From contig NZ_CP032097.1 of assembly GCF_003544915.1 (NCBI RefSeq), positions 1,240,001-1,304,000 on the forward strand: a stretch of 64,000 bases of DNA, in the 5' to 3' direction. A program made the translations under genes and the position numbers. The DNA is from Arcobacter ellisii. Lineage in GTDB: Bacteria; Campylobacterota; Campylobacteria; Campylobacterales; Arcobacteraceae. Below the pieces are notes generated by a model, which searched no databases, was not told where the DNA came from, and saw only the letters and a program-made list of their open reading frames with translations. Below are positions 1-64,000 of this stretch, piece by piece; position 1 is the stretch's first letter, and each line of letters begins with the position of its first letter.

Positions 1-321
1 ATAATTTTGCCTAAAATTGAAGAAAATCAAGAGTATAAAGATTTTTTACTTTTATTAGAATTATTACAAAACTATAAAATAAAACCACTTTTTATTATGC
101 AAGACTTAAATCCTTATATTTTTGCTAAAAATAGGGAAGAGATGAATATTTTGGTCTCTTTAATAAAATCAAAAGTTGAAGAAAAAGGTTTTGAATATTT
201 TGATATGTGGTCTTATAAAAAAGAGGATTATGAGTTTGGAGTTCTAACAGATTCAGTTCATCTTGGAGAATTAGGTTGGGTAAAAGTTAACCAAAAAATA
301 ATTGAACATTTTATGCAATAA
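1..321 (+). CDS. dltD: DltD C-terminal part (cut by window start)
   Basis: The reading frame is open from the first base, so only the last 106 residues are present. The end contains T-D-S-V-H-L-G, matching the Asp-x-x-His of the catalytic triad of DltD, the SGNH-type hydrolase that moves D-alanine onto envelope polymers. The gene is followed by a dltX-like microprotein, dltB and dltA, which supports the call strongly. The part carrying the catalytic serine is outside the window. An inner-membrane-anchored, extracytoplasmic enzyme is expected from the family. Confidence 0.85.
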   Translation: MILPKIEENQEYKDFLLLLELLQNYKIKPLFIMQDLNPYIFAKNREEMNILVSLIKSKVEEKGFEYFDMWSYKKEDYEFGVLTDSVHLGELGWVKVNQKIIEHFMQ

Positions 322-331
322 GGGAATTTAA

Positions 332-472
332 TTGGGATATTTCTTCAAAAATTTTGTAATCTATTTTTTATTGATAATAGGAATACTTTTTATATCAATA
401 GATAAAAATATTAGTGATTTAAACGGAAAAGATACAGATTCAGAAGTAGAATTTGTATATGAGGAATTTTAA
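332..472 (+). CDS. dltX: DltX-like single-pass membrane microprotein
   Basis: A 46-residue protein starting at TTG 332, with the ribosome binding site AAGGGA at 320-325. It begins with M-G-Y-F-F-K, has one hydrophobic segment (about residues 8-23) and a short polar linker, and ends exactly in F-V-Y-E-E-F. In Gram-positive dlt operons DltX is a protein of this size and layout whose C-terminal FxYxxF motif is conserved, and whose tyrosine is thought to carry D-alanine between DltB and DltD. The stop overlaps the dltB start (TAATG, 470-474), so the two are translationally coupled. The usual Gram-positive place for dltX is upstream of dltA; here it lies between dltD and dltB. The identification rests on size, topology, motif and context, not on a search. 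Confidence 0.8.
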   Translation: MGYFFKNFVIYFLLIIGILFISIDKNISDLNGKDTDSEVEFVYEEF

Positions 473-1608
473 TGGAGAGTTTTTTACCTTTCTCTGGAAT
501 AGGTTTTTTTATAATAAGTTTCATTTTTGTTATATTTTTACATCTATTTAAAAATATTTTAAATAAATTTGTTTCATATAAAATAGTTATGTTTTTAGCT
601 GTTGTTATTTATATATATTTTTGTGTTCCTGAATCTTATGAACTTTTTATATTACTTTTGTATGTTTATATAATTTATACAATTTTTGTATCAAACAATT
701 ATCAAGAAACGATTTTTCCTATGATTGTAATTGCATTTCCTATGATTTTACATAAATTGGAAATAGACCCAATTTTTAAGATTATAGGAATTTCATATAT
801 AACTTTTAGAACTATACAAGCAATTGTTGATAGTCATAACTATGGAAAACTCTCTTTTATGGAGTTTACATCTTTTTTACTTTTTCCAACAACACTTCTT
901 GCAGGACCAATTGATAGGTCATATAGATTTCAAGAAGATTTAAAAAAAGGGTATGAAAATTTAACCTTATCAAATATTGGTAAAGGTTGGGATATTTTAG
1001 TTATTGGTGTTTTATTTAAGTTTGTAATTGCTGAATTAGTAGCTATGTTTTGGTTATCAAAAATAGATGAAAATAGTACAAACTTAATTGATATGATAAA
1101 TAGTGCATATTCATATACAACATATCTATTTTTTGATTTTGCTGGATACAGTGCGATGGCAGTAGGTTTGAGTTATATGATTGGAATTTTTACACCAATG
1201 AATTTTAATCATCCATATTTAGCACCAAATCCACAAGATTTTTGGAGAAGATTTCATATTACTTTAGGAACTTGGTTAACAGATTATTTCTTTAAACCTT
1301 TATATAAATATTTACATAAATTTAAGTATTTAAAAAATAGAAAATTACTTATTCAAAATATCGCAATTATTTGCACTTTTTTACTTATGGGAATGTGGAA
1401 TGGTTTAACTTGGTATTTTATATTTAGTGGATTTTTATTTGGAATTTATTCAAGTATTCATAATGCTTATGTTTTATATGTAAAAAAGGGTGGATATGAT
1501 TATTTTACATTTTTTCCTGAAATAATTAGTATTAATTTAAAAAGATTTTTGATGATAAATGCTGCTGTTTTTGCTTTATATTTTTTTAGTGGAAGGGTTC
1601 CTTTATGA
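472..1608 (+). CDS. dltB: DltB, membrane-bound O-acyltransferase for D-alanine export
   Basis: A 378-residue polytopic membrane protein of the MBOAT family. DltB takes D-alanine from the DltC carrier and passes it across the inner membrane. The family block around F-W-R-R-F-H-I-T-L-G is present, with the first conserved histidine at residue 262. The second block reads M-G-M-W-N-G-L-T-W-Y, so Asn310 stands where the invariant histidine of the W-H-G motif is expected. The start overlaps the dltX-like stop and the end overlaps dltA by ATGA (1605-1608). DltB proteins are usually about 380-410 residues, so this one is full length. No dltC is seen downstream of dltA; it may lie upstream of the window. 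Confidence 0.9.
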   Translation: MESFLPFSGIGFFIISFIFVIFLHLFKNILNKFVSYKIVMFLAVVIYIYFCVPESYELFILLLYVYIIYTIFVSNNYQETIFPMIVIAFPMILHKLEIDPIFKIIGISYITFRTIQAIVDSHNYGKLSFMEFTSFLLFPTTLLAGPIDRSYRFQEDLKKGYENLTLSNIGKGWDILVIGVLFKFVIAELVAMFWLSKIDENSTNLIDMINSAYSYTTYLFFDFAGYSAMAVGLSYMIGIFTPMNFNHPYLAPNPQDFWRRFHITLGTWLTDYFFKPLYKYLHKFKYLKNRKLLIQNIAIICTFLLMGMWNGLTWYFIFSGFLFGIYSSIHNAYVLYVKKGGYDYFTFFPEIISINLKRFLMINAAVFALYFFSGRVPL

Positions 1609-3041
1609 GATTTGATTTAGAGATTTTAGATTTTCTTGAGTGTGATAAAGATATTCAAAAGTTAGCTGTTTGTGGGAGTAATAAAGATTTAACTTGGATT
1701 GAATTTAAAAAAGAGGTTGAACTTTTAAAAAATGAACTTTTAAAATATAATCTTCCTAAAGGTCATCCTATAATTATTTATGGACATAAAGAAGTTGAAT
1801 TTATTGTAAGTATGGTTGCTTGTATGAGTTTAGGTTATCCATACATTCCAATTGATACAATTTATCCAAAACAAAGAGTTGAAAAAATAAAAAATATAGT
1901 TAACTCTTCAATTGTAATTGATACAACAATAAATGAAATAGAGTTTAATAAAGAAAATATAAATACAAACTATTTTTTAGATGATCAAATCATTTATATT
2001 ATTTTTACTTCTGGAAGTACAGGAGAACCTAAGGGAGTTCAAATAACAAAAAGTGCTTTAAATAATTTTGATAAATGGTTAAAGGCTGATTTTGGTCTTC
2101 AATCTGATTCAGTTTTTATGAATCAAGCTCCTTTTAGTTTTGATTTATCAGTTTATGAATTGGTTGGTTTTTTAAGTTTTGGTGGAACAATAGTTTTAAA
2201 TAGTAGAGAAACAATTGAAAACCATATTGATTATATGGAGAGATTAAAAAAATATGCTTGTAGTGTTTGGGTTTCAACGCCTTCATTTATTAGTAAACTT
2301 TTACTTTCAAGCGAATTTACAACTAATAATTTAAAAAATTTAGAAACTTTTATTTTTTGTGGAGAAGTTTTACCAGCAACAACTGTAAAAAGAATAAAAA
2401 ATAGTTTTTCTAATTCAAAAGTTTTAAATACGTATGGTCCAACAGAAGCTACTGTTGCTACAACAATAGTAGAAATTACTTCTGAAATTTTAGAAAAATA
2501 CCCTAAAAGTTTACCTGTTGGATATGTAAAAAAAGGAACAACTATAAATTTATTGGATATTGACCAAGAAAATATTGGAGAGATGGAAATCGTTGGAGAT
2601 AATGTATCTATTGGATATTTTAAAAATGAAGAGTTAAATAAACAAAAATTTGAAAAAAAATATGAAAAAAGAAGTTTTAGAACGGGAGATTTTGGATATT
2701 TTGAAGATAATTTGTTGTTTTTTGCAAATAGAAAAGATGAGCTAATAAAACTTCATGGATTTAGAATAGAATTAGGTGAAATTGATAAAGAGTTTACAAA
2801 TAATGAGTTTATAAATGAAGCTATAACTATTCCTTTAAAAAGAGGAAACGAAGTTGTAAAATTAATTACATTTATTATTTGTAAAACAGATATTAATACA
2901 GAGATTTTAAAAACAGAAGTTTCAAAAACTCTTCCTTATTATATGGTTCCTTCTGATATTATAAAAATTGATAAATTCCCATATAACGCAAATCACAAAA
3001 TTGATAAAAATGAATTAATAACTATTTATAGAAACTTATAA
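1605..3041 (+). CDS. dltA: DltA, D-alanine--carrier protein ligase
   Basis: A 478-residue adenylate-forming enzyme that activates D-alanine with ATP and loads it on the DltC phosphopantetheine carrier in the cytoplasm. The core motifs are visible in order: F-T-S-G-S-T-G-E-P-K-G (A3), Y-G-P-T-E-A (A5), R-T-G-D (A7), H-G-F-R-I-E-L-G-E-I (A8) and N-A-N-H-K-I-D-K (A10 lysine). The protein is close to the usual length of about 500. Its start overlaps the dltB stop, so it is the last gene of the dltD-dltX-dltB-dltA block. An amino acid adenylation domain of another pathway is unlikely in this context. Confidence 0.9.
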   Translation: MRFDLEILDFLECDKDIQKLAVCGSNKDLTWIEFKKEVELLKNELLKYNLPKGHPIIIYGHKEVEFIVSMVACMSLGYPYIPIDTIYPKQRVEKIKNIVNSSIVIDTTINEIEFNKENINTNYFLDDQIIYIIFTSGSTGEPKGVQITKSALNNFDKWLKADFGLQSDSVFMNQAPFSFDLSVYELVGFLSFGGTIVLNSRETIENHIDYMERLKKYACSVWVSTPSFISKLLLSSEFTTNNLKNLETFIFCGEVLPATTVKRIKNSFSNSKVLNTYGPTEATVATTIVEITSEILEKYPKSLPVGYVKKGTTINLLDIDQENIGEMEIVGDNVSIGYFKNEELNKQKFEKKYEKRSFRTGDFGYFEDNLLFFANRKDELIKLHGFRIELGEIDKEFTNNEFINEAITIPLKRGNEVVKLITFIICKTDINTEILKTEVSKTLPYYMVPSDIIKIDKFPYNANHKIDKNELITIYRNL

Positions 3042-3105
3042 AACTTTATATTATTTTTTATTACTTTTAGATATTATTATATTATAAAAATATGGAGTTT
3101 TAAAT

Positions 3106-3168
3106 TTGAAAATAGTATTTTTAAAAATTATTATTTGGAATGACCCCAAAAATATAGACATAAAATAA
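3106..3168 (+). pseudogene. Short 5' gene stub interrupted by the IS3 element
   Basis: A TTG start at 3106 with GGAG at 3094-3097 begins M-K-I-V-F-L-K-I-I-I, which looks like the start of a membrane or exported protein. After ten residues the frame enters the insertion sequence at 3136 and soon stops. Removing the element with one copy of the TATT repeat does not put this stub in frame with the kinase remnant on the other side (it meets a TAG within five codons). The stub is therefore either a different gene, or the DNA between was lost. Confidence 0.35.
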
Positions 3169-3225
3169 TTCAGTTAATTAATATAACAATTTAGAGAAAA
3201 TTGTAAATAATTGAAGGAATTAAAA

Positions 3226-3510
3226 ATGGGAAGAAGAGAATATAGTGAAGAGTTTAGAAGGGATGCTGTAAAACAAGTTGTTGAGAATGGATATGGGATT
3301 GTTGAAACAGCTGAGAGATTAGGTGTACATCATGATTCTTTGAGAAATTGGATAAGAAAGTACCAATCACCTGAAGCAGAAGTAGAAACAAAAAAGTTTC
3401 AAGATACACAAGCTGAAATAAAAAGATTACAAAAAGAGCTAAAAAGAGTTACAGAAGAACGAGATATATTAAAAAAGGCCGCAGCGTACTTTGCAAGCAA
3501 CCCAAATTAA
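3226..3510 (+). CDS. IS3-family transposase OrfA
   Basis: A 94-residue DNA-binding protein of the element. The start ATG 3226 follows GAAGGA at 3212-3217. Residues about 4-45 form a helix-turn-helix of the transposase_8 type (S-E-E-F-R-R-D-A-V ... N-W-I-R-K-Y), followed by a leucine-zipper-like helix (residues about 60-85, I-K-R-L-Q-K-E-L-K-R-V). Near its end the heptamer A-AAA-AAG (3471-3477) lets some ribosomes shift to the orfB frame and make OrfAB, the active transposase of this family. Confidence 0.93.
   Translation: MGRREYSEEFRRDAVKQVVENGYGIVETAERLGVHHDSLRNWIRKYQSPEAEVETKKFQDTQAEIKRLQKELKRVTEERDILKKAAAYFASNPN
3471..3477 (+). other. Programmed -1 frameshift heptamer
   Basis: The run A AAA AAG is in phase with orfA codons (AAA 3472-3474, AAG 3475-3477). 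A -1 slip here continues without a stop through G-R-S-V-L-C-K-Q-P-K-L-K-Y-A-F-I-K into the orfB frame. This is the usual arrangement in IS3-family elements. No downstream stimulatory structure was worked out. Confidence 0.8.
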
Positions 3511-3527
3511 AGTACGCATTTATTAAA

Positions 3528-4394
3528 GTGCATGAAATACAGTACACAATAAGAAGAATGTGTACTGTGTTAAAAGTTCATCCAAGTGGGTATTATAAAT
3601 GGTTAAAACAACCTATTTCAAATCTTGAAAAAGAGAATCAAGAACTTCTTATTGAAATAAAAAAAGCATATAAAGAATCAAATGGAATTTATGGTTATAG
3701 AAATATTCATAAGGATTTGAAAGCTTCAAATATTCATGTAAATAAAAAAAGAGTTGCAAGATTAATGAAAGAAGCAAAACTTTGTGGAATAGGAAATTAT
3801 AAAAGAAGACCTAAGTATAAAGCAGGTTCAATTCATAAAGCTCATCCAAATCATTTAAAACAATGTTTTATATCACAAACTCCAAATGAATCATGGGTAA
3901 GTGATATAACTTATATAAGAACTCATGAAGGATGGATATATCTTGCAATTATCTTAGATTTATTTTCAAGGAAAATTATAGGATGGGCAACAAGTCATAG
4001 AATTACAACAGATTTAATAATTCAAGCATTAAAAAATACTAAATATAGAATTCCAAAAGATGGAGTAATTTTACATTCAGATCAAGGGAGTCAATATAGC
4101 TCATATGAATATAAAACTTTTTTAAAACATCATAACATCACACCAAGTATGAGTAGAAGAGGAAATTGTTATGATAATGCAGTTGCAGAAAGTTTTTTTA
4201 AAACATTAAAAAAAGAGTTAGTAAGAAAAACCATTTTTAGAACAAGAGAAGAAGCAAGAGATAAAATATTTGAATATATTGAGATGTTTTATAATTCAAA
4301 AAGAAGACATAGTTATTTAGGTTTTATAAGTCCAAATGAATTTGAGAAAAGGTACAATGAAAATGTTACTCAACCTGAGGTGTTAACTGATTAA
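3528..4394 (+). CDS. IS3-family transposase OrfB (DDE integrase domain)
   Basis: A 288-residue frame from GTG 3528, more likely made as the second half of OrfAB by frameshifting at 3471-3477, because the frame is open upstream of the GTG and reads K-Y-A-F-I-K, the usual OrfB start in this group. An HTH_21-type segment is followed by an rve integrase core. The acidic triad is visible in W-V-S-D-I-T-Y (first D), H-S-D-Q-G-S-Q-Y (second D) and N-A-V-A-E-S-F-F-K-T-L-K (E). The frame is intact, so the element is probably still active. Confidence 0.93.
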   Translation: MHEIQYTIRRMCTVLKVHPSGYYKWLKQPISNLEKENQELLIEIKKAYKESNGIYGYRNIHKDLKASNIHVNKKRVARLMKEAKLCGIGNYKRRPKYKAGSIHKAHPNHLKQCFISQTPNESWVSDITYIRTHEGWIYLAIILDLFSRKIIGWATSHRITTDLIIQALKNTKYRIPKDGVILHSDQGSQYSSYEYKTFLKHHNITPSMSRRGNCYDNAVAESFFKTLKKELVRKTIFRTREEARDKIFEYIEMFYNSKRRHSYLGFISPNEFEKRYNENVTQPEVLTD

Positions 4395-4424
4395 AAAAGT
4401 GTCTACTACTTCGGGGTCATTCCA

Positions 4425-4964
4425 TATTTATCAAATACAATAGATAATTTTAGGGATTTTATAAAAGAGGATAAATCATATAAAGAGATAAGTATAAAAG
4501 AGATTTTAGAAAATACATTAAATCTTACACATGCATCTTTACATAATAATTTTATAAAATTGGTTTTAGATATTGAAGCAGATTTAAAAATATATGGAAA
4601 TAAAAATGAATTAACAGAAGCCTTTTTAAATATTATTTCAAATAGTAAAGATGTTTTAAAAGATAAAAATGAAGAGGATAGATTAATTTTTATAAAAACA
4701 AAAAAACTTGATAAAAATAGATTGGTAATAAGTTTTTTAGATAGTGGTGGTGGAATTGATGAATCAATTATTTCAAAAGTTTTAGAGCCATATTTTACAA
4801 CAAAACATAAATCTCAAGGAACAGGACTTGGTCTTACAATTGTTGATAAAATTGTAAGAGAAAGACATAAAGGTATAATTGAAATTTATAATGAAGCTTT
4901 TACTTATAATCAAAAACAATATATAGGAGCATGTTTCTCTATTATTTTTGATGATAAATTTTAA
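4425..4964 (+). pseudogene. 3' remnant of a sensor histidine kinase
   Basis: The frame is open from the right edge of the insertion sequence and encodes the end of a kinase: L-S-N-T-I-D-N-F-R-D-F just after the lost H-box region, an N-box (N-I-I-S-N-S-K-D), D-S-G-G-G-I-D and G-T-G-L-G-L-T-I. The sensor and phospho-accepting histidine are missing, and no start with a good ribosome site remains (a TTG at 4560 is the first candidate). The matching 5' part is not on the other side of the element, so the gene lost more than a simple insertion would explain. It converges on cobA with a 4-base overlap. Confidence 0.8.
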
Positions 4965-5695
4965 TCAAACCATTTAATTTCATCTCGCAAGTTTACAACT
5001 TCTCCTACAACTATAATTGCAGGAGTTGGTAAATCTTTTGCTTTTTCTGTAATATCTTCTAATGTTCCAATAACTACTTTTTGCTCTTTTGTTGTTCCTC
5101 TTGAAATAACAGCACAAGGATAATCTTTTCTTTTTCCTAGACTCCTTAGTTTTGAAGTAATAAGATTTATATTATGTAAACCCATTAAAAAAACTATTGT
5201 TTCCTCATTTAAAAAAGTTTCCCATTCTAGTTGGGAGATTTTTTTATTTGGTGTTTCATGGGCTGTTACAACTCTAAAAGAGGTTGTAATTCCTCTGTGA
5301 GTTACTGGAATTCCAGCATAAGCTGGAACTGCTACACTTGAGCTAATTCCTGGAATTATTTCAAATTTTATTTCTCTTTGATGAAGATAAATTGCTTCTT
5401 CTCCACCCCTTCCAAATACAAAAGGATCACCACCTTTTAATCTTACTACATTTTTATATTTTAATGCACATTGATAAATAATTTCGTTTATCTCTTCTTG
5501 TGGCACACTATGATTACCGCTCTCTTTTCCTACAAAAATAAATTCACAATCTTTTTTTGCCATTTTTAAAATCTCTGGATTTGCTAATTTATCATAGATT
5601 ATTACATCTGCTTCACTTATAACTCTAGCTGCTTTTAATGTAAGTAATTCAATATCTCCAGGACCTGCACCAGTTAGATAAACTTTAGTTTCCAT
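4961..5695 (-). CDS. cobA: Uroporphyrinogen-III C-methyltransferase (siroheme precursor)
   Basis: A 244-residue enzyme that methylates uroporphyrinogen III twice with SAM to give precorrin-2, the precursor of siroheme. The family signature V-Y-L-T-G-A-G-P-G-D at the N-terminus, the R-L-K-G-G-D-P-F-V-F-G-R-G-G-E-E block and P-G-I-S-S-S-V-A-V-P-A-Y are all visible. The length is that of the stand-alone SUMT domain, without the CysG oxidase/ferrochelatase half. It starts 1 base after nirD ends, so it is co-transcribed with nirB and nirD and supplies cofactor for NirB. Confidence 0.92.
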   Translation of the reverse strand: METKVYLTGAGPGDIELLTLKAARVISEADVIIYDKLANPEILKMAKKDCEFIFVGKESGNHSVPQEEINEIIYQCALKYKNVVRLKGGDPFVFGRGGEEAIYLHQREIKFEIIPGISSSVAVPAYAGIPVTHRGITTSFRVVTAHETPNKKISQLEWETFLNEETIVFLMGLHNINLITSKLRSLGKRKDYPCAVISRGTTKEQKVVIGTLEDITEKAKDLPTPAIIVVGEVVNLRDEIKWFD

Positions 5696-5696
5696 T

Positions 5697-6005
5697 TTAA
5701 ATTCCTAAATAGATTATGTTTTCAACAATTTTTGTTTCATAGATATTTGTGCAACCATGGTCATTTCCTAAAGCTTCACCACTTTTTAAATCTATATTCC
5801 AGTTATGAAGTGGGCAAGTTACAATATGTTCATGAACTAATCCTTCACTTAGTTTTCCTTTTTTGTGTGGACAAGTATTATTAACTGCAAAGATTGAATC
5901 ATCTTTTGTTTTAAAAATTGCAATTTCTAACTCACCAATTTCTACTACTCTTGAACCCATAAAAGGGATTTCTTCAAGTGTTGTTATTTTGTACCATTTT
6001 TTCAT
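5697..6005 (-). CDS. nirD: Nitrite reductase small subunit, Rieske type
   Basis: A 102-residue protein with a Rieske [2Fe-2S] site: C-P-H-K-K-G and C-P-L-H-N-W-N give the C-x-H ... C-x-x-H ligands. Small NirD subunits of this length partner NirB in the cytoplasmic NADH nitrite reductase. It starts 2 bases after nirB and is followed by cobA in the same operon. Confidence 0.93.
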   Translation of the reverse strand: MKKWYKITTLEEIPFMGSRVVEIGELEIAIFKTKDDSIFAVNNTCPHKKGKLSEGLVHEHIVTCPLHNWNIDLKSGEALGNDHGCTNIYETKIVENIIYLGI

Positions 6006-6007
6006 AA

Positions 6008-8470
6008 CTATATCTCCTTTGCTTCAAAACTAAAAGATTCTTCTGGATTAATAACAATTGATGAAAACTCTTTTGTAAATCCATCTTCTATTGCTTTTGC
6101 CCAAGGGTCAACTTGTGCAGATTTTTGTGACTCTTCAAAACGAGAAGCATAAAACTCTCTTTTTTCTTTATTTAAAATTACATCTTTTACATATTGAAGA
6201 CCAACTCGCTCAACCCAATGGGCAGTTCTTTCTAAATAAAAAGCATCTTCTCTATAAAATTGCATAAATGCTTTTGTATATTGGATTAACTCTTCATCTG
6301 TTTCCACTTTACAAAGTAAATCAGTAACTCGCACCTTTATACCACCATTTCCAGCAATATGAATTTCCCATCCTGAATCAACTCCAACAATACCAAAATC
6401 TTTGATAGTAGCTTCTGCACAGTTTCTTGGACATCCTGAAACTGCAAGTTTATATTTGTGTGGAGTCCAACTTCCCCAAGTGATTTTTTCCAAAAGAACT
6501 CCCATATTCATAGAATCTTGAGTTCCAAATCTACAATAAGTATTTCCAACACAAGTTTTTACAGTTCTTAAACCTTTTGCATAAGCTTGACCTGAAACAA
6601 AACCACAATCATTTAGGTCTTTCCACATAGGCTCTAATTGCTCTTTTTTAACTCCAAGCATATCAAGTCTTTGACCACCTGTAAATTTAACTGTTGGAAC
6701 ATCATATTTAACTGCAATATTTGCTATATCTTTTAACTCTTGTGGAGTTGTTAATCCTCCCCAAATTCTTGGAACTACTGAATAAGTTCCATCTTTTTGG
6801 ATATTTGCAAACATTCTATCGTTTACTAAAGCACTTCTTTTATCGTTTTTATATTTATCATCGTTGTATTTTACAAGTAAGTAGTAGTTTACGGCTGGTC
6901 TACATTTTGCACAACCATCACTTGTTTTCCAAGATAGTTTTTTAAATACATCATAAACAGTTTCAAAGTCACCTTCATTAATAGCTAGTTTAATCTCTTT
7001 GTGTCCTAAAGTTGTACAAGAACAAATTCCCTCTTCAATTGCATTATATTCATCACCTAAAGTATTTACTAAAATTTGTTCAACCAAACCACTACAAGAG
7101 CCACAAGAAGCACCAGCTTTTGTACAAGATTTTACATCAGAGAGTGATTTTAAATCTTTTTCTTTTATAGCTCTTACAATATCGCCTTTACAAACCCCGT
7201 TACATCCACAAACTTCTTCATCATCACTCATACTATTTATATCATTTCCACCATGACCACTATCGCCACTAAGTGCTGATTTACCAAAAAGAATTTTTGT
7301 TCTAAGTTCTGTAATATCTGTCTCTTCTTTTAATAGTTTTAAATACCAAGAAGCATCAGCTGTATCTCCATATAAAACCATACCAATAATTTTATTGTTG
7401 TAAATTACTAATTTTTTATAAATTCCAACTTTTTCATCAAGTAAAATTAAATCTTCAGTTGTTTCATCACCTAAATAATCTCCTGCACTAAATAGGTCAA
7501 CTCCTGAGATTTTAAGTCTTGTTGATAGAGTTGAGCCATTGTAAGCTTCTGTTTTAACTTGTGCTAAATATTTAGCTAAAACTTTTGCTTGTTCGTATAA
7601 AGGAGCAACTAAACCATAAGTATTTCCTTTATGTTCAACACACTCTCCAATAGCAAAAATATTTTCATCACTTGTTTGTAAAAAATCATTTACAACAATT
7701 CCTTTATTTACTTCAATTCCTGCCTCTATTGCTAAATTTTTATTTGGAATAATTCCCGTTGCAAAAATCAGAAGATTTGATTCAACAACACTTCCATCAC
7801 TAAATTTAACAATTTCTACTTCATTTTTACCATCAATTTGTGTTACAGTTGTATTTAGTTTAAACTCTATTCCATAAGATTCAAGATTTTTTTGTAAAAG
7901 TTTTCCACCTGTAGAATCAAGTTGTTGAGAAAGAATTGAGCTACTTCTATGAACTAAAACAGTTTTAATTCCATGTTTTGCAATTCCATAAGCAGCTTCA
8001 AGTCCAAGTAAACCACCACCAACAACTATAGCAGTTTTTGATTTATCTATAGTTTCTAAAATCGTGTCCACATCAGCTTTTGTTCTAAATGCAATTACAT
8101 TTTTTAGATTACTTCCAGTAGTTTTAGGAATAAAAGCAAGTGAACCAGTTGCAATTAGAAGTTTGTCATAAGATTCAACTTTTCCACTAGCACTTGTAAT
8201 AGTTTTTTCTTCTTTATTGATTGAAATTACTTTATCACCTTTATTTAAAGTGATATTGTTTTGTTCATACCAACTATGATGATTTATAATTGTATCTTCA
8301 AAAGTTTTTTCATTTGATAGAATATATGAAAGCATTATTCTATTATAGTTGAAATATGGCTCATCACCATAAATAGTTATATTGTACTTGTCATTTGTTA
8401 GTTCAAGTAAATCCTCAATGGTTCGTAAACCACTCATTCCATTTCCAATTACGACTAATTTTTCTTTCAC
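6008..8470 (-). CDS. nirB: NADH-dependent assimilatory nitrite reductase, large subunit
   Basis: An 820-residue cytoplasmic enzyme reducing nitrite to ammonium. An FAD/NAD(P)H-binding pyridine nucleotide disulfide domain (residues about 1-300, V-V-I-G-N-G-M-S-G) is followed by BFD-like [2Fe-2S] segments with C-G-C-N-G-V-C and C-G-S-C-S-G, then the siroheme/[4Fe-4S] domain with C-V-G-N-T-Y-C and C-P-R-N-C. The start is GTG 8470 with AAAGGAAAT just upstream. It is the first gene of nirB-nirD-cobA. A TTAAT-N5-ATTAA site lies about 90 bases upstream (8558-8572). Confidence 0.95.
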   Translation of the reverse strand: MKEKLVVIGNGMSGLRTIEDLLELTNDKYNITIYGDEPYFNYNRIMLSYILSNEKTFEDTIINHHSWYEQNNITLNKGDKVISINKEEKTITSASGKVESYDKLLIATGSLAFIPKTTGSNLKNVIAFRTKADVDTILETIDKSKTAIVVGGGLLGLEAAYGIAKHGIKTVLVHRSSSILSQQLDSTGGKLLQKNLESYGIEFKLNTTVTQIDGKNEVEIVKFSDGSVVESNLLIFATGIIPNKNLAIEAGIEVNKGIVVNDFLQTSDENIFAIGECVEHKGNTYGLVAPLYEQAKVLAKYLAQVKTEAYNGSTLSTRLKISGVDLFSAGDYLGDETTEDLILLDEKVGIYKKLVIYNNKIIGMVLYGDTADASWYLKLLKEETDITELRTKILFGKSALSGDSGHGGNDINSMSDDEEVCGCNGVCKGDIVRAIKEKDLKSLSDVKSCTKAGASCGSCSGLVEQILVNTLGDEYNAIEEGICSCTTLGHKEIKLAINEGDFETVYDVFKKLSWKTSDGCAKCRPAVNYYLLVKYNDDKYKNDKRSALVNDRMFANIQKDGTYSVVPRIWGGLTTPQELKDIANIAVKYDVPTVKFTGGQRLDMLGVKKEQLEPMWKDLNDCGFVSGQAYAKGLRTVKTCVGNTYCRFGTQDSMNMGVLLEKITWGSWTPHKYKLAVSGCPRNCAEATIKDFGIVGVDSGWEIHIAGNGGIKVRVTDLLCKVETDEELIQYTKAFMQFYREDAFYLERTAHWVERVGLQYVKDVILNKEKREFYASRFEESQKSAQVDPWAKAIEDGFTKEFSSIVINPEESFSFEAKEI

Positions 8471-8557
8471 TTTATTTCCTTTAATTCTTATAGTTAAATT
8501 ATTGCATAAAGTGAAAATTTTGTGATTTTTAAATTGTATATAAATTATTCATTATTC

Positions 8558-8572
8558 TTAATATTAAATTAA
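8558..8572. promoter_or_regulatory. TTAAT-N5-ATTAA site, nirB upstream region
   Basis: The sequence TTAATATTAAATTAA lies between the divergent nirB and chemoreceptor genes. It has the same 15-base frame as the sites at 15251, 15324, 17388 and 22527, but a different centre. In such AT-rich DNA this member alone would not be convincing. Confidence 0.4.
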
Positions 8573-8680
8573 AAATATGAAAATATGATTTTAAATAAAA
8601 TGAATATCAGATTTAAAACTTATTTTTACATAAAATATATAGAATTGATTATAATCAAGATAAAGTTTGTCCTAATTTAA

Positions 8681-8686
8681 TATAAT
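8681..8686 (+). promoter_or_regulatory. Candidate -10 element of the chemoreceptor gene
   Basis: TATAAT stands 29 bases before the ATG at 8715, whose ribosome site is AAAGGAAA at 8704-8711. No clear -35 hexamer was seen, as is common in Campylobacterota. Confidence 0.5.
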
Positions 8687-8714
8687 TCCTTGTTGAAAAT
8701 CATAAAGGAAAAAA

Positions 8715-10106
8715 ATGTTTAATTTAAAATCATTATATTTAAGAATGACCATAGTGCATTATTTAGGAATAATAATACTTCCATTAAATGCTATTTTATT
8801 TACAACTTCTACTATTTCTCAAATAGTTCAAATTATTATTACTTTAGCTTTAATTGTGCATGAATTAGATGAGAGAAAAAATGGAAAACTATTATCGAAA
8901 GAGTTAGTTAATTTTTTAAAAAATATGGATAATAAAAATGTTAGTTTTGAGATAAATACTTCAATGGCAAGTGAATATTCTGAAATAAAAGATGTTATTG
9001 ACAAAAGAGAAAAAGAGCTTTTAGAAAAAGAAAAAGAAGAATCACTTTTAATTGAAGAGGCTAAAATAGTGATGAATCAAGTAAAACATGGAATTTATTC
9101 TCAAACAATAACTTCTATTAGTTCAAATAATTCACTTGAAGAGTTTAAAAAAAGTGTTAATGAAATGATTATTGAAACAAGAGAACATTTTTTAAATATC
9201 AATTCTATTTTGGAAAAATATACAAATTATGATTATAAAGAAAAATTAGAACTAAAAAGAATTGCAAGTAATGGAGAATTTCAACATTTAGTTGAAGCTA
9301 TTAATAAACTAAAAGAGGCGATTACTCAAATGTTAGTTGAAAATAAAATAAATGGTATAACGCTTCAAAATTCATCTAAAATTTTATTAACAAATGTTGA
9401 TAAACTTAATTTATCATCAAATGAAGCAGCAAATAGTCTAAAAGATACATCTGTAGTATTAAGTGAAATAACTAAAAATGTTGATAAAACTTCAACTCAA
9501 ACTATTCAAATGTCAAGTCTTGCAAATGCAGTTATTGGTTATTCAAAAGAGGGCTTAAATCTAGCAGAAAAAACAACAACTGCTATGGATGAAATAAATG
9601 AAAAAGTAAGTGCTATTAATGAATCAATAACAATCATCGACCAAATAGCTTTTCAAACAAATATTTTAAGTCTAAATGCAGCAGTTGAAGCAGCAACTGC
9701 TGGAGAAGCAGGATTGGGATTTGCTGTTGTTGCACAAGAGGTGCGAAATCTTGCAAATAGAAGTACCCAAGCTGCTTATGAGATAAAAAAACTTGTGGAA
9801 TCAGCAAATATAAAAGCAAATGATGGAAAAACTATTGCAAATGAGATGATTGAAGGTTATACGGTTTTAAATACAAATATTGATAAAACAATAGAGTTAA
9901 TAAGTAGTGTTGCTGATATTTCAAAAGAACAACAAGTTGGGATTGTACAAATAAATAGTGCTATAAATATTTTAGAACAACAAATAAAAGCAAATGCTGA
10001 AGTTTCATCGCAAGCAAATAATATAGCAATTAAAACTTCAAATATTGCAAATACAATCGTAGATACAGCAAATCAAAAAGAGTTTGAAGGAAAAGAGAAT
10101 ATTTAA
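8715..10106 (+). CDS. Methyl-accepting chemotaxis protein without a periplasmic sensor
   Basis: A 463-residue chemoreceptor. Two hydrophobic segments lie close together in the first about 50 residues with almost no periplasmic loop, so ligand sensing must be in the membrane, cytoplasmic or through a partner. A HAMP-like helical region is followed by the signalling hairpin, whose tip reads [16 protein letters not shown]. It sits head-to-head with nirB and just before a globin-coupled EAL gene, which suggests a role in responding to oxygen or nitrogen oxides, but that is inference. Confidence 0.9.
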   Translation: MFNLKSLYLRMTIVHYLGIIILPLNAILFTTSTISQIVQIIITLALIVHELDERKNGKLLSKELVNFLKNMDNKNVSFEINTSMASEYSEIKDVIDKREKELLEKEKEESLLIEEAKIVMNQVKHGIYSQTITSISSNNSLEEFKKSVNEMIIETREHFLNINSILEKYTNYDYKEKLELKRIASNGEFQHLVEAINKLKEAITQMLVENKINGITLQNSSKILLTNVDKLNLSSNEAANSLKDTSVVLSEITKNVDKTSTQTIQMSSLANAVIGYSKEGLNLAEKTTTAMDEINEKVSAINESITIIDQIAFQTNILSLNAAVEAATAGEAGLGFAVVAQEVRNLANRSTQAAYEIKKLVESANIKANDGKTIANEMIEGYTVLNTNIDKTIELISSVADISKEQQVGIVQINSAINILEQQIKANAEVSSQANNIAIKTSNIANTIVDTANQKEFEGKENI

Positions 10107-10116
10107 AGGTCAAATC

Positions 10117-11334
10117 ATGAATTTAAAAGAAAAGAAAGTCCTAAATCCAAATAAAAAAGATTATAAAAGATTACTAAAACACTATAAATTTACCTCTTTA
10201 GATGCAAATAATTTAAAAGAGATAGAAAATATTACAAAAATTTATTCTAAAGAGTTTTTAGATGGTTTTTATAAATTTATTTTAGAGTTTGATTATGCAA
10301 GAAAGTTTTTATACAATCAAGAGATTCTTCAAAGACATAAAATAGGTATTGAAAATTGGTATTTGAATCTATTTTGTGGTGTATATGATAAGAGTTATTT
10401 TGAAAAATTATATATGATTAGTGAAATTCATGTTCGTATTGGTTTACCTGCTCATTATGTAAATACAGCTTTTAGTTATGTAAGAGGTTTTGTAAAAAAT
10501 ATTTTATTGACAGAAAAAAAATATGAGGTCTTATCTTCTGTGGATAAAATCATAGATATAAATTTGGATATTTTGACAATTTCATATCAAGAAGAGGAAC
10601 AAAGTAAATTATTAAATGAGATAGTTTTTCTAAAAAATGTTGTTGATAACTCTAATATTGAGCCTTATCTTCAAGGAATTTTTGATACTAAAACTCTAAA
10701 AATAAAAAAATATGAATCTTTGATGAGATTGGTTGATTCAAATAGTAAAGAGGTTTTTTCTGTATTTCCTTATTTAGAAATTTCTAAAAAGATTAAATTA
10801 TATGAAAAGATGATGAAAATTATGGTTGATAAAACCTTTGCTTTATTTTCTAATCAAGATATAGAATTTAGTATAAATCTTTCCTATGAAGATATTGCAA
10901 ATGAGGCTTTTATGAAGTTTTTATATGAAAAAATCAATAGTTATAAAAATCCAAAAAATATCATTTTTGAGATATTAGAATCTGATTTTATTGAAGATTT
11001 TAGTGTTGTAAAAGAGTTTACAACTTATGTGAGAACAAAAGGTTGTAAAATTGCTATTGATGATTTTGGAAGTGGATATTCAAATATGGAAAATATTTTA
11101 AAACTAAAACCTGAAATTATCAAAATAGATGGCTCTTTAATTAAAAATATTAATCTTAGTGAAGAATCAAAAACAATAGTAAAAAATATAGTAAATATGG
11201 CAAAAGAGTTAAATGCAAAAACTGTTGCTGAATATGTTCACTCAAAAGAGGTTTTTGATATTGTAAAAAATATGAATATTGATTTTCTACAAGGTTTTTA
11301 TTTGAGTGAACCAAAGAGTTATTTCTCTACTTGA
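10117..11334 (+). CDS. Globin-coupled c-di-GMP phosphodiesterase (EAL)
   Basis: A 405-residue protein. ATG 10117 is chosen over the earlier in-frame TTG 10084, which lies inside the chemoreceptor, because AAAGG precedes it at 10105-10109. Residues about 12-150 are a protoglobin-type haem sensor with the expected proximal histidine at residue 105 in H-V-R-I-G-L-P. Residues about 165-400 are an EAL domain with E-S-L-M-R for EAL, I-N-L-S, F-E-I-L-E, I-D-D-F-G-S-G-Y and K-I-D, so catalytic residues look intact. It probably breaks down c-di-GMP in response to O2 or NO. It converges with nasA with a 16-base overlap. Confidence 0.85.
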   Translation: MNLKEKKVLNPNKKDYKRLLKHYKFTSLDANNLKEIENITKIYSKEFLDGFYKFILEFDYARKFLYNQEILQRHKIGIENWYLNLFCGVYDKSYFEKLYMISEIHVRIGLPAHYVNTAFSYVRGFVKNILLTEKKYEVLSSVDKIIDINLDILTISYQEEEQSKLLNEIVFLKNVVDNSNIEPYLQGIFDTKTLKIKKYESLMRLVDSNSKEVFSVFPYLEISKKIKLYEKMMKIMVDKTFALFSNQDIEFSINLSYEDIANEAFMKFLYEKINSYKNPKNIIFEILESDFIEDFSVVKEFTTYVRTKGCKIAIDDFGSGYSNMENILKLKPEIIKIDGSLIKNINLSEESKTIVKNIVNMAKELNAKTVAEYVHSKEVFDIVKNMNIDFLQGFYLSEPKSYFST

Positions 11335-13628
11335 ATAAAAGAATTTTGATTTATATTTAACTCCTCTTTTATAACCATATGTTCTATTTGAGCGGTAATT
11401 TCCTCTTTTTTTAGTTTTAAACCTTGAGGAACTTTAAAACTATGAAGTTGCACTGCACATTGTTTAAAATTTGGCTCAAAAGATTTTGGGTCAAAATCAG
11501 CGATGGTTATACTATTTATTAGTTGTTCATTAAAATGAAATGGCACAAAAATCGTCCCAACTCTAATATTTTGTGACTCTTTTACTATGATATTATTTAT
11601 TCTTCCTCTTCTTGAACTAATATCTATTCTATCGCCGCTTGAAACTTCAAGTTTTTTAGCATCAGCTGGATTTATCTCTATCCAAGCTTCTGGTGCTAAA
11701 TCATTTAAAATAGAGATAGTTTTTGTTTTTGTTCTTGTATGCCATTGTTCAACAGTTCTTCCTGTGTTTAAAATAAGTGGAAAATCACAATTAGAAGTTT
11801 CAGCTAAAGGTTTCCAATCAAGGCATAAAAGTTTTGCTTTTCCATCATCAGTTGGACAAGGCATCTTTTCATCATAAAGCCTAGCTTTTCCTTTTGGATA
11901 TTTTTCATTACAAGGCCATTGAATTCCTCCAAGTTCTTCAATCAACTCATAACTCATTCCTGAATAATCACAAAGTCTTCCTGCACTTACTTTTTTCCAC
12001 TCATTAAAAGCATCTTTTGGTTCACTCCAAGAAGGAAATAGTTTTTCATTAACACTTTCAAAATATTTTGAAAACTCTAAAACAATATCAAAATCACTTT
12101 TTGTTTCACCCAAAGGCTCAACAGCTTTTTTTGCATAGTTGCATCTTCTTTCACTATTTGTGTAAGTTCCTTCTTTTTCGCTCCAAGTTGCAGCACTAAA
12201 AACAACATCAGCTATAAGAGAAGTTTCACTTTTAAAAGCATCTTGAACAACTAAAAACTCTAGTTTTTTTAAAGCATTTCTTAGTCTGTTTTGGTCTGGA
12301 TATGAAATCAAAGGATTAGTTGCAACCAACCATAAAGCTTTTATTTCACCTCTATCAATTGCATCTATTATTTGTGGATATGAATAACCCCGTTTAGTTG
12401 GTACATCTTCTAACGGAACATTTACAAGTGTCGCATACTCTTCTCTGTCATACGAACTTGCAAAGTTTCTATATCCAGGAAGTGAAGAGGTAAATCCAGT
12501 CTCTCTTGTACCCATAGCATTACATTGTCCAGTAATTGATAAAGCAGTTGCTCCTTGTCGTCCTATATTTCCAGTAATAAGTGCAAGATTACAAATAGCA
12601 CTTACTGTATCAGTTCCAATTGAGCTTTGATTTACTCCCATAGTCCAAGCACTCGTGGCTTTTTCAGCTTTTGCATAAACACGAGCAAGTTCATATAAAT
12701 CTTTTACATCAATTCCAGTGATATTTGAAACATCTTGTGGTTTATAGTTTTCAAAAATATGTTTTTTGAACTCTTTATATCCAGTTGTTCGCTCAAGAAT
12801 AAATTTTTCATTTTCCCAACCTTGCTCTAAAATAATGTAACAAAGTCCATTTATAAGTGCAAGGTCACTTCTTGGTAAAATTGGAACATAAATATCTGCC
12901 ATATTTGCAGTTTTTGAAAATCGTGGGTCAACTACTATGATTGTAGGTTTTTTACCAGTAGTTTTTTTGTTTTTTGTTATATGAAGTTTTAAAATAGGAT
13001 GATTATCTGCTATATTTGCACCAATTAACATAATAACATCAGCATGGGAAAAATCTTCGTAAGCACCAATTGGTCCATCACTTCCAAAAGTTTGTTTATA
13101 GCCCATAACAGCACTTGCCATACAAAGTGTTGTATTTCCACAATAGTTATTTGTTTTTAGTCCAAGTTGTACAAATTTTCCTAAACTATAAAACTCTTCT
13201 GTTAGAAGTTGTCCAGTTGAAATAACACCAATTGCAGTGTTTCCATATTTTTCTTGTATCTCTTTAAATTTTTGGCTTGTTGTTTTAAATACTTCATCCC
13301 AAGAAGTTGATACTAACTCTTTATTTTTTTTAATCATTGGAGTTGTATATCTATTTATACTATTAACTATTTCATGTTCACTTAATCCTTTTGGGCAAAG
13401 TGTTCCTTGATTTACTGGATGTTTTGGGTCACCTTTTGTATAAACTGGTTTTCCATCTTTTACACCAATATAAAGTCCACAACCAACTCCACAATAACCA
13501 CAAGTTGAACGAACCCAAGAAGTAGGGGCTTTTTCAAGTGCTACTTTTCCAAATTTTTCATCATTTGTAAGTGCATATTTTTCATTTTTTAACTCTTTGT
13601 TTAAAAAGTTTTTTATTTTATTTATCAT
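11319..13628 (-). CDS. nasA: Assimilatory-type nitrate reductase catalytic subunit
   Basis: A 769-residue molybdopterin oxidoreductase. The [4Fe-4S] site C-G-Y-C-G-V-G-C-G with C-P-K-G follows a 40-residue N-terminal extension. Further on are L-I-G-A-N-I-A-D-N-H-P, W-T-M-G-V-N-Q-S and T-G-Q-C-N-A-M-G, typical of the NasA/NarB/NapA group, and a C-terminal dinucleotide-binding domain (T-G-R-T-V-E-Q-W-H-T). No twin-arginine signal is seen, so it is cytoplasmic. Its start overlaps the end of the DmsB-DmsC fusion gene by ATGA, so electrons probably come from that subunit. Assimilatory nitrate reduction is inferred from the neighbouring nirBD and nitrate transporters; a formate dehydrogenase-like role is less likely. 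Confidence 0.85.
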   Translation of the reverse strand: MINKIKNFLNKELKNEKYALTNDEKFGKVALEKAPTSWVRSTCGYCGVGCGLYIGVKDGKPVYTKGDPKHPVNQGTLCPKGLSEHEIVNSINRYTTPMIKKNKELVSTSWDEVFKTTSQKFKEIQEKYGNTAIGVISTGQLLTEEFYSLGKFVQLGLKTNNYCGNTTLCMASAVMGYKQTFGSDGPIGAYEDFSHADVIMLIGANIADNHPILKLHITKNKKTTGKKPTIIVVDPRFSKTANMADIYVPILPRSDLALINGLCYIILEQGWENEKFILERTTGYKEFKKHIFENYKPQDVSNITGIDVKDLYELARVYAKAEKATSAWTMGVNQSSIGTDTVSAICNLALITGNIGRQGATALSITGQCNAMGTRETGFTSSLPGYRNFASSYDREEYATLVNVPLEDVPTKRGYSYPQIIDAIDRGEIKALWLVATNPLISYPDQNRLRNALKKLEFLVVQDAFKSETSLIADVVFSAATWSEKEGTYTNSERRCNYAKKAVEPLGETKSDFDIVLEFSKYFESVNEKLFPSWSEPKDAFNEWKKVSAGRLCDYSGMSYELIEELGGIQWPCNEKYPKGKARLYDEKMPCPTDDGKAKLLCLDWKPLAETSNCDFPLILNTGRTVEQWHTRTKTKTISILNDLAPEAWIEINPADAKKLEVSSGDRIDISSRRGRINNIIVKESQNIRVGTIFVPFHFNEQLINSITIADFDPKSFEPNFKQCAVQLHSFKVPQGLKLKKEEITAQIEHMVIKEELNINQNSFIQVEK

Positions 13629-15211
13629 CTTTGATTTCCCATAAAGAAATTTCCAGCAAGCCCAAGGGCAACAGCTGTTTTATAAAATAGTAATCTTGAA
13701 ACTATTTCACTTGAAAAAGATATAAGTATTGATAAAACTAAAAATATTATTGCAGGTATATAGTTTTGACTAGCAAGAAATAACATACTTAAAATTGGTA
13801 AAATAAATATTCCAACAAAGATACTATTTCTTCTATAATCTCTTAATTTTATGAAATTTGTTTCATACAAAATTTTTGTTTTGTTTAGTTGATAAAAGTT
13901 TTTATGTTCACTTGATAAGTATTTATAAAAATCTACCTCTTTTGAATACTCAACATATTGTAAAAATCCTATAAAAATCCCAAAAGGCAATAAAACTGAA
14001 GCAGAAGAGTAGCTTTCATTTAACATCAATAAAAATGTGATTAAAAATAGACCGATATATCCCACATTAAAAAATATATTTGTTGTCTCTTTTTTATTCC
14101 AAGAAGGTCTTGCTTTTATTCTATAAATCATTGACTGGGCATAAATCCCATAAATTCCAGCACCAAAAACTAATAACTCAACTATAAATCTAAATTTTTG
14201 ATTTATTTCAAAAAAGTATAAAGTTATTAGTAAAACTAAACCACTTGTATATAAAGCTAAAGCCAAAGCTTCCCTTGAAAGCCAAGAAGTTTTTATGTTT
14301 TTCATTGCAGTCATAGCAAGAGCTGGTCGTCCAAGATGAAGTGCTGAAAGTGGAAGTCCAATGAGTGAGGGTAAAAAAATAGCTATCATCATCCAAATAT
14401 TTGGACTTGGTAAATTAAATCCAAATAGATTTGTTATTTCACCTAATAATACAGCACAAAAAGCTCCAAAAGAGATTTGAGTTAAAACTGTCATAAATAC
14501 CAATGGCCATTCACTATGATTTGGTTTTATAATATGTGCATCAGCTGGTGTCATATCGTGCGTTTCATTTATAGTGTATCTAGTTGTTGGTTTTGTGATT
14601 TCAATATCAGGAAGATTTGGAGCAACTCCTTGTTTTGCCATATCAACTTCTAACCACTCTTTTACATTTACAATTTCTATTGCAATTGCTCCTGATGGAC
14701 AAGCTTGAACACAAGCAGGAGTTTGTCCAACTTCAAGTTTTTCATGGCACATATGACATTTTGTCACTATTCCTCTATCTTTATTAAAAACTGGAACTTC
14801 ATAAGGACAATTCCAAGTACAGTATTGACAACCAATACAGCTATCATCATCATGAAAAACAATTCCATTATCAAATTTTATATATGAATTTGTAGGGCAA
14901 CCTTTTAAACACTCTGGGTCAATACAATGATTACAAGACATTGAGTTAAAATGATTTTTTACATTTGGGAAAATTCCACTTTGAGTCTCTCCAACTCTTC
15001 TCCATTTTACATCTGCACTATTGTTATTTTGTTCATTACAAGCAACTTCACAACAGTGACAGCCAATACAAGCTGTTGCATCAAAATGAAATCTATATTG
15101 TTCCCCAGCTTTTGGTTTAGCAATATCAATAGAGTAATTTCCACATTGCATTCCTGTATCTGCTTTATAAGATATAAAACTTTCCAATGGTGTTTTTTCG
15201 TTTGAACTCAT
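13625..15211 (-). CDS. Fused DmsB-DmsC-type electron transfer subunit
   Basis: A 528-residue protein. Residues about 40-200 carry four [4Fe-4S] cysteine groups, including C-I-G-C-H-C-C-E-V-A-C, C-N-H-C, C-I-G-C-Q-Y-C-T-W-N-C and C-H-M-C, as in DmsB. Residues about 235-528 form about eight membrane segments of the DmsC anchor type. DmsC-like anchors oxidise quinol, so this subunit should feed electrons from the quinone pool to NasA. Separate dmsB and dmsC genes are the classic layout; here they are one protein. It is the first gene of the operon with nasA, and the ribosome site is AAGGAG about 7 bases before ATG. Confidence 0.85.
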   Translation of the reverse strand: MSSNEKTPLESFISYKADTGMQCGNYSIDIAKPKAGEQYRFHFDATACIGCHCCEVACNEQNNNSADVKWRRVGETQSGIFPNVKNHFNSMSCNHCIDPECLKGCPTNSYIKFDNGIVFHDDDSCIGCQYCTWNCPYEVPVFNKDRGIVTKCHMCHEKLEVGQTPACVQACPSGAIAIEIVNVKEWLEVDMAKQGVAPNLPDIEITKPTTRYTINETHDMTPADAHIIKPNHSEWPLVFMTVLTQISFGAFCAVLLGEITNLFGFNLPSPNIWMMIAIFLPSLIGLPLSALHLGRPALAMTAMKNIKTSWLSREALALALYTSGLVLLITLYFFEINQKFRFIVELLVFGAGIYGIYAQSMIYRIKARPSWNKKETTNIFFNVGYIGLFLITFLLMLNESYSSASVLLPFGIFIGFLQYVEYSKEVDFYKYLSSEHKNFYQLNKTKILYETNFIKLRDYRRNSIFVGIFILPILSMLFLASQNYIPAIIFLVLSILISFSSEIVSRLLFYKTAVALGLAGNFFMGNQR

Positions 15212-15250
15212 TTACACTCCTTAAACATATAATGAATTATATATTTAAAA

Positions 15251-15265
15251 TTAATGTAAAATTAA
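15251..15265. promoter_or_regulatory. TTAATGTAAAATTAA site, dmsBC-nasA promoter
   Basis: This 15-base site is identical to the one at 17388. On the minus strand it lies about ten bases upstream of a TATAAT (15236-15241), about 25 bases before the start of the dmsBC-type gene. That puts it in the -35 region, where an activator would act. Confidence 0.55.
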
Positions 15266-15323
15266 AATAATATGAATATAAAATAGACAATTAATTATCT
15301 ATATTAAAATAAAATATAAATAA

Positions 15324-15338
15324 TTAATGTAAAGTTAA
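15324..15338. promoter_or_regulatory. TTAATGTAAAGTTAA site, second copy in the same gap
   Basis: One base different from the sites at 15251 and 17388. It lies 73 bases further from the dmsBC-nasA start and directly behind the stop of the second nitrate reductase gene, so it probably works as an upstream operator for the same operon. Confidence 0.5.
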
Positions 15339-15340
15339 GC

Positions 15341-17329
15341 TTATAGCTTGATTATTTTAACAGCACTATGATTATAGTCAGGTTGTAAAGAGTCTTTGTC
15401 ATATAAATCATTTGTAAGATAGTTTATTTTTCTATTACTAACAGGTATAAAAATAGTATCAAGTTTTATATCATCAGTTATAAGTGCAACAGATTCAATT
15501 TGTCCACGTTTTGAAATGATTCTTATATTATCCCCATCTTTTATTCCTAAATCTTTTGCATTTTTACTATTTATTTCACAAAAGTTTAGAGGTTTATGTT
15601 TTAAAAGAGTTCTTGGAAGATTTGTTTTTGTACCACTATGCCATTGGTCACGTGTACGTCCTGTTAATAAAATAAAAGGAAACTCTAAAGAGGTTTTTTC
15701 ACTTAAAACTCTGTTTTCCACAAAAAATAGATTTCCTTTTTTATCAGGAGTAAAAAACTCTCTATTTTCTCTAATTTTTTCTCCCCAAACAAAAGGTTTC
15801 TCTTTTAACTCTTCATAAGAAGTTTCATAAATATTTAGATGAGGATTTAATTTTGTCATCTCTTGATACTCTTCAAATATCTCTTTTGGTGAACTAAAAC
15901 AAAACTCTTTTAAATATCCTAACTTTTGAGCAATAAGTTGGAAAATTTCCCAATCAGGTTTACAATCTATTGAAACACGAGTTAGTTTTTCTTGTTTTGT
16001 AATTGTTCTATCAAGATTTGTTTGTGTTCCTTCTTTTTCTCCCCACGGAGCAGCAGGAAGTCTAATATGTGCAAATTTTGCAGTTTCAGAGTTTTCATAG
16101 GCATTTATTTCAACAACAAGTGGAATTTTTTTGATTAACTCTTCCATTTTATTTCTATTTGGAAGATGATAAATTGGGTCTGTATGGCAAATAACTAACA
16201 CATCAAGGTTTGCTTCAAGCATTTGAGTTGCAGTTAATCCAACTTTATTTGAAACTTTTTTTGTTCCCCAAAATTGATTTACTTTTTTAATTGATTCACT
16301 ATCAAATCCCAAATGAACTGCAAGCATTGTTGAAAGTCCACCAACTTCTCTTCCTCCCATCGCATTTGGTTGCCCAGTTAATGAAAAAGGACCATTTCCC
16401 TCTTTAAATATTTTCCCCGTTAAAAGATGTGTATTTATGATTGATAAGTTTTTATCAACTCCTTGAACCGATTGATTTATCCCCATTGTCCAAGCAGTTA
16501 TTATATTTTCATTTGATTTATACATTTGCCAAAACTCTTCAAATTGCTCTTTTGTAAGACCAGTTCTTTTTAAAAGTTTTGTTGAAGGAACTCTTTTAAA
16601 TTTATTTTGAAGTAGGGTGAAGTTATTTATATGATTTTCAACAAACTCTTTATCTATTAAATCTTCATCAATAATTCTTTTTGAGATAAGATTAAAAAAA
16701 TCAATATCACTTCCAGGTTTAATTGGTAAATATAAATCAGCATATTTTGCAGTGTCAGTAAATCGTGGGTCTATTACAATGATTTTTAATCCATCTTTTT
16801 TTGCACTTTTTATTCTATTGTGAAAAACAACATGAGCTTCAGCTGTATTTGCTCCAACTAAAATTAAAAGATTTGCCTTATGTACATCATTCATTCTAAC
16901 TGGCACATAATCTATTCCTAAAGCTTTTTTATATGCAACAACTGCACTTGCCATACAAGTTCTACTGTTTGTATCGACGTTATTTGAACCTATAAAACCT
17001 TTCATAAGTTTATTTGCAATGTAATAATCTTCAGTTAAAAGTTGACCTGAAAGATAAAATCCAACTTTGTCTTTGTTTGAAATAGCAATTTTAGTTGCAA
17101 TTTGATTTATAGCACTTTCCCAAGAGACTGTTTTAAACTCTTCATTTAGATTTTCTCTAAAAACTGGTCTTAGAAGTCTTGTTGGTGTTTGAATACTAAT
17201 AAGTTCTGAAACACCTTTTGAGCAAAGTTTTCCTTCATTTGTTGGATAAACCACATCTCCAACAAGTTTATTTTCTTCAAATTCAAGTCCACAACCAACA
17301 CCACAATATCCACAAACTGACTTTATCAT
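15341..17329 (-). CDS. Second assimilatory-type nitrate reductase (NarB/NasA paralogue)
   Basis: A 662-residue molybdopterin oxidoreductase starting almost directly with the [4Fe-4S] motif (M-I-K-S-V-C-G-Y-C-G-V-G-C-G). It shares the order of motifs with NasA: L-V-G-A-N-T-A-E-A-H-V, W-T-M-G-I-N-Q-S, T-G-Q-P-N-A-M-G-G-R-E and T-G-R-T-R-D-Q-W-H-S. It lacks the N-terminal extension and is about 100 residues shorter, close to cyanobacterial NarB. It is transcribed in the same direction as dmsBC-nasA, but 129 bases and two putative operator sites lie between. Its electron donor is not evident (ferredoxin is a family possibility). Confidence 0.82.
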   Translation of the reverse strand: MIKSVCGYCGVGCGLEFEENKLVGDVVYPTNEGKLCSKGVSELISIQTPTRLLRPVFRENLNEEFKTVSWESAINQIATKIAISNKDKVGFYLSGQLLTEDYYIANKLMKGFIGSNNVDTNSRTCMASAVVAYKKALGIDYVPVRMNDVHKANLLILVGANTAEAHVVFHNRIKSAKKDGLKIIVIDPRFTDTAKYADLYLPIKPGSDIDFFNLISKRIIDEDLIDKEFVENHINNFTLLQNKFKRVPSTKLLKRTGLTKEQFEEFWQMYKSNENIITAWTMGINQSVQGVDKNLSIINTHLLTGKIFKEGNGPFSLTGQPNAMGGREVGGLSTMLAVHLGFDSESIKKVNQFWGTKKVSNKVGLTATQMLEANLDVLVICHTDPIYHLPNRNKMEELIKKIPLVVEINAYENSETAKFAHIRLPAAPWGEKEGTQTNLDRTITKQEKLTRVSIDCKPDWEIFQLIAQKLGYLKEFCFSSPKEIFEEYQEMTKLNPHLNIYETSYEELKEKPFVWGEKIRENREFFTPDKKGNLFFVENRVLSEKTSLEFPFILLTGRTRDQWHSGTKTNLPRTLLKHKPLNFCEINSKNAKDLGIKDGDNIRIISKRGQIESVALITDDIKLDTIFIPVSNRKINYLTNDLYDKDSLQPDYNHSAVKIIKL

Positions 17330-17374
17330 TGTAAATAATCCTTATTTTTTCGATTTATACATTTTATAGTTTTT

Positions 17375-17402
17375 ATTATACATAATATTAATGTAAAATT
17401 AA
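17375..17402 (-). promoter_or_regulatory. Candidate promoter with TTAAT-N5-ATTAA site for the second reductase gene
   Basis: On the minus strand TTAATTTTACATTAA (17402-17388) is followed after seven bases by TATAAT (17380-17375), about 45 bases before the ATG at 17329. The site also lies upstream of the divergent REC-PAS-EAL gene. The spacing to TATAAT is close to that at the dmsBC-nasA promoter. Confidence 0.55.
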
Positions 17403-17531
17403 GAAAAATATGTTTATAAAATATACATCCATAATAAAAGAATCAAATAATAAAAATTATTTTTTATTTAATATAAGTTGAATTTTTATTTTTTTGTGTT
17501 ATAAATTTATGTTTTTTATTTAAGGAATAAT

Positions 17532-19505
17532 ATGGATATTCAGGCAAAAGATAGAATATTTAGATTTAGTAAAACTTTAACTCTATTATATTTATCAACA
17601 GATAAAAATGATAATTCAATTAATTATTTTAAAAGTATATTTAAAGAAATAATTTATTTAGATAATGAAGTTGATATATTTAAAAAATTTAATGAAAATG
17701 AAATATCTATATTAATTACTGATACCGAAATTCCAAATCTTGATGTTTTTACACTTATAAGTACAATTAGGCAAATTAATCCAAAAATTATTTCAATAAT
17801 TTATTCACACAATGATGAAAAAGAGACTTTTATAAAAGCAATTTCTTGTGGAGTAAATGGATATCTTTCTAAACCATTGGATGAAAATCAATTTTTGGCT
17901 ATTTTAAATAAGTTTATAGAAACTGAAAAAACTAAAGTAGATACATTCTTTTTAAAAAAACAATATGATGCAATTGTTGATGAAAATACAATTGTTTCAA
18001 AAACTGATAAACATGGAATTATCACATTTGCAAATGAAAATTTTTGTAAATCATCTGAATATTCAAGTGAAGAATTAATAGGAAAAAGTCATAATATTGT
18101 ACGTCATCCTGAAAATCCAAAAGAGTTATTCAAAGATTTATGGCAAACAATTAAGGTTAAAAAAGAGCCTTGGACTGGAGTATTAAAAAATCTTTCTAAA
18201 AGTGGGAAGCCTTATTTTATTAAAACAACAATAAAACCAGTATTTGATTTAAACGGAGAAATTGTTGAATATATAAGTGTAAGAAGTAATGTAAATACTG
18301 TAATGAGTGATAAAAAACAGTTAATTGAAAAAATAAATGAAAATGGTTTACATCTTTTAATTCTTATACAAATAGAGGATTTTGATATTCTTGATAAGTT
18401 TTATAATATGTTGATTGTTGATAAAATTGAAAAAATATTTGGTTTTAATCTATTAACATATTTACCAAACTCTTATATTTTTGATACGATTTATTATTTA
18501 GGAAATGGTCAATTTGCCTTATTGACTGAATTTTTTGATTTTCTATCAACTCATACAAATATAAATGATTATTTGAGTAGTTTTGTAAAGAATGTAAAAG
18601 AGTCACGACTGATTGTTGATGAAATTGAGTATGACTTAAATGTAATAGTTAGTTACTCTTTTGGAAGAGAACATTTATATGAAGACTCAAAATGTGGTTT
18701 AGATGAAGCTATTAAAAAGAGTGAAATTGTTAAATATTCAAATGATTTTTCTATAAAAGAGCAAATTGAAGCTAAAAAAAATATGGAAATAATCAAAATG
18801 GTAAAAATTGCCCTTGAAAATTATAATGTAATTTCATATTTCCAACCTATTATAAATAATAAAACTAAACAAATAGAAAAGTATGAATCTTTGGTTAGAA
18901 TAGTTGATGAAAATGGGAATATTTTATCTCCACATAGCTTTTTAGAAATATCAAAAAAAGGTAATTATTACAATAAAATTACCCATAGAGTTTTAGAAAA
19001 CTCTTTTAAAATTTTAAAACAAATTTCAACAAAAATCTCTATAAATCTCTCTTCTTTAGATATAGAAAAAGAGGAAACAAGAACTAAACTTTATCAATTA
19101 TTAGATGAATATGAAAGTGATAGAAATAGAGTTATTTTTGAATTACTCGAAGATGAAAATGTTAAAGATTTTAAAATTATTAAAAACTTTATTAGAAAAG
19201 TTAAAAGTATGGGTGTAATGATTGCAATTGATGATTTTGGATCAGGATATTCAAATTTTGAGAGACTTTTAGAATTTAATCCAGATATTTTAAAAATTGA
19301 TGGAAAATTGATAAAAAATATTGTAAATGATATTTATAGTAGAAATATAGTTGAAACAATTGTAACCTTTACAAAAAAACAAAATATTATTACAATTGCT
19401 GAATTTGTGGAAAATGAAGAGATTTTTAATATCCTTGATGAATTAGGAGTTGATTATTCTCAAGGTTATTATTTTGGTAAACCAAAAAATATGAATCTAA
19501 TTTGA
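17532..19505 (+). CDS. REC-PAS-EAL signalling protein
   Basis: A 657-residue cytoplasmic protein. Residues about 12-130 form a receiver domain (I-T-D-T-E-I-P for the phospho-acceptor, L-S-K-P-L near the end). Residues about 145-260 are a PAS domain with the Aer-like stretch G-K-S-H-N-I-V-R-H-P. Residues about 265-410 are a poorly conserved segment in the position of a GGDEF domain without a recognisable signature. The EAL domain follows (Y-E-S-L-V-R, I-D-D-F-G-S-G-Y, K-I-D, A-E-F-V-E-N-E). It probably lowers c-di-GMP when phosphorylated or on redox change. It is divergent from the second nitrate reductase gene and overlaps the convergent PP2C-kinase gene by 9 bases. No dedicated kinase is adjacent. 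Confidence 0.85.
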   Translation: MDIQAKDRIFRFSKTLTLLYLSTDKNDNSINYFKSIFKEIIYLDNEVDIFKKFNENEISILITDTEIPNLDVFTLISTIRQINPKIISIIYSHNDEKETFIKAISCGVNGYLSKPLDENQFLAILNKFIETEKTKVDTFFLKKQYDAIVDENTIVSKTDKHGIITFANENFCKSSEYSSEELIGKSHNIVRHPENPKELFKDLWQTIKVKKEPWTGVLKNLSKSGKPYFIKTTIKPVFDLNGEIVEYISVRSNVNTVMSDKKQLIEKINENGLHLLILIQIEDFDILDKFYNMLIVDKIEKIFGFNLLTYLPNSYIFDTIYYLGNGQFALLTEFFDFLSTHTNINDYLSSFVKNVKESRLIVDEIEYDLNVIVSYSFGREHLYEDSKCGLDEAIKKSEIVKYSNDFSIKEQIEAKKNMEIIKMVKIALENYNVISYFQPIINNKTKQIEKYESLVRIVDENGNILSPHSFLEISKKGNYYNKITHRVLENSFKILKQISTKISINLSSLDIEKEETRTKLYQLLDEYESDRNRVIFELLEDENVKDFKIIKNFIRKVKSMGVMIAIDDFGSGYSNFERLLEFNPDILKIDGKLIKNIVNDIYSRNIVETIVTFTKKQNIITIAEFVENEEIFNILDELGVDYSQGYYFGKPKNMNLI

Positions 19506-21128
19506 TGATATTTTTAAAAATAAAATAAAATTTAGAATCAAAAGTAAATAAAATCCGATTTTATAAAATTTTTCAGGTGATTTTTCTAAGAGAGGTGCAT
19601 TTTTTTCAAAAAATGGTTTTACTTTAGTAGGATTTTCAAGTTCATATTTTAAATGAGAATAACTTTTATATCTTCTCTCTTCATCAACACTTATTGCTCT
19701 TAAAATAACACTATTAAACCAATCAGGTATTTTAGAGTTTAATGATTTTGGATTTTTTGCTTTTGAAAAAGTTGGATTTTGAAAAGGTTCTATTTCGCCA
19801 TAAGGATAAGTTCCAGTTAAAGCTTGATAAATAGTAACTCCAATAGAAAAAATTTCTGTTTTTTCATTTATACAACTCTCTTTAAATCTTTCAGGTGCAA
19901 GATATGAAGGTGTTCCAGCTTTATTATTTATTGAAAAAATCTCTGTAATTGAACCAAAATCGATGATTTTAAAAATCCTTTTATTATCCCTTTGAATAAC
20001 AATAATATTTTCAGGTTTTATATCCCCGTGAACTAAATTGTATTTTAGTAAATACTCTTCCATCATTAGAAGAGTTTTTGTAAGATTTATTGCATCATCG
20101 ATTGTTAGTTGTCTTTTTTTTAGATACTGTTTTAGATTTATTCCATCTAGTTTTGTCATAAGATAATATCTTGCACTTCTGTGTTTTGGAATAAATGATT
20201 TTGGGAAAAAACCAGCTTTTAATCTTTTTGCATTCCAAGCCTCTTTTACATACAAATCTAAGATGGTTTCATTGTCTATTGCTTCAAGAGGGGCGAATTT
20301 GATTACATACTCTTGATTGTTTTTTTTGCAAATCCAAGTTCTGTCATTTCTAATTAACGATTGAATTAATTCATAACCATCAATAACATCACCTTTGTTT
20401 AATTTTTCTGGAATTTTTAAATCTAAATTTTTTAATATCTCTTTATAATCATTTTCTAAAACTTCTAAAACAATCGCTGTTGTATCATCAGGAAGATTAT
20501 CTTCAACTAAAGAACTAGCCTTTTTTACTAAATGATAAGCGCCGTTAATTAGATGTTTTTTTAAAGTATCGCTACTCATTAGGTTATATAAACCATCACT
20601 ACACATTAAAATTTTGTCATCTTTTTGAATAGAATTTTCAAAATAGTAAATATCTACATTTTTATCAATTCCAATTGCATTTGATAAAACATTATCCATT
20701 CCCTCTTCATTATGGTCAATTGAGAGTTGAAATAGTTTATCTTCTCTTAAAAGATAAATTCTACTATCTCCAACATTTGCCCCATAAAGTCTGTTGCCTT
20801 TTATAACAACAACTGTAAGGGTTGTTACATATTCTGCTCTTTCATACTCTTGAATTGATTTTGAGTAAAGAATAGAGTTTATTGAAGTTATAAACTCTTT
20901 TATAGCTTTTTCAAAACTCCAAGCATTTGGTAGATTTTTAAAGTTATTGATTAGATGATGGGTTACTTTTTTAGCTGCATTTGCACCTTCAATTGCACTT
21001 CCAACACCATCACAAAGTACAGCAATAGTGAAATCTTCAAATTGTTTAATTTCATAGAAATCATCACCCGTTAACTCTTTTTCCTTTGCTAATGAAAAAC
21101 CTGAAGTTTTAATATTTTCTTTACTCAT
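19497..21128 (-). CDS. Bifunctional PP2C phosphatase / Ser-Thr protein kinase
   Basis: A 543-residue fusion. Residues about 1-235 form a PP2C phosphatase (L-C-D-G-V-G-S, G-D-S-R-I-Y, C-S-D-G-L-Y, P-D-D-T-T-A). Residues about 260-500 form a protein kinase with Y-V-I-K-F-A, V-H-G-D-I-K-P-E-N, I-I-D-F-G-S and G-T-P-S-Y-L-A-P-E, so both active sites look complete. One membrane segment at the very C-terminus (about 520-540) anchors it. It starts 12 bases after narK in the same operon. Similar fusions occur next to nitrate transporters and nasA in other proteobacteria, so control of nitrate uptake or assimilation by phosphorylation is a reasonable inference. Confidence 0.88.
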   Translation of the reverse strand: MSKENIKTSGFSLAKEKELTGDDFYEIKQFEDFTIAVLCDGVGSAIEGANAAKKVTHHLINNFKNLPNAWSFEKAIKEFITSINSILYSKSIQEYERAEYVTTLTVVVIKGNRLYGANVGDSRIYLLREDKLFQLSIDHNEEGMDNVLSNAIGIDKNVDIYYFENSIQKDDKILMCSDGLYNLMSSDTLKKHLINGAYHLVKKASSLVEDNLPDDTTAIVLEVLENDYKEILKNLDLKIPEKLNKGDVIDGYELIQSLIRNDRTWICKKNNQEYVIKFAPLEAIDNETILDLYVKEAWNAKRLKAGFFPKSFIPKHRSARYYLMTKLDGINLKQYLKKRQLTIDDAINLTKTLLMMEEYLLKYNLVHGDIKPENIIVIQRDNKRIFKIIDFGSITEIFSINNKAGTPSYLAPERFKESCINEKTEIFSIGVTIYQALTGTYPYGEIEPFQNPTFSKAKNPKSLNSKIPDWFNSVILRAISVDEERRYKSYSHLKYELENPTKVKPFFEKNAPLLEKSPEKFYKIGFYLLLILNFILFLKISSN

Positions 21129-21140
21129 TAAAATAACCTT

Positions 21141-22421
21141 TTATATTCTTCCCCCAGAAGTTGCTCCCCAAGTTGTTCTCCATCTTGTTTTTACTAAAGA
21201 AATTCCCAAAATAGCAACAAAAACCATAGTTGCAAAAATAAAAAATCCAGCTGTATAACCTTCAAATGTACTTTGTGACCATCCTAAAGTTTTAATTAAT
21301 GCTGTTCCTCCAAGACCTCCAGCACATCCAACAATCCCTGTCATTATACCAATATCTTTACCAAATCTTTGAGGAACCAATTGAAATACAGCTCCATTTG
21401 CCATACCAAGATTTGCCATAATTAAAAATAACACTACAATGGCAATACCAAAAGGTAAGTTAAATGTTGCATTTATTATTGCAAGTAAAGCAACTATTCC
21501 ATAAAAGAAATATAAAGATTTTATTCCACCTAATTTATCAGCAATCGCTCCCCCAACTGGTCTTAAAATTGCACCTGCAAAAATACATAAAGCACCAAAA
21601 TAACCAGCAACAACTAAAACATTTCCTTCAGCAATAAAATCTAATCCAAAAGCACTCATTTCTGGTTTATAAACATTTAATAAATATACTTTCATATAGT
21701 TTGCAAAACCAACAAATCCACCAAAACTAACAGCATAAAACATACAAAACCACCAAGTATCTTTATCTTTTAATAGTTTTCCATAATCTTTTAATTTTTT
21801 TGGATTTGCTTTATAAACATTAGAGGGTGCATCTTTTGCCATAAACATATATACAATAAAAATAAAAGTAGATAAAACAGCACCTACTAAAAATACAGAT
21901 TGCCATCCCCAAATTTCAGCAATTTTAGGAGCAAAAATAAAGTCAATTACAACCCCAATATTTCCAGCTCCCGCAAGTCCTAAAACAACCCCTTGAAGTT
22001 TTGGAGGATACCATTGTCCAGCTTGAGGAAGTGCCACTGCAAATGAGCCACCTGCAAAACCTAAAACAAATGCAACCATTAATAACTCATTATAAGTTAT
22101 ATGTTCACCTTTAAAATAAGCATAAAACAATCCACAAACAACTATAAATTGAGAGATTAAAGCTGTTTTTTTAGCACCAATTTTATCAACTAAAAATCCA
22201 AGAAGCACTCTTAATATAGCACCTGCTAAAACAGGGATTGCAAGTAGAGTTGCTTTTTGGTCTGCACTCATCACAAAATTTTGAGTTATCTTTAATGATT
22301 CACTAATTTCAGTAGCTAGTGGACCTAACATAGTCCAAACCATAAAACTAAAATCAAAATAAAGAAAAGCAGCTAAAACCGTGGGCCAGTGACCTTGTCC
22401 TTTTAATTCTTTTAATGACAT
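21141..22421 (-). CDS. narK: Nitrate/nitrite transporter, NNP family of MFS
   Basis: A 426-residue protein with about 12 membrane segments. The nitrate signature region is visible as G-F-A-G-G-S-F-A-V-A-L-P-Q-A-G-Q-W-Y-P and, in the second half, M-A-N-L-G-M-A-N-G-A-V-F-Q. The conserved arginine context L-R-V-L-L-G-F-L-V-D-K-I-G and its repeat L-R-P-V-G-G-A-I-A-D-K-L-G are present. It is the first gene of an operon with the PP2C-kinase gene and is divergent from the nitrate ABC transporter genes. In this context it probably imports nitrate. Confidence 0.9.
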   Translation of the reverse strand: MSLKELKGQGHWPTVLAAFLYFDFSFMVWTMLGPLATEISESLKITQNFVMSADQKATLLAIPVLAGAILRVLLGFLVDKIGAKKTALISQFIVVCGLFYAYFKGEHITYNELLMVAFVLGFAGGSFAVALPQAGQWYPPKLQGVVLGLAGAGNIGVVIDFIFAPKIAEIWGWQSVFLVGAVLSTFIFIVYMFMAKDAPSNVYKANPKKLKDYGKLLKDKDTWWFCMFYAVSFGGFVGFANYMKVYLLNVYKPEMSAFGLDFIAEGNVLVVAGYFGALCIFAGAILRPVGGAIADKLGGIKSLYFFYGIVALLAIINATFNLPFGIAIVVLFLIMANLGMANGAVFQLVPQRFGKDIGIMTGIVGCAGGLGGTALIKTLGWSQSTFEGYTAGFFIFATMVFVAILGISLVKTRWRTTWGATSGGRI

Positions 22422-22526
22422 TTTTTGTCTCCTATTTTTAATTAAACTAATTATAAAAGATTAGAAGAATAAAAAAACAAATTTATTGTATATAAATTAA
22501 TCAAAATATTTTTTAATATATTAAAA

Positions 22527-22541
22527 TTAATGAAAAATTAA
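22527..22541. promoter_or_regulatory. TTAAT-N5-ATTAA site between narK and nrtA-type genes
   Basis: TTAATGAAAAATTAA differs by one base from the sites at 15251 and 17388. It lies in the 283-base divergent spacer, 106 bases from narK and 164 bases from the ABC transporter gene, so it could serve both. No other feature was recognised in that spacer. Confidence 0.5.
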
Positions 22542-22704
22542 GTTTATAAATAATTTATAACTTATATTAGTTTGTATTTTAAAGATTAGTAAAATTATAT
22601 TAATGAATTATTAAGTATTAAATGTATATTAAATAAACAATAAAACTATATAAATCATAAAAATTAAATGTTAGTATTTTCTAATCACAAAAATAGGAGA
22701 AAAA

Positions 22705-24084
22705 ATGTTGGGTAAATTTTTAACTTTAGGTCTAGGATTGTCTGTTGTTGCAAGTTCATTATTAGCTGCTCCAGAAAAAACAAAATTAAAAATAGGTTTC
22801 ATTGCATTAACTGATTGTGCTCCAATAGTAATAGCAAAAGAAAAAGGTTTTTTTAAAGAAGAGGGTTTAGATGTTGATGTTGCAAAAGAGGGTGGTGGAT
22901 GGCCTGGAATTCAACAAAAAGTAATTTCAGGAGAGTATGATTTTTCACATGCGTTAGCAGGTATGCCAATTGCTGCAACATTAGGAATTAATGGTGAAGC
23001 AAATTTACAAGCTTTATTATCACTTGATTATAATGGAAATGCAATTACTTTTGGAAATAAAATCATTGGTGAGATGGAAAAATATGGTCTTAAAAAAGAA
23101 GAAAGACCAGTTACTGCTGAAAGTTTAAAAAAATATATTGATGAAAAACACAAAATCGAAGGAAATAAATATCAACCTTTAAATTTTGGAATGGTTCATC
23201 CAGTTTCAACTCATAATTATGAGTTAAGATATTGGATGGCTGCAAGTGGTATAAAACCTGATGAAGATACTACAATCAAACCTTTTCCACCTCCAACGAT
23301 GCCACAAAACTTAATAGCAGGAAACATAGATGGATATTGTGTTGGTGAGCCTTGGAATACAAGAATTGTTGAAAAAAATGCAGGAAGTGCACTTGTAACA
23401 AATTATGATATTTGGAATAATAATCCTGAAAAAGTATTACAAGCACGTGCTGATTTTATCGATAAAAACCCTGAAACTACAAAAGCTGTAATGAGAGCAA
23501 TCCTAAAAGCTCAAATGTGGTTAGATGAATCTTGGGAAAATAGAGAAGAGGCTATTAAATTTTTAGCACAAGATAATTATGTAAAAGCTCCAGTTGATGT
23601 ATTAAGAAAATCAATGAGTGGAACATTCCTTTATAATCCAGGAACAGACTCAAAAAATCCAATGTTTAACACTTTTGCGAACTATTACGCAGCTTATCCT
23701 TTTTATTCTCATGGAATGTGGTTTATAACTCAAATGTATAGATGGGGACAATTGGAAAAACCAGTTGATATGAAAGCTACAATTGAAAAAGTTTATAGAC
23801 CAGATTTATTTGAAACAGTTGCAAAAGAAGTAGGTTATGAGTTACCACCAAGTGCATGGAAAAAAGATGGAGTTGATGAATATAACAAATTTTTAGATGG
23901 AAAAGTTTGGGACCCAAATAAAGCTGTTGATTATATTTATAGTTTTGAAGTTACAGCTCCTAAAGTTTCAAAAGAGGAGTTAATGAAAGTTAATAACTGG
24001 AAAGTTGAAACAAAACAGCCTTCTTATGTTTGTCCTTATGGACCAGCAGGTTGTGCAGATGAAAAATTTGTAACAAAAAAATAA
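22705..24084 (+). CDS. nrtA: Nitrate ABC transporter substrate-binding protein, NrtA type
   Basis: A 459-residue periplasmic binding protein. The first about 20 residues form a signal peptide ([15 protein letters not shown]). The mature part has the NrtA/CmpA pattern [25 protein letters not shown], and [11 protein letters not shown]. It is the first gene of a three-gene transporter operon followed by a permease and one ATPase. Bicarbonate (CmpA) is the main alternative substrate in the family; the surrounding nitrate genes favour nitrate or nitrite. Confidence 0.88.
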
Positions 24085-24096
24085 ACAAAAAAGGAA

Positions 24097-24158
24097 AAAG
24101 CTCAAATTGAGCTTTGCCTTTTTTGGTATATAAAAAATTGCATACCAAAAAAGGCAAA
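24097..24158 (+). terminator. Two overlapping RNA hairpins between nrtA and nrtB genes
   Basis: Hairpin 1 pairs AAAGCTCAA (24097-24105) with TTGAGCTTT (24107-24115). Hairpin 2 pairs 24113-24129 with 24142-24158 over 17 perfect base pairs with a 12-base loop. They share three bases, so they cannot both be complete. Such intergenic structures after a binding-protein gene often keep its mRNA more abundant than that of the permease, by partial termination or 3' protection. No long U run follows hairpin 2, which favours protection over strong termination. Confidence 0.6.
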
Positions 24159-24176
24159 TTTATAAAAAGGAAAAAA

Positions 24177-24986
24177 ATGAACAAAGAAACGTTAAAAAAG
24201 GTAATTTTACCTCTTATTGTGCTTGTTATTATTATACAAGTTTGGTCTGTTGTGGCTTCTATGATTCCAGGTTTTCCAACACCAAGTGATACTTATGTGT
24301 ATGCATTTGGGGGAACAACAAGTGATGGTGAAATATTAAAAGGAGTTTTAAGTGACCCTTTTTATGTTGAAAATCAAGATGTAAAAGGACTATTTTGGCA
24401 AGTTTTAGAATCTCTAAAAAGAGTATTTGGTGGATTTGCACTTGCTGTATTAGTTGGAGTTCCAGTTGGTTTGATGGTTGGTATGAGTAAAAATATTCAA
24501 TATGCACTTGACCCATTTATTCAAATTTTTAAACCAGTATCTCCTCTTGCTTGGTTGCCATTATTATTGTTTGCATTTAAAGATATTGATAATACTGCTA
24601 TGTCAACGATTTTTATTACTTCAATTTGGCCAATTATAATTAATACCTCTTTAGGTGTAAAAAGTGTTAGTGAAGATTACTTAAATGTTGCAAAAGTTTT
24701 AAGATTTTCACCTTTAGAAAAAGTTTTTCAAATTATTTTACCAGTTGCAGTTCCATATATTTTTACAGGAATGAGATTAAGTTTAGGTATTGCTTGGCTT
24801 GTAATTGTTGCAGCTGAGATGCTAACAGGTGGTATTGGTATTGGGTTTTGGATTTGGGATGAGTATAACAATCTTGCTTATCACAATATTATTATTGGAA
24901 TTATAGTTGTTGGTGTAATTGGATTTATTCTTGATTTATTGATGGGAAAAATTGCTGATTATTTTGATTATAGAAAAAAAATGTAA
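24177..24986 (+). CDS. nrtB: Nitrate ABC transporter permease, NrtB type
   Basis: A 269-residue inner-membrane permease. ATG 24177 is chosen because AAAAGGAAA precedes it directly; an upstream in-frame start at 24114 would place the 17-bp hairpin inside the gene. About six membrane segments are visible, and the BPD_transp_1 loop motif appears as E-D-Y-L-N-V-A-K-V-L-R-F-S-P followed by I-I-L-P-V-A-V-P-Y-I-F. It lies between the binding protein and ATPase genes and forms the channel of the nitrate importer. Confidence 0.9.
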   Translation: MNKETLKKVILPLIVLVIIIQVWSVVASMIPGFPTPSDTYVYAFGGTTSDGEILKGVLSDPFYVENQDVKGLFWQVLESLKRVFGGFALAVLVGVPVGLMVGMSKNIQYALDPFIQIFKPVSPLAWLPLLLFAFKDIDNTAMSTIFITSIWPIIINTSLGVKSVSEDYLNVAKVLRFSPLEKVFQIILPVAVPYIFTGMRLSLGIAWLVIVAAEMLTGGIGIGFWIWDEYNNLAYHNIIIGIIVVGVIGFILDLLMGKIADYFDYRKKM

Positions 24987-24997
24987 AAGGTTAAAAT

Positions 24998-25795
24998 ATG
25001 AATAATGACAAATTTTTACAACTAAGTAATATAGATAAAACATTTGCTCTTCCAGCTGGAAAAGAGTATAAAGCAGTAGTTGATGTAAATCTAAATATTA
25101 GAAAAAATGAGATTATTTCTATTATTGGGCATAGTGGTTGTGGTAAATCAACACTTTTAAATATGATTGCTGGACTTGATGCCCAAACAAAAGGAAATAT
25201 TATTTTAAATAATAAAGAGATAACTGGACCTGGACCTGAAAGGGCTGTTGTATTTCAAAATCATTCTCTTTTACCTTGGCTTTCAGTTTATCAAAATATT
25301 GAAATGGCAGTAAAAAAAGTTATGCCAAATTTAACATCTCCTGAGTTAAAAGAGAGAGTTTTACACTTTGTTTCTATGGTAAATCTTGACCATGCTAAAG
25401 ATAAATTCCCTGGTGAAATAAGTGGTGGAATGAAACAAAGAGTTGGAATTGCAAGGGCACTTTCAATAAAACCAGAAGTATTACTAATGGATGAACCATT
25501 TGGTGCACTTGATTCTTTAACAAGAGCAAATTTACAAGAACACCTAATGAGAATTCAACAAAGTGTACAAAATACAGTAATTATTATTACTCATGATATT
25601 GATGAAGCAGTTTTATTAAGTGATAGAGTTATTATGATGACAAATGGACCAGAAGCAACAATTGGAGAGATTTTAGAAGTAAATCTTCCAAGACCAAGAG
25701 ATAGAGTAGCACTTCAAAGTGACCCTGAATATATTAGATGTAGAGAGGCTATTTTAGACTTTTTATATAAAAAATTTGCAAAACATGATGACTAA
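24998..25795 (+). CDS. nrtD: Nitrate ABC transporter ATP-binding protein, NrtD type
   Basis: A 265-residue ATPase with Walker A G-H-S-G-C-G-K-S-T, Q-loop V-F-Q-N-H-S, signature I-S-G-G-M-K-Q-R, Walker B L-L-M-D-E-P-F-G and the H-loop I-T-H-D. There is only one ATPase gene and it lacks a C-terminal binding-protein domain, so it is like NrtD and not like the NrtC fusion. The start is 12 bases after the permease gene, and a strong hairpin follows the stop. Confidence 0.9.
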   Translation: MNNDKFLQLSNIDKTFALPAGKEYKAVVDVNLNIRKNEIISIIGHSGCGKSTLLNMIAGLDAQTKGNIILNNKEITGPGPERAVVFQNHSLLPWLSVYQNIEMAVKKVMPNLTSPELKERVLHFVSMVNLDHAKDKFPGEISGGMKQRVGIARALSIKPEVLLMDEPFGALDSLTRANLQEHLMRIQQSVQNTVIIITHDIDEAVLLSDRVIMMTNGPEATIGEILEVNLPRPRDRVALQSDPEYIRCREAILDFLYKKFAKHDD

Positions 25796-25833
25796 AAAAG
25801 ATTGGGGGTTTTTTATTTTTTCCCCAATCTTTT
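25796..25833. terminator. Bidirectional intrinsic terminator
   Basis: AAAAGATTGGGG (25796-25807) pairs with CCCCAATCTTTT (25822-25833) and the structure is bordered by A and T runs on both sides. It stands directly after the nitrate ABC operon and just before the end of the convergent ygiC-like gene, so it can end transcripts from both. Confidence 0.9.
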
Positions 25834-25835
25834 TA

Positions 25836-27014
25836 TTATTTTATAATGTGTCCAACAAATTTAGACATATTATTTAAGATTTTTCCACCTCGTCTAAATC
25901 CTAAACCACAAGCTTCATAAGCATAAAATACACCAGCTTGATATAAATTTCCTTTTTCATCTTTTGGAAACTCTACAAACTCTTGATAAATAGCCTTATG
26001 ACCTTCATATTCACCACTTGTTTCTAACTCAATACTTCCATCAATATTTATGATTTTAGTATTAGCTCCTTCTCTTCCAAAACATCTTTTTTCTACTTGT
26101 TTTTTCCCAACAAGAGGTTCAAAAGAAGTTTCAAGTAAAAGCGGATGATTTGGATATAAATCCCATAAAATCTTCATAAATCCTTTTGATTGAAACATTA
26201 ATGTATAAGCTGGATTAAAAATAATTGCTTTTTTATCTTTTATAATTTGAGTTAAAAGTAAAGCTAATTCACTCTCTTCAATACCTATATTTTCCCAAGG
26301 AATTAGTTTGAACCAAAACTCAAAAGCTTCATCATTTTTATAAATTCCTTCATCATTGAATTGAACATTTTCAATAAATTCAAAATCAGTATTAAAGCCA
26401 GCTTCACTAGCAATATGTTGTAAAAGTTTTGTAGTATTTATATCTTCAGCTGAAGTTGAAATTGAAGAAAATAAAATTTTCCATCCAAGAGTTGAATAAT
26501 ACTCTTCAAATTTTTCAATATCTGTATCTAAAGTAATAATTCTTTTAAAATTATCTTTTAATGATTCATATAAACTATTAAATTGGCTAGCTTCATCTAA
26601 ACCATTTTTCTTTAACATTGCCCATTGAATAATAGCTGTCTCAAAAAGAGAAGTTGGAGTATCTGCATTAAATTCGATTAGTTTTATTGGTTGTCCATCA
26701 ATTCCACCAGCTAAATCAAATCTTGAATATAAATGCCAATGTACTTCATTTTCCCACGACTCTTTTATTACTTCAACTAAATTAAAAGGGATATTTAATT
26801 CATGGAATAAATCATTATCAATTACATATTGACCAGCTTCGGCAAACATATCATAAAGTTCATTTGTAGCTTCATAATAGGCATTTGCTTCCTCTTCACT
26901 TATAACAACTATTTCATCACTTACATAAGATGAATTATCGCTATCTGTATGCCAAACAAAACCTATTGATTCTAAATATTCATCAGTAAGTGGAGTTAAT
27001 TTTTCTAATTTCAA
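25836..27014 (-). CDS. ygiC: YgiC-like glutathionylspermidine synthase-family ATP-grasp protein
   Basis: A 392-residue protein of the GSP_synth family (C-terminal half of glutathionylspermidine synthase), which forms an amide bond with ATP. Visible conserved blocks are R-F-D-L, I-K-L-I-E-F-N-A-D-T-P-T-S and the C-terminal K-R-C-F-G-R-E-G-A-N. TTG 27014 is chosen because AGGAGG at 27021-27026 would be too close to the TTG at 27020. No amidase domain is present. It follows a lipoprotein gene by 2 bases, as ygiB-ygiC in E. coli; the real substrate of YgiC proteins is unknown. Confidence 0.8.
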   Translation of the reverse strand: MKLEKLTPLTDEYLESIGFVWHTDSDNSSYVSDEIVVISEEEANAYYEATNELYDMFAEAGQYVIDNDLFHELNIPFNLVEVIKESWENEVHWHLYSRFDLAGGIDGQPIKLIEFNADTPTSLFETAIIQWAMLKKNGLDEASQFNSLYESLKDNFKRIITLDTDIEKFEEYYSTLGWKILFSSISTSAEDINTTKLLQHIASEAGFNTDFEFIENVQFNDEGIYKNDEAFEFWFKLIPWENIGIEESELALLLTQIIKDKKAIIFNPAYTLMFQSKGFMKILWDLYPNHPLLLETSFEPLVGKKQVEKRCFGREGANTKIINIDGSIELETSGEYEGHKAIYQEFVEFPKDEKGNLYQAGVFYAYEACGLGFRRGGKILNNMSKFVGHIIK

Positions 27015-27016
27015 AA

Positions 27017-27694
27017 TCAACCTCCTGTACTTGTTGGAGATGAGAATGAAGAAGATTTAGTAGAAGTTGAAGATGTTGAATTTGTATTATTCCCACCAAA
27101 AAATCCACTTTTTTTATCCCCACTTGTTGAAGTTGAACTAGTTGTTGGACTTTTTGTAAATGAACTTTGAGATTTACTATATGTTTGAGGAGATTTATAT
27201 TGAGCTGCTCTTTGGTTTTGATAATTTTGATTATTAAATAGTTTATTTCCAAGCCAAGAACCTATCATTGCTCCTGCAATTGAAGATAATAAAACTCCAC
27301 CAAGTCCCATTCCACCATCACTTAATTGTGCATTTGGATTTGTTAAAGCTGAAGTTCCAGCATCAATTTTTGCTTCTTCTTCTTTTACAAGTTTATCAAT
27401 CTCTTCTTGAGTTAAAATTCTTTCACTTCCATCAGGTTTTCTAAGAACAATAGTTGTTTTAGAAGCTGGAAATTCATCTGCAATTGCATATTTACCATCT
27501 GCTGATTCTTCAATAACTACAAATGCACCTTGTTTTTGACTTGCATCTGTAAATGTATTATTTTGACCTTGGTTTTGATTTTGGTTATTACTTCCCTTGT
27601 CTTCACAACCTGTTAAACCAATAACTAAAATTGCACCAAGCCCACCAACTATCGCATAATCAGATATTTTTTTAATATGATTTTTTCTTTTCAA
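27017..27694 (-). CDS. UPF0323 (YgiB-like) lipoprotein
   Basis: A 225-residue protein from TTG 27694. The N-terminal hydrophobic stretch ends in I-G-L-T-G-C, a lipobox, so the mature protein should be lipidated. A Gln/Asn-rich stretch follows, then a conserved part (V-V-I-E-E-S-A-D-G-K-Y), a glycine-rich hydrophobic stretch (G-V-L-L-S-S-I-A-G-A-M-I-G-S-W-L-G) and a Ser/Thr-rich low-complexity tail (from about residue 165). Proteins of this layout in Campylobacterota are called UPF0323. The function is unknown; the pairing with the ATP-grasp gene is conserved in other bacteria. Confidence 0.82.
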   Translation of the reverse strand: MKRKNHIKKISDYAIVGGLGAILVIGLTGCEDKGSNNQNQNQGQNNTFTDASQKQGAFVVIEESADGKYAIADEFPASKTTIVLRKPDGSERILTQEEIDKLVKEEEAKIDAGTSALTNPNAQLSDGGMGLGGVLLSSIAGAMIGSWLGNKLFNNQNYQNQRAAQYKSPQTYSKSQSSFTKSPTTSSTSTSGDKKSGFFGGNNTNSTSSTSTKSSSFSSPTSTGG

Positions 27695-27791
27695 AATTAA
27701 TAATCCTTTTATCTTTTTTCTATAATTTTAATATATTATGATACTTAAAATATTCTATAAATTAGATGAAGATTATTTTATCTTGTTTTGG

Positions 27792-29699
27792 TTAATCAAC
27801 GGTAATCTTATCTTTTCCTGTTCTTTTAGATTGATACATTAAATCATCAATTCTTTTAAATATAGATTCTTCATCATCATTTTTATGTATTTGAGTTAAA
27901 CCTACACTAACTGTAATAGGATGATTTTCTATTATGGTTGTACATTTTATTAAATTTCTAATTTTATCAATAGATAAATAGGCTTCATCTATTAAAGTTT
28001 TTGGATATAAAATAATAAACTCTTCTCCACCAACTCTAAAAAGTAAATCAGTATTTCTTATATGTTGTTTAGCTATTTCGCAAACTTCTATTAAAACTTT
28101 ATCTCCAATATCATGTCCATAATTATCATTTACTAATTTAAAATCATCAATATCAAATAAAGCAATACAAAAATAACTTTCATATCTTTTGAACAATTCA
28201 ACTTTTTCTTTTAATCTTTGATTAAAAGATTTTCTATTATAAACTTTTGTAAGTTCATCCATTGTTGCTTGTTCTTCAAGTTTTTTTTGAGTTTCATATA
28301 AACTTGTGATATCTCTACTAACTCCTAAAATTCCTATTTGTGCACCCATACATTTCAAAGGTCTTTTTTTAGATTGAAAAAGTAACATTTTATTATCAAT
28401 CTCAAACCACTCTTCTTGGATTATTAACTCTTTTGATTTTAGAACTTTTAAATCATTTTCTCTAAATATTTGTGCATATTTTTTATCAAAAATCTCAAAA
28501 TCATCTTTTCCTATAATTTCATTTTCAGTTTTATTAGCAAGTTTTTTAAATGCATCATTACAACCTATATATTTTAAATTTTGATTTTTATAATAAATTA
28601 AATCATCACTTGTATTTATAACAGCATTAAGTAAATTTTTTTTATCATGAATTCTTTTTAAAAAATAAATAATCAAAATAAAGATAATAGTCATAAAAAT
28701 AATTAACATAATTAGTAGATTTCTTTGTTGATAATCTAATTCATAAACGATTTTTTTATGATGATTATCTTCATAAATAAAAGAATCTAAATCTAATTTC
28801 TCTTTTGTTAAACCTAAAATTCTAAATACATCTAAAGTTTTTTCTAGTTTAGTTCTATCTAAACAACCTATCTTATTATCGTTTTCATTTATGATTAATT
28901 TTTCTAAAATTTCACCTTCTTTAATAAGATTTATCAAAGATTTATTTTGAGAATTATATTTTTTGTATATTATTTCTGCTGTTTCTGCTTTATTTTTTAA
29001 AGCATATTCCCAACCTTTTAAACTTGCTTCATAAAAGTTTTTTGTAGTTGTTGGGTTATTTTTTATAAATTTTGATGAAGTAAATAAAATATCACTATAA
29101 AAATCAAATCCATAATCTTTTGGATGAAAAATTTTATATTTTATCCCTTTTTCTTGAAGTAATATAGGTTCATTTGAGATATAAGAAGCCATTAAATCAG
29201 TTTTTTTATTTATTAAATCATTAATATTAAAAGAGTGAGTAATCATATTTACATGTTCTTTGTAAATACCATTTGAGTTTAACATTGCCATTATCGAAGC
29301 TGTAAATTTAGCATCAGGAGTAATCATGATTTTTTTATTTTTAAAATCAGATATAGTTTTTATCTCTTCATTTGTTGTAAGTAACATCAAAGGAGAGTGT
29401 TGAAAAATTGCTCCTAAAGCTACAATATCATAACCATTTATTTTATCTAATAATAAAGATGAACGCCCAATGGCAAAATCAGCTTTTTCTTCTTTTATCA
29501 TATCGACCAATTCGATTTTATTGTTTAGCTCATTTAAAGTAACATTTAATCCAACATCTTTATAAAAACCCTTTTCTTTTGCAATATAATAACCTGCAAA
29601 TTGAAATTGATTTAACCAACTTAATTGTAAAGTTAAGTTTTTCTTTTCATTAGAATATAAAGAAGCAATAAGCATAAATAGAATAAATAATATTTTCAT
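27792..29699 (-). CDS. Binding-protein (NMT1-like)/PAS/GGDEF diguanylate cyclase
   Basis: A 635-residue membrane sensor. ATG 29699 is chosen, with AAGGAG five bases before it. It has a signal peptide, then an NMT1/ThiY-type substrate-binding domain (L-Q-L-S-W-L-N-Q-F-Q-F-A-G-Y-Y-I-A, residues about 25-240) in the periplasm. One membrane helix lies at about 325-345, a PAS domain at about 355-470, and a GGDEF domain with R-V-G-G-E-E-F at the end. It probably makes c-di-GMP when a small ligand binds outside. The ligand cannot be read from the sequence (thiamine-pyrimidine-like in the NMT1 family). Confidence 0.85.
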   Translation of the reverse strand: MKILFILFMLIASLYSNEKKNLTLQLSWLNQFQFAGYYIAKEKGFYKDVGLNVTLNELNNKIELVDMIKEEKADFAIGRSSLLLDKINGYDIVALGAIFQHSPLMLLTTNEEIKTISDFKNKKIMITPDAKFTASIMAMLNSNGIYKEHVNMITHSFNINDLINKKTDLMASYISNEPILLQEKGIKYKIFHPKDYGFDFYSDILFTSSKFIKNNPTTTKNFYEASLKGWEYALKNKAETAEIIYKKYNSQNKSLINLIKEGEILEKLIINENDNKIGCLDRTKLEKTLDVFRILGLTKEKLDLDSFIYEDNHHKKIVYELDYQQRNLLIMLIIFMTIIFILIIYFLKRIHDKKNLLNAVINTSDDLIYYKNQNLKYIGCNDAFKKLANKTENEIIGKDDFEIFDKKYAQIFRENDLKVLKSKELIIQEEWFEIDNKMLLFQSKKRPLKCMGAQIGILGVSRDITSLYETQKKLEEQATMDELTKVYNRKSFNQRLKEKVELFKRYESYFCIALFDIDDFKLVNDNYGHDIGDKVLIEVCEIAKQHIRNTDLLFRVGGEEFIILYPKTLIDEAYLSIDKIRNLIKCTTIIENHPITVSVGLTQIHKNDDEESIFKRIDDLMYQSKRTGKDKITVD

Positions 29700-29829
29700 A
29701 ATCACTCCTTTTTATCCATATATCTACCATTATCATATCATAAAAATAAATATTCTAACAATATAAATTTTTAGAATTTAAACTTAATATAAAATTATAT
29801 TTTAATATTAATTTAAGTATGATAGAAGA

Positions 29830-30918
29830 ATGTTAAGATTAAATATATACCTCATTTTACTAGCATTTACTGTTATAACTCTTCAAGCAAAAGAGATAAA
29901 TTATATAAATACATATAGCAAACTAATAACAAATAATCTTAAATTAGTAAATTTAGATGAAGAGAATGCAGAATTTAAAATGGAAAAAAAAGAAGAAAAT
30001 TTTGATTATTCCCTAAGATATAATTTGGGTAAATCAGTTTATGAAGATAGTAGTTATTTGGATTATCATAGTGAAGATTTTTACAATGAAGATTCTTATA
30101 ATTTACTTTTTAAAAGTAGTATTTATTTATATGATTATATGTGGGTGAATTTTAATATTAATTATAAAGATTCTATAAGAAGTGTAATAGATACTTCAGG
30201 TGGAGTTGCCTATAAAAAGAAAAGTATAAAAGAAGAATCAGCGGTTAAGTTATATTATAAACCAAATTCAATTATCGTGTCAAATATAAGTTTTGAAAAC
30301 TTAAATAATAGTATTGATTATGATAAATTTGTAAATCAAAGTTTTAAAAACACAAATAATAAAAAACTTAGTTTTAATGTTTCTTCAGAACTTGGTTTTG
30401 CAACACTTAATAGCTCTTTTTATCAAATAGTAAGAGATAATAACTATTTGTCTCAAAGTGATGACAGTGATGATTATTTACAAAGTTCTGAAGAGTTATA
30501 TCGAGGATTGGAATTTTCATTATCAAAAGATTTAACTAAAGATTTAAAAGTTACAACAACAGCAAAAATTTCTGATATTAAAATTTTAAATAGTAATTTA
30601 GAAGAATTAATAGGAAATGTTCCAACTTATTCTCCTCAAAAAGAGATAGATTTAAAAGCAGAATATTTATATAAAGATATAAAATTTATTAGTAAAGTTA
30701 CTTATGTTGGAAGTAGATATAGTGACAATGTAAATAGTGATAAATTAAATAGTTATGCTATTGGAAGTTTAGGAGCTATATTTTTTACTAAAATAGATGA
30801 TGAAGATGTAAAAATAGATTTAAGTATTAAAAATATTTTAAATAAAGATTATTATATTTATTCAGATACAAAAGGCGATTCGACAAATTTTATGATGAAT
30901 ATGTCTATGCAATTTTGA
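29830..30918 (+). CDS. Small outer-membrane barrel protein resembling the end of a TonB receptor
   Basis: A 362-residue protein with a signal peptide (about residues 1-20, cleavage near L-Q-A-K) and many alternating strand segments. The end resembles a TonB-dependent receptor barrel (Y-S-P-Q-K-E-I-D-L-K-A-E-Y, then I-D-L-S-I-K-N-I-L-N-K-D-Y-Y), and the last residue is phenylalanine, the usual assembly signal of outer-membrane proteins. There is no plug domain and no TonB box, and the protein is about half the usual receptor length. It precedes a sensor kinase gene by 41 bases. It could be a decayed receptor that kept a start, or a barrel with its own role. Confidence 0.6.
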   Translation: MLRLNIYLILLAFTVITLQAKEINYINTYSKLITNNLKLVNLDEENAEFKMEKKEENFDYSLRYNLGKSVYEDSSYLDYHSEDFYNEDSYNLLFKSSIYLYDYMWVNFNINYKDSIRSVIDTSGGVAYKKKSIKEESAVKLYYKPNSIIVSNISFENLNNSIDYDKFVNQSFKNTNNKKLSFNVSSELGFATLNSSFYQIVRDNNYLSQSDDSDDYLQSSEELYRGLEFSLSKDLTKDLKVTTTAKISDIKILNSNLEELIGNVPTYSPQKEIDLKAEYLYKDIKFISKVTYVGSRYSDNVNSDKLNSYAIGSLGAIFFTKIDDEDVKIDLSIKNILNKDYYIYSDTKGDSTNFMMNMSMQF

Positions 30919-30959
30919 TTTGATTTTGTATAATAACTTATCAAAATTCTGGATTTAAT

Positions 30960-32801
30960 ATGTTTTATTTAAAAATAATCTTTTTATTACTCTTCTCTTC
31001 AACTCTTTTTGCAAATATAATAGATATAAATGAAGAGACAAAAACTTTAGATATTCTCTCTAAAAGCGAAATTTATATAGATAAAAATAAGAATCTTACT
31101 TTTGAAGATATCAAAAATCAAAATATAAAATTTGAAAAAAATAACAAAAATATTTTATCTTATGGTTATTCTCCAACTTTTGATGTTTGGATTAAATTTA
31201 CTCTAAAAAATAGTTCTAAGAAAACAATAAAAAAGATTATTGAATATGATAATCCTCTTACAACAAATGTGGATTTTTTTGATTTTAATAAAAATAGTAT
31301 TCAAAAAGATGGTCTTTTATCTAAAGATATAAATAAATTTGTAATAAATCCAATTTTTTCAATTGAGTTAAATCCAAATGAAGAAAATACCTATTTTATA
31401 AAAGCTTCTTCTTTTATAACAACTTTAATAATTGATTTAAAACTTCTTGATGAAGAGAGTTTTTACAAAAAAGAGATAAAACATCAAATAATTCTTTCTC
31501 TGTTTTTTGGAGCAATGTTTATTCTTGGAATTTATAACTTTTTTATCTATTTATTTACAAGAGATATTAGTTATTTATATTATGTATTATATATTTTAGG
31601 TTTAATAATTCATCATTTGATGTACACAGGTATTGCAAATGTATATTTTTTAAATTATGAACAAAAAATAACAATAGTTAGTCTTGCTTCTGTTATAGTT
31701 GCTATTCCTGTTTATGCTTTGGGATTATTTACAAAAAGTTTTTTACAAACAAAACAGTATAAAAAATTTAATATGGTTTTAAATGGATTTTTAATTCTTA
31801 TTCCAATTTCTGTAATATTTTTCCTAGTAACAGATGATTATGATAAATATAGAAATACTTTTACAATGCTATTTTTAGTTTTTTTGATGATAATTACACT
31901 TTATGCAACTCTTAAAAAGAATAAACAAGCCTATTTTATCTTCTTTGCTTGGGTTATTTTTTTATCTTCTGGATTATTGATGTATTTATCAAGTGCAGGA
32001 ATATTTGATATAAAAAAATATTTTCCTTATTTAATTGAAGCCTCTTTTGTAATTGAAGCAATAATTTTTTCTATAGCTTTAGCAAATAAAATCACAAATC
32101 TTCAAAAAGAAAAAAATGAAGCTAACCAAAAACTAATTATTCAAAAAGAGAATGAAACTAAAAGATTATCAAATGAAGTTAATTTAAGAACAAAAGATTT
32201 AAAAAATGCTCTTGATGAAAAAGAGTTATTATTAAAAGAGTTAAATCATAGAGTAAAAAATAATATGCAAACAATTGTATCTTTGATTAGACTTCAAAGT
32301 GATGAAATAGAAAATGAAAAATTAAAAGATATTTTATTAACTATTCAAAATCGAATTAGTGCAATGGGTCATTTACACGAACTTTTATATAAACAAGATG
32401 ATATAAATTATATTGATGTTTATGAATATTTTGAAGTTTTAATTGATGAAGTAAGAGAAAGTTATGATAGTTTTATAGAGATTCATTTAGATATAAAAAC
32501 TAAACTAAAAATGGAACAATCAATTTATTGTGGACTTATTATAAATGAACTTATTACAAATTCCTTTAAATACGCATTTCCAGATAAAAAAGGAAATATT
32601 CTTATAACTTTAGAAAAAGAGAATGAAAATATAAAATTAACTATTAAAGACGATGGAATAGGCTTTGATGAAACAAAAGTTAATTTCTCATTAGGTTTTA
32701 CTTTGGTAAAAACTCTTGCAGTTAGTCAATTAAAAGGTGAAATAGATATAAATTCTAAAAATGGTGTAACAACGACTATTTTGTGGAATGAAGATGAATA
32801 G
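30960..32801 (+). CDS. 7TMR-DISM sensor histidine kinase, HisKA_2 type
   Basis: A 613-residue kinase. It has a signal peptide, a 7TMR-DISMED2-like extracytoplasmic domain (about residues 25-160), and about seven membrane segments (about 175-375). A coiled coil leads into a HisKA_2 dimerisation domain with L-K-E-L-N-H-R-V-K-N-N-M-Q as the phospho-acceptor block, then an ATPase domain with N-E-L-I-T-N-S-F-K-Y-A-F-P and D-D-G-I-G-F. The extracytoplasmic domain family often binds carbohydrates or lipids. The gene overlaps the response regulator gene that follows, so they form a two-component pair. Confidence 0.88.
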   Translation: MFYLKIIFLLLFSSTLFANIIDINEETKTLDILSKSEIYIDKNKNLTFEDIKNQNIKFEKNNKNILSYGYSPTFDVWIKFTLKNSSKKTIKKIIEYDNPLTTNVDFFDFNKNSIQKDGLLSKDINKFVINPIFSIELNPNEENTYFIKASSFITTLIIDLKLLDEESFYKKEIKHQIILSLFFGAMFILGIYNFFIYLFTRDISYLYYVLYILGLIIHHLMYTGIANVYFLNYEQKITIVSLASVIVAIPVYALGLFTKSFLQTKQYKKFNMVLNGFLILIPISVIFFLVTDDYDKYRNTFTMLFLVFLMIITLYATLKKNKQAYFIFFAWVIFLSSGLLMYLSSAGIFDIKKYFPYLIEASFVIEAIIFSIALANKITNLQKEKNEANQKLIIQKENETKRLSNEVNLRTKDLKNALDEKELLLKELNHRVKNNMQTIVSLIRLQSDEIENEKLKDILLTIQNRISAMGHLHELLYKQDDINYIDVYEYFEVLIDEVRESYDSFIEIHLDIKTKLKMEQSIYCGLIINELITNSFKYAFPDKKGNILITLEKENENIKLTIKDDGIGFDETKVNFSLGFTLVKTLAVSQLKGEIDINSKNGVTTTILWNEDE

Positions 32802-33483
32802 TGTAAAAATTTTAATAATCGAAGATGAAGCAATAGTAGCTTTAGATATAAAAAGAATTATAAATAACTTAGGTCATAATGTAGTAGATATTGTATCAAA
32901 TTTTGAAGATGCAATAAAAAGTGTAAAAAAAAATCCACCAGAACTTATTTTTTCAGATATAAATCTTGGAAAAGAAAAAGATGGAATAAATATTATTGAA
33001 GAGATACAAAAAGAAGATTTTATTCCTGTAATTTATCTAACAGCATATAGTGATGAAGAGACTATTCAGCGAGCAATTAGAACAAATCCTTTAGGTTATA
33101 TTTTAAAGCCTTTTAAAAAAGAAGATATTAAATCTACACTATTATTAAGTATTTATAAATTAAAAACACAAACTTATGATAATAATAATAATTCCTATGA
33201 AAAACTAGGATTTGATTATTTTTATGACTTAGAAAATGAAATTCTTTTTTTTAAATCTGAACCTATAAAATTAAGTTTAAAAGAGAAAAAACTGCTTACT
33301 ATTTTGGTTGAAGCAAAAGGTCAAATAGTCTCTTTTAAATATTTAGAATATGTACTTTGGCCAGATGCACCAATTAGTGATAGTACATTACGAACTTTAA
33401 TTTATCGACTAAGAACAAAACTAAATTATAAGATAATTGATACCATTTCAAGCATTGGATGTAAAATCTCAAAAAGTCCATAG
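32794..33483 (+). CDS. OmpR-type response regulator 1
   Basis: A 229-residue regulator with receiver (I-I-E-D-E, F-S-D-I-N-L-G with the phospho-acceptor aspartate, Y-L-T-A-Y, L-K-P-F) and C-terminal winged helix (S-D-S-T-L-R-T-L-I-Y-R-L-R-T-K-L). ATG 32794 is favoured by GTGGA six bases upstream; ATG 32788 is also possible. It overlaps the kinase gene. A close paralogue lies at 34378. It is the natural candidate to bind the TGTGACG direct repeats just downstream, since this family binds tandem repeats near one helical turn apart. Confidence 0.88.
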   Translation: MNSVKILIIEDEAIVALDIKRIINNLGHNVVDIVSNFEDAIKSVKKNPPELIFSDINLGKEKDGINIIEEIQKEDFIPVIYLTAYSDEETIQRAIRTNPLGYILKPFKKEDIKSTLLLSIYKLKTQTYDNNNNSYEKLGFDYFYDLENEILFFKSEPIKLSLKEKKLLTILVEAKGQIVSFKYLEYVLWPDAPISDSTLRTLIYRLRTKLNYKIIDTISSIGCKISKSP

Positions 33484-33494
33484 AAAGCCCATTC

Positions 33495-33513
33495 TGTGAC
33501 GCTAACTGTGACG
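33495..33513 (+). promoter_or_regulatory. Direct-repeat operator TGTGACG-N5-TGTGACG, site 1
   Basis: Two copies of TGTGACG start 12 bases apart, upstream of the LuxI-like gene. A likely -10 (TAATAA, 33520-33525) begins seven bases after the second copy. The same geometry recurs at 34319 and 35069. Confidence 0.7.
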
Positions 33514-33526
33514 TTCCTCTAATAAA

Positions 33527-33550
33527 GTTTGTCCTAAAAAAAGGACAAAC
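33527..33550 (+). promoter_or_regulatory. Hairpin that covers the ribosome binding site
   Basis: GTTTGTCCT (33527-33535) pairs perfectly with AGGACAAAC (33542-33550), with a six-A loop. The AAGGA ribosome site (33541-33545) of the gene starting at 33553 is mostly in the right arm, so translation may depend on opening this stem. Confidence 0.55.
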
Positions 33551-33552
33551 AA

Positions 33553-34314
33553 ATGGCTTACATAAATAAAAACATTTCTCTAAATCAACTTCAAGAAATT
33601 ATCAAAAGTGATATTTCAACAAAACAAGCTTATCTTCCTGACTCTTTTATCTCATTACAAAAACATGCTTTAGAAATATTTCAAAAAAGGATTTTTTTAG
33701 AAAGTGTTTTAGAAGATACAATCTCTTTTAATAGAAAATTATCTTGGGAAGACAAATATAAAAATTTATCTTTAGTAAAAAGTGCAGAAGAGTTAATAGA
33801 GGTTTTTAAACTAAGAAGTGATGTCTTCACAGAAATTAATTATCAAGATGAATTCCCAGATACGATAGAGGGATTAAATTTTGATATTTATGATAAAACA
33901 TATGCAGTTATTTATTACAAAAATAATAAAGAAGTATCAGCCACAATAAGATTGATTTTTGATTCAGAAAACAAACTTCCTTCTGAAAATAAATTTACAT
34001 TTAATGATATGAGAAATAAATACAATTGTATAGGTGAAATTTCAAGAAATATTGTAAAAAATAGAGGTCAAGGTCTAAATCTTGAGTTTAAATACTTAAT
34101 GTGTGGAATATATAACGTATTTATGAATAATGATATTGATATTGCTCTTTCTGGAATTAGACAAGAACATTTGAAATTATTCAAAAAATTAGGTGGAGTT
34201 GAAATATATAAAGAATTAGAATCTTATGGAAGTTTAGAAACACCTTGTTTAATCATCTCTTATGACCCCACAAATGCCTCAAATTTTTTTAAAAAAGTTT
34301 TTTTAGAAGAATAA
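33553..34314 (+). CDS. LuxI/FeeM-like N-acyl synthase (GNAT fold)
   Basis: A 253-residue protein. After about 65 residues of unrelated sequence, the pattern of autoinducer synthases is seen in order: R88 and F92 in L-R-S-D-V-F, D111 and D114 in F-D-I-Y-D, R133 in S-A-T-I-R-L-I-F, and E162-x-S-R165 in G-E-I-S-R-N-I-V. These match the conserved residues of LuxI and of the related N-acyl amino acid synthase FeeM. A cytoplasmic enzyme making an N-acyl amine from acyl carrier protein is expected; the amine and acyl chain are unknown. No LuxR-type receptor is nearby. It has its own operator at 33495 and a hairpin at its ribosome site. Confidence 0.65.
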   Translation: MAYINKNISLNQLQEIIKSDISTKQAYLPDSFISLQKHALEIFQKRIFLESVLEDTISFNRKLSWEDKYKNLSLVKSAEELIEVFKLRSDVFTEINYQDEFPDTIEGLNFDIYDKTYAVIYYKNNKEVSATIRLIFDSENKLPSENKFTFNDMRNKYNCIGEISRNIVKNRGQGLNLEFKYLMCGIYNVFMNNDIDIALSGIRQEHLKLFKKLGGVEIYKELESYGSLETPCLIISYDPTNASNFFKKVFLEE

Positions 34315-34318
34315 TTTT

Positions 34319-34337
34319 TGTGACGAAAAATGTGACA
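34319..34337 (+). promoter_or_regulatory. Direct-repeat operator TGTGACG-N5-TGTGACA, site 2
   Basis: It has the same 12-base step as site 1. A likely -10 TGATAAT (34344-34350) follows after six bases and the second response regulator starts at 34378. The repeats cover the -35 region, as at activator-dependent promoters of the PhoB type. Confidence 0.7.
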
Positions 34338-34377
34338 CAAAAATGATAATATTTTTTAAATATGAAAAGTAGGAAGT

Positions 34378-35058
34378 ATGAAAAAAACTAAAATCCTTAT
34401 AGTAGAAGATGAAAGTATTGTTGCCCTTGATATAAAAAGAACCCTAGAAAAGCTTGATTATGAGATAACAAATACAGCTTTTGATTATCAAGGAGCTATT
34501 AATAGTGTATTGATGAATAAACCTGATTTGATTTTAATGGATGTAAATTTAGGTAAAAGTAAAGATGGAATTGAAACAGCAAAAAAGATAAAAAGTTTTG
34601 ATGATATTCCTATTATTTTTCTTACTGCATTTTCTGATGAAGAGACAATAAATAGGGCTATTCAAACAAAACCAGTAAGTTATTTAATAAAACCTTTTAA
34701 AAGAGATGAATTAAAATCAAATATTATGTTAGGACTTTATAAAAATAGGGGCTTAAAAGAGGATTTTATTAATAATAATCTTATTTGTATAGGAGAAGAT
34801 TACTATTTTAATAATGATGAAAATAAACTTTACTATAAATCTTTACCAATAAATCTTGGTTCAAAAGAGGTTTTACTTCTAAAAATACTTTTAGAATCAA
34901 AAGGTCAAATTGTATCATTTGCTGATTTGGAAAGTTTAATTTGGGGGTCATGCATTATTTCTGATAGCACCTTAAGAACATTGATTTATCGACTTAGAAC
35001 AAAATTAGAATATAAATTTATAGAAACAATTCCTTATGTAGGATGTCGAATCTGCTGA
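34378..35058 (+). CDS. OmpR-type response regulator 2
   Basis: A 226-residue paralogue of the regulator at 32794. The receiver has V-E-D-E, L-M-D-V-N-L-G with the phospho-acceptor, F-L-T-A-F and I-K-P-F, and the C-terminal winged helix has S-D-S-T-L-R-T-L-I-Y-R-L-R-T-K-L, nearly identical in its recognition helix to regulator 1. The two therefore probably bind the same repeats. It has no kinase gene of its own nearby and carries operator site 2 in its promoter, which suggests positive feedback or a relay from regulator 1. Confidence 0.88.
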   Translation: MKKTKILIVEDESIVALDIKRTLEKLDYEITNTAFDYQGAINSVLMNKPDLILMDVNLGKSKDGIETAKKIKSFDDIPIIFLTAFSDEETINRAIQTKPVSYLIKPFKRDELKSNIMLGLYKNRGLKEDFINNNLICIGEDYYFNNDENKLYYKSLPINLGSKEVLLLKILLESKGQIVSFADLESLIWGSCIISDSTLRTLIYRLRTKLEYKFIETIPYVGCRIC

Positions 35059-35068
35059 TTTGAAAAAT

Positions 35069-35087
35069 TGTGACGCAATATGTGACG
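35069..35087 (+). promoter_or_regulatory. Direct-repeat operator TGTGACG-N5-TGTGACG, site 3
   Basis: Third copy of the same 19-base layout, followed after five bases by TAGATA (35093-35098) as a possible -10, upstream of the small membrane protein at 35123. Confidence 0.68.
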
Positions 35088-35122
35088 TGCTTTAGATAAA
35101 ATTTTTGATTAAGTATTAGGAA

Positions 35123-35569
35123 ATGGAAAAGTTAATGAATAAAATAGTTGTTTTTTGGAAAGTTTATTTTTGGTTTGTAATGTTTTCTTCATTATGTTTA
35201 TTAGGATTTTTATTTCTTAATGAAGAGAAACTATTTTTTGGAAATATTTTTTCACGAATTTATGATTTTTTCTTTTTGAGTGTAGCAACAATTTCAATAC
35301 TAAGTATTAGAGGATATATTTATAAAAAACGATATTTTTCTAAGTATATTTGGGTCTTTTTATTTTTGATAATAATAGTTGACTCTTTAGGGTATCTATT
35401 TTTCGAATTTGACTATTTATTTAGTATAAATAATTATTATTTATACTTTGGTATTTTGTTTTTACCTTGGTATTATGTTTTATATAAATATACATTTTGT
35501 ATGAATGAAATTTTTGAAGATGAATTAAATTATGAATTTGAATCTTTTTCTTCTTTAATCTCAGGGTAA
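35123..35569 (+). CDS. Small membrane protein of unknown function
   Basis: A 148-residue protein with about four hydrophobic segments (about residues 10-30, 45-60, 73-92 and 105-125) and an acidic tail (E-D-E-L-N-Y-E-F-E-S). No family was recognised. TTAGGAAA stands before the ATG. Its promoter carries operator site 3, so it is probably an output of the two-component system just upstream. It overlaps a possible small gene on the other strand at its end. Confidence 0.7.
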   Translation: MEKLMNKIVVFWKVYFWFVMFSSLCLLGFLFLNEEKLFFGNIFSRIYDFFFLSVATISILSIRGYIYKKRYFSKYIWVFLFLIIIVDSLGYLFFEFDYLFSINNYYLYFGILFLPWYYVLYKYTFCMNEIFEDELNYEFESFSSLISG

Positions 35570-35703
35570 CACAAAAGAATTTTTTCTTTACTTTCCCTTT
35601 TGCATTTATTGCAAAAGTAAATGTAATTTGAATTTAGTTTTTCATCTTGTGGTAAGATGATGTAATTTTTCTTTGTTCCACAAAGCTTTATTATTTTTTT
35701 CAT
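35530..35703 (-). CDS. Possible 57-residue cysteine-containing microprotein
   Basis: An open frame begins M-K-K-I-I-K-L-C-G-T and contains C-N-K-C (residues 31-34) with two more cysteines at 8 and 45, a spacing that could bind a metal. A weak AGAAG ribosome site lies six bases upstream. Before the element inserted it would have been the gene downstream of aroE. It overlaps the convergent 35123 gene by 40 bases. Support is only from frame, cysteines and position. Confidence 0.4.
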   Translation of the reverse strand: MKKIIKLCGTKKNYIILPQDEKLNSNYIYFCNKCKRESKEKILLCYPEIKEEKDSNS

Positions 35704-35782
35704 TTTGAACTTCTATTTTTATGTTGTTTACAATGTAATTATAGTTCAAATAAAAATAAAAATAAAGAAAAAAGAAGAAATT

Positions 35783-35890
35783 TTATTCTCCTTTTAATCC
35801 TTTTCTCATAGCTTCAACCAATTTTTCATCAGCTTTTGTATTAGTAAATAATTCAAATGCCAAAACACCTTGATATAAAAGCATATCTTC
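35783..35890 (-). pseudogene. aroE: Displaced 3' end of aroE at the left element junction
   Basis: The minus strand encodes E-D-M-L-L-Y-Q-G-V-L-A-F-E-L-F-T-N-T-K-A-D followed by a tail close to the end of the complete AroE at 55133. It is the original chromosomal gene end, cut off when the element integrated. A 69-residue frame running from 35992 into it joins element DNA to this remnant and is not likely to be a real gene. Confidence 0.9.
35862..35890. repeat. attL core, 29-bp direct repeat
   Basis: Twenty-nine bases from AAAACACCTTGATATAAAAG to CATATCTTC are identical to 55212-55240. They lie in the aroE coding sequence and mark the left end of the integrated element. Sequence similarity continues toward lower coordinates because both copies are aroE ends, but it stops sharply on the element side. 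Confidence 0.88.
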
Positions 35891-36017
35891 TCTACTCCTA
35901 ATTTTACATTTTCTTACATTTTTATACAAATACCCTATAAATAGGGATTTATATAAGTTTTTATCTGGTATCATTTTTACAAATAAATACATTTATCTAC
36001 ATTAAATTACACTGTAA

Positions 36018-36050
36018 GGGTAGATATAGGGTAGATAAAAAAGGTAGATA
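36018..36050 (+). repeat. GGGTAGATA arm-type repeats, left end
   Basis: GGGTAGATA occurs at 36018 and 36029 (11 bases apart), with a third partial copy GGTAGATA at 36043 abutting the integrase ATG. The first 20 bases are repeated exactly and in the same orientation at the right end (55102-55121). Integrase arm binding or integrase autoregulation is likely. Confidence 0.65.
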
Positions 36051-37157
36051 ATGATAAAAATAAAATCCAAGAAATATGTAGGTGTTTATCATCAAGTATT
36101 AATGAATAAAGATAAAGCTTACTACATAACTTATAAAGAGAATGGTAAAAAAATATGGCTTAAAATAGGATTACATAGTGAAGGTGTTAGGGAAGACTAT
36201 TGTAATCAAAAAAGAGGTGAAATTACTTCTAAAATTAGATTAGGTGAAGATTTACCAGAAGTTGCAAAGAAAAATGTATTAACATTGAATGAATATGCTA
36301 AAAAGTTTTATGATGACAAAGAGATACACAATAAACAAAATAAAAAAACAAGAGCAAGAATTGAAAAACATATTCAAGAAACATTAGGAGATATACCTTT
36401 AAACAAAATTACAAAAGAACAAATAGAGCAAATTCAAAAAGATAAATCAAAAATATTAGCACCTGCAACAGTAAATTTTATTATTGGACAATTAAGTGCT
36501 ATATTTAATAATGCTATGGAAAATCAACTAATTGATAAAAACCCTTGTCAATTTGTTAAAAATATTAAAATTAATAATACAAGAGTTAGATATTTAGAAC
36601 TTGAAGAAATTAAAGAATTAAAAGATAGATTAAAAGATGATTTATGTTTATATTATTTTGTAATGTTGGGTTTATCAACTGGTGGAAGATTACAAACTCT
36701 TTGCAATATTAAAGTAAGTGATATTAAGTCTAATGGAACTATTAAGTTGTATGATTTTAAAAATGAAAGTGAATATTATGGTTTTATAAATGAAAGTTTA
36801 AAAAAAGAATTATTAGTATTCATTGAAAAATTTAATAAGAAGTCTAATGATTTTTTATTTCAAACAACTCAAATAGAAAATTATATGAATCAATATTATT
36901 ATAGACAACTTCAACCAATATTTGATGAGTTATATAATAATAAAGTAAAAAATATTTCAAAACAAGATAAAGTTGTTATACATACTTTAAGACATACTTT
37001 TGCTTCTCAATTAGCAATCAATAACACTCCAATTTTAACAATCAAAAAATTAATGAATCATACAGATATAAAAACTACAATGAAATATGCAAAATTAAGT
37101 AAAAGTAATGGTGAAGAAGAAGTAGGGAGACTAACTAAAACTTTAATAAGTTTATAA
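36051..37157 (+). CDS. int: Site-specific tyrosine recombinase (integrase)
   Basis: A 368-residue phage-type integrase. It has an N-terminal arm-binding region (about 1-65), a SAM-like core-binding domain (about 75-165) and a catalytic domain (about 185-360). The catalytic arginine is in L-S-T-G-G-R-L-Q-T-L, the H-x-x-R box is H-T-L-R-H-T-F-A-S, and the nucleophile is the tyrosine in N-H-T-D-I-K-T-T-M-K-Y-A-K. It is the first gene inside attL and is responsible for insertion into aroE. Confidence 0.93.
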   Translation: MIKIKSKKYVGVYHQVLMNKDKAYYITYKENGKKIWLKIGLHSEGVREDYCNQKRGEITSKIRLGEDLPEVAKKNVLTLNEYAKKFYDDKEIHNKQNKKTRARIEKHIQETLGDIPLNKITKEQIEQIQKDKSKILAPATVNFIIGQLSAIFNNAMENQLIDKNPCQFVKNIKINNTRVRYLELEEIKELKDRLKDDLCLYYFVMLGLSTGGRLQTLCNIKVSDIKSNGTIKLYDFKNESEYYGFINESLKKELLVFIEKFNKKSNDFLFQTTQIENYMNQYYYRQLQPIFDELYNNKVKNISKQDKVVIHTLRHTFASQLAINNTPILTIKKLMNHTDIKTTMKYAKLSKSNGEEEVGRLTKTLISL

Positions 37158-37164
37158 AGTAATA

Positions 37165-37422
37165 TTAGAACAGAGTTTTTACACTCTGTTGAGCTTTTTT
37201 TAATTGATATGCAACTATATTTTGAACTGGGAACATAAAACCTTTTTTCCCTTGTCCCTCTATATATTCAGGACAATCAACACAATTTTTTCTTCTTTCA
37301 TCTAATGTTCTTGTGCTAATTCCTAAAACTTCTGCTGTTTGAGCTGATGTTAATAATAGTCCATATTTTTGAATTAGTGATTGTATCATAAGTGGTAAAA
37401 GTTCATTGTTTGTTAATTGCAT
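37165..37422 (-). CDS. Excisionase/AlpA-like helix-turn-helix protein
   Basis: An 85-residue protein with a MerR-like helix-turn-helix (L-T-S-A-Q-T-A-E-V-L-G-I-S-T-R-T-L-D-E-R-R, residues about 23-43). Small proteins of this kind near integrase genes act as recombination directionality factors or regulators. It also has a C-V-D-C pair. It converges on the integrase gene with a 7-base gap. Whether it is an excisionase or a repressor cannot be decided here. Confidence 0.65.
   Translation of the reverse strand: MQLTNNELLPLMIQSLIQKYGLLLTSAQTAEVLGISTRTLDERRKNCVDCPEYIEGQGKKGFMFPVQNIVAYQLKKAQQSVKTLF
37169..37201 (+). terminator. Intrinsic terminator of the integrase gene
   Basis: AACAGAGT (37169-37176) pairs with ACTCTGTT (37183-37190), followed by a seven-T run (37195-37201). 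It lies inside the 3' end of the convergent helix-turn-helix gene. Confidence 0.7.
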
Positions 37423-37857
37423 TTTGCTATCCTCATTTAATTTATATGAGAATTGTAAAATTAGTTAGTGAGCCAATTAGCTCTTAAAAAAATATAGAAT
37501 ATTTATTTATAACAACTAATCAAGACTTCAAGTTTTTTAATAATTTCTTCTTATTGAAACAAGCAAAAACATTAAAACTTTATTTAGATTTATATTGATG
37601 TGTTAGATTAATTTTAAAGCAGTAAAAGATTTTCATTAAAATTATTTTGATGCTATATAAAGGGTTATAATTACACCTTTACATAGCTCCTATAAAATAG
37701 GACTTCAAACTAAAAAAGTAATGCTTATTTCTCTAAAATCATACAAAAGTGATACATTTTCCTTGTTTTTTAAACAACTACACTAAAAATATAAACTAAA
37801 ATTATTTCCTTATAATCTAAAAAAGCTATAATTGATAATCTTAAATTGGAAAACTCA
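37423..37857. promoter_or_regulatory. Intergenic region and promoter of the restriction operon
   Basis: No gene was found in these 435 bases. An imperfect palindrome (GAGC-CAATTA-GCTC) is centred near 37477. The 14-base sequence AAGTGATACATTTT (37747-37760) recurs exactly upstream of the replication gene at 46385. TATAAT at 37811-37816 is a likely -10 for hsdR, 42 bases before the ATG at 37858. Confidence 0.55.
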
Positions 37858-40554
37858 ATGACAGAAGCACAAACAAGATTTGATTTAATAGACAAAGAAC
37901 TTAATAGTAGTGGTTGGAATATAAATGATACTCTAAAAGTTATTCAAGAGTATGAAATAGAATTAGATGACAACTTACCTACCTTTTTTGATAGAACTAA
38001 AAGATTTGTTGATTATGTGTTATTAAATAAAACTGGACAAATTATTGCTGTTGTTGAAGCTAAAAGAGAAAATAAAGCTGTGGAAAGTGCTAAAACACAA
38101 GCTGAATATTATTCAAGAAGAATTAAAAATAAACAAGGTTTTGCACCTTTTATTTATATTACAAATGGAAATGAAATAGAGTTTTGGGATAGTGAAAATG
38201 GTGTTCCAAGAAAAGTTTTATCTTACCATTCATTAGAAGATTTAGAAACTTACAGAAAAAGAAATGAAAAGAATATTGTTTTATCACCTGAATTATTAAA
38301 TAAACAAATTGCAGGAAGACATTATCAAGTTGAAGCTATCACAAGAACAGTTGAAAAACTAAATGATAAACATAGAAGTATTTTATGGGTTATGGCAACT
38401 GGAACTGGTAAAACTAGAACTATTATTTCTCTTGTAGATATTTTATTAAGAGAAGGTTTTGTAAAAAGAGTTCTATTTTTAGCAGATAGAAGAGAATTAG
38501 CAAGACAAGCTATGGACAACTTCAAAGAACATTTACCTAATCAATCAAGACAAAGAATTGAAACAGAAACTTTTGAAAAAGATAAAAGATTGTATGTTTC
38601 AACTTATCAAACTATGATGTCATTACTTAAAAAAACAGATATTAGTCAAGGTTTCTTTGATTTAATAGTTGCAGATGAAAGTCATAGGAGTATTTATAAT
38701 TACTATGGACAACTATTTTTAAAATTTGATGCTTTAAAGCTAGGACTTACAGCTACACCAGTAGATTTTATTGATAGAGATACTTTTAAGTTTTTTGGAA
38801 CAGATAGAGGTAATCCAACATTTGCATATACTTATGAACAAGCTATTGAAGATAACTATTTATGTCCTTATGAAGTAATGAATGTAAAAACAAAGTTTCA
38901 AGAAGATGGAATAAGGTTTAATCAACTTTCAAAAGAGGAACAAGAAAAATTAAAAAATAGTGGCTATACAGAAGAAGATATAGATTTTGAAGGAACAACT
39001 ATTGAAAAAATGGTTGTCAATGATGATACTAATAGAAAAATCTTAACCACTTTTATGGATAATTGTTATAAACACCCAATTTCAAATTTACCTGCAAAAA
39101 CAATTATATTTGCAGTAAGTAAGCAACATGCATATAGGTTAGAAAAACTATTTAATGAATTGTTCCCTCAATACCATTCAAAAGTTGCAAAGGTTATTGT
39201 ATCTGAACTAAACAACACAGAAGAACTAATTAAAGAGTTTAGGGATGTAGATAGTGGTTTTAATGTTGCTATTTCTGTTGATATGTTAGATACTGGTATT
39301 GATGTTCCTTCTATTATGAACTTAGTATTTGCAAAACCTGTGTTTAGTAGAGCAAAGTTTTGGCAAATGATAGGAAGAGGAACAAGATTATACGATGAAG
39401 TTTTTACAAAAGAAAAATTTGTAATATTTGATTTTTGGGGTAATTTTGAATATTTCAATGACAAGCCAGAAGGATTTGAACCAAAAGAACAAATATCATT
39501 AAATAGAAAAATATTTAATGAAAATATTCAACTATTAAAATCATTAGAAAATGAAGAGTTTGAATATGTAAAAGAAGAAATAAAAAGTCAAATTAATTCT
39601 CTTCCAAAAGATGACTATTTTATAAAATCAAAAGCAACATTTTTATCAAATGTGAATGATACATTTTATGACAACTTAAAAGCAAACCTTTTATCTCTTG
39701 GAAATATATCTGAACTAATTGATAGAATAGAAGTTAAAGAACCACAAGAACTTCAATTTAGGGTAAAAGTTAAAAAACTTCAAAATGTAAAAATCAAAAA
39801 TGATACAAAACTAATTGAAAAATATATTAACTCTATTTTAGTTGATATTGAAAAAGTTAGAGTAAATAAATCACTTACAATAGTTCAAGATAATTTAGAA
39901 CTATTAAACAAATGTAGTGATGGTAAATATTGGTTTGAAATTGATTTTAACACAACAAATGAAATAACTGATAAGTTAGCACCTCTAATGAAATATAAAT
40001 CAAAAAATGAAGTTGATGTAGTTCATTTTGATTTAGAAGATAGTATTTCAAGTATTACAGATATTGAAATAAATCACCCATCTGTAAATATAAAAGAGTA
40101 TGAAAAAAGTTTATTGGAATCACTTCAAAAGATAATAAATCAATCACAAACTTTACAAAAACTATTTATTGGTGCTCCACTTGATAAAGAAGATTTGAAA
40201 AACCTAAAAGATGATTTATTAAAACAAGGGTTAGATACTCAACAACTTTGTAAAGTATTTGATTGTAAATCAAATGATATGGTTGAGATTTTAAGCAATA
40301 TCATCAATAAAAAAGAGTATAAACTTCCCTTTTTACTTGATAGGTTTATAGAAACTCACACTTTAAACTCAAATCAAATTGAGTTTATAAAAGCTATAAA
40401 ACACTATGTAATAGAAAAACATAATATTACAAGAAAAGATTTAATGGAAAATCCATTTACAAAATATCATAAAATGGGAATATTAGGTATGTTTAAAGGT
40501 AGCCTAATGAATGAATTAGTTGAGATAATAGATGATAAGGAAACTGCTGTATGA
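37858..40554 (+). CDS. hsdR: Type I restriction enzyme, R subunit
   Basis: An 898-residue motor and nuclease subunit. ATG 37858 is preferred over TTG 37846 because the GGA that can bind the ribosome lies between them. An N-terminal PD-(D/E)XK nuclease (D in R-F-V-D-Y-V-L, V-V-E-A-K) is followed by a superfamily 2 helicase with A-T-G-T-G-K-T-R-T, A-D-E-S-H-R (DESH for DEAH), L-T-A-T-P and Q-M-I-G-R-G-T-R. A C-terminal EcoEI_R-like segment follows. Length is within the family range. It cleaves DNA lacking the HsdM-HsdS methylation. First gene of a tightly packed operon. Confidence 0.93.
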   Translation: MTEAQTRFDLIDKELNSSGWNINDTLKVIQEYEIELDDNLPTFFDRTKRFVDYVLLNKTGQIIAVVEAKRENKAVESAKTQAEYYSRRIKNKQGFAPFIYITNGNEIEFWDSENGVPRKVLSYHSLEDLETYRKRNEKNIVLSPELLNKQIAGRHYQVEAITRTVEKLNDKHRSILWVMATGTGKTRTIISLVDILLREGFVKRVLFLADRRELARQAMDNFKEHLPNQSRQRIETETFEKDKRLYVSTYQTMMSLLKKTDISQGFFDLIVADESHRSIYNYYGQLFLKFDALKLGLTATPVDFIDRDTFKFFGTDRGNPTFAYTYEQAIEDNYLCPYEVMNVKTKFQEDGIRFNQLSKEEQEKLKNSGYTEEDIDFEGTTIEKMVVNDDTNRKILTTFMDNCYKHPISNLPAKTIIFAVSKQHAYRLEKLFNELFPQYHSKVAKVIVSELNNTEELIKEFRDVDSGFNVAISVDMLDTGIDVPSIMNLVFAKPVFSRAKFWQMIGRGTRLYDEVFTKEKFVIFDFWGNFEYFNDKPEGFEPKEQISLNRKIFNENIQLLKSLENEEFEYVKEEIKSQINSLPKDDYFIKSKATFLSNVNDTFYDNLKANLLSLGNISELIDRIEVKEPQELQFRVKVKKLQNVKIKNDTKLIEKYINSILVDIEKVRVNKSLTIVQDNLELLNKCSDGKYWFEIDFNTTNEITDKLAPLMKYKSKNEVDVVHFDLEDSISSITDIEINHPSVNIKEYEKSLLESLQKIINQSQTLQKLFIGAPLDKEDLKNLKDDLLKQGLDTQQLCKVFDCKSNDMVEILSNIINKKEYKLPFLLDRFIETHTLNSNQIEFIKAIKHYVIEKHNITRKDLMENPFTKYHKMGILGMFKGSLMNELVEIIDDKETAV

Positions 40555-41759
40555 TAGATAATCTTCCAAATGGTTGGAGAGTTGAAAAATTAGGAAATCT
40601 TGTAAAAAGAATGCATCAAGGTATAAACACAGCAGCAGATAAAGTTGAGTTTAGCAATAGTGGTTATCCTATTTTACAAACAAAAAATATTTCAAAAGGT
40701 ATTATAGATTTTAATGATACCAAATATATGAATAATGAATATTGGGAAAAATATAAAGAAAAGTATAAACCTAAAATTAATGATATATTACTAGCAAATA
40801 TAGGAACAATAGGAAAAAATGTAATAGTAAAAGAAGAATCTGACTATTTGATACACTGGAATATTTTTTTAATTGAACCTAATCAAACTCTTATAACTAC
40901 TAATTATTTAAAAAGTTTTTTTGATAAATTATATAATCAAAATTACTATGATTTATTTTTGAAAGGTGGAACAGTTAAGTTTATTAGTAAAAGTTTTCTT
41001 ATTGATTTACAAATACCAATCCCACCACTTCAACAACAAGAAAAAATAGTAAAAGTTCTTGATTTAACTTCAAATCTAATTAAAAAACAAAAAGAACTTT
41101 TAGAAAAATATGATTTATTTTTAAAATCAAAGTTTATAGAAATGTTTGGAGAACCAGTTTCTAATCCAAAGGGTTGGAGCTTAGGTAAGTTAAAAGATTT
41201 GTTTTTACAAGTTAATTATGGAACTTCTTCAAAAGCAAATGAAGAAAATAAAGGTTTCCCAATATTAAGAATGAATAATATAACTTATTCTGGTCATCTT
41301 AATGTTAGTGATTTAAAACATATTGAATTAAGTGAAAAAGATTTAAAAAAGTTTATTCTTGAAAAAGGTGATATATTATTTAACAGAACAAATAGTAAAG
41401 AACTTGTAGGAAAAACTACTGTTTTTAATTTAGATGAACAATATAGTTTTGCAGGATACTTAGTTAGAGCAAAAGTAAATGATAAGGCTGATCCATATTT
41501 TATATCTTATTTTTTAAATAGTGATTATGGGAAAGCAGTATTATTGAATATGGCTAAGAATATAGTTGGTATGGCTAATATTAATGCACAAGAGATGCAA
41601 AGCATTGATTGTTATATTCCCCCAATTGAACTTCAAAATCAATTTGCTTCAATAGTTGAAAAAATTGAAACTATAAAAGAAAAAGAAAATCAAAAACTAA
41701 AACAACTTGAAGATTTACATAATTCTATGATGCAGAAAGCATTTAAAGGAGAGATTTAA
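40551..41759 (+). CDS. hsdS: Type I restriction enzyme, S (specificity) subunit
   Basis: A 402-residue protein with two target recognition domains, each opening with the usual pattern (P-N-G-W-R-V-E-K-L-G-N-L at about 5, P-K-G-W-S-L-G-K-L-K-D-L at about 207). Each ends in a conserved helix (P-L-Q-Q-Q-E-K-I-V and I-E-L-Q-N-Q-F-A). It overlaps hsdR by ATGA (40551-40554). It decides which split DNA sequence is methylated and cut; the target sequence cannot be predicted here. Confidence 0.92.
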   Translation: MIDNLPNGWRVEKLGNLVKRMHQGINTAADKVEFSNSGYPILQTKNISKGIIDFNDTKYMNNEYWEKYKEKYKPKINDILLANIGTIGKNVIVKEESDYLIHWNIFLIEPNQTLITTNYLKSFFDKLYNQNYYDLFLKGGTVKFISKSFLIDLQIPIPPLQQQEKIVKVLDLTSNLIKKQKELLEKYDLFLKSKFIEMFGEPVSNPKGWSLGKLKDLFLQVNYGTSSKANEENKGFPILRMNNITYSGHLNVSDLKHIELSEKDLKKFILEKGDILFNRTNSKELVGKTTVFNLDEQYSFAGYLVRAKVNDKADPYFISYFLNSDYGKAVLLNMAKNIVGMANINAQEMQSIDCYIPPIELQNQFASIVEKIETIKEKENQKLKQLEDLHNSMMQKAFKGEI

Positions 41760-41761
41760 TA

Positions 41762-42805
41762 ATGGACTTATTTGAAAAGCAAGTTTCTGATGAAAAATTA
41801 CACCCTAATTATATAAGTTTAATAAAACATACTCCTGAACAAGATAGAGAAACATTAAACAAATGGGCAGATGGTTTTCCTGATAGAGATAAAAAATTTG
41901 TAAAAGAATTTCAAACAACATTTAATTCTTGTTTTTGGGAAATTTATCTTTATAGACTTTTTAAAGAGTTGGGATTTTTATTTGATTGGAATTATGATAG
42001 ACCTGATTTTATACTTAATTCTAATGGTATTGATTTTGTTGTTGAAGCTACTATATCAAGTAATGCACAAAATGAAATACCTGAATGGGAAAAAGAAGAA
42101 TTAAAAAATAGGTATGATAATTATTTATCAACAATGAATGATAAAAATATGTATTCAATAATTAGATTAGCTAACTCATTTTTAAGTAAATATAATAAAT
42201 ATAAAGATTCTTATCATAAATTAGAACAGGTGAAGAATAAGCCATTTGTTTTAGCAATTGCTCCATTTGAACAACCTCTACATTATCATCAATATGATAG
42301 ACCAATGATGGCTTTACTTTATGATTTTTATCTTGATGAACAAGAATATTTAGAAAATCCAAGTTTATTTCCTAATGGATTACAAGATAAAAGATTATAT
42401 TATGTAGAAAAAGAGAATGGAAGTCAAATTGATTTAGGAATGTTTTTAGATGAAAGAGCAGAAGAAATTAGTGCTGTATTATTCAATCCCATTGCAACTT
42501 TTTCAAAGGTTCAACATATGAAAGAAAACAAATTAGGATTATTTCAACATATATGGACTACTCCAAATTCAACTGAACCTTTAATGACAAGTGATGTAGA
42601 TGAATTGATTGAAGATGGACTTTTTATTTTTCATAATCCATATGCTAAATTTCCTCTTGATAAAAGTATTTTTAATAGAAAAAGAATTTGTCAAGTTTAT
42701 ATGGATAAAAAAACATTATTTATTGAGAAGGATTTTGAAGATAAACATCTTAGCCATAGGATAACAATGGAAATTTTAATTAAAAAAGATATAGAGGAAA
42801 ACTAA
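41762..42805 (+). CDS. Unknown protein with a PD-(D/E)XK-like motif between hsdS and hsdM
   Basis: A 347-residue protein, 2 bases after hsdS and 3 bases before hsdM, so it is certainly in the restriction operon. Near its N-terminus it has a pattern like a nuclease core: E60 in C-F-W-E-I-Y-L, P81-D82 in D-R-P-D-F-I-L, then E95-A-T97 in F-V-V-E-A-T-I, that is E...D...ExT in place of ExK. The rest was not recognised. Similar proteins carry an old and misleading database label of glycosaminoglycan attachment site (recalled, not searched). It may be an accessory nuclease or a toxin-like guard of the restriction system. Confidence 0.6.
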   Translation: MDLFEKQVSDEKLHPNYISLIKHTPEQDRETLNKWADGFPDRDKKFVKEFQTTFNSCFWEIYLYRLFKELGFLFDWNYDRPDFILNSNGIDFVVEATISSNAQNEIPEWEKEELKNRYDNYLSTMNDKNMYSIIRLANSFLSKYNKYKDSYHKLEQVKNKPFVLAIAPFEQPLHYHQYDRPMMALLYDFYLDEQEYLENPSLFPNGLQDKRLYYVEKENGSQIDLGMFLDERAEEISAVLFNPIATFSKVQHMKENKLGLFQHIWTTPNSTEPLMTSDVDELIEDGLFIFHNPYAKFPLDKSIFNRKRICQVYMDKKTLFIEKDFEDKHLSHRITMEILIKKDIEEN

Positions 42806-42808
42806 TAA

Positions 42809-44281
42809 ATGTTTGTAAGAAGTGAAGTAAAAAGTAAAATTGATAGTATTTGGAATAAATTTTGGAGTGGTGGAATTGCAAATCCATTAAATGCAATTGA
42901 ACAAATAACAGCACTAATATTTTTAAAACTATTAAATGAAAATGACAATAAAGCAATTTTACAAAGTTCATTTACTGGTGAGAAATATGTATCACTTTTT
43001 GAAAATGACAAAATGGCTAAATGGGATAACTTTAAAGATTTAGATAGTGAAACTATGCTTAATACTGTAAGAGATACTGCATTTCCTTTTATTAAAAAAT
43101 ACAATGAGGGAACAGAGTTTAATAAATCATTAAAAGACTTAGCATTTATTATCACAAAACCATCTTTACTGAGTGAAACAGTTGAGGGAATTGAGCAAAT
43201 CTTTAATATCTTAGAAGAAGATGAAGAAGGATTTATGGATAGTTTAGGAGATATGTATGAGTATCTTTTAAGTGAAATAAGTTCAAGTGGTAAAAATGGA
43301 CAATTTAGAACTCCAAGACATATCATTCAATTTATAACTGCACTTGTAAATCCTCAAATTGGAGAAAAAGTATTTGACCCAAGTTGTGGAACAGCAGGAT
43401 TTTTAGTTAGTGCTTATTCTCATATGTTAAAACCTTACACAGAAAAAGGTGGAAAATTAGGTGCTAATTTAACAGATAGTAAATTATGGGATAAACTATC
43501 AAATGAAACATTCTATGGGAATGATAGTGATATTTCAATGATTAGAATTTCTATGATGAATATGATGTTGCATGATATTTCTAATCCTCATATAAAACAA
43601 GCTGATACACTTTCAAAAAGTTATAATGAAAAAGATATGTATCAATGTGTTTTAGCTAATCCACCATTTAAAGGAAGTATTGACAAGGAAGACCAAAATG
43701 AAAACTTCTCAATTACTTCAACTAAAACAGAACTTTTATTTTTAGATTTAATAGAAAGGGTTTTAGATATAGGGGGAAGATGTGGAGTTATTATCCCTGA
43801 TGGAGTTTTATTTGGAAGTTCAAATGCACATAAAACACTAAGAAAAAATCTTTTAGAAAGAAATGAACTAAAAGCAGTTATTTCTATGCCAAGTGGTGTG
43901 TTTAAACCTTATGCAGGAGTTTCAACTGCTGTATTAGTTTTTGTAAAAGGTGGAAAAACTGACAAAGTTTGGTTCTATGATATGGAGGCAGATGGGTATA
44001 GTTTAGATGATAAAAGAAATAAAATTGAAGCAAATGATATACCTGATATTTTAGAACAATATTCAAAAAAAGATAGTGAAGGTTATAAAAACACTAAAAA
44101 ACACTTCTTTGTTGATATAAAAGATATTAAAGACAATGATTATGACTTATCAATCAACAGATATAAAACTATTGAATATGAAGAAGTTGAATATGCTCCA
44201 ACAGAAGAAATTTTAGCTGAAATTGAGAGTTTATCAAGTGAAATTAATAGTGATTTGAGAGAGTTGAAAATACTTATTTAA
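42809..44281 (+). CDS. hsdM: Type I restriction enzyme, M (methyltransferase) subunit
   Basis: A 490-residue N6-adenine methyltransferase. The HsdM N-terminal helical domain (about 1-150) is followed by the SAM site F-D-P-S-C-G-T-A-G-F-L (motif I) and the catalytic A-N-P-P-F-K-G (motif IV, NPPF). With HsdS it methylates host DNA. It is unusual in being the fourth gene here; the extra gene before it separates it from hsdS. The CBASS genes follow after 28 bases on the same strand. Confidence 0.93.
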   Translation: MFVRSEVKSKIDSIWNKFWSGGIANPLNAIEQITALIFLKLLNENDNKAILQSSFTGEKYVSLFENDKMAKWDNFKDLDSETMLNTVRDTAFPFIKKYNEGTEFNKSLKDLAFIITKPSLLSETVEGIEQIFNILEEDEEGFMDSLGDMYEYLLSEISSSGKNGQFRTPRHIIQFITALVNPQIGEKVFDPSCGTAGFLVSAYSHMLKPYTEKGGKLGANLTDSKLWDKLSNETFYGNDSDISMIRISMMNMMLHDISNPHIKQADTLSKSYNEKDMYQCVLANPPFKGSIDKEDQNENFSITSTKTELLFLDLIERVLDIGGRCGVIIPDGVLFGSSNAHKTLRKNLLERNELKAVISMPSGVFKPYAGVSTAVLVFVKGGKTDKVWFYDMEADGYSLDDKRNKIEANDIPDILEQYSKKDSEGYKNTKKHFFVDIKDIKDNDYDLSINRYKTIEYEEVEYAPTEEILAEIESLSSEINSDLRELKILI

Positions 44282-44309
44282 AATTAATTTATGTATTAAA
44301 AAAGGTTAG

Positions 44310-45665
44310 ATGATGATTAATGATTATTCAAAATATTTTTATTCAAAAAGTGAAGATAATACACTTCATAGCAGAATTACAATCCCTGACAAACATATTA
44401 ATATAGCTATTGAGAATAAAGAAAAACTTTTAAAATATATAAAAGAAAAGTTGAAAGAAGAACTTGATTTTGAAGTTAAAACTTGGATACAAGGGTCTTA
44501 TAAAAGTGCAACATTAATTAGAAGTCATAAGATTGATGAAAAATTTGATATTGATGTAGGAATATATGTTTTTTTCAATGCAGAAGAGGAAGGTTATGAA
44601 TCTCATGAATTAAAAGCCTTGTTAAGAGATATTTTAATTGAATATTCAAATATTGAAATTGCTACAAAAGTTGAAAAAAGTAAAAGTAAATGTGAAAGAG
44701 TTTCTTTTTCAAAACTATTTCATATTGATTTACCTTTGTATTATTATGATGATGAGTTAGATAAACTAAAATTAGCCACTAGTGATGGTTGGATAGATAG
44801 CGACCCAAAACAATTACAAGATTGGTTTTATAATAAAGCCAAAGGCTTTTCAGATGAGGATAAAGCAAAATTAAAAAGAATAATTAGATATATAAAAATT
44901 TGGACTGCTTTAAAGTGGGATAATGAAAGTTTTAAAATATCTTCATTAGCAATAAATATTCTTGTCTATAATAATTTTATTAATTCTGATAATGAGGCAG
45001 ATACTTTTATTGATACAGTTTTTGCAATAAATGAAGAATTACAAGATAAATTTGAAGTTTTAAATCCATTAACAAATGAAAATGTATTAGAATTTAGCTC
45101 TGAACAAATTAAAGTATCAAAAATAAAATGGAATTTACTTTCAAAAACTTGTGAAAGAATTAGAAAAGGTTCATTAACTAGTTCAACATTTTGGTCTTTA
45201 ATATTTGAACATTTCTTTCCAATTGTTATAGAAGAACCAAAATTTGATACAGTTTCAAATTTACCTACTTTAACAAATCCTCCTAATATTTCTTTTAAAC
45301 ACTTGAATAGTAAAGGAGAAGTGATATCTAATAAAATTAGTAATTCTATAATAGCTTTTAAAAATGAGAGATTTTCTTTCCAACTATCTAATCAAGAAGA
45401 ATATAGTAATGATTGTAAAGTATTTTGGATAATCAAAAATCAAGGTGATATTGCAAATAATGTAAATGACCTTGGACATATAAAAGTTTTAGATTTAAAT
45501 GATGTATTAGAAGAACATTGTGCATATAAAGGTATTCATCTTATTGAGTGTCAAGTAATTAATCAATATTCACAAGTAGAAGGATATTGCTCAATAAAAA
45601 TAAATATCAATGGATTTATAAGACCAAAAAAAAATCCAGCAAAGAAAAAATATGGGGCTAAATAA
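44310..45665 (+). CDS. CBASS cyclic oligonucleotide synthase (CD-NTase) with AGS-C-type sensor
   Basis: A 451-residue nucleotidyltransferase. The active site reads Q-G-S-Y-K-S-A-T (G62-S63) followed by D80-I-D82, with a third acidic residue in F-H-I-D-L-P. The C-terminal about 130 residues (from about 310; P-P-N-I-S-F-K-H-L-N) fit the AGS-C sensor domain, in place of a separate one. On phage infection such enzymes make a cyclic oligonucleotide. Its stop overlaps the next gene by one base, so they are translated as a pair. Which nucleotides it joins cannot be read from the sequence. Confidence 0.85.
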   Translation: MMINDYSKYFYSKSEDNTLHSRITIPDKHINIAIENKEKLLKYIKEKLKEELDFEVKTWIQGSYKSATLIRSHKIDEKFDIDVGIYVFFNAEEEGYESHELKALLRDILIEYSNIEIATKVEKSKSKCERVSFSKLFHIDLPLYYYDDELDKLKLATSDGWIDSDPKQLQDWFYNKAKGFSDEDKAKLKRIIRYIKIWTALKWDNESFKISSLAINILVYNNFINSDNEADTFIDTVFAINEELQDKFEVLNPLTNENVLEFSSEQIKVSKIKWNLLSKTCERIRKGSLTSSTFWSLIFEHFFPIVIEEPKFDTVSNLPTLTNPPNISFKHLNSKGEVISNKISNSIIAFKNERFSFQLSNQEEYSNDCKVFWIIKNQGDIANNVNDLGHIKVLDLNDVLEEHCAYKGIHLIECQVINQYSQVEGYCSIKININGFIRPKKNPAKKKYGAK

Positions 45666-46261
45666 TGTGGAAACTTTTACCAGTTAGTTTAATAATAAAA
45701 GTTTATATTTCTGTTTTATCAATTATATTTTTAATTGTTAATCTAATTCCAGAATGGGGCTTATTAAAAGTAGTTGAAGTTTCAGGTTTAGTTAGTTTAG
45801 GAATAATGTTTGTGTTAGCTAAATGGGGGTGGAAGTATATATGGAAAAATAAATTAATTGATTTAAATAAATTAATTTGTCCTGATTTGAATGGAAGTTG
45901 GAAAGGTAATATTTGTTCTAACTATTCTAATGAAATAAAAGAAGTGAAAGTAAAAATTGAAGTTGATTTCTTAACATTTAAAATGTTTTTAATTTCAGAG
46001 GATAACTATTCAGAAAGTTCAGTTATATCTAGCCAATTATATAAAGATAAAAGAACAGACATAATATATCTATATTATATGTTTGAAGGACAAGTGCCAA
46101 ATCCTAAAAAAACAGATGAAACTAGCTTTGATGGAGCTGGAAAACTAAAAGTAAAGTATGAGAATGATTTTTTTCAATTAGAAGGAACTTATTGGACTAA
46201 TAGAGCATATCAAAATAATAATAATACAGCTGGAAGAATTGAATTAAAAAAATCAAATTAA
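45665..46261 (+). CDS. cap15: CBASS effector, Cap15-like (two membrane helices plus beta barrel)
   Basis: A 198-residue protein. Two hydrophobic helices (about residues 8-27 and 36-58) are followed by a strand-rich domain starting near L-N-G-S-W-K-G-N-I and ending with F-Q-L-E-G-T-Y-W-T-N. This is the S-2TMbeta layout of Cap15, an inner-membrane effector that oligomerises and disrupts the membrane when the cyclic nucleotide binds its barrel. It sits directly after the CD-NTase with overlapping stop and start. No Cap2/Cap3 or HORMA/TRIP13 genes are present, so this is the short two-gene CBASS type. Confidence 0.85.
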   Translation: MWKLLPVSLIIKVYISVLSIIFLIVNLIPEWGLLKVVEVSGLVSLGIMFVLAKWGWKYIWKNKLIDLNKLICPDLNGSWKGNICSNYSNEIKEVKVKIEVDFLTFKMFLISEDNYSESSVISSQLYKDKRTDIIYLYYMFEGQVPNPKKTDETSFDGAGKLKVKYENDFFQLEGTYWTNRAYQNNNNTAGRIELKKSN

Positions 46262-46384
46262 TAAAGATATGATTTAAAAGTGAATTGATAAAACAATTTA
46301 TATAGAAATAAAATTAGATTTGACAAAGACAAACTAATTTAATTTTACAACTTAAAAAAATTGCTATATCATTTTAAACACTTG

Positions 46385-46448
46385 AAGTGATACATTTTTT
46401 CTATAAACGGATACATATTTATAAAAAAGTGTTTTTTCTTCTTATAAT
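46385..46448 (+). promoter_or_regulatory. Upstream region of the replication gene with repeated GATACAT
   Basis: AAGTGATACATTTT (46385-46398) is identical to 37747-37760 upstream of hsdR. GATACAT occurs again at 46410, 21 bases (two helical turns) after the first. TATAAT at 46443-46448 is the likely -10. The repeats could be binding sites of the Rep protein or of a regulator shared with the restriction operon. Confidence 0.5.
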
Positions 46449-46469
46449 AAACAAAAAAAGGTGTTTAAT

Positions 46470-47495
46470 TTGAATAGTAAAAAACTTTACAAACCCAGAA
46501 GTCTTATTTTTTGTAAAGATAATGCAACTCAAAAAGAAAGAATTATCTATAACTACCTACTTTACAGATTAAAATTAGAAAAAAATGTGATTTTAAAAGA
46601 GAAAAATGAGGTTGAAAAAATAGGTTATAAATATAAAGGACATTATTTAAAAATTACCTTCAAAGAACTAAGAGAACATTTAAAACTTACCAAGAAAAAA
46701 GACATTATAAAAATGTTTGATAATTTAAGACAAATAGATATGAATATACAATTTTTAAATGAATCAAATTTGAATATTGGAAGAAGTAATAAGACTAAAT
46801 TTACTGCAAAACTAATTGGAGATATTAAAGAGTTTAATAGTGAAGATGGTTTTTTTGAATTGACATTTTCTCCTATTATTATTGATTTAGTTATTAATAG
46901 TAAAGATTATACAACTTTATTTATTGAGGACTTAATCAAATTCAAATCTAAATATTCCCTAATCATTTATGAAATACTAAAATCTTCATATATACCTCAT
47001 TTTAATAATAATCAACCATTAAAAATGAGCTTATCTGATTTTAAATTACTATTAAATGTTGAGAATTATAATATTTCTAATTTAAAAAGAAGAGTTTTAG
47101 ATGTGGCAAAAAAAGATATACAATACTTGACAGATTTTTTGTTTGAATATAAATTTTTTACTGGCAATGTGGGTAAAAATTATGAATATATAGAATTATA
47201 TTTTGATGCAAAGAATAGTTATAAAAGAAGTAGCTTTATTTTAGATAAAAAAGTTAAAAACTTAACTCAAAATGAATTGATTTATTTACTTAAAAAGGAA
47301 TTACCTCAAAATCTATATATTGAACAATTGAATGAGGAAATTAAAGAACTTCAAAATGCTTTATCTCTACAAACAAGAAAAGCAGAAATGGCAATAGATG
47401 AGTTGGACTCTAATTATCAAGAAAATTTTGAATTACCTATTGAAGATTTTGATAACTTTGACTATGAAGAAATTAATAATGAATTATGTTTTTGA
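46470..47495 (+). CDS. Rep_3-family plasmid replication initiator
   Basis: A 341-residue protein. TTG 46470 is preferred, with AAAGGTG six bases upstream; GTG 46461 is within that ribosome site. Two winged-helix-like halves typical of Rep_3 initiators are visible: I-T-F-K-E-L-R-E-H-L-K-L-T near residue 65 in the first, and L-K-S-S-Y-I-P followed by S-L-S-D-F-K-L-L-L-N-V in the second, with a Gln/Glu-rich tail. Such proteins bind iterons and open the origin of theta plasmids. Its presence in an integrated element suggests plasmid ancestry or replication after excision. It converges with the next gene and overlaps it by 34 bases. Confidence 0.75.
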   Translation: MNSKKLYKPRSLIFCKDNATQKERIIYNYLLYRLKLEKNVILKEKNEVEKIGYKYKGHYLKITFKELREHLKLTKKKDIIKMFDNLRQIDMNIQFLNESNLNIGRSNKTKFTAKLIGDIKEFNSEDGFFELTFSPIIIDLVINSKDYTTLFIEDLIKFKSKYSLIIYEILKSSYIPHFNNNQPLKMSLSDFKLLLNVENYNISNLKRRVLDVAKKDIQYLTDFLFEYKFFTGNVGKNYEYIELYFDAKNSYKRSSFILDKKVKNLTQNELIYLLKKELPQNLYIEQLNEEIKELQNALSLQTRKAEMAIDELDSNYQENFELPIEDFDNFDYEEINNELCF

Positions 47496-48796
47496 ATTTT
47501 CTCACTTACAAAATCAGTTAAAGAAGTAGGAGTTAAAACTTTTACTTCTCCAAGACATTTTAAGACTGAACTTGAAGCATTTGTTATTGTGTCAGTTGCA
47601 ACAACATAAAACTTATTATCTTTTGGGGTAATACTATAAACTTCTTCAAAATATTTTAATTCATCTTCTGTTTTAAAAGTTGATTGCTTTTTTAGAGGTT
47701 TATATAAAAAATATTCAAGTAAAACAGAATTGCACTCCAATATAATTTGCTCTTCATTTTCTGTTGGTTCAAGTGCTAATTTTGGAATAATTTCATATTT
47801 AATAACATCATTTATCATAAATGACTTATTTAATGATAGTATCTCTTTTTGTTTATCTTTTGGTAATTGTGAAAGGTAAAAATCTTTTGCACTAATTCCT
47901 TTGTCATTAATTGCAAAAATCTTTGACAATAAAATTGTTTCAACTTTTGAAGTGTCAATTTTATCTTTCATTTTTCTGTAATATTCAATAGTTTTTGAAT
48001 TATCACTATTTATATTTATTTTAATAGGTGAAATAGTTTTATTTACTAAATTACCATTAACTCCATCAATAACAATTGTTATATCTTTATTACTACTAAT
48101 TGATTGAAAAATTTGATATTCAAGATTATAATTTGATTGAGAATACTCAATTGGTTTTAAAAATTCTTCTATAATTTCTTCTACAATTTCAAAATAATTA
48201 TCAGTTGTAAGTCCTTTATTACTTTTTAAATAAGCAACTAATAATGGTAATATTGATTTTAAAAGTTCTTTATTATGAATTGTGTATCTTCTTGAATCAT
48301 CAAACCATTTTTCTAAGTCTATTTTATAGTATGTTTGTAATCTATTTATTACTCTACAATCAGCCATATATAAACATCTAATATTTGCTAATGCTCTTTT
48401 TGTTAAATCATTTACTATTAATTCTGTTGGATAATCAATTTCCATAGTGTCATATATATCTTTTAAAATGACTTCATTATTTAATTTATCTACAAATAAA
48501 GAGAGAATATAAACAATAGCTTCATCTAAATTGTTTTCTCTTGGTAGATATTTTTTATATTTTTTTAAATGTTCTTCATACTTACTTTCTAAAATTAAAT
48601 TAATTAAATCTCTGTTCTTTTTTCTTTTTTTCTCAATAAAATTTTTGTCATTACTTGAATAATCACTATTAAAAAAATCATCTTCTATTTCATTGATTTT
48701 TGAGAATATATAGTCTTCAATATTTAACAATAGATAATTAATATCTAATAAGTCAATATATTCTTCTAACTTTAAATGTAGCTTTGATTTTTCCAT
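47462..48796 (-). CDS. Unknown large helical protein
   Basis: A 444-residue protein from ATG 48796, with AAAAAAGGTG just upstream; an earlier in-frame start at 48838 is less likely. No family was recognised. The N-terminal 120 residues look helical and charged (N-F-I-E-K-K-R-K-K-N-R-D), a middle part has I-V-I-D-G-V-N-G-N-L, and the last quarter seems more strand-rich (K-F-Y-V-V-A-T-D-T-I-T-N-A-S-S-S-V-L-K-C-L-G). No signal peptide or membrane segment is seen. It stands alone on the minus strand between the replication and methyltransferase genes, and may be a maintenance or defence gene of the element. Confidence 0.6.
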   Translation of the reverse strand: MEKSKLHLKLEEYIDLLDINYLLLNIEDYIFSKINEIEDDFFNSDYSSNDKNFIEKKRKKNRDLINLILESKYEEHLKKYKKYLPRENNLDEAIVYILSLFVDKLNNEVILKDIYDTMEIDYPTELIVNDLTKRALANIRCLYMADCRVINRLQTYYKIDLEKWFDDSRRYTIHNKELLKSILPLLVAYLKSNKGLTTDNYFEIVEEIIEEFLKPIEYSQSNYNLEYQIFQSISSNKDITIVIDGVNGNLVNKTISPIKININSDNSKTIEYYRKMKDKIDTSKVETILLSKIFAINDKGISAKDFYLSQLPKDKQKEILSLNKSFMINDVIKYEIIPKLALEPTENEEQIILECNSVLLEYFLYKPLKKQSTFKTEDELKYFEEVYSITPKDNKFYVVATDTITNASSSVLKCLGEVKVLTPTSLTDFVSEKIQKHNSLLISS

Positions 48797-48919
48797 ATTT
48801 TCACCTTTTTTATCAAAAAAACTTATTGTAGATACCATTATAAAGTATTTTTCTTTAAGAGCTAATTGCCACGCTATGCTATGCGAAAATAATCCTGAAA
48901 AAATTAAAAAGGATTAAAA

Positions 48920-50338
48920 ATGAGTAATTTCATTAGAAAAATAAATAAAAGAAAAGTTGCTGTTAAAGCTAAATTAGATGAACTAAAAAATGAAAGTATT
49001 GAGATAGAAACTATTGAAGAAGTTCAAATCTCAAATGAAGAAAATCTACCTTCAAAATCAGTTCTTGAATTAGTTGAAAAGAATATTAATAATAAAGAAG
49101 TTGATTTTATGGAAAGTGGTTTTACTAAACTTCAAAATCAAGCTACTCAAAGAGGTATTAAATTAGTTGAAAAAGAACTTATTAAAAAACCATATCTCTA
49201 TTGTTTTGCTTACACAAATATATGTTTAATTTCATATTCAAAAGACAAAAATCTCTTTGATAAAATTGATAATTTTTCAGATATTGAATATTTAGATTTT
49301 TTAAAAAATAAAGATAATGAACTTATAAATGTTAAATCATTTAATGATGTTGGGGACTACAATAGATTACCTTTATTTGTATATGCAGGTGGAAAACAAA
49401 ATCATAAATCAACACAACAAAATATTGTTGCAAGTATGTTGTTAAAATCACCACAAGTTAATTCTTATTATGAACCATTTGCAGGTGGATTAGGTAGTGT
49501 TTATAATTCACTTCCAATTTTAATTAAAAATGGAATTAAAAATATTTTTATTTCTGATGTAAATCATTCTTTAATCAATGTTTATAGACAAGTTCAAAGA
49601 AACCATAAATCAGTTCAAAGAGAGTTATCAAATATTGAACTTGACTTTTTTAGAGAATATGGAAAACTTTTTGCTGATTCAAAAAAAGAGTTAAAAGACT
49701 TTTTTACAAAAAAACAAATAGAACTTAATGAACTTGAAAAGAAAAATAGAATGAATGCTAAAAGGGCAGCACTATTTTTATATTTAATGAATATTTGTCA
49801 AGGTGGGATGAATAACTTTGATATGGAAACAAAAACCAATAAGTTTAGTTGTGCTTATGATGGTAATAAACATAAAAAAATAGCTTTTATAATCAACAAA
49901 GTAGAAATATATCATCAGATTTTCAAACTTGCTAGCTTTGAGTTTAGAGTTAAAAGATATCAATCTGTATTGAAAAAAGTTAAAAATGATAAAACAGCAT
50001 TTGTATTGCTTGACCCTGAATATGTTGAGTTTGGTGAAGAGATTATCAAATCTTGCAAACATACTTATACAAATGAAGGTAAAGGTTTTAACCATAAAGA
50101 GGTTTTAAATCTATTAAATAATGGTAAATACCCATTTATTTATTATAACAATCACCATTCATTTATTGAAAATATTGCTATTAAAAATGATTATGTATAT
50201 GTAAAAAAAGATGTTGAATATATCAATGGAAATAAACCAAAATCAAGTATAGAAATACTTATGTATGGAAGATATGAACAACCTCTTCAAGTGATAAATA
50301 ATACAACCTATATATCAAAAATTGAAAAAGTAGCTTAG
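48920..50338 (+). CDS. D12-class DNA adenine methyltransferase with a DPEY active site
   Basis: A 472-residue protein. Residues about 1-145 are an extra N-terminal part of unknown role. The methyltransferase domain then shows Y-A-G-G-K, motif I Y-Y-E-P-F-A-G-G-L-G-S-V-Y and the segment N-I-C-Q-G-G-M-N-N-F-D. The catalytic motif reads L-L-D-P-E-Y in place of the nearly invariant D-P-P-Y of Dam-type enzymes. It is therefore a divergent or possibly inactive Dam relative. No restriction partner is adjacent. A long palindrome follows its stop. Confidence 0.75.
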   Translation: MSNFIRKINKRKVAVKAKLDELKNESIEIETIEEVQISNEENLPSKSVLELVEKNINNKEVDFMESGFTKLQNQATQRGIKLVEKELIKKPYLYCFAYTNICLISYSKDKNLFDKIDNFSDIEYLDFLKNKDNELINVKSFNDVGDYNRLPLFVYAGGKQNHKSTQQNIVASMLLKSPQVNSYYEPFAGGLGSVYNSLPILIKNGIKNIFISDVNHSLINVYRQVQRNHKSVQRELSNIELDFFREYGKLFADSKKELKDFFTKKQIELNELEKKNRMNAKRAALFLYLMNICQGGMNNFDMETKTNKFSCAYDGNKHKKIAFIINKVEIYHQIFKLASFEFRVKRYQSVLKKVKNDKTAFVLLDPEYVEFGEEIIKSCKHTYTNEGKGFNHKEVLNLLNNGKYPFIYYNNHHSFIENIAIKNDYVYVKKDVEYINGNKPKSSIEILMYGRYEQPLQVINNTTYISKIEKVA

Positions 50339-50365
50339 TTAGAGAGTCAATTGACTCTCTAACTA
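50336..50365. terminator. 30-base perfect palindrome after the methyltransferase gene
   Basis: The two arms (50336-50350 and 50351-50365; core AGAGAGTCAATTGACTCTCT) are perfect complements with no spacer. As RNA this would make a strong stem, but there is no T run after it, so it may be a Rho-aided terminator, an mRNA stabiliser or a protein site. It overlaps the stop codon. Confidence 0.5.
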
Positions 50366-50458
50366 TTATTAAAATTGAATTATCAATTAAAATAGGAGCT
50401 ACTATGACATAGATTATTAATGGAACTAAATAGGAAAAATATTTATGAGGATTTTAAA

Positions 50459-50623
50459 ATGAGTTTTATAAAAAAAGATAACCAAATATTAAAAGAAAAT
50501 GGTTTTAACACTATTAAAATTGGTTGTGATGGTGTTATAAGGTTGCCAAAAAGTGCATTAAATGCAGGAATTGGGAAAAAATTAAGAGACTTAGGTATTA
50601 AGTCTAAAATAATAGTATGGTAA
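50459..50623 (+). CDS. Small unknown protein, 54 residues
   Basis: ATG 50459 follows TGAGGA at 50446-50451, a better start than ATG 50420. The protein is basic (T-I-K-I-G-C-D-G-V-I-R-L-P-K-S-A-L-N-A) and no family was recognised. It lies 10 bases before the next methyltransferase gene, so the two are probably co-transcribed. Confidence 0.55.
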   Translation: MSFIKKDNQILKENGFNTIKIGCDGVIRLPKSALNAGIGKKLRDLGIKSKIIVW

Positions 50624-50633
50624 AGGATTAAAA

Positions 50634-51848
50634 ATGACTATTACAAATTTAGCAAAAAGAATTAAAGAAAATTTAACAACAAAAGATTTTACAGCTGTGT
50701 GTTTCATAGCTTATTTTAAATTGCATCTATCTAAGGGTATGATGTTAAAAAGAGGTATTTCTCAAAATGAAATATATAAATATATCAACAATGAAGAAAA
50801 TTCATTTAATTTAAAAAGTGTGAAAAACTTTGAAGCACATATTAGAAATGAGTTAAATGAACTAAATAATATTTATGGATTTAGATTTAAAAGTATGGTT
50901 AAATCTAAATGGGATAATTTAGGATTATCAGTTGTTGAAGAACAATTACAAACTAATAAAAATGGTATTCAAAATATTATAGAAATTATAGATAAAGAAT
51001 TGCAACCTTTAACTATTGATTCTATTTTTGATTTGTTTGAAGAATTAAATGGTAGTGATAGAGGTTTAAATGATTTTTTTACTCCTGAATCTATCTCAAA
51101 ATTTATTTCTAAAATTGTTGGAACTAAGAAGTTTGGCAAAAATATTAATATTTTTGACCCAACAATTGGAATGGGAAGATTAATATACCATTCATTTATG
51201 GAATTGAAAGAAAGATATCCAAATTCAAATATTAATATTTTTGGTATTGATTTAAACAAAAGATTTGTAGCAATTAGTGAAGCATTACTAAACCTTGTGA
51301 ATAATCAAAATGTATTTATAGAAGAAGGTAATACTCTTAAAAATGACTTTGGTTTTCCTCAAATGGATATTTGTATTTCAAATCCTCCATATGAAAAAGG
51401 TATTGAATATACATTTGTAGAATATGTAAAAAACTTACATTGTAAATCATTTTTAATTTTACCTAATGCTTTTACTTTTCATAAAAACGCAGAAAAAATA
51501 AGAAAAGAATTGATGAATAGAGGTTTAATAAAAACAATTATTCAACTACCAGAAAAATTGTTTAAAAATACAAATATTCAAACAATAATAGTTGAATTAG
51601 ATAATGACCCTCTAATGAAACTAGAAAAGTTAGCAATTGACAATAAACTATTATTTAAAAAAATTGATTATTCAAAAGATGTTAAAACTCAAATTAAAGA
51701 GTTTGAAGAAGAGGTTATAAAAAAAGAATGTAAAGAAAATACAAAAAGAGAAATAAATTTATTAGAGTTAAGAAATAAAATTGCAAATGATCTTGAAAAA
51801 TTAAGTAATTCAATTAAACCAATTCTATTAGATAATGAAGCTTCTTAA
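50634..51848 (+). CDS. N6-adenine DNA methyltransferase, HsdM/Type IIG-like
   Basis: A 404-residue protein. A helical N-terminal part (about 1-145) is followed by F-F-T-P-E-S-I-S, motif I I-F-D-P-T-I-G-M-G-R-L-I, an acidic motif II (F-G-I-D-L-N-K) and the catalytic I-S-N-P-P-Y-E-K-G, with later I-L-P-N-A-F-T-F. The active site looks intact. There is no specificity or restriction gene next to it. It may methylate the element to escape host restriction. Its end overlaps the convergent relaxase gene by 4 bases. Confidence 0.8.
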   Translation: MTITNLAKRIKENLTTKDFTAVCFIAYFKLHLSKGMMLKRGISQNEIYKYINNEENSFNLKSVKNFEAHIRNELNELNNIYGFRFKSMVKSKWDNLGLSVVEEQLQTNKNGIQNIIEIIDKELQPLTIDSIFDLFEELNGSDRGLNDFFTPESISKFISKIVGTKKFGKNINIFDPTIGMGRLIYHSFMELKERYPNSNINIFGIDLNKRFVAISEALLNLVNNQNVFIEEGNTLKNDFGFPQMDICISNPPYEKGIEYTFVEYVKNLHCKSFLILPNAFTFHKNAEKIRKELMNRGLIKTIIQLPEKLFKNTNIQTIIVELDNDPLMKLEKLAIDNKLLFKKIDYSKDVKTQIKEFEEEVIKKECKENTKREINLLELRNKIANDLEKLSNSIKPILLDNEAS

Positions 51849-53338
51849 TAGGGTTTCAAATCCCTACTTGGACTTAAATCAAAGATTGGAGTAAAAAGGG
51901 GTTCTTTCTCTTTTTTTACTTCTTTTTTTGTGTCTAATTTTTTAGATAAACTTTCCAAAATTTCATTTAATAGATTCTCACTTATAATTCCCATAATATT
52001 CTTTAAATCTTTTACCATTTTCATTATTGGTTTTAAAATTAGAGGGGTTAAAATTGGCACATAAAAAGCTTCTAGTAGAAAATCTATTGCATCACCTTCA
52101 ATTTTTGAAAATATATTTTTATATCTGTAATTATGGTTTTTATCTTTATATATTAAAAAAGTATTTTTATTTTTTGAATCTTTAATTAGTGAAAAATCTT
52201 TACCTCTTTGAAGTTCATTGAAATTAAAAAACTTGGTTGCAATTTTAGAAATGTCAGATTTAATTAATAGTTTTAAATCTTTAAAAAACTGCTTATTTTG
52301 AGAAATAAAACTTGGATAAGGTTCAACTTTATTTTTATCTATTTCAAGAGAAATAGGAATTATTTCATTAGATATTGAAGTTTCAATATTGTTAATTTTT
52401 TTTAGTGCTTTTTGTCTTGAATTAGTAAGTCTTTTTTCAATGTGTGTTTTATACTTTTCATTTTCAATGTCAAGTTTAGCTCTTAGTTTCAATAATTTAT
52501 TTGTTGAGTTAATATCAATTTTTTTACTTGAATATAAATAGTTTTCAAAATCAAACTTCTCATATATCTTTTCATTGTTTTCATTTAGAGTGTATTTTAA
52601 ATCACCAGTATTAAATAAAGGACTAAATACCCTTTGTTTAGAACCTGAGTCATGTTTTATAGTTGCATAGAACTTGTCATTTTTATAGTCATATCCAAAC
52701 TTTTCAATGTTGATATTCTCTTTTAAATAATCCAATAATTCTGTATGAGTTTTAAAATGGTGTAAATTACTATTAATTTGATTTAATAGTTCTTGTTCAA
52801 ATTGTGATTTATCTTTTTTAGTTTTAATTGAACTTGTGTCAATTTTCCAATTTTTTGTTATAGCATTTGTTTTATCTATTGGTTTTAGGTTTTTATTTGT
52901 AGGTGATTGTAAATTGTATTTTGTATCTAAATAATCTCTAATAAGTTCAAATCTCTTTCTATCTCTTTTGTCAAAGTATAAATCTAATTTTGTATTAGTT
53001 AAAAGATTTTTCTTTGGTATCATACAATGAAAATGAGTGTTGTTTGTATCTTGGTGTAATACTGCACTAATATTTACTTCATCATCTCTATAAGCATTTA
53101 ATAACTCTTCTTTAAAATCTTCATATATTGATGTTGCTGTTTCATTATCATATTTATTTTTTAGAGAAACAATAATGTGAAAATGTTTATCTTTATATTT
53201 TGTATTTTGTGAAATTTGTTTTGTGAGATTTAAATCACCATCAAGAATAAATACTTTTTCTTTATCTCTTTTATTATTGTTTCCATTTACTAAATAATCT
53301 GCAAGACTTCCACTACCACTATTTACTGTTATTACCAT
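51845..53338 (-). CDS. Relaxase of a mobilization system
   Basis: A 497-residue protein. The three-histidine metal site of relaxases is visible in A-V-L-H-Q-D-T-N-N-T-H-F-H-C-M-I-P-K-K-N (about residues 86-105). The catalytic tyrosine of the N-terminus is probably Y20 in L-A-D-Y-L-V-N-G. A long variable C-terminal part follows. It should nick the element at its oriT and lead the strand into the recipient through a helper's conjugation pore. It overlaps the MobC-like gene by 20 bases. Family MOBP is likely but not certain. Confidence 0.8.
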   Translation of the reverse strand: MVITVNSGSGSLADYLVNGNNNKRDKEKVFILDGDLNLTKQISQNTKYKDKHFHIIVSLKNKYDNETATSIYEDFKEELLNAYRDDEVNISAVLHQDTNNTHFHCMIPKKNLLTNTKLDLYFDKRDRKRFELIRDYLDTKYNLQSPTNKNLKPIDKTNAITKNWKIDTSSIKTKKDKSQFEQELLNQINSNLHHFKTHTELLDYLKENINIEKFGYDYKNDKFYATIKHDSGSKQRVFSPLFNTGDLKYTLNENNEKIYEKFDFENYLYSSKKIDINSTNKLLKLRAKLDIENEKYKTHIEKRLTNSRQKALKKINNIETSISNEIIPISLEIDKNKVEPYPSFISQNKQFFKDLKLLIKSDISKIATKFFNFNELQRGKDFSLIKDSKNKNTFLIYKDKNHNYRYKNIFSKIEGDAIDFLLEAFYVPILTPLILKPIMKMVKDLKNIMGIISENLLNEILESLSKKLDTKKEVKKEKEPLFTPIFDLSPSRDLKPY

Positions 53339-53621
53339 TTGATAGTTCCTTTAAATAGTCATCAATTTCTAAAAGTAAGTTATATATTTGTATATCTAAA
53401 CTTTTATTTGCATTGGTAAATCTAGCTATTTGATTTATATTATTGCCAATTTTATTTAAGTGATACAGAACTAAGCCATAATCATTGTTTGATTTTACTA
53501 TGTAGCCATTTTCTAAAACTTCTCTACAATATTTTGAAAGAGTAATATTTAAACAATTTGCATTAAATTGTAAAGAGTTATACAACTCTTCATTCATACC
53601 AACTTTTAAAAATTTTCTCAT
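53319..53621 (-). CDS. MobC-like relaxosome accessory protein
   Basis: A 100-residue protein with an N-terminal ribbon-helix-helix-like start (V-G-M-N-E-E-L-Y-N-S-L) and the MobC motif L-N-K-I-G-N-N-I-N-Q-I-A-R-F-T-N. It probably helps melt oriT for the relaxase. It overlaps the relaxase gene by 20 bases and the upstream gene by one base, so the three are translationally coupled. Confidence 0.8.
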   Translation of the reverse strand: MRKFLKVGMNEELYNSLQFNANCLNITLSKYCREVLENGYIVKSNNDYGLVLYHLNKIGNNINQIARFTNANKSLDIQIYNLLLEIDDYLKELSNGNNSK

Positions 53622-54112
53622 TATAAATCTAAACCTTTAATAGGTGGTTTTTTATCATTTTTAATATCATTTTTTTTATTTTTATCTTCTATTTTTTGTG
53701 ATATTAAATTTATAATTCTTTGTTGGTTTTCTAAATAGTTTTTATTTTTTTTCAATATATCAACAAGAACAGTCATATCTTCAATTTTTTTAACTCTTTC
53801 AAAATCAATATATGTTTTTTCATACATATCTTTTTTAAAATTAGCACACTCTAATTGATTTCTTAAAAGTTGATTCTCAAAGGATAACTCATAAAGTGCC
53901 TCATTAATCTCTTCTATAAAATTTTTATAGTTTAGATTTATACAATTTCTTGAACTTTGACAAAGTAGTATTTCTATTAGTTCATGCAGGTTGTTAGCTT
54001 GATATTTTGAAGTTAATTTATTTATTTCATTTGTATCAACTTGACTTTCAATTCTTTCTTTTATTAATCTTATCTCTTTATTGATAAGTTTTTTTAAATC
54101 AATGTAGTTCAT
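53621..54112 (-). CDS. Coiled-coil protein of the mob operon, unknown
   Basis: A 163-residue charged helical protein (I-N-K-E-I-R-L-I-K-E-R-I-E-S, later L-K-K-N-K-N-Y-L-E-N-Q-Q-R). No family was recognised and no membrane segment is present. It is the first gene of the mob operon and is preceded by the inverted repeat at 54148-54193. A DNA-binding or relaxosome role would fit its place. Confidence 0.65.
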   Translation of the reverse strand: MNYIDLKKLINKEIRLIKERIESQVDTNEINKLTSKYQANNLHELIEILLCQSSRNCINLNYKNFIEEINEALYELSFENQLLRNQLECANFKKDMYEKTYIDFERVKKIEDMTVLVDILKKNKNYLENQQRIINLISQKIEDKNKKNDIKNDKKPPIKGLDL

Positions 54113-54117
54113 TTAAA

Positions 54118-54224
54118 ATCCTATTATAATTTTGTGTTTAACAAAATCAAGGTGTCTAATTATCCACTTTATGTGGTAATTTGACTAACCTTGCCCAATT
54201 GTCTTATGTAATTATTATAGGATT
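54118..54224. other. Candidate origin of transfer upstream of the mob operon
   Basis: A nested set of inverted repeats: ATCCTATTATAATT near 54118-54131 faces AATTATTATAGGAT near 54210-54223. ATTTTGT...ACAAAAT forms a small hairpin near 54129-54147. An imperfect 20-base repeat running from CAAGG (54148) to CCTTG (54193) has CCAC-TTTAT-GTGG at its tip. Position directly upstream of relaxosome genes is where oriT of mobilizable plasmids usually lies. It could also be the operon's operator. No nick site can be named. Confidence 0.45.
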
Positions 54225-54249
54225 TAATGCAGTTTTTTTAGTTATCCAA

Positions 54250-54717
54250 TTAAAAATTAGATAACTTTCTTTTCTCCTTTGTTTTTACTGTTTCACAACC
54301 ATATTTACTTTTAATTTCTTCAAGTGATTTTTCCTTAGGATTTCTACCTTTCATTTCTCCATAATACCACATCTTCTTTTTTGATGCCCATTTAAAATTA
54401 AGTTCTTTAAGTTTATCTTTGATTGTTTTAGTATCTCCACTTAACCAAATCCAAGAACCAACAACTTCAATAATTAGATTTTCATAATGTAATATTTGAG
54501 ATATGATTTTTTCTAACTCTAAATCAAACTTACTCTCATTTGAAAAGTAAATACCATTTTCTAAAATATGGTTATATATACTATTTAACATTTTAAAAAG
54601 TTCATCACTTCCTCCAACATCAGGGTGTAATTTTTTAGCTAATTGTTTATATATCTTTTTGGCTTCATTGATACCTTCAATATTTTCAAATTTTTTTTCT
54701 ATTTCTAAGTGTGTCAT
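54250..54717 (-). CDS. DnaJ-domain protein of plasmid type
   Basis: A 155-residue protein. A short J domain (residues about 1-60) carries K-L-H-P-D-V-G-G-S-D-E-L-F-K with the HPD motif that stimulates DnaK. The C-terminal part (L-N-F-K-W-A-S-K-K-K-M-W-Y-Y) is a segment often found in plasmid and phage proteins of this layout. There is no Gly/Phe or zinc region, so it is not the housekeeping DnaJ. It may recruit host DnaK for replication initiation by the Rep protein; this is inference. Confidence 0.75.
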   Translation of the reverse strand: MTHLEIEKKFENIEGINEAKKIYKQLAKKLHPDVGGSDELFKMLNSIYNHILENGIYFSNESKFDLELEKIISQILHYENLIIEVVGSWIWLSGDTKTIKDKLKELNFKWASKKKMWYYGEMKGRNPKEKSLEEIKSKYGCETVKTKEKRKLSNF

Positions 54718-55132
54718 CTCTTCATTCCTTTAAAAATTGTTTTACCTTTTTTGAAGATTTTTGAGGGGATTGTTTTATCTTCTTTTTTTTAATTTTAGAA
54801 AATAAAAACAACTCTCAAAAACTTTTTAAGGTTTTACCTCTTCTGTTAGTTTCATCGGGTTTTTGTAGGAATGTAGGGATTTAATTTTGACTTAGAATAA
54901 AATATAAAATAGTAATAGTTTTTATTTTAGTATCAGTCAATAATTTAATAGAGTGAAATGAGAAAAAAACTGAAACTAATTGAAGTGTAAATTTAAAAGT
55001 TTAATTATGATTGTTTTGTTTTTGGTGTGGAACAAAAATTAAAAAGTAAAGAAGATTGTAATTATATAGTTTGATGTAATCAAATCAATTTTTAGTTGTC
55101 AGGGTAGATATAGGGTAGATATTTAAAATATC
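54718..55132. other. Gene-free right end of the element
   Basis: No open frame with a usable start was found in these 415 bases. The only structure recognised is the arm-type repeat pair at 55102-55121 and the hairpin just before the aroE stop. Confidence 0.5.
55102..55132. repeat. GGGTAGATA arm-type repeats, right end, with aroE 3' hairpin
   Basis: GGGTAGATA occurs at 55102 and 55113, giving the same 20 bases as 36018-36037. On the minus strand the second copy pairs with GGGTAAGATATTT after the aroE stop, so it also forms an imperfect hairpin that could end aroE transcripts. The distance to the att core is similar on both sides (about 90 and 130 bases), as expected of integrase arm sites in a former attP. 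Confidence 0.6.
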
Positions 55133-55927
55133 TTACCCTTGTTTTAAACCTTTTCTCATGGCTTCAACTACCATTTTATCGGCTTTTGTGTTAGTAAATA
55201 GTTCAAATGCTAAAACACCTTGATATAAAAGCATATCTTCACCGTCTTTTATTTGACAATTATTTTTACTTGCAAGAGCTAAAAATGGAGTTACTTTTCC
55301 ATAAATACAATCAAAAGTAAAAGAGGCATTTTTAAGTATTGGTTCAATTATCTCTTTTGGTGCAGGTAAATAATCATCTTTTAATCCAGCACTTGTAGAG
55401 TTTACAACTAAATCATAAATTTCAGGTTTGAAGTTTTCCCAAGAGTATGAAGTAATATTGTGATTTTTAAAAAAATCTAATTTTCCTTCACTTCTATTTA
55501 AAACAGTTACTTTTATATTTTTTTCTTTTAGGGCTAAACTAATAGCTTTTGCTGTTCCTCCAGCTCCTAAAAGAAGTACATTTTGTACTTTTCCAAAACT
55601 CTCTATTGCTTTTAAAAATCCTGGTGCATCTGTGTTGTAAGCAACTACTTTTCCCTCTTCAATAACATAAGTATTAACAGCTTCAATCTCTTTTGCTATT
55701 CCTTTTACAATATCAGCATTTGCAAAAGCAAACTCTTTATGTGGAACAGTGATATTTGCACCACTATATCCATTTTGTAAAAATACTTCTTTTATAGTAT
55801 TTCCATCTTCTAAATGATGTTTTTCATAAACTCCATCAAAATTTATATATTTTAATCCTGCATTTTGCATTTGTGGAGATTTAGAGTGAGCTACTGGATT
55901 TCCAAAGATTACAAATTTTTTAGTCAT
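55133..55927 (-). CDS. aroE: Shikimate dehydrogenase, rebuilt by the element
   Basis: A 264-residue NADPH enzyme reducing 3-dehydroshikimate in the aromatic amino acid pathway. N-P-V-A-H-S-K-S-P, the catalytic lysine in T-V-P-H-K, N-T-D-A-P-G and the nucleotide loop G-A-G-G-T-A-K-A are present. The last about 35 codons (55133-55240) come from the element, while the original end is left at 35783. The two ends encode nearly the same protein. Its start overlaps the methyltransferase stop (TAATG). Confidence 0.95.
   Translation of the reverse strand: MTKKFVIFGNPVAHSKSPQMQNAGLKYINFDGVYEKHHLEDGNTIKEVFLQNGYSGANITVPHKEFAFANADIVKGIAKEIEAVNTYVIEEGKVVAYNTDAPGFLKAIESFGKVQNVLLLGAGGTAKAISLALKEKNIKVTVLNRSEGKLDFFKNHNITSYSWENFKPEIYDLVVNSTSAGLKDDYLPAPKEIIEPILKNASFTFDCIYGKVTPFLALASKNNCQIKDGEDMLLYQGVLAFELFTNTKADKMVVEAMRKGLKQG
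55212..55240. repeat. attR core, 29-bp direct repeat
   Basis: Identical to 35862-35890 and in the same orientation. It marks the right end of the element, inside aroE about 35 codons from the stop. Confidence 0.88.
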
Positions 55928-56535
55928 TATTTTTTTCCTATTAAGTTAAAAAGAGGGTATTTTTTATCATTTCTTTCATGTATAAATACACTATCACATG
56001 AGATTATTTCAAAACCAACTTCTTCAAAAAGTTTACAAAGCTCTTTTATCTCATAACCAAAGTGTTCAACTCCATCGTTATTATGTTTAGCGTGAAATGT
56101 TCCATCCTCTTTTTCTAAATCATTTATACAGATATATCCACCATCAACCAAACTCTCATAAGCTTTTTTTGCAAACATTTTAGTATCTTTTATATGGTGC
56201 ATTGTCATAGAAGAGATAAATAAATCAAATTGATTTTTTGGTAAATCCTCTTCATTTATATTATGTTTTATAGCTTTTAAATTTGAAAAATTTAACTCTT
56301 TTACTTTTTCATTAAATTTTTCAACCATACCTTTTGAATTATCCATTCCCAAAATGTTATTTGTTTCATTACTTAAAGCAAAAGCGATAAATCCAGTTCC
56401 ACAACCATAATCTAAAATTTGTGCATTGTTTTTTAAAGTTATATGTTTTTTTAAGTTCTCTACACAAGCATTTGAACTATCTATACTTGTTTGTTTATTA
56501 TCCCAAGTTTTAGCAGCTTCATCAAATCTGTTCAA
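55927..56535 (-). CDS. SAM-dependent class I methyltransferase
   Basis: A 202-residue protein with I-L-D-Y-G-C-G-T-G-F-I (SAM binding, residues about 39-49) and the UbiE-like block D-L-F-I-S-S-M-T-M-H-H-I. TTG 56535 follows AAGGAT. The substrate cannot be read from the sequence. It is translationally coupled to aroE, but no pathway link is known. Confidence 0.8.
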   Translation of the reverse strand: MNRFDEAAKTWDNKQTSIDSSNACVENLKKHITLKNNAQILDYGCGTGFIAFALSNETNNILGMDNSKGMVEKFNEKVKELNFSNLKAIKHNINEEDLPKNQFDLFISSMTMHHIKDTKMFAKKAYESLVDGGYICINDLEKEDGTFHAKHNNDGVEHFGYEIKELCKLFEEVGFEIISCDSVFIHERNDKKYPLFNLIGKK

Positions 56536-56594
56536 ATCTTATCCTTATCAAATTTTTGATAAATTATATCAAAAGCAAATAAAAAGAAGAAAAA

Positions 56595-57275
56595 ATGAGT
56601 AATAAAATATTAATAAACTTTACAACAATAGAAGATGGAAATTTGGCATATCATGTTGGAGATATAAAACAAAATGTTGATAAAAATAGGCAAAATCTTG
56701 CTTTAAAACTTGGATTTAAAAATGAAGATTTAGTCTATATGAATCAAGTTCATGGGAATAATGTTTTAATAGTAGATAAAAATTCTGAAAAATTAATAGA
56801 TGATTGTGATGGAATAATTACAAATACAAAAAATCTTCCTTTGATGGTAATGGTTGCTGATTGTATTCCAATTTTGTTTTATGATGAAAAAAAAGGTGTA
56901 ATTGCAGCTGTTCATGCAGGAAGAAACTCAACTTTTTTAAGAATTGCAGAAATTACAGCAAAAAAAATGATAGAGAATTTTGCTTGTGAAGCTAAAGATA
57001 TAAAAGTAATTATGGGACCATCTATTCAAAAATGTTGTTATGAAGTAAATGATGAACTTTTAAAAATAGTAAAAACTTCTTTTGGAGAAGAGTTTTGTAT
57101 AGGAAACAATATAGATTTACAAGGAATCAATAAAAAATTATTGGAAAATCTAGGAATAAAAGAGATACAAATCTCAAATATTTGTACAAAATGTTCAAAT
57201 AAACCATATTTTTCTTTTAGAAAAAATCCAAAAACAGGAAGATTTGCAGGAATTATAAGTATATCTAATGTTTAA
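56595..57275 (+). CDS. pgeF: Laccase-domain protein, PgeF/YfiH family
   Basis: A 226-residue protein with the metal-binding residues of the multicopper-like Cu-oxidase_4 family: V-H-G-N-N, A-D-C-I-P-I and V-H-A-G, and G-P-S-I-Q-K-C-C-Y-E-V. Members act as purine nucleoside phosphorylases or in peptidoglycan editing; the exact role here is open. It is divergent from the methyltransferase gene. The 185 bases after it hold the malic enzyme promoter region. Confidence 0.85.
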   Translation: MSNKILINFTTIEDGNLAYHVGDIKQNVDKNRQNLALKLGFKNEDLVYMNQVHGNNVLIVDKNSEKLIDDCDGIITNTKNLPLMVMVADCIPILFYDEKKGVIAAVHAGRNSTFLRIAEITAKKMIENFACEAKDIKVIMGPSIQKCCYEVNDELLKIVKTSFGEEFCIGNNIDLQGINKKLLENLGIKEIQISNICTKCSNKPYFSFRKNPKTGRFAGIISISNV

Positions 57276-57460
57276 ACCTTAAATGATAATTATAAATTAT
57301 AATTAGATAAAAAAACTTACATAAATTTTACATAACTTTAAAAAAATTACTTAAATGAATTTATATTCATAAAAAATTATAAAAAATCTTTTTATTTAAG
57401 TTTCTTTTGGTTACTATTTTGCGATTTTATAATAAATCAGTTTATAAAAAGGGAAATAAA

Positions 57461-58720
57461 ATGAGTACAAAAGTTACTAAAGAAGAAGCATTAGAGTATC
57501 ACAGAGTTCCAAATCCAGGAAAAGTTGCAATTTCAACAACTACTAGATTGGAAACTCAAAAAGATTTATCATTAGCATATTCTCCGGGAGTTGCGTATCC
57601 TTGTGAAGAGATTCAAAAAAATCCAGAATTAGCTTTTGAATATACATCAAAAAGAAATCTTGTAGCAGTTATTTCTAATGGAACGGCTGTTCTTGGACTT
57701 GGTGATATTGGAGCAATTGCATCAAAACCTGTAATGGAAGGAAAATCTGTATTATTCAAAAAATTTGCAGCAGTAGATTCTTTTGATATAGAAGTTGATG
57801 AAAAAGATATTGATAAATTTTGTGATATTGTAAAGGCTATTTCTCCTACTTTTGGTGGAATAAATCTTGAAGATATTAAAGCTCCTGAGTGTTTTGAAAT
57901 TGAAAAAAGACTTGTTGAAGAGTTAAATATTCCAGTTATGCACGATGACCAACATGGAACGGCAATTATTACAAGTGCTGCACTTATTAATGCAAGTGAA
58001 ATGATGGGAAAAAAATTAGAAGATATGAAAGTAGTTGTGGTTGGAGCAGGGGCTTCAGCGATTGCTTGTTCAACGATGTATAAAGAACTAGGAATTAAAA
58101 ATTTAATTATGTGTGATTCAAAAGGTGTAATACATAAAGATAGAACTGATTTAAACAAATATAAAAAAGAGTTTATTACCCAAACTGATATAACAACAAT
58201 GGAAGAGGCATTTGAAAATGCAGATATGGTTTTAGGTTTATCAAGACCTGGGACATTTACACTAGAACATATAAAACTTATGAGTGAAGAACCAATTGTA
58301 TTTACTTTAGCAAATCCAACACCTGAACTTTTTCCTGAAGAAGTAAGATCTGTAAAACCAAAAGCAATTATTGGAACAGGGCGTTCAGATTATGCTAATC
58401 AAGTAAACAATGTTTTAGGTTTCCCTTTTATTTTTAGAGGTGCACTTGATGTTCAAGCAAGAAAAATAAATATGCCAATGAAAATGGCAGCTGCAAAAGC
58501 TATTGCAAATCTTGCAAAAGAGCCAATTACAGAAGAATTAAGAGCTTCATTTGGTGATTTATCTTATGGAAGAGAGTATATTATTCCAATTCCTTTTGAT
58601 AAAAGATTAATGGTTGAAGTTTCATCAGCTGTTGCAAATAGTGCAGTTGAAACAGGTGTTGCAAGAGTAAAAGATTTTAATTTGGAAGAATATAGAGAAA
58701 AACTAGCTTCTATGATATAA
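57461..58720 (+). CDS. maeB: Malic enzyme (malate to pyruvate and CO2)
   Basis: A 419-residue enzyme. ATG 57461 is preceded by AAAGGGAAA; the in-frame ATG 57407 further up has no ribosome site. The signature S-L-A-Y-S-P-G-V-A-Y-P and V-L-G-L-G-D-I-G, the metal site V-M-H-D-D-Q-H-G-T and the nucleotide loop V-V-G-A-G-A-S-A are visible. It has the length of the short form without the phosphotransacetylase-like tail of E. coli MaeB. Coenzyme preference cannot be decided here. Confidence 0.92.
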   Translation: MSTKVTKEEALEYHRVPNPGKVAISTTTRLETQKDLSLAYSPGVAYPCEEIQKNPELAFEYTSKRNLVAVISNGTAVLGLGDIGAIASKPVMEGKSVLFKKFAAVDSFDIEVDEKDIDKFCDIVKAISPTFGGINLEDIKAPECFEIEKRLVEELNIPVMHDDQHGTAIITSAALINASEMMGKKLEDMKVVVVGAGASAIACSTMYKELGIKNLIMCDSKGVIHKDRTDLNKYKKEFITQTDITTMEEAFENADMVLGLSRPGTFTLEHIKLMSEEPIVFTLANPTPELFPEEVRSVKPKAIIGTGRSDYANQVNNVLGFPFIFRGALDVQARKINMPMKMAAAKAIANLAKEPITEELRASFGDLSYGREYIIPIPFDKRLMVEVSSAVANSAVETGVARVKDFNLEEYREKLASMI

Positions 58721-58753
58721 CTTAAAATTATCTATTAATTTATAAAATGGTAA

Positions 58754-58785
58754 TATTCTAGCTTTAAAAAATTAAAGCTAGAATA
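58754..58785 (+). terminator. 14-bp hairpin between malic enzyme and purU
   Basis: TATTCTAGCTTTAA (58754-58767) pairs perfectly with TTAAAGCTAGAATA (58772-58785) around an AAAA loop. There is no T run. It ends 14 bases before the purU start, so it may end the malic enzyme transcript or affect purU expression. Confidence 0.6.
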
Positions 58786-58799
58786 ATTATAGGATAAAT

Positions 58800-59633
58800 A
58801 TGGAAGAGTATATACTGTTAATTGATACAGAAGATTCAAAAGGTTTGGTTTATAATATTTCAAAAGTACTTTTTGCAAATAACTTAAATATCGAACAAAA
58901 TGCTGAATATGTTGATCCAGAAACTAAAAAATTTTTTATGAGAAGTATAATCTCTGGAAAAGTTTCAAAAAATATCTTACTAAAAGAACTAACAGAAGTT
59001 TTACCAGCTGGAGCATCAATTAAATTAAACAAAAAAGAGAAAAAAGATGTTGTTATTTTAGCAACTAAAGAGTCTCACGTTTTAGGTGATTTATTGATTA
59101 GATACATTGCTGGAGAATTAAATGCAAATATAAAAGCAGTTATTGCAAATCATGACCATTTAAAAGAGTTAGTAGAAAAATTCAATATTCCTTTCACTTC
59201 TATTAGTGCAGAAGGAATGAGTAGAGAAGAACACGAAGATAAAATGATTGCAAAAATTTCTGAGTATGAACCTGAACTTATTGTTCTTGCAAAATATATG
59301 AGAATTTTAACTCCAAAATTTGTAGAAACTTTCCCTAAAAAAGTTTTAAATATCCATCACTCATTTTTACCAGCATTTATTGGAGCAAATCCATATAAAC
59401 AAGCTCACGAAAGAGGTGTTAAGATTATTGGAGCAACTGCTCATTATGTTACAAATGATTTGGATGAAGGTCCGATTATTTTCCAAGATGTGGTAAGAGT
59501 TGACCATAGTTATTCTTGGGAAGATATGAGAAATGCAGGAAGAAATGTAGAAAAAATCGTTTTATCAAATGCATTTGAACTACTTTTAAATGATAGAGTT
59601 TTTGTTCATGGAAACAAAACGGTAATTTTATAA
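58800..59633 (+). CDS. purU: Formyltetrahydrofolate deformylase
   Basis: A 277-residue enzyme that releases formate from 10-formyl-THF, balancing one-carbon units and feeding purine synthesis. An N-terminal ACT domain (about 1-75, L-I-D-T-E-D-S-K-G-L) is followed by the formyltransferase fold with N-I-H-H-S-F-L-P-A-F and T-A-H-Y-V-T-N-D-L-D-E-G-P-I-I. The stop overlaps the trmL start by one base. Confidence 0.93.
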   Translation: MEEYILLIDTEDSKGLVYNISKVLFANNLNIEQNAEYVDPETKKFFMRSIISGKVSKNILLKELTEVLPAGASIKLNKKEKKDVVILATKESHVLGDLLIRYIAGELNANIKAVIANHDHLKELVEKFNIPFTSISAEGMSREEHEDKMIAKISEYEPELIVLAKYMRILTPKFVETFPKKVLNIHHSFLPAFIGANPYKQAHERGVKIIGATAHYVTNDLDEGPIIFQDVVRVDHSYSWEDMRNAGRNVEKIVLSNAFELLLNDRVFVHGNKTVIL

Positions 59634-60097
59634 TGTTTAATATAGTTTTATTAGAACCAAGAATCCCTGGAAATGTGGGAACTATTGGAAGACTTGCATT
59701 TGCACTTAACTGTACACTTCACCTAATTAAACCTTATGGTTTTGGTGAAATTACAGAAAAAGAAGTTCGTCGTGCTGGACTTGATTATTGGTTTGATTTA
59801 GATGTTAGAGAGTATGAAAATATCGAAGATTTTTGGGCAAAAAATCCATTTAATGATAGACACTTTTTCGCAACTACAAAAACAAAACAAGTTTATTTTG
59901 AAACAAGTTATGAAGTAGGAGATTATTTTTATTTTGGAAGAGAAGATGCTGGACTTCCTCAATCTATTTTAGATAAAAGTCCAAAAACTTGTATTACAAT
60001 TCCAATGACAAATGATGCAAGAAGTTTAAATATTGCAAACTCAGTTTCAATTGTTGCTTACGAAGCTTTAAGACAAAACTTTAAAGATTTTAAATAA
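59633..60097 (+). CDS. trmL: tRNA (cytidine/uridine-34 2'-O)-methyltransferase
   Basis: A 154-residue SPOUT enzyme that methylates the wobble base of tRNA-Leu. The family blocks E-P-R-I-P-G-N-V-G-T-I-G-R, F-G-R-E-D-A-G-L-P and I-P-M-T-N-D-A-R-S-L-N-I-A-N-S-V-S-I-V are complete. It is coupled to purU by overlapping stop and start codons. A terminator follows at 60126. Confidence 0.93.
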   Translation: MFNIVLLEPRIPGNVGTIGRLAFALNCTLHLIKPYGFGEITEKEVRRAGLDYWFDLDVREYENIEDFWAKNPFNDRHFFATTKTKQVYFETSYEVGDYFYFGREDAGLPQSILDKSPKTCITIPMTNDARSLNIANSVSIVAYEALRQNFKDFK

Positions 60098-60317
60098 GTT
60101 TATTACTTTTTTCAATAAGTTTTATAACAGCTTCAAGCTCTTTTTGAAGCTGTTTTTTTTCTGAATCTTTTTTAGCTTCTTTTATCTCTTTTTTTAATTT
60201 TGCTTTTTTTTGAGATAATTTTTCAATTATCTCTTTAACTTTTTCTTGTTTTGATTCATCTAAACTATCTTTTTTCAAATATTTTTTTATTTTTGAAACG
60301 ATTTTATCTAAGTTCAT
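60090..60317 (-). CDS. Small lysine-rich coiled-coil protein
   Basis: A 75-residue protein, nearly all helix and very rich in Lys and Glu (K-K-A-K-L-K-K-E-I-K-E-A-K-K-D). No family was recognised. It lies one base after the Na/Pi cotransporter gene in the same direction, which supports it as real, but the terminator of trmL lies inside its coding sequence. It overlaps trmL by 8 bases. Confidence 0.55.
   Translation of the reverse strand: MNLDKIVSKIKKYLKKDSLDESKQEKVKEIIEKLSQKKAKLKKEIKEAKKDSEKKQLQKELEAVIKLIEKSNKLI
60126..60160 (+). terminator. Intrinsic terminator of the purU-trmL operon
   Basis: AACAGCTTCAA (60126-60136) pairs perfectly with TTGAAGCTGTT (60144-60154), followed by an eight-T run (60153-60160). 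It is inside the coding sequence of the small coiled-coil gene on the other strand. Confidence 0.88.
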
Positions 60318-60318
60318 A

Positions 60319-62070
60319 TTATTTGTTTCCTATCTCTTTTAGTAGTGTATTGTTAAAAAACAATATACTTGCCATTTCAACAAGTTTTTTCTGAATAGAA
60401 TAAACAGTTGCACTATCATTGATAAGTGAAGTTGCCATTGTTGCTTTGATTTTATCTTCTCTGATTAAAGCGTCAATTTTCCCTGATTTTAATAAGTCAT
60501 TTGTTTTAAGAGTTGATTTTATAACTTCCAATTGTGTAAGTTTCTCAAGCTCTGTTTCTTGACTATCAAGTAAATTTATATCAATTAAAATAGCTGCTAA
60601 CTCTTCTCTTAGTAAATTATACTCCTCTTTTATATATTCATTTCTACTTTTTAGATAAAAATTTAGATTTTTTTGAATATCTCTTGTATCTTTTAATACT
60701 TCTACAATAAGTTTTGCACATCTTTTTATATCAGCAACCTCTCTTTGTTGAGAACTTGTCATATTTTCTTGTGCAAAAGAAGAGTATTTTATGATTTCAC
60801 TATAAATAATTTTTAGATTTGTATGATAAATCTCATCAATATTTGTATCAATTTTTGAAACTTCTTTTGATATTTGAAGTTTTAAATCTTCTTTTGTTTT
60901 TAAATTACTTGTATGTAAATTTAAAGCATGAAGCATTGCTTTTTGACAATTTTCATATAAACTTATAGTCTCTTTTCTTATTGAAACAATTGCTGTATCT
61001 GGAATTGTTAAATTTGAATCTAATAGGTATTTAGGTCTTGATGCAGCTGAGATTTTCGTTTTAATTAATTTTTTTGATAAGTTAACTATTTGATTTATAA
61101 AAGGAGATAATAAAATAATTCCAAATAAACTAAATATTGTATGAAACAAAGATAATTTCATAGTGTAATTATTTTCACTAATACCCAAATAAGGTGCTAA
61201 AAAATCGACTAAATCTTTAAATGAATAAATAAATGTAGTTATAATAATTGCTGTAATAACATTGAAAGTAAAGTGAGCAAAAGCAACTCTTTTTCCATTT
61301 TCATTTGAAGCCAATGAAGCAATAATTGCAGTAAAAGTTGTTCCAACATTTGCTCCAATTGCTAAAGCTAAAGCATTTATATATATGATACTTCCAGCAC
61401 TTAAAGCTGTAATAATAATCGCTAAGGTTGCAGCACTTGATTGAATAACAACCGTTGCAATTGCTCCTATTAGAATATAAACAATAATTCCTAAAGCTCC
61501 TTCCATAGAATAAGAAGCTAAATCAATTGAATTTTTTAATGTATCAAATCCATCTTTCATATAAGAAATACCAAGAAAAATAAACCCTAAACCCAATAAT
61601 ACATTTCCGAGTCCTTTATAACTGTTATTTTTAAAAAATCGTAATAGTACTCCAAAAAGAATCATTGGCATTGCATAAATTGAAATTTTTACATCTACTC
61701 CTAAACTTGAAACTATCCAAGCTGTTGTTGTACTTCCAAGATTTGAACCAAAAATTATTCCAATTCCTTGAACTAAAGTTATTAACTCAACAGATAAAAA
61801 TGAGATAACAACTAAAGAGATAATAGATGAACTTTGTACAACAGATGTTGAAAGAAATCCAGTTAAAATGGCATAAAAGGTGTTGCTTGTAAACTTTTGA
61901 AGCAATTTTTCTAAAATTCCTCCCGATAATAGTTTAAAACCATCTTGCATAAAAAACATACCAATTAAAAAAATTGCAATTCCAGATAGAATCACAGTTA
62001 AATTTTCCATAGAAATTACAAAATATGCAATAACTAAAAATAAAATAGGTACAAATAATTTTTTAGTCAT
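60319..62070 (-). CDS. Na+/phosphate cotransporter, NptA/PhoU-like fusion
   Basis: A 583-residue protein. Residues about 1-310 have two repeated membrane halves with the family QSS motifs (S-T-S-V-V-Q-S-S-S-I-I and V-V-I-Q-S-S-A-A-T). Residues about 355-570 are helical and resemble a PhoU-like domain. It imports phosphate with sodium, or another anion in some relatives. It follows the chemoreceptor gene after 6 bases in the same direction, so they may be co-transcribed. Confidence 0.88.
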   Translation of the reverse strand: MTKKLFVPILFLVIAYFVISMENLTVILSGIAIFLIGMFFMQDGFKLLSGGILEKLLQKFTSNTFYAILTGFLSTSVVQSSSIISLVVISFLSVELITLVQGIGIIFGSNLGSTTTAWIVSSLGVDVKISIYAMPMILFGVLLRFFKNNSYKGLGNVLLGLGFIFLGISYMKDGFDTLKNSIDLASYSMEGALGIIVYILIGAIATVVIQSSAATLAIIITALSAGSIIYINALALAIGANVGTTFTAIIASLASNENGKRVAFAHFTFNVITAIIITTFIYSFKDLVDFLAPYLGISENNYTMKLSLFHTIFSLFGIILLSPFINQIVNLSKKLIKTKISAASRPKYLLDSNLTIPDTAIVSIRKETISLYENCQKAMLHALNLHTSNLKTKEDLKLQISKEVSKIDTNIDEIYHTNLKIIYSEIIKYSSFAQENMTSSQQREVADIKRCAKLIVEVLKDTRDIQKNLNFYLKSRNEYIKEEYNLLREELAAILIDINLLDSQETELEKLTQLEVIKSTLKTNDLLKSGKIDALIREDKIKATMATSLINDSATVYSIQKKLVEMASILFFNNTLLKEIGNK

Positions 62071-62076
62071 AATTCT

Positions 62077-64000
62077 TTATCTTTTTTCTTGAATTTTTAT
62101 ACTGTTTTTTCCATCGAACTCTTTTTCATCACTATTTTTTACTATTTCAATTGCAATATTATTTGTCTCTTGTGCAATTTGTTGAGTAGTTGAAGAGATA
62201 GTTGCTATTTCTTGAGTTTGTTGGTCTAGTTGATTAATAGAACTATTTATTTGCTCCATTCCTATTTGTTGTTCTTTTGATGCAGTTGAAACACTATTTA
62301 TTAAATTTACTGTATTTTGAATATTGCTATTTAAAGTTGCGTATCCTTCTATCATATTTGAAGCTATTTCTTTTCCAATATTTGCTTTTGATGTTGCATT
62401 TTCAACTAATATTTTAATTTCACGTGCAACTTCAGCACTTCTACTTGCAAGATTTCGTACTTCAGCAGCAACAACAGCAAATCCACGTCCTGCTTCACCA
62501 GCAGTTGCTGCTTCAACAGCTGCATTTAATGAAAGAATATTTGTTTGGAAAGCAATTTGGTCAATTAGAGTAATTGATTCATTTATTGCTATAACTTGTG
62601 CATTTATTTCATCCATTGATGTAGTTGTTCTATTTGCTAACTCTTCACCAGTTTTTAAAGCAGAAATTACATTTTTAGAGTATTGTGACATTTCATTTAT
62701 ATTTTGACTATTTTTAGCAATAGTTGATGTGATTTCTTCAACAGCAGCAGCTGTTTCTTCTAAAGAAGCAGCTGTCGTATTTGCATTTTGAGTTAAAAAT
62801 TTAACATTATCTACTAAAATATGAGCACTATTTTGTAAATTTAAACCTATAGTTTTACTATCAACTAACATTTTTGTAATAGTATTTCCAACTTGATTTA
62901 TATTTTCACAAAGTTCTAAAATATCACCTTTAACTAATTTTGTATTTACTCTTTTTGTATAATCATAATTACTATAATTTTTTAATACTTCTAAAATATT
63001 ATTTATATTTGAACTTAAATTTTCAAGCATTAAATTGATTACATTTTTTAGTTCATTTAACTCATTTGAGTTTGAATTTGTCACAATTCTACTACTTAAA
63101 TGACCATCTTTTATATCATTTGCAACTTTTGTTGCATCATCAATCAATGCTTTATCTTTTATGATATTTTCTTGAACTTTGATTATATTTGAGTTGATGA
63201 TTTTAGACATATTTCCAAATTCATTATCATTTTTGTCATCTAAAAGATTTATATTTTTTGTTTCATTATTTAAAAATGCAAAAAACTCTCCTAACCCTTC
63301 TTGAAAAGTTGATAAAGATTTATTGATTACTCTACTAATATATAAAAGAGCAATAATAATAAATAAAGCGATAATTATGATTATACTATAAGAATAAAAT
63401 ACTATTTTATCGTGTAATTCAACTATTTTTTGACTAATTCCTGTAGTTAAAATTTCTTGAGATTTTGCACATTTGTGAACAATATCTCTCATCTCTTTCA
63501 TCATTCCAGAATTTTCATTAAAACCTTTTTCTTTTTCAGAAGTTACAAGATTCAAAAAATCTGTTTTATAACTAGAAATTAAAGGTATTATCTCTTTATA
63601 TTTTTCATCTTTTTCAAGTTTTATAATAATTTTATTAAAATTCTCTACATATTTTTCATCAAGTCTTAGCATAAAATCTTTTTCTTGTTTTCTTAAATCA
63701 TAAACTGTTGCAAGTAGATAATTATCATTTGATTTTTTTGCAAATTCTTGAACTAAATGTACACTATTTCTTAGTGAACCATATAAACCATTGTCCTCTT
63801 TTAATCCTATTTTTTGTTGTAGATTAACAATTTTTGTAAAAATTGTAGAGTAATCTTTTATAATAGTGTTGTAGTTATTTAATTTCGTTTTATCTAAATC
63901 AAATAAGTCAAAATTAGTATCTAACGTTGAACTAATTTTTTGAATATTTGATATGTTTTCATTAAATTTTTCAAGATATTTTAAATCTTTTCTTGAAAGA
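62077..64000 (-). CDS. Methyl-accepting chemotaxis protein, HBM-type sensor (cut by window end)
   Basis: The frame is open to the last base of the window, so at least 641 residues belong to this gene and its N-terminus lies outside; an internal ATG at 63672 is not the start. The periplasmic part contains [16 protein letters not shown], typical of the helical bimodular sensor domain. A membrane helix, a HAMP-like region and the signalling tip [16 protein letters not shown] follow. HBM sensors often bind organic acids. The tip is almost the same as that of the receptor at 8715. Confidence 0.9.

Follow-up and report, generated by a model that had tools for sequence, protein, structure and literature searches.

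The dltD–dltB gap and its small frame

The dlt operon at the start of the window, by which we mean the whole stretch of 64,000 nucleotides analysed here, raises the question of whether the small frame located between dltD and dltB encodes a genuine microprotein and, if so, whether it might relay acyl groups in a Gram-negative envelope in the way described for DltX. An earlier note on this DNA had pointed to a 46-residue frame with a TTG start, one membrane helix, an end in FVYEEF and a TAATG coupling to dltB, and all of these features were confirmed in the sequence: the translated frame ends in FVYEEF, and its stop codon and the dltB start overlap as TAATG. The predicted product, hereafter X, contains a single hydrophobic segment (residues 9-23, with a mean Kyte-Doolittle value of 3.05), with a net charge of +1 over residues 1-7 and of -6 over residues 24-46. 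Judged from hydropathy and charge under the positive-inside rule, X would be a single-helix N-in/C-out protein with a periplasmic C-terminus.

The genome containing the window (2.8 Mb, single contig) encodes dltC, dltD, X, dltB and dltA together as a complete operon C-D-X-B-A (Table 1). The dltC gene upstream encodes 75 aa with a DSMGTV carrier motif. The whole dltD gene matches PF04914 with 174.8 bits and keeps the GSSE and D..H motifs, while the DltD fragment in the window falls below the NCBIfam equivalog cut-off. The catalytic residues are also kept in the related loci L027 and L029, where the DltD Ser (in a GASE motif in L027), the D..H motif and the DltC carrier Ser are all present. As a side observation, an IS3-like insertion with two transposase frames lies directly after dltA, at 3136-4424, with inverted ends read by eye as TGGAATGACCCC/GGGGTCATTCCA; in a histidine-kinase piece beyond it (4560-4964), the ATPase domain alone was recognised.

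Table 1. Coordinates of the dlt genes, the microprotein X and the residues discussed in the text (window positions).
Feature	Position	Strand	Basis
dltD 3' part, SGNH-type transferase	1..321	+	PF04914 E 1e-23 on the fragment; gene start at contig position 1239203
X, 46-aa DltX-like acyl-shuttle microprotein (predicted)	332..472	+	TTG start, 46-codon frame
Single transmembrane helix of X, about residues 9-23	356..400	+	hydropathy
C-terminal shuttle motif of X, F41-V-Y43-E-E-F46	452..469	+	Tyr43 codon 458-460; invariance and dN/dS
dltB variant (MBOAT), 378 aa	472..1608	+	PF03062 E 1.4e-13; TIGR04091 235.7 bits, below cut-off 375
His262 of DltB (StDltB His289), kept	1255..1257	+	alignment
Asn310 of DltB, replacing the 'invariant' MBOAT His (StDltB His336)	1399..1401	+	alignment
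Ser319 of DltB, replacing the StDltB active-site Tyr345	1426..1428	+	alignment
dltA, adenylation enzyme	1605..3041	+	TIGR01734 415.8 bits, below cut-off 559.85; PDB 3fcc/3dhv E 2.8e-91
Tyr184 of DltA, replacing Met of the D-Ala methyl pocket	2154..2156	+	alignment; pocket per PMC8972799
Cys252 of DltA, D-Ala-selecting (B. cereus Cys268), kept	2358..2360	+	alignment

Conservation of X in the genus

A profile search for X across 31 genomes of the genus surveyed (Aliarcobacter/Arcobacter) recovered the frame in 19, all of which also carry dltD and dltB, and dltB directly follows X in every one of them. The dltD gene was found in 20 of the 31 genomes, the extra one being a short fragment in a genome that is 76% complete (G1120); at the level of the family, DltD is present in 19 of 104 genomes, every one within this single genus. 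A start codon at the equivalent site, giving 46 aa, is present in 19/19 genomes (TTG in 10, ATG in 9), and in some of them the open frame extends further upstream. The overlap between the X stop and the dltB start is kept in 18 of the 19 (TAATG 14, TGATG 3, TAGTG 1), with TAA-ATG in the remaining one, and the gene order dltC-dltD-X-dltB-dltA was found in all 12 operons that could be fully read. Moreover, F41, Y43 and F46 are invariant in all 19 genus members, and the residue preceding Phe41 is Thr instead of Glu in L109.

The selective constraint on X is uneven along the protein. Among the 18 loci analysed (17 distinct sequences; L109, missed by the search pattern, was left out), dN/dS was 0.223 for the whole of X, 0.355 for residues 2-6, 0.181 for the transmembrane segment, 0.446 for the linker and 0.045 for the tail (residues 39-46), the most constrained segment. 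The earlier note had proposed looking for the frame before dltB in other Arcobacter genomes and asking whether FxYxxF is kept while the linker varies; the frame is there and intact in the 19 genomes, and the contrast between tail and linker is as had been anticipated.

These data also bear on the simplest alternative, that the gap between dltD and dltB merely happens to hold an open frame by chance. In this AT-rich window, 2 of 1021 stop-to-stop frames of at least 25 aa end in F.Y..F, with 0.43 expected from composition, so the tail motif by itself was rejected as proof, and it is conservation that decides in favour of X being real. The frame and its motif are kept in 19/19 operons with mostly synonymous substitutions, which rules out a chance ORF and leaves this explanation with next to no probability. 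The description of X as a microprotein resembling DltX that keeps the FxYxxF tail and is encoded in a Campylobacterota dlt operon was borne out; the operon is complete, and the gene is both conserved and linked to dltB.

Relationship of X to DltX

X very likely works like DltX, that is, as a protein of the acyl-shuttle type, as its sequence and setting suggest. Like the DltX of Gram-positive dltXABCD operons (PF12459), it combines an N-terminal helix, a linker and an FxYxxF acyl-Tyr tail within a dlt operon, while it differs in that the linker of the Aliarcobacter X is about nine residues longer, in that its gene lies directly before dltB, whereas S. aureus dltX lies before dltA, and in that its partner DltB has Asn in place of His. 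The acyl-shuttle motif is said to have been defined by Schultz et al. 2023. For the Gram-positive relay, it has been described that DltB takes D-Ala from DltC and loads it onto the Tyr in the hexapeptide of DltX, from which it passes to DltD (PMC12148441).

Formally, X falls outside PF12459. The Pfam DltX model gave no match to the X of the window at E up to 1, nor to five further X proteins of the lineage (L027, L032, L033, L038 and L040) at E up to 10, while the controls, three of three Gram-positive and two of two Verrucomicrobial, matched, although the Verrucomicrobial L060 did not reach the gathering score. NCBIfam likewise gave no match to X, and the known DltX controls were equally unmatched there; a PDB search with the X profile returned chance-level matches alone (E 4.4 and worse). 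A direct hhalign comparison of the X profile with Gram-positive and Verrucomicrobial DltX, however, gave a probability of 60.8 and a score of 23.0 (E 8.2e-5 for one comparison), with an alignment that spans helix and tail. Shuffling all columns lowered the score to at most 16.8 (25 shuffles), and shuffling the tail columns only lowered it to at most 15.7 (25 shuffles); in contrast, the score was retained after shuffling of the helix alone (mean 20.8, up to 26.9) or of the linker alone (mean 21.5, up to 25.3), so that, beyond hydrophobic composition, the tail is the sole specific signal shared by X and DltX. The same FxYxxF end with its Tyr was also found in the X of a plasmid and of two MAG contigs (L027, L038 and L040).

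X thus shows that family models can miss such microproteins. To that extent the small gene was easily missed, as the earlier note put it; its 40-aa cousin on enterobacterial plasmids, by contrast, lies between dltD and the MBOAT gene and has been given an annotation, that of a hypothetical protein. With X, the split form of the Dlt relay, in which a microprotein bears the shuttle motif, is extended to Campylobacterota.

DltB without the MBOAT histidine

The partner of X is more unusual than X itself. The model of DltB (pLDDT 88.3) has PDB entries 8jem and 6bug as its best Foldseek matches (TM 0.81), which supports an MBOAT/DltB fold, and the protein ends in FSGRVPL, without an F.Y..F tail of its own. 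In papers on this family, the catalytic pair of MBOATs is described as an invariant helix His and a partner on the re-entrant loop, which may be Asn, Asp or His (PMC12979248), the helix His is called invariant or required (PMC12148441, PMC11035591, PMC12979248), and it is reported to be required in both DltB and PatA (PMC12148441). The window DltB lacks the invariant helix His and has a loop catalytic residue in the form of His262. Compared with StDltB (PDB 6bug, 8jem), with which it shares the fold and the loop His at an identity of 27%, it carries Asn310 and Ser319 in place of His336 and Tyr345.

At the helix His position, 12 of 53 aligned MBOATs have Asn and 41 have His. Ser occupies the Tyr345 position in exactly the 12 Asn rows, while the remaining rows have Tyr (36) or Trp (5), and the loop His262 is kept in 12/12 Asn rows. 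These rows comprise nine from Aliarcobacter, two MAG contigs (Sulfurovum and Flavobacteriales) and one plasmid gene, and are therefore not independent of one another, nine of the 12 coming from Aliarcobacter. Asn310 was found in 19/19 genus members carrying X as well as in L027, L038 and L040, and its codon is AAT in 12/12 operons. Among 25 further MBOATs (24 loci on viral contigs and a PatA-like gene), 24 were readable and all 24 have His, so that His is present in all 65 other readable MBOATs (41 + 24). Two rows had been dropped before the alignment, L028 because its proteins are identical to those of L027 and L077 because no DltB frame was found; L030, L041 and L067 were dropped before the tree, and when conserved columns were compared these three and also L070 were left out.

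In the tree, which was built with the Asn column included, the Asn-type (WNG) DltBs form one clade with a support of 100/99, and a single His-to-Asn change would thus explain all carriers. The plasmid row is long-branched, which makes its exact position in the tree unsure, and the MAG contigs are short (5.2 kb with 32% GC, and 3.8 kb with 62% GC), so that a binning error could lie behind their placement in Sulfurovum and Flavobacteriales. A compensating new His was sought among the 19 lineage-specific positions, and none was found; two of these positions hold a new Tyr (Tyr278 and Tyr370). The opposite change was seen in the DltB of a Bacillota MAG (L072, 3443-4816), in which the helix His is kept and the loop His is replaced by Phe.

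The Asn variant of DltB found no mention among the matches listed in the open-licence literature on the catalytic histidine of DltB and MBOATs. The novelty of this locus is in the His-less DltB lineage rather than in the Gram-negative relay itself, and a stable His-less DltB beside a strongly constrained tail represents a natural test of the role of the MBOAT histidine.

Proposed relay and alternative explanations

The most likely course appears to be the usual Dlt route with a modified DltB. DltC would be loaded by DltA with an amino acid, probably D-alanine; DltB would transfer this amino acid across the inner membrane onto Tyr43 within the periplasmic FVYEEF of X; and X would deliver it to the DltD serine, from which DltD would esterify a putative envelope acceptor. 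Within DltB, His262 may take over as the catalytic base, the dyad being turned to a loop His and a helix Asn; it is the pairing of these two residues that suggests this role. We judge it likely that X serves as the shuttle component of a full Dlt-type apparatus in a Gram-negative cell. The sequences show the operon, the conservation of X and its tail, a single helix with a C-out charge pattern, the kept catalytic motifs of DltC, DltD and DltA, and the DltB fold; the acyl transfers themselves, the amino acid and the acceptor are what we infer. A wider reading, which we put forward tentatively as nearly but not quite as plausible as its opposite, is that of an active His-less MBOAT lineage, which, with a turned dyad, a lost Tyr and a changed adenylation pocket, may have re-specialised in Gram-negative aminoacylation with a split microprotein and spread to distant bacteria and plasmids.

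It might instead be argued that the DltB of this operon is a pseudoenzyme acting as a scaffold or channel, with X being charged otherwise (for example, by a PatA-like MBOAT) or the system decaying. Such an explanation would build on the three papers cited above in which the missing His is called invariant or required, and on the presence of a second MBOAT with His in the genome; however, that PatA-like MBOAT already has its own tail, Asn is fixed in all 19 genus members, and purifying selection is evident across the operon (dN/dS 0.178 for dltB, 0.097 for dltC, 0.218 for dltA and 0.314 for dltD, beside 0.223 for X). In addition, DltBs of the Asn lineage were found beyond the genus, in two MAG contigs and in plasmids, a spread hardly expected of a dead enzyme, and we regard a pseudoenzyme as quite improbable. 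A different alternative accepts the machine as proposed and changes its cargo, which would then be another amino acid, such as glycine, with aminoacylation rather than D-alanylation as the outcome. The D-Ala methyl pocket of DltA has been described (PMC8972799), and its Met is replaced by Tyr in the DltA of Aliarcobacter and of the Sulfurovum MAG, and by Ile in that of the Klebsiella plasmid, where the selecting Cys is also replaced by Ile; both the Met-to-Tyr change and the Cys loss in the plasmid cousin make another amino acid possible. Moreover, glycine modification of LPS via DltA-like machinery has been reported in V. cholerae (PMC3783018). Against this, the closest solved relatives of the window DltA are the D-Ala enzymes 3fcc and 3dhv. 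In addition, at 6 of the 8 pocket positions, which we take to be those of the PheA code, the residues match those of S. aureus and most Verrucomicrobial DltA, the selecting Cys included. The cargo is thus probably D-Ala, a view suggested by the kept selecting Cys, and another amino acid appears rather unlikely, though worth serious consideration.

As for the acceptor, a teichoic-like polymer was considered and rejected, since the teichoic-acid polymerase family PF04464 has no match in the genome of the window and occurs in 4 of 31 genomes of the genus, two with dlt and two without. The putative acceptor would belong to an envelope with an outer membrane, in a bacterium whose genome encodes no recognised polymerase for teichoic acid.

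Comparison with known Gram-negative systems

The earlier note had, by implication, treated a relay of this type in a Gram-negative envelope as new, which did not hold: for PatA of C. jejuni, where motif and MBOAT form one fused protein, an acyl-Tyr relay has been shown (PMC12148441), and dlt genes have been reported in Dickeya, Pectobacterium and Photorhabdus (PMC3544676). In peptidoglycan O-acetylation by PatA/PatB, as in the relay proposed for X, the acyl group travels on the Tyr of a hexapeptide at the C-terminus and is delivered to an SGNH enzyme (PMC12148441); the differences are that the PatA motif is fused to the MBOAT, that the donor is acetyl-CoA and that the His is present. The one other MBOAT in the genome of the window is PatA-like, with a fused FLYFNF tail and the His, and both forms of the relay thus coexist in one genome. 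The claim that the same relay chemistry is used stands for the tail and fails for the catalytic centre of DltB; given Asn310 and Ser319, it would be premature to take the first transfer step as identical. On the whole, the earlier interpretation is partly supported, being right in outline and less new than claimed.

The Dickeya dlt system, compared here by its published description, resembles the present one in being a Gram-negative dlt system. Mutation of dltB in D. dadantii is reported to lower survival of polymyxin, with the substrate described as not known there (PMC3544676), LPS has been suggested in connection with the dlt genes of Dickeya and Pectobacterium with reference to Pandin et al. 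2016 (PMC5541007), and DltB of D. solani has been found necessary for virulence on bittersweet (PMC10931765). Among the matches listed in the open-licence literature, there was no mention of dlt in Arcobacter, and nothing was found there for DltX together with Verrucomicrobia or for 'dltDXBAC'. Operons of the form dltDXBAC, with dltX, are reportedly named in the abstract of Pandin et al. 2016.

Distribution of related loci

A scan of genome contigs with the DltB alignment yielded 49 loci, which together with four loci from plasmid records make up the 53 compared here, and 44 of these contain a short hydrophobic frame that ends in the tail motif under a relaxed definition. The nine loci without such a frame are a bacteriocin-associated dltB (L030), three fused-tail MBOATs (L074-L076) and five short or cut contigs (L034, L041, L058, L065 and L067). 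DltX-like frames are present in Verrucomicrobiota, Chloroflexota, the Flavobacteriales and Sulfurovum MAG contigs and enterobacterial plasmids. At E 0.001, PF04914 matched 2 of 240 genomes of Verrucomicrobiota, 4 of 395 of Bacteroidota and 5 of 78 of the Sulfurovum-MAG genus, and full-length matches in these surveys came only from the index genomes; dlt-type systems are thus rare in the genomes sampled from these groups. Weak DltD matches elsewhere in the phylum (L013 and L014) were discarded as dlt operons, since they adjoin fused-tail MBOATs.

Several arrangements outside the genus were also observed. A plasmid of Klebsiella electrica (NZ_CP041250.1) carries dltD-X-B-A-C flanked by insertion sequences (L027, 3481-7533), and the same operon, with the same protein accessions and likewise between insertion sequences, is found on an Enterobacter cloacae plasmid typed as conjugative (NZ_CP071862.1; L028, 2481-6533). 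A conjugative-typed plasmid of Klebsiella pneumoniae (NZ_CP063883.1; L149, 867-2125) holds the same X together with a dltD of different accession and a dltB that is truncated where the record starts. By analogy with Dickeya, the plasmid operon may affect cationic-peptide tolerance. A megablast search of E. coli genomes for this operon gave no match. In the Sulfurovum MAG (L038, 255-2875), two tandem dltD genes precede X and dltB, an arrangement that might mean a single shuttle shared between two transferases or acceptors; that genome also has a third DltD-like piece. In several Clostridia-like contigs (L042, L044, L046, L049, L050 and L056), the DltX frame lies downstream of dltB and not before dltA, and some of the tails in these contigs read Y-x-Y-x-x-F.
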